Below are positions 1 to 11,288 of a stretch of DNA of 11,288 nt, piece by piece. The notes beneath the pieces were generated by a model. That model did not search any database, was not told the origin of the DNA, and was given only the letters and a program-made list of their open reading frames with translations. The translations under genes were made by a program, and so were the position numbers. The first letter of the stretch is position 1. The number at the start of each line of letters is the position of its first letter. The DNA comes from Rhizobium sp. Q54 (GTDB lineage: Bacteria; Bacteroidota; Bacteroidia; Flavobacteriales; Flavobacteriaceae), in assembly GCA_943324395.2 (NCBI GenBank), contig CALPLL020000045.1, forward strand, positions 1 to 11,288, in the 5' to 3' direction.

Positions 1-510
1 ACCAACGATTTGATTAAAATGGTTGGAGGTCCTCCATTAATTGTAAAATTATTAGAAGGAACTCAAGGAAAAGGAGTAGTAATGGCGGAAACCAAAAAAG
101 CAGCCGAGAGTGTTATCAATGCTTTCAAAAGTTTGAATGCCAATATATTAGTTCAAGAATTTATAAAAGAAGCCAACGGAAAAGACATTCGTTGTTTTGT
201 TATTGACGGTAAAGTGGTAGCAGCAATTCAGCGTGAAGCAATGCCAGGAGAATTTAGAGCCAATATTCATTTGGGTGGAACTGCATCGGTAATAAAAGTA
301 ACTTCTGAAGAAAAAAGAATTGCCATCAAAGCTGCAAAAGCCATGGATTTAAAAGTGGCGGGTGTAGATATTATACGTTCTTCAAAAGGACCTTTATTAT
401 TAGAAGTAAACTCATCACCTGGATTAGAAGGTATTGAAGGGGCAACAAACAAAGATATTGCTGGAGAAATGATCAAAGCAATTGAGAAGAATTTTAAACA
501 TAAAATGTAA
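1..510 (+). CDS. rimK: RimK-family ATP-grasp glutamate ligase, 3' part (5' end outside window)
   Basis: The frame is open from base 1 and ends at TAA 508-510, giving 169 residues; family members are about 300 residues, so the N-terminal pre-ATP-grasp part lies outside the window. Visible ATP-grasp features, in window residue numbers: the nucleotide-covering loop EGTQGKGV (19-26), the KDIRCFVI strand (61-68), the FRANIHLGG segment (85-93), and the metal/ATP-binding C-terminal motif [14 protein letters not shown] (133-146). The last motif is very characteristic of RimK. In E. coli, RimK adds glutamates to the C-terminus of ribosomal protein S6 in the cytoplasm; whether this homologue modifies S6 or another target cannot be read from the sequence. 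An in-frame TTG at 10 is not the start, because the conserved domain continues upstream of it. It is convergent with hutH, 36 bp between the stops. Confidence 0.9.
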
Positions 511-516
511 TTTTTC

Positions 517-531
517 TCAAATAGAATTTGA
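517..531. terminator. Weak hairpin between convergent rimK and hutH
   Basis: TCAAAT (517-522) and ATTTGA (526-531) form a perfect 6-bp AT-rich stem around a 3-nt loop, with T-rich sequence on both sides (511-515 and 532-540). It sits in the 36-bp gap between two convergent stop codons, where a bidirectional terminator would be expected. The stem is short and poor in GC, so this is only a positional candidate. Confidence 0.25.
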
Positions 532-546
532 TATTTTATTGCATAT

Positions 547-2055
547 TTATATTTCTATATCAATCACAAAACTATTTAAAAACGCCACCGATTTTTGAAT
601 GTCATAATGCAAAATTCGGTCTTCTTTAACCAAAGGCACTTCTTCACGAAACGATTTTAAGAACATTTCAATAAAATCACTCGATTTTAAAGGTCTTCTA
701 AATTCGATCGCTTGCGAAGCATTCATTAATTCAATGGCAAGAATTCGCTCTAAATTATCCATGATTCGTAACGCTTTCGTAGCCCCATTTGCACCCATGC
801 TCACATGATCTTCTTGACCGTTTGAAGATACGATACTATCAACGCTTGCCGGGGTTGCCAATTGTTTGTTCTGACTAGCAATACTTGCTGCAGTATATTG
901 CGGAATCATAAATCCTGAGTTTAATCCTGGATTATCAATTAAAAAAGGAGGTAAATTACGAGAACCAGAAATTAATTGGTACGTTCTTCTTTCAGAAATA
1001 CTTCCCAATTCTGATAAAGCAATGGCAAGAAAATCTAGGGCTAAGGCCAATGGTTGTCCATGGAAATTTCCACCCGAAATTATCTGATCGCTTTCTATAA
1101 ATACGTTTGGATTATCGGTAACCGAGTTGATTTCTGTTTTAAAAACTTTTTTTACGTAATCAATAGCGTCTTTTGAAGCGCCGTGAACTTGCGGAATACA
1201 TCGGAAAGAATAAGGATCTTGAACATGCGCTTTAGACTGTGAAATAATTTCACTTCCTTCCAAAAACTCATTCACTCTATTTGCTGTCACAATTTGTCCT
1301 TTGTGAGGTCTTATAAAATGAATTAATTCGTTGAATGGTTCTTGACGACCATCAAATCCTTCTAACGATATAGTTCCAATTAAATCGGCTAAATAAGAAA
1401 ATTTAATGGCTTTCAATAAAATATGAGTTCCATAGGCGCTCATGAATTGGGTTCCATTAAGCAAAGCCAATCCCTCTTTGGACTGAAGTACAATTGGTTT
1501 CCAATTAAATTGCTTCATTATTACAGAAGTTGGTACTTTTTTACCTTCAAAAACTACTTCACCTTCCCCTAATAATGGCAACGATAAATGAGCTAACGGA
1601 GCTAAATCGCCAGAAGCTCCTAGGGATCCTTGAGTGTAAATTACTGGTAAAATGCCATTATTATAAAAATCAATTAGCCTCAAAACAGTGCTTAATTGAA
1701 CTCCCGAATAACCATAACTTAAAGATTGGATTTTTAAAAGCAACATCAACCTAACTATTTCAATCGGAACCTCTTCACCAGTTCCGCAAGCGTGAGATTT
1801 TACAAGGTTTTCTTGTAGTTTAGAAAGGTTCTCATTTGAGATTTTAACATTACAAAGCGAACCAAAACCAGTATTAATTCCGTAAATAGGAGTTTCATTA
1901 GTGCTCATTTTAGCATCTAAATAATCCCTGCATTTTTGAATATTAACTCTCGCCTCTTCAGATAATTCAAGGGTTTTATGTTGGTAAATAATTTCTTGAA
2001 TTGCTTCTAAAGAAAGAACATCGGTACTTATATAATGAATATTACTCATGATCAT
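547..2055 (-). CDS. hutH: Histidine ammonia-lyase
   Basis: This 502-residue protein has the usual length for the aromatic amino acid lyase family and deaminates L-histidine to urocanate and ammonia, the first step of histidine degradation. The Ala-Ser-Gly triad that cyclises into the MIO cofactor is present at residues 147-149 (GSLGASGDLAPL). Also seen are the YGINTGFGS loop (58-66), SH at 87-88, QDPYSFRCIPQVHG (279-292), DNP (314-316), GGNFHG (328-333) and QEDHVSMGANG (414-424). Glutamate in QEDHVS and the QDPYSxRC..QV segment are histidine-lyase-like; the flavobacterial tyrosine lyases usually read NQD at the first site. Two ATGs compete, at 2055 and 2049 (MIMSNIHY); neither has a Shine-Dalgarno, and the shorter form is equally plausible. 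No hutU, hutI or hutG is adjacent. It lies 77 bp downstream of nnrD on the same strand and could be cotranscribed or have its own promoter. Confidence 0.92.
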   Translation of the reverse strand: MIMSNIHYISTDVLSLEAIQEIIYQHKTLELSEEARVNIQKCRDYLDAKMSTNETPIYGINTGFGSLCNVKISNENLSKLQENLVKSHACGTGEEVPIEIVRLMLLLKIQSLSYGYSGVQLSTVLRLIDFYNNGILPVIYTQGSLGASGDLAPLAHLSLPLLGEGEVVFEGKKVPTSVIMKQFNWKPIVLQSKEGLALLNGTQFMSAYGTHILLKAIKFSYLADLIGTISLEGFDGRQEPFNELIHFIRPHKGQIVTANRVNEFLEGSEIISQSKAHVQDPYSFRCIPQVHGASKDAIDYVKKVFKTEINSVTDNPNVFIESDQIISGGNFHGQPLALALDFLAIALSELGSISERRTYQLISGSRNLPPFLIDNPGLNSGFMIPQYTAASIASQNKQLATPASVDSIVSSNGQEDHVSMGANGATKALRIMDNLERILAIELMNASQAIEFRRPLKSSDFIEMFLKSFREEVPLVKEDRILHYDIQKSVAFLNSFVIDIEI

Positions 2056-2081
2056 AATTTTATTGGACTACAAAAATGGCT

Positions 2082-2141
2082 ATTTACTAATTATAAAGCA
2101 AGGTTTTATACTATATTTTAAGATTATAATAATTAGTAAAT
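2082..2141. repeat. 13-bp perfect inverted repeat between nnrD and hutH
   Basis: ATTTACTAATTAT (2082-2094) is repeated as its exact reverse complement at 2129-2141, separated by 34 bp. The right arm overlaps the nnrD stop codon (2133-2135) and the left arm lies 27 bp before the hutH start. All but two bases of each arm are A or T, so chance is possible. As RNA it could form a long-loop hairpin; as DNA it could be an operator for hutH. Confidence 0.5.
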
Positions 2142-2969
2142 CGATTCGATATAGGCATTTCCAATATTCTCAATTATATCAGAAGCTATAAAGGCTTGAT
2201 AACTCATTTTGGGAGCACCAATATCTGCCGTCAATCCATGTAAATATACACCTAAAATTGCAGCATCTAATGGATTGTAGGATTGAGCAACCAAACTTGT
2301 TATAATTCCCGACAAAACATCGCCACTTCCTGCGGTTGCCAAGGCCTGATTTCCAGTGGTATTTTCATAGATTTCATGATGATAAATCACAATTGTTGGC
2401 GCACCTTTTACTATAATAATTAAATTGTATTTATGTGATAATTGATGTACTCGGTAGAGTTTATCATCCTCCGATTCCCATTTGCCGATAAGTCGTTCTA
2501 ATTCTTTAAAATGAGGAGTTAGAATTGTATTTTTAGGCAACAATTCCAACCATTCTAAATTTTGTGATAGTATATTAATTCCATCCGCATCAATTAATAA
2601 ATGGGTTTTATTACTTTTTAAGAAATTATGAAACGCTCGTTGGGTATCGGCATCTTGTCCCATTCCCATCCCTATTCCAATGGCTTGATAATTATTTTCC
2701 AGATTTATATTGGTAATGTGATCCAAATAATCGTCGGTTTGAACCATCACTTCAGGAATTGAAATTTGAATTATTTCATAACCACATTTTGGAATAAATG
2801 CAGTAACCAATCCACAACCTGTCTTTAAACAAGCTTTTGAAGCCAAAACAATTGATCCTATTTTTCCATAACTTCCTCCAACAATTAAGGCATGTCCTTG
2901 GATTCCTTTGTGGGTATTTTTAACCATAGAACGGAACCTTTTTCTAAATTCTTCTCTGATAATCTTCAT
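2133..2969 (-). CDS. nnrD: ADP-dependent (S)-NAD(P)H-hydrate dehydratase, stand-alone
   Basis: This 278-residue protein belongs to the YjeF C-terminal / ribokinase-like family, which uses ADP or ATP to dehydrate damaged NAD(P)H hydrate back to NAD(P)H in the cytoplasm. Features in order: [15 protein letters not shown] (25-39), the typical opening of this domain; IDADGINIL (126-134); [12 protein letters not shown] (151-162), matching the TPHxxE pattern; KGA (188-190); and [15 protein letters not shown] (207-221) with the anion hole and catalytic Asp217. Many bacterial orthologues are fusions of about 500 residues with an N-terminal NnrE epimerase domain. Here only about 24 residues precede the kinase-like domain, and no epimerase coding remnant is seen upstream. 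The start ATG is followed by [12 protein letters not shown], a plausible linker helix. It is divergent from the thr operon and upstream of hutH. Confidence 0.9.
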
Positions 2970-3111
2970 AATTCGTGCTTTTATATTGTTTAAATTTACG
3001 GAAAATAGACTGTTTTATTAATCATTTATCAAAATATATTGTAAAAATTGAGAAATTAATATTTCTATTAAGTATTAATAAAACCTATTATTTTATGTTA
3101 CATATAATTAG

Positions 3112-3119
3112 TACATTTG
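3112..3119 (+). promoter_or_regulatory. Candidate Bacteroidota -7 promoter box for the thr leader and operon
   Basis: TACATTTG is an exact match to TAnnTTTG, the -7 consensus of the principal sigma factor in Flavobacterium/Bacteroides, and is the only exact match I found on the plus strand between nnrD and thrA. No clear TTG/TTTG -33 element lies at the usual 17-23 bp upstream, so it is a partial match. Transcription would be expected to begin near 3124-3128, right at the ATG of the leader frame. Confidence 0.5.
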
Positions 3120-3124
3120 AAATT

Positions 3125-3229
3125 ATGATAAAATATTACACTTCATTGTATCTGATATATCCAAGCGAAATTTCGCTTGCATCTTCAGTAAAAACAACAA
3201 CTTTAACAACTATTACCCCTTTGGGGTAA
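3125..3229 (+). CDS. Probable thr operon leader peptide (Thr/Ile codon-rich)
   Basis: A 34-codon frame from ATG 3125 to TAA 3227-3229 ends in KTTTLTTITPLG. The eight codons at 3194-3217 read Thr-Thr-Thr-Leu-Thr-Thr-Ile-Thr: six Thr and one Ile, the end product of this operon and its downstream derivative. Such a run just before a stop, 78 bp upstream of thrA, is the hallmark of leader peptides that sense charged tRNA(Thr)/tRNA(Ile), as with ThrL of enterobacteria. The first 21 residues (MIKYYTSLYLIYPSEISLASS) show no domain. The start is uncertain: this ATG falls where the predicted promoter would start transcription, implying a leaderless message, and in-frame TTG 3146 or CTG 3152 are alternatives. 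The frame is also open upstream to 2975, but that stretch is AT-rich and unlikely to be translated. The peptide is probably expendable once made; its translation would be the signal. Confidence 0.65.
   Translation: MIKYYTSLYLIYPSEISLASSVKTTTLTTITPLG
3162..3179. repeat. 18-bp perfect palindrome within the thr leader
   Basis: CAAGCGAAATTTCGCTTG is identical to its own reverse complement over 18 bp and is richer in GC than its surroundings. As RNA it would form a CAAGCG/CGCUUG stem with a small loop, about 15 nt before the Thr codons; as DNA it could be a dimeric regulator's operator located about 35-40 bp downstream of the predicted transcription start. No U-run follows, so it is not a terminator. 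Confidence 0.7.
3213..3229 (+). promoter_or_regulatory. Hairpin overlapping the leader stop codon; possible attenuator element
   Basis: TTACCCC (3213-3219) pairs perfectly with GGGGTAA (3223-3229) around a TTT loop. The 7-bp stem contains four G-C pairs, the densest GC run in the gap. It spans the last Thr codon, Pro-Leu-Gly and the stop codon of the leader peptide, so ribosome position must decide whether it folds. It is not directly followed by a U-tract (the next T-rich run starts near 3247), so it is not a canonical intrinsic terminator. No competing antiterminator partner for the G-run is evident. Confidence 0.55.
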
Positions 3230-3307
3230 CTATTTACATATAAACTACTCTATTTTCTTTTCACGTTAAGACAAAAAACTCTTTTACTTTTATTACAATA
3301 TAAAACA

Positions 3308-5758
3308 ATGAAAATTTTAAAATTCGGAGGCACTTCAGTAGCCAATGCAAATAATATAAAATTAGTCCTTTCAATTATTGAAAAAAAGGCAGCTCAATCA
3401 ACAAAAATGGCAGTGGTTGTTTCTGCTTTTAGTGGCGTTACCGACCTATTAATTTTGGCTGCCACAAAAGCAGCTTCGAAAGACTTTGGTTTTAATTATG
3501 TAGTTACTCAAATTCAAGAAAAACATCAAAAAGCAATTGAAGAATTAATAAATCCAAGTCAACAAAAAAACCTTACAGAAGTTATAAATACCGATATACA
3601 TCGCTTAAAAACTCTTTTAGAAGGTTGTTTTTTATTGGGGGAATTGTCAAATAGAACTTCTGATGCAATAGTGGGAATCGGAGAACTTTTGTCAAGTCAA
3701 ATAATTGCTAAAGCATTAGAACAAAAAGTACCTAATTCAGAATTTAAAGACGCTCGAGAGATTATTAAAACCAATAATCATTTTGGAAAAGCTGTTGTTA
3801 ATTTTGAATTGTCTAATCAATTAATTTATGAATATTTCAATTCTAAAGCGACTAAAATTAATGTAGTTCCAGGATTTATAGCAGCTTCAATTGATGGTTA
3901 TTCAACCACTTTAGGACGTGGTGGATCCGATTATACTGCAGCAATTATTGCTGGTGCGTTGAATGCTGAAATTCTTGAAATATGGACAGATGTAAGTGGA
4001 ATGTTTACTGCAAATCCAAAAATTGTAAAACAAGCGAGACCAATTGATTTTATTTCCTATCAAGAAGCTATGGAATTGTCACATTTTGGTGCAAAAGTCT
4101 TGTATCCTCCTACTATTCAGCCCGTTCTAAAACTCAATATTCCTATTGTAATAAAAAATACATTTGAACCTGAGGCACCTGGCACCTATATTTCTTCTGA
4201 AAGAAATGAAAATGAAAACCCAATAAAAGGAATTTCACATATTGATAATATTGCTTTATTAACATTAGAAGGCTCAGGAATGATTGGGGTTTCGGGATCT
4301 TCAAAAAGATTGTTTGAAGTTTTATCCAATGAAAATATTAATGTCATTTTCATTACACAGGCCTCATCAGAACACTCCATTTGTATAGGAATATTAAATG
4401 AAGACGCAAAAAAGGCACAATCTGCAATTGACAAAGCGTTTGAAGTTGAAATTTCCCAAAACAAAATTGACAGTACAATTGTTGAAGAAAATCTTTGTAT
4501 TGTGGCTTTGGTAGGTGAAAATATGAAAAATCATCAAGGGTTGAGCGGTAAAATGTTCAGTACACTTGGTAAAAATAATGTAAACATAAGAGCTATTGCT
4601 CAAGGCGCATCGGAAAGAAATATATCGGCAGTAATTAATAAACGTGATGTAAAAAAAGCATTAAATTCATTACACGAATGTTTCTTTGAAGACAATGCAA
4701 AACAATTGAATTTATTTGTAATGGGTGTAGGAAATGTTGGGGAAAAATTCATCGGACAAATTCATCAACAAAAGAAGTATTTAAAGGAAAATCTAAAAAT
4801 AAATCTTCGAGTAATTGCTTTATCAAATTCACGAAAAATGCTTTTTGACGAAGATGGAATTGAGCTGAAAGATTGGAAGACAAGTTTGGAACTCGGAGAA
4901 ATTACAAATAAAGATAAATTCATTTCTGATGTAATTGCACTCAATTTAAGAAACAGTATTTTTGTTGATGTTACAGCTAACGAGAGTATTTCTCAAACCT
5001 ATTCAAATTATTTAAGGCAAAATATAGCGGTAGTTACTTGCAACAAAATTGCTTGTTCCTCTGCTTATGATAATTACAGTAATTTGAAACAATTGTCAAG
5101 AAAATTCAATTCGCCTTTTCTGTTTGAAACTAATGTTGGAGCAGGTTTACCTATAATTGATACTTTAAAACATTTAATTGCTTCTGGTGATAAAGTTCAT
5201 AAAATACAAGCGGTACTTTCAGGAAGTTTGAATTTTATTTTTAATAATTTTGATGATAAAAATTCATTTCATGATGTTGTAAAAGAAGCAGGAGTTCAAG
5301 GATTTACAGAGCCAGATCCAAAAATTGATTTAAGCGGTGTTGATGTTGCTAGGAAGATTCTAATTCTTATTCGTGAAAGTGGTTATAAAATGGAAATGGA
5401 AGAAATTACCAACGAATCATTTTTGCCTATAGAATGTATGGAAACTAAAAATAACGAAGCATTCTTTGCTTCATTAATCAAACATTCTAGTCATTTTGAG
5501 AACATTTACAAGGAAGCTTTAGCAAAAGAATGTCGTTTAAAATATGTGGCTAAATTTGAAAATGGAAAAGCTAGTGTAGGATTACAATTTATTCCAAAAG
5601 AAAGTCCGTTTTACAATTTAGAAGGAAAAGATAATATTGTTCAATTTTATACCGACAGGTATGTTGATCAACCTTTACTAATAAAAGGTGCTGGTGCCGG
5701 TGCAGCGGTTACTGCATCAGGAATTTTTGCTGATGTAATACGAATAGGAAACGTTTAA
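3308..5758 (+). CDS. thrA: Bifunctional aspartokinase / homoserine dehydrogenase
   Basis: This 816-residue fusion has the length of the ThrA/MetL family. It catalyses the first step of the aspartate pathway (aspartate to aspartyl phosphate) and the later NAD(P)H-dependent reduction of aspartate semialdehyde to homoserine. The kinase half begins with KFGGTSVAN (5-13), has GRGGSDYTAA (203-212) and a WTDVSGMFTANP segment (226-237). Two ACT-type regulatory regions follow at about 315-380 and 396-460, the usual site of threonine feedback. The dehydrogenase half has the nucleotide-binding GVGNVGEKF (473-481), SGSLNFIFNNF (638-648), GFTEPDPKIDLSGVDVARK (665-683) with the catalytic Asp679/Lys683 pair, and a Gly/Ala-rich end KGAGAGAAVTASGIFADV (793-810). 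It is the first gene of thrABC, behind the Thr-rich leader. It is called ThrA rather than MetL because of the operon. Aspartate-semialdehyde dehydrogenase is not in the window. Confidence 0.96.
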   Translation: MKILKFGGTSVANANNIKLVLSIIEKKAAQSTKMAVVVSAFSGVTDLLILAATKAASKDFGFNYVVTQIQEKHQKAIEELINPSQQKNLTEVINTDIHRLKTLLEGCFLLGELSNRTSDAIVGIGELLSSQIIAKALEQKVPNSEFKDAREIIKTNNHFGKAVVNFELSNQLIYEYFNSKATKINVVPGFIAASIDGYSTTLGRGGSDYTAAIIAGALNAEILEIWTDVSGMFTANPKIVKQARPIDFISYQEAMELSHFGAKVLYPPTIQPVLKLNIPIVIKNTFEPEAPGTYISSERNENENPIKGISHIDNIALLTLEGSGMIGVSGSSKRLFEVLSNENINVIFITQASSEHSICIGILNEDAKKAQSAIDKAFEVEISQNKIDSTIVEENLCIVALVGENMKNHQGLSGKMFSTLGKNNVNIRAIAQGASERNISAVINKRDVKKALNSLHECFFEDNAKQLNLFVMGVGNVGEKFIGQIHQQKKYLKENLKINLRVIALSNSRKMLFDEDGIELKDWKTSLELGEITNKDKFISDVIALNLRNSIFVDVTANESISQTYSNYLRQNIAVVTCNKIACSSAYDNYSNLKQLSRKFNSPFLFETNVGAGLPIIDTLKHLIASGDKVHKIQAVLSGSLNFIFNNFDDKNSFHDVVKEAGVQGFTEPDPKIDLSGVDVARKILILIRESGYKMEMEEITNESFLPIECMETKNNEAFFASLIKHSSHFENIYKEALAKECRLKYVAKFENGKASVGLQFIPKESPFYNLEGKDNIVQFYTDRYVDQPLLIKGAGAGAAVTASGIFADVIRIGNV

Positions 5759-5809
5759 AATAGGTAAGTTTTCCAACTTTTTAGTGACTTTTGACTATAA
5801 GAATAAAAT

Positions 5810-6730
5810 ATGAATGAAATTAAACTATTTTGTCCCGCAACGATTGCCAATATTTCTTGTGGATTTGATGTCCTAGGATTGTGTTTAGAAGCTGTTGGCG
5901 ATGAAATGATAATCAGAAAATCTGAAATTAAAGGGATTAAAATCATCAAAATTGATGGTGCTGAATTACCACTGGAGACTTCTAAAAATGTTGCTGGAGT
6001 TGCTGCTTTGGCACTTTTAGAAGCTACTGACTGTGAATTTGGATTTGAAATTGAAATTTATAAAAAAATTAAAGCTGGAAGTGGAATAGGAAGTTCTGCG
6101 GCAAGTGCAGCTGGAGCGGTTTTTGGAGTTAACGAATTATTAGGAAAACCATTTTCTAAAAAAGAGTTGGTACAATTTGCTATGAAAGGAGAGGCAATTG
6201 CCAGCGGAAGTGAACATGCTGATAATGTTGCTCCGGCAATTTTTGGTGGTATAACCTTGATTAGAAGTACAAAGCCATTGGATGTTATTAAAATTGAAAG
6301 TCCATCTGAATTGTACGCTACAGTTATTCACCCACAAATTGAACTTAAAACTTCAGATATGAGGGCAGTTTTAAAACCAGAAGTTTCTTTAAAAAGCGCC
6401 ATCATTCAATGGGGAAATTTAGGAGGATTAATTTCAGGGTTTTACACATCTGATTATGAATTAATTGGACGTTCTCTTCATGATGAAATTGTAGAACCTT
6501 TAAGAGGCCAATTTATTCCTAAATTTGATTTAATTAAAAGAATGGCTTTAGAAAATGGAGCATTAGGATCTGGAATTTCTGGTTCCGGGCCATCAATATT
6601 TGCTTTAAGCAAAGGAGTTGAAACAGCCAATAGAATTGCAAATACTATAGGTGATGTATATAAAGAGATGAATTTACCTTATGATATTCATGTTTCAAAA
6701 GTGAATTCGGAGGGAATTAAAATATTATAA
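5810..6730 (+). CDS. thrB: Homoserine kinase (GHMP family)
   Basis: This 306-residue protein phosphorylates homoserine with ATP to O-phosphohomoserine, the substrate of ThrC. GHMP-kinase motifs are in order: N-terminal CPATIANISCGFDVLGLCL (8-26), the ATP-binding KAGSGIGSSAASAAGA (88-103), the GSEHADNVAPAIFGG segment (133-147), and the C-terminal GSGISGSGPSIFAL (253-266). The start ATG follows thrA by 51 bp with no Shine-Dalgarno. The spacer carries only a weak 5-bp AAGTT/AACTT stem (5766-5779) followed by T's and a small TGACT-type direct repeat (5785-5796), neither clearly functional. It is almost certainly cotranscribed with thrA and thrC. Confidence 0.96.
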   Translation: MNEIKLFCPATIANISCGFDVLGLCLEAVGDEMIIRKSEIKGIKIIKIDGAELPLETSKNVAGVAALALLEATDCEFGFEIEIYKKIKAGSGIGSSAASAAGAVFGVNELLGKPFSKKELVQFAMKGEAIASGSEHADNVAPAIFGGITLIRSTKPLDVIKIESPSELYATVIHPQIELKTSDMRAVLKPEVSLKSAIIQWGNLGGLISGFYTSDYELIGRSLHDEIVEPLRGQFIPKFDLIKRMALENGALGSGISGSGPSIFALSKGVETANRIANTIGDVYKEMNLPYDIHVSKVNSEGIKIL

Positions 6731-6735
6731 AAAAA

Positions 6736-6760
6736 GATTGCTTCGCACTTAGCAATGACA
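6736..6760. repeat. Small hairpin repeat remnant between thrB and thrC
   Basis: ATTGCT (6737-6742) and AGCAAT (6751-6756) form a 6-bp stem around an 8-nt loop. The whole segment, GATTGCTTCGC...AGCAATGAC, resembles a family of dispersed intergenic hairpin repeats of form ATTGCTTCG...GCAATGAC that I associate with several bacterial genomes; that link is from memory and unproven here. It fills most of the 33-bp thrB-thrC spacer and supplies an in-frame ATG at 6755. Confidence 0.4.
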
Positions 6761-6763
6761 AAA

Positions 6764-8059
6764 ATGAAATACTACAGTTTAAACCATAACGCACCTAAAG
6801 TATCATTTCAAGATGCTGTAATTCAAGGATTAGCTCCCGATAAAGGCCTTTATTTTCCTGAAAGCCTCACTCCTATTCCTTTTGAATTTTATAAAAATAT
6901 CGATACACTTTCAAATGAAGAAATTGCTTTTGAAGTAATTCAACAATTTATAGGCGATGAAATTCCGGAAGCAAATCTGAGACAAATTATTTCAGAAACA
7001 CTTTGTTTTGATTTTCCAACAGTTAAAATTGAACATAATATCTATTCTTTGGAGCTGTTTCATGGGCCTACAATGGCATTTAAAGATGTTGGTGCACGAT
7101 TTATGTCTCGTTGTTTAGCGTATTTTAATTTGGATAAAAAAGAGGCTAAAAATACAGTAATTGTTGCTACCTCAGGAGATACTGGAGGTGCAGTTGCAAG
7201 TGGTTTTTTAGGTGTTGAGGGCGTTGATGTAGTCATTTTGTATCCTTCAGGAAAAGTAAGTGATATTCAAGAACGACAATTGACGACTTTAGGACAGAAT
7301 GTAACCGCATTGGAAGTTGATGGTGTTTTTGATGATTGTCAAGATATGGTTAAAAAAGCTTTTTTAGATGATAATTTAAATTATAAAAATCTTACGTCTG
7401 CAAATTCTATTAATATTGCCCGATGGTTACCACAAATGTTTTACTTTTTCTTTGCCTACAAGCAATTAAAATCCGAAAATAAACCACTTATATTTTCTTG
7501 TCCGAGTGGGAATTTTGGAAATATCTGTGCGGGAATTATAGCCAAAAAATTAGGATTGCCAATTGAACATTTTGTAGCTTCTACCAATGCAAATGATACC
7601 GTTCCACGCTTTTTAGAAACTGGATTTTACGATCCAAAACCTTCTAAAGCAACAATCTCCAATGCTATGGATGTTGGAAATCCTAGCAATTTTATTCGGA
7701 TTCAAGAAATATACAACAATGATTTATCTGAATTTAAAAAAGATTTTTCTTCCTATACTTTTAGTGACAACGAAACTGAAATTGCCATTAAAACAATATA
7801 TAAAAACTCAAATTATATTGCTGAACCTCACGGAGCTATTGGATATCTGGGATTAAAAAAGGAATTATTAACCCATCCGAACTCTATTGGTCTTTTTCTT
7901 GAAACAGCTCATCCAATTAAATTTATAGATACAGTTGAGCCAATTTTAAAAGTAAAACTTCCTATTCCCACCCAAATTGAAAGTGTATTGAATAAGAAAA
8001 AGAGAAGCATAAAAATTAAAACTTACGAAGAATTTAAAGAGTTTTTAAAACTACAATAA
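6764..8059 (+). CDS. thrC: Threonine synthase
   Basis: The PLP enzyme converts O-phosphohomoserine to threonine plus phosphate, the last step of the pathway. From the chosen start it is 431 residues. Seen: N-terminal MKYYSLNHNAPKVSFQDAV typical of the family, the PLP-lysine motif HGPTMAFKDVGARF with Lys107, the substrate loop ATSGDTGGAVASG (136-148), SCPSGNFGNICAG (245-257), a PLP-phosphate-binding segment, and ETAHPIKF near the C-terminus (380-387). An in-frame ATG nine bases upstream (6755) would add Met-Thr-Lys, but that ATG lies inside the intergenic hairpin and the conserved N-terminus begins at 6764. It ends the thrABC run; no clear intrinsic terminator follows, so read-through toward gcvT is possible. 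Confidence 0.95.
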   Translation: MKYYSLNHNAPKVSFQDAVIQGLAPDKGLYFPESLTPIPFEFYKNIDTLSNEEIAFEVIQQFIGDEIPEANLRQIISETLCFDFPTVKIEHNIYSLELFHGPTMAFKDVGARFMSRCLAYFNLDKKEAKNTVIVATSGDTGGAVASGFLGVEGVDVVILYPSGKVSDIQERQLTTLGQNVTALEVDGVFDDCQDMVKKAFLDDNLNYKNLTSANSINIARWLPQMFYFFFAYKQLKSENKPLIFSCPSGNFGNICAGIIAKKLGLPIEHFVASTNANDTVPRFLETGFYDPKPSKATISNAMDVGNPSNFIRIQEIYNNDLSEFKKDFSSYTFSDNETEIAIKTIYKNSNYIAEPHGAIGYLGLKKELLTHPNSIGLFLETAHPIKFIDTVEPILKVKLPIPTQIESVLNKKKRSIKIKTYEEFKEFLKLQ

Positions 8060-8098
8060 TTTTATGTTTTGTAAATGTGTTTATTTGAAGTAGAGTCG

Positions 8099-8130
8099 TT
8101 TTGTAACTCCATAAAAAATGAATAAATTAG
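8099..8130 (+). promoter_or_regulatory. Candidate Bacteroidota-type promoter for gcvT
   Basis: TTTTG at 8099-8103 and TAAATTAG at 8123-8130 (seven of eight bases of TAnnTTTG) are separated by 19 bp, inside the 17-23 bp range described for this phylum. This would give a 5' leader of roughly 20 bases before gcvT. The box is not exact and the 98-bp gap is AT-rich, so chance is a real possibility. Confidence 0.35.
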
Positions 8131-8157
8131 CGACTTTAAATATTAGCTAACAAAACA

Positions 8158-9240
8158 ATGAAAAATACAGCCTTAATAAGCGTTCACGAAAATTTAGGTG
8201 CAAAAATACTTCCATTTGCGGGTTATAATATGCCTATTTTATATGAAGGAGTCAATGCAGAGCATGAAACAGTCAGAAATGGCGTTGGAGTTTTTGACGT
8301 TTCTCACATGGGTGAATTTTTTCTAAAAGGACCAAAAGCGCTAGATTTAATTCAAAAAGTAACTTCGAACGATGCTTCAACTCTAATTGTTGGAAAAGCT
8401 CAATATTCCTGTTTGCCAAATAATGAAGGTGGAATTGTAGATGATTTAATTGTCTATAAAATGGCTGATGAAGAGTACATGCTAATTGTAAACGCATCAA
8501 ATATCGATAAGGATTGGGATTGGATTTCTTCCCATAATGATTTAGGAGTTACAATGGAAAATCGTTCCGAAGAATATTCTCTTTTGGCTATTCAAGGTCC
8601 TAAAGCGGTTGAAGCAATGCAATCCCTTTCATCAATAGATTTATCGGCAATTGCATATTACCATTTTATAGTTGGAGATTTTGCTGGCTTTAACAATGTA
8701 ATCATCTCTGCAACTGGCTATACAGGATCTGGGGGATTTGAAATTTATTGTAAAAACGAGCAGGTTGAAGCCATTTGGAACAAAGTTTTTGAAGCCGGAG
8801 CAACATTTGATATAAAACCTATTGGATTAGCTGCACGTGATACATTGCGATTGGAAATGGGATTCTGTTTGTATGGAAACGATATCAACGATACAACTTC
8901 ACCTTTAGAAGCTGGATTGGGATGGATTACTAAATTTACAAAAGAGTTCACTAATTCTGAAAATCTGAAGAAGCAAAAAGAAAATGGTGTAGCTAGAAAA
9001 TTAATTGCTTTTGAAATGCAAGAAAGATCTGTTCCTCGACACGACTACGAAATTGTAGATTCTCAAGGAAATGTTATCGGAATTGTAACCTCAGGTACAA
9101 TGTCGCCATCAATGAATGTTGGAATTGGTTTGGGATATGTACCAACCTCTTTTTCTGCGTTAGATAGCGATATTTATATTAGAATTAGAAAAAACGATGT
9201 GCCTGCTAAAGTGGTTAAGTTGCCGTTTTATAAAAAATAA
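8158..9240 (+). CDS. gcvT: Glycine cleavage system T protein (aminomethyltransferase)
   Basis: This 360-residue protein has the normal bacterial GcvT length. It releases ammonia from the aminomethyl group carried on lipoyl-GcvH and passes the one-carbon unit to tetrahydrofolate, giving 5,10-methylene-THF. Recognisable segments: [14 protein letters not shown] (18-31), [16 protein letters not shown] (44-59), [11 protein letters not shown] (91-101) with the conserved Asp pair that includes the catalytic Asp, [13 protein letters not shown] (185-197), [20 protein letters not shown] (223-242) with folate-site residues, PLEAGLGW (249-256), and the C-terminal barrel with [19 protein letters not shown] (310-328). 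The start ATG follows a 98-bp gap after thrC. gcvH and gcvP are not in the window. Its product is tied to glycine and serine metabolism, so it relates loosely to the threonine operon before it. Confidence 0.96.
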
Positions 9241-9252
9241 AATAACAAAATA

Positions 9253-9368
9253 CAATTGCAAAAATCAATTGCAATAACAAAAAAGTAAATTGAAATTGAT
9301 ATTGAATTTTGCAATTGACATTGACATTGCAATTGATATTGATTTTTGCAATTGACATTGAAATTGAA
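9253..9368. repeat. ATTGAN hexamer array with a foldable upstream arm
   Basis: The 80 bp at 9289-9368 parse completely into eleven ATTGAN-type hexamers (ATTGAA, ATTGAT, ATTGAC, one ATTGCA) plus two 7-bp TTTTGCA units at 9307-9313 and 9344-9350, 37 bp apart. An 18-bp sequence, TTTTGCAATTGACATTGA, is duplicated exactly at 9307-9324 and 9344-9361. The segment 9253-9275 is complementary to 9326-9354: 9253-9266 pairs with 9341-9354 and 9267-9275 with 9326-9334, leaving a 6-nt bulge. This fills most of the 143-bp gcvT-yebC gap, ending 15 bp before the yebC start. No coding sense is seen in it. Confidence 0.85.
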
Positions 9369-9383
9369 AAAAAATAATTAGAA

Positions 9384-10094
9384 ATGGGAAGAGCTTTTGA
9401 ATTCCGAAAAGGTAGAAAAATGAAACGCTGGTCAGCGATGGCTAAAGCGTTTACTAGAATTGGTAAAGATATAGTAATGGCTGTTAAGGAAGGTGGTCCA
9501 AATCCTGAAGCCAATTCAAGATTGAGAGCAGTTATACAAAACTCTAAGGCAGTAAATATGCCGAAAGAAAATGTAGAACGTGCCATCAAAAAAGCAACTG
9601 ATAAAGACACGGCCAACTATAAAGAAGTATTGTTTGAAGGTTATGCACCTCACGGAATTGCTATTCTTGTAGAAACTGCAACCGATAATAACAACAGAAC
9701 AGTGGCTAACGTTCGAAGTTATTTTAACAAATGCAATGGAACATTAGGAACACAAGGTTCGGTTGAATTTATGTTTGATCACACTTGTAATTTCAGAATA
9801 CCTGCTAATGGATTGGATCCTGAAGAATTAGAATTGGAGTTCATTGATTTTGGTGCTGAAGAAGTTTTCGAAGATGAAGACGGTATCTTAATTTATGCTC
9901 CTTTTGGAAGTTTTGGAACCATCCAAAAAGAATTGGAAAACAGAGGAATAGAAATATTATCTTCAGGTTTTGAGCGTATTCCACAAATAACCAAGAAACT
10001 GACAGAAGCTGAAATGGCCGATGTGGAAAAACTAATCGAAAAAATTGAAGAAGATGATGACGTGATGAACGTTTATCACACAATGGAGGAATAA
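9384..10094 (+). CDS. yebC: YebC/PmpR/TACO1-family protein
   Basis: This 236-residue protein has the usual family length and is cytoplasmic. Family hallmarks: MGRAFEFRKGRKMKRWSAMAKAF at the N-terminus, KEGGPNPEANSRLRAVIQNSKAVNMPKENVERAIKK (residues 33-68), EGYAPHGIAILVETATDNNNRTVANVRSYFNKCNGTLGTQGSVEFMF (82-128), and an acidic C-terminal part. Members have long been annotated as transcriptional regulators, but mitochondrial TACO1 and some bacterial members act on translation, including at proline-rich sequences, so the DNA-binding label should be treated with caution. The start is fixed by the conserved MGRAFEFRKG. It lies 143 bp after gcvT behind the hexamer repeat, and is followed by a strong terminator, so it is the last gene of the plus-strand run. 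Confidence 0.95.
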   Translation: MGRAFEFRKGRKMKRWSAMAKAFTRIGKDIVMAVKEGGPNPEANSRLRAVIQNSKAVNMPKENVERAIKKATDKDTANYKEVLFEGYAPHGIAILVETATDNNNRTVANVRSYFNKCNGTLGTQGSVEFMFDHTCNFRIPANGLDPEELELEFIDFGAEEVFEDEDGILIYAPFGSFGTIQKELENRGIEILSSGFERIPQITKKLTEAEMADVEKLIEKIEEDDDVMNVYHTMEE

Positions 10095-10128
10095 TTAGAT
10101 TCGAAAATTGAAAGATAAAAACTAGTAT

Positions 10129-10161
10129 AAAAAAACTCCAGATTGCTCTGGAGTTTTTTTT
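10129..10161. terminator. Bidirectional intrinsic terminator between yebC and the cysteine synthase-like gene
   Basis: ACTCCAGA (10135-10142) pairs perfectly with TCTGGAGT (10147-10154) around a TTGC loop. The stem is preceded by a run of A (10129-10134) and followed by a run of T (10155-10161), so it can act as an intrinsic terminator on both strands. It lies 34 bp after the yebC stop and 17 bp after the stop of the convergent minus-strand gene. It is the clearest terminator in the window. Confidence 0.93.
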
Positions 10162-10178
10162 AATTCTATAAAGTAAGT

Positions 10179-11219
10179 TTATTTAATAAACTCTATTTTT
10201 TGAGCTTCTTCTAAATTTACACTATCGAAGAATCCTTGTTCATTCATCCAATCATCACTGAAAACTTTACTCATATAGCGAGATCCGTGATCTGGGAAAA
10301 CAGCAATAACATTACTATTTTTATTAAATTCTCCTTCCTGTGCATATTGTCTAATCGCTTGAAGAACAGCCCCAGAGGTATATCCAACGAACAATCCTTC
10401 TCTTTTTGCTAACTCACGAGTAGCATGAGCACTTTCCTCGTCGGTAACTTTCATAAAATGATCTATCGAATCAAAATCTGTTGCCGATGGGATTAAGTTT
10501 TTCCCTAAACCTTCAATTCGGTAAGGATATATTTCTTCGTTGTCAAACTCTCTGGTTTCGTGGTATTTTTTTAATACCGATCCAAAAGCGTCTACACCTA
10601 AAATTCTAATGTTTGGATTTTTTTCTTTCAAGTATTTTGCAATTCCCGAAATGGTACCTCCCGTTCCACTACAAGCTACTAAATGGGTAATTTTACCTTT
10701 TGTTTGTTCCCAAATTTCAGGTCCAGTAGTTTTATAATGTGCATCAATATTCAATTGGTTAAAATACTGATTGATATAAACGGATCCTTTTGTTTCTTCA
10801 TGTAGGCGTTTTGCTACTGAATAATAAGAACGTTCATCGTCAGCAGAAACATTGGCAGGGCAAACATATACTTTTGCACCCATGCTTCGCAACATATCTA
10901 TTTTATCTAGGGAAGATTTTGAACTTACTGCTAAAATACAGTTGTAACCTTTAATAATACTCACCATCGCCAAACTAAAGCCGGTATTACCAGAAGTAGT
11001 TTCAATAATTGTATCTCCAGGAGAAATAATGCCTTTTCTTTCAGCTTCCTCAATAATATAAAGAGCAATTCTATCTTTCGACGAATGACCTGGATTGAAA
11101 GATTCTACTTTAGCGTAGAAATTTCCATCTAGGTTCTCTGTAACTTTATTTAATTTAATTAAAGGAGTATTCCCAATTAAATCTAGCACGCTTTCGAAGG
11201 CATTTATTTTTTCGTTCAT
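10179..11219 (-). CDS. PLP-dependent cysteine synthase / cystathionine beta-synthase-like enzyme
   Basis: This 346-residue fold-type II PLP enzyme has [10 protein letters not shown] (14-23), the PLP-lysine loop [11 protein letters not shown] with Lys48 (42-52), the substrate-binding asparagine loop [12 protein letters not shown] (73-84), the phosphate-binding SGTGGTISG (184-192), the GLGKNLIP segment (237-244) and Ser282 in GYTSGAV. The end, [16 protein letters not shown] (310-325), resembles the catalytic-core end of cystathionine beta-synthases rather than of short CysK/CysM. There is no N-terminal heme region and no C-terminal CBS-pair domain. It therefore makes either cysteine from O-acetylserine and sulfide, or cystathionine from serine and homocysteine; the sequence favours CBS-like relatedness but does not settle the substrate. 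The lysine loop reads GHSS where most relatives have GGSV. It is convergent with yebC and behind its own candidate promoter. Confidence 0.88.
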
Positions 11220-11273
11220 AAAAAGTAGTCAATTAAGATTAAAAAAATCAATCTATGATAACCTCATTTAATG

Positions 11274-11281
11274 CAAATTTA
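11274..11281 (-). promoter_or_regulatory. Candidate -7 promoter box for the cysteine synthase-like gene
   Basis: Read on the minus strand this is TAAATTTG, an exact TAnnTTTG match, 54 bp before the start codon at 11219. The -33 element would lie at or beyond the window edge and cannot be checked. The predicted 5' leader is about 45 nt and has no obvious strong structure. Confidence 0.5.
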
Positions 11282-11288
11282 ACAATAA

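Follow-up and report, generated by a model that had tools for sequence, protein, structure and literature searches.

The window analysed here, the whole stretch of 11,288 nucleotides, carries on its forward strand the genes for a bifunctional aspartate kinase/homoserine dehydrogenase I (thrA, 3308-5758; NF006959, 1041 bits, cut-off 726), homoserine kinase (thrB, 5810-6730; NCBIfam) and threonine synthase (thrC, 6755-8059; NCBIfam), preceded on the same strand by a short threonine-rich open reading frame, MIKYYTSLYLIYPSEISLASSVKTTTLTTITPLG-stop (3125-3229), recognised from its sequence and its conservation across relatives. This frame comprises 34 codons, from the ATG at 3125-3127 to the TAA at 3227-3229; its peptide has the C-terminus KTTTLTTITPLG, and 78 nt (3230-3307) separate its stop codon from the thrA ATG at 3308. 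The frame, its peptide and this distance, read from the sequence with the genes assigned by NCBIfam, are as the preliminary description had given them. The eight control codons ACA ACA ACT TTA ACA ACT ATT ACC (3194-3217, forward strand), delimited by conservation of the Thr run, encode TTTLTTIT, with Thr at six positions and Leu and Ile at one each. Across all six frames of the window, at least five AC-codons (Thr) occur in only 8 of 22,506 twelve-codon segments, and all eight lie inside the leader frame. The genome carrying the window is 1.8 Mb in size and 65% complete. The window also encodes, on the minus strand at 10179-11219, a cysteate synthase (NCBIfam equivalog, 647.8 bits, cut-off 600), a gene that we take to be one of sulfonolipid synthesis.

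A Bacteroidota -7 promoter box, TACATTTG (3112-3119, forward strand), ends five bases 5' of the leader ATG and follows the TAnnTTTG consensus given in the consulted part of PMC9723704. Because that source places the box at -12 to -5 in F. psychrophilum, transcription is predicted to start at about 3124, which would leave the leader frame almost without a 5' UTR.

Conservation was assessed in a genus set built from 45 named loci, 30 loci from a genus search and 60 fetched stretches, deduplicated to 122 regions upstream of thrA, nearly all from Flavobacterium; one stretch (L116), taken from the wrong side of thrA, was left out. A hairpin of the form ACCC-N2-6-GGG(G/T), named P2, closes a Thr-rich frame in 108 of the 122 regions. 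Five to nine Thr codons stand among the last 11 codons in 102 of these 108, a count with a mild bias, since the hairpin with the most Thr codons upstream was chosen wherever several candidates were present. The peptides of relatives end in ...TTTTTP-stop, ...TTTTPLG-stop or ...TTTTPFGV-stop; at this end of the peptide the hairpin is the fixed feature and the residues are not. In 87 unique sequences, the eight codons that precede P2 show mean entropies of 0.89, 0.80 and 1.38 bits at their first, second and third positions, and the length of the leader before the ACC varies from 24 to 36 codons in whole-codon steps (in-frame ATGs alone counted). The upstream alignment proposed in the preliminary description has thus been carried out with a favourable outcome: the Thr run is kept while other stretches drift, as the codon-position entropies, the whole-codon length changes and the recurrence of the run in other genera and families indicate, and the reading as a Thr/Ile-rich leader is supported. 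The TAnnTTTG box lies upstream in 107 of the 108 P2-bearing loci, and in 100 of these 107 the first ATG after it is in frame with the Thr run (six are out of frame, one has no ATG). The start codon, which had been called uncertain, is less so than feared, with the promoter box standing before ATG 3125 and this agreement among relatives.

Fourteen of the 122 regions have no such hairpin (L006, L007, L009, L019, L039, L040, L041, L046, L047, L067, L119, L127, L128 and L133). Judged by eye, several of them have a promoter box near thrA instead, and L133 has a Thr-rich frame with a different hairpin. In the close relative L039 (88% ThrA identity), the leader start codon and P2 look decayed by eye in the last 330 bases before thrA, which looks like either natural loss or an assembly error. 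Several MAG entries in the set have titles that look wrong: L005, L006, L019 and L039 are titled Bifidobacterium, Rhizobium, Bdellovibrio and Chitinophaga, and their ThrA is 77-88% identical to the Flavobacterium-type protein.

The leader region comprises three hairpins, P1 to P3, and a conserved box. The first hairpin, P1 (CAAGCGA-AATT-TCGCTTG, 3162-3179, forward strand), is supported by covariation and predicted in the window fold; it lies within the reading frame, 5' of the Thr codons, and begins 37 nt after the A of the ATG however long the Thr run is. In this position pairing is seen in 87.6% of cells, against a mean of 74.2% and a maximum of 77.1% in 500 re-dealings (101 unique sequences; the comparison ignores relatedness, and the placement is the best of a scan with a median of 34.2% over all placements), and several pair types occur at most positions. 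P2 (TTACCCC-TTT-GGGGTAA, 3213-3229, forward strand) closes the frame; the last Thr codon lies in its 5' arm and the stop codon in its 3' arm. It is present in the window fold and is the sole hairpin common to both RNAalifold consensus folds; RNAalifold gave no consensus beyond it, apart from a hairpin P3 in the genus set. The window's leader fold has a z-score of -4.05, with none of 200 shuffles as low.

Downstream of P2 lies the box ACATATAAACT (3236-3246, forward strand), with its CATAT core at 3237-3241, 9 nt after GGGGT. Among 101 unique genus sequences aligned on their (C/T)ATAT match, the consensus is ACATATAATCC, ATAT is invariant, the C is present in 100 and AATCC follows ATAT in most. 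The gap from GGGGT to (C/T)ATAT measures 9 nt in seven loci, 10 nt in 67 and 11 nt in 26, which together make up 100 of the 103 measurable genus loci, and this range holds for three- and four-base P2 loops alike. The strict box follows P2 in 88 of 108 genus loci; it occurs in none of the 14 hairpin-less loci and is absent from 106,204 nt of thrA coding sequence. The family's other genera frequently have TATAT as the core, and in them hairpin plus (C/T)ATAT is found in 56 of 88 loci (shuffled mean 0.35). Further downstream is P3 (3256-3271, forward strand), a weak hairpin of four pairs in the window fold (TCTT/AAGA); in 99 of 103 relatives the 45 nt that follow the box fold better than the mean of their own shuffles, and the arms of P3 vary together between clades by eye.

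The exact pattern CCCC-N3-4-GGGGT-N6-14-ACATATAA has one match each in 49 of 101 genus genomes and none in the other 52, and the control gave 0. By eye all 49 matches stand beside thrA, 47 of them within about 60-210 nt; the exceptions are G031, where the neighbour is a partial thrA match, and G068, where the leader (L119, G068:C27:228188-228963) lies about 720 nt upstream, with the pattern match at 228166 and thrA at 228888. An element common to several operons was considered and rejected, the pattern being found once per genome, beside thrA, in the matching genomes. At L119 a short separate gene apparently lies between the thr leader and thrA; its product resembles, we presume, a GxxExxY-type protein.

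The leader extends beyond the genus. In other genera of Flavobacteriaceae, 69 of 88 upstream regions pass the same kind of threshold, or 74 with five added by eye that fall below the Thr threshold (L252, L261, L266, L289 and L294). Sixty-four of these 74 have the promoter box, the first ATG being in frame in 53, out of frame in nine and absent in two; the other ten have no box. In a phylum-wide sample of 40 loci, our own reading found the hairpin leader in L301, L302, L303, L305, L306, L308 and L322, a strand-swapped hairpin in L310 and L311 (the latter without CATAT), thr leaders with canonical terminators in L315, L316 and L323, and no such leader in the remaining 28. In family f8, where 25 of 30 loci were scanned, an automatic rule assigned hairpin plus CATAT to six loci and a terminator to two leader loci. 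In the order around G356, with 20 of 30 loci scanned, three have the leader, in the same genomes as L305, L306 and L308, and 17 have none. The Thr leader is widespread yet far from universal, and it is not indispensable, since it is missing from 28 of 40 phylum-wide loci, 17 of 20 in the G356 order and 14 of 122 close ones. Many members of the family also have a second aspartate kinase/homoserine dehydrogenase (about 37-40% identity), frequently in an open frame some 1130 codons long.

In family f8 the P2 stem is strand-swapped and reads ACGGG..CCCGT in place of ACCCC..GGGGT. The last Thr codon, here ACG, and the stop codon still fall within the swapped P2, and the spacing to CATAT is unchanged. 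The swapped pattern with CATAT 8-11 nt downstream has 19 matches in 18 of 60 genomes, against, by our own count, 13 for the reversed control, and is therefore not specific by itself. In 15 of the 19 a thrA-like start lies 59-77 nt downstream, and 14 of these 15 have a leader ending in TG plus stop; a chance pattern would not place 15 of 19 matches before thrA.

Some pairings involving the box were considered by eye and not adopted. An antiterminator pairing between the 3' arm of P2 and the box cannot draw on covariation, which is uninformative because that arm is nearly invariant in the genus, and the strand swap argues against it. As long-range partners of the box, GGGGUAUA of P2, the P1 3' arm, the leader start, the downstream GGGUAUAU and the P2 loop each fit some clades and fail in others; the 3' arm of P1, moreover, varies where the box stays constant.

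The preliminary description had also stated that the structure downstream of the frame differs from the enterobacterial one, and this holds: a consensus scan of the window found no intrinsic terminator after the leader. A scan for a hairpin with a T-tract was applied to 108 genus and 88 family thr loci with controls. It is passed by all his, trp and ilv leaders scanned (10/10, 9/9 and 7/7) versus 3 of the 108 genus thr loci; Markov-shuffled thr sequences pass in 2 of 324 cases. An intrinsic terminator as the general thr platform was rejected, 105 of 108 genus loci being without one. The passes that do occur often involve P2 itself, which with a T-rich tail accounts for two of the three in the genus (L069, L076) and four of the seven in the family (L252, L273, L285, L295); at these six loci P2 may act as a weak intrinsic terminator. 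L288 and L299 have separate canonical terminators, and the Thr leaders before thrA with a canonical intrinsic terminator are L288, L299, L315, L316, L323, L347 and L356.

One automatic rule was then applied to 177 leader loci, a set that leaves out the distant L038, L040, L041, L046 and L047 as well as L310, which comes from the same genome as L346. Hairpin plus CATAT was assigned to 118, a terminator to seven, both to none and neither to 52; under this strict CATAT definition, 40 of the 52 belong to the family, where the box is often TATAT. The chance of zero overlap would be about 4e-4 if loci were independent, which they are not. Because the two never coincide in the 177 leader loci, terminator and hairpin plus CATAT look like alternative platforms.

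The control leaders come from the same genus, with the peptides HHHH... before hisG, TWWW... before trpE and Ile/Val-rich ones before ilvD. The ten loci before hisG (L196-L205) encode His-rich peptides, for instance QLHHHHxHYCSQAMC, and all have canonical terminators. For trp, 10 of 20 loci were scanned, nine with a leader at the called start and L210 without. For ilv, 12 of 14 loci were viewed and seven scanned, L235 and L239 being left out for their broken frames; the seven before ilvD (L226-L231, L233) have Ile/Val-rich leader peptides and strong terminators throughout, and no leader was found in L232, L234 and L236-L238. Rfam gave no match for the his locus L198 or the ilv locus L231, the one locus of each that was tried.

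A run of Thr codons in cis before thrABC is a hallmark of ribosome-mediated attenuation, and on this ground the Thr-codon leader very probably serves as a sensor. That the frame is the leader of a ribosome-mediated thrABC attenuator, sensing charged Thr-tRNA through a platform other than an intrinsic terminator, is the reading that we favour with some confidence. The sequence of events could be as follows. Transcription would begin at or just before the leader ATG, and the ribosome would probably translate the frame immediately; P1, whose distance from the start codon is constant, may cause an earlier pause during which the first ribosome could load. The Thr-codon run would then tie the speed of the ribosome to the supply of Thr-tRNA, a step strongly supported by conservation and one that we consider highly probable. 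P2 might next form in the RNA exit channel and hold the polymerase over the CATAT 9-11 nt downstream, since the fixed spacing and the invariant box have the geometry of an exit-channel hairpin with the polymerase over a motif; we put the chances of such a hairpin-timed pause at about even. When threonine is plentiful, the ribosome would leave, P2 could form, and the bare RNA, rich in C and poor in G, might allow Rho to release the paused polymerase. When threonine is scarce, a ribosome halted on the Thr codons would sit over the 5' arm of P2 and shield the RNA, and transcription would continue into thrABC.

The involvement of Rho is proposed more tentatively. It would be the natural finisher because a terminator is absent and Rho is present, the window's genome (G000) encoding it (PF07497, 111 bits). 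In 54 loci, the 36 nt before P2 contain 26% C and 11% G, compared with 17% and 19% in thrA, a composition that follows from the Thr codons themselves. ACC makes up 6.3% of Thr codons in the leader versus 24.7% in thrA, which speaks against selection for a Rho-loading site; its depletion may instead avoid mispairing with GGGG. A further point counts against the scheme as drawn, namely that P2 would lie beyond the reach of a ribosome arrested near the beginning of the Thr run. In its most specific form, which we advance only as a conjecture and hold to be somewhat doubtful, P2 with CATAT at 9-11 nt would be a distinct class of platform, terminator-less and sequence-marked, for hairpin-timed pausing or release of the polymerase on Bacteroidota Thr leaders, evolutionarily interchangeable with intrinsic terminators and perhaps read by a dedicated factor.

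Other explanations have to be weighed against this attenuator with a non-terminator platform. P2 could itself be a weak intrinsic terminator, the spacer serving as its U-tract and the box being merely the release or downstream region, in an otherwise classical attenuator. The six loci at which P2 and its tail pass the scan (L069, L076, L252, L273, L285, L295) fit this, as does the genus spacer, which leans to T (54-81 of 101 at positions -6 to -2). However, at least 102 of 108 genus loci fail a scan that 26 of 26 his, trp and ilv leaders pass, CATAT and its spacing are the most conserved part and the T run less so, and family f8 and other genera have many spacers with no enrichment in T. P2 is moreover only 13-14 nt long, shorter and weaker than the his, trp and ilv terminators (-11 to -20 kcal/mol), and we consider this explanation unlikely. 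Somewhat less likely still is that P2, the box and P3 are the site at which a protein binding RNA or DNA determines what becomes of the message, in competition with the leader ribosome. A hairpin and a single-stranded motif at fixed spacing, near-invariant as ACATATAATCC in the genus, would suit a protein that reads sequence, and 49 of 101 genomes have a single copy of the exact element, next to thrA; yet the sequence of the P2 stem can differ completely between families, and a protein serving one site per genome would be unusual.

The leader might also act on the translation or stability of the thrA message and not on transcription, for which the absent intrinsic terminator and the mere 78 nt between the leader stop and thrA could be invoked. 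Nevertheless, the thrA start region is fairly open in predicted folds (median unpaired probability 0.64, n=108), which gives no indication that the start is simply sequestered, P2 and thrA lie about 90 to 270 nt apart across the genus, and other thr leaders use terminators; we rate this explanation as improbable as the protein site. As for a codon-biased frame that arose by chance and has no function, it could appeal to the shortness of the frame, to its lack of a Pfam match and to the 14 of 122 loci without the hairpin. Such an origin is extremely improbable given that the frame, the Thr run, P1, P2, the box and the spacing are kept across genera and families, and that no other place in the six frames of the window has at least five Thr codons in twelve.

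If the proposed platform is real, it would be an addition to those of ribosome-mediated attenuation and a probe for pausing and Rho in Bacteroidota. The same genomes hold textbook attenuators for his, trp and ilv and something else for thr, which amounts to a built-in comparison, and since both terminator-bearing and terminator-less thr leaders occur within the single family f8, exchanging parts between them offers a way to probe the latter platform. Bacteroidota are known for unusual promoters and translation starts, and little is described on the control of their amino-acid operons in the literature searched. A comparative study of attenuators from 2004 reportedly mentions Bacteroidetes/Chlorobi. 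Our full-text search, whose coverage leaves out most subscription papers, found no description of the hairpin-plus-CATAT platform.

The enterobacterial thr operon is controlled by ribosome-mediated attenuation through the leader thrL. The leader described here resembles thrL in being a short frame of Thr/Ile codons directly before thrABC that presumably senses tRNA charging, and differs from it by the stop-codon hairpin with CATAT at fixed spacing and by having no intrinsic terminator after the leader in the window. The lack of evident homology to ThrL noted in the preliminary description is borne out by the database searches, in which Rfam returned nothing at the gathering score (four unrelated sub-threshold matches to E 10) and Pfam no family to E 10; it is plausible that the two leaders evolved separately. 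A leader peptide without an obvious intrinsic terminator is also known from tnaC of E. coli, and the thr leader is similar to it in this respect. The CATAT box, for its part, differs from what we take to be the E. coli pause consensus.

Within the Bacteroidota, leader-peptide attenuation before amino-acid operons of Flavobacterium psychrophilum was proposed in 2021 from structured 5' regions (PMC9723704), and leader attenuation in Flavobacterium is therefore prior art. The genus and the general mechanism are the same; the consulted part of that text names no threonine operon and describes attenuation of transcriptional elongation without the present platform. The Bacteroid-trp leader RNA (Rfam RF01692; PMC2864571, consulted in part) is likewise a Bacteroidota leader peptide before an amino-acid operon, and its model matches the trp leader L208 of a relative (12 loci tried). 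Unlike that RNA, which has Trp codons and, in the scanned loci, an intrinsic terminator, the window gives no match to the model. Terminator-less leaders have been reported in Actinobacteria for cys and, with the LEU element, for leuA, Rho being proposed for cys (PMC1262725, consulted in part). Like the thr leader, they combine control codons or a leader peptide with no obvious intrinsic terminator; they belong to another phylum and other amino acids, and a hairpin with CATAT is not mentioned in the part of that article consulted. A pseudoknot has been proposed for the LEU element (same source), whereas support for one was not found in the thr leader. Finally, the hairpin-stabilised RNA polymerase pause of the hisL/trpL/thrL1 type is described in the consulted part of PMC9291695, which also covers thrL. 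In both cases a hairpin within a leader-peptide region precedes the polymerase active site by a short, defined interval; the pause proposed here is predicted from the 9-11 nt spacing.
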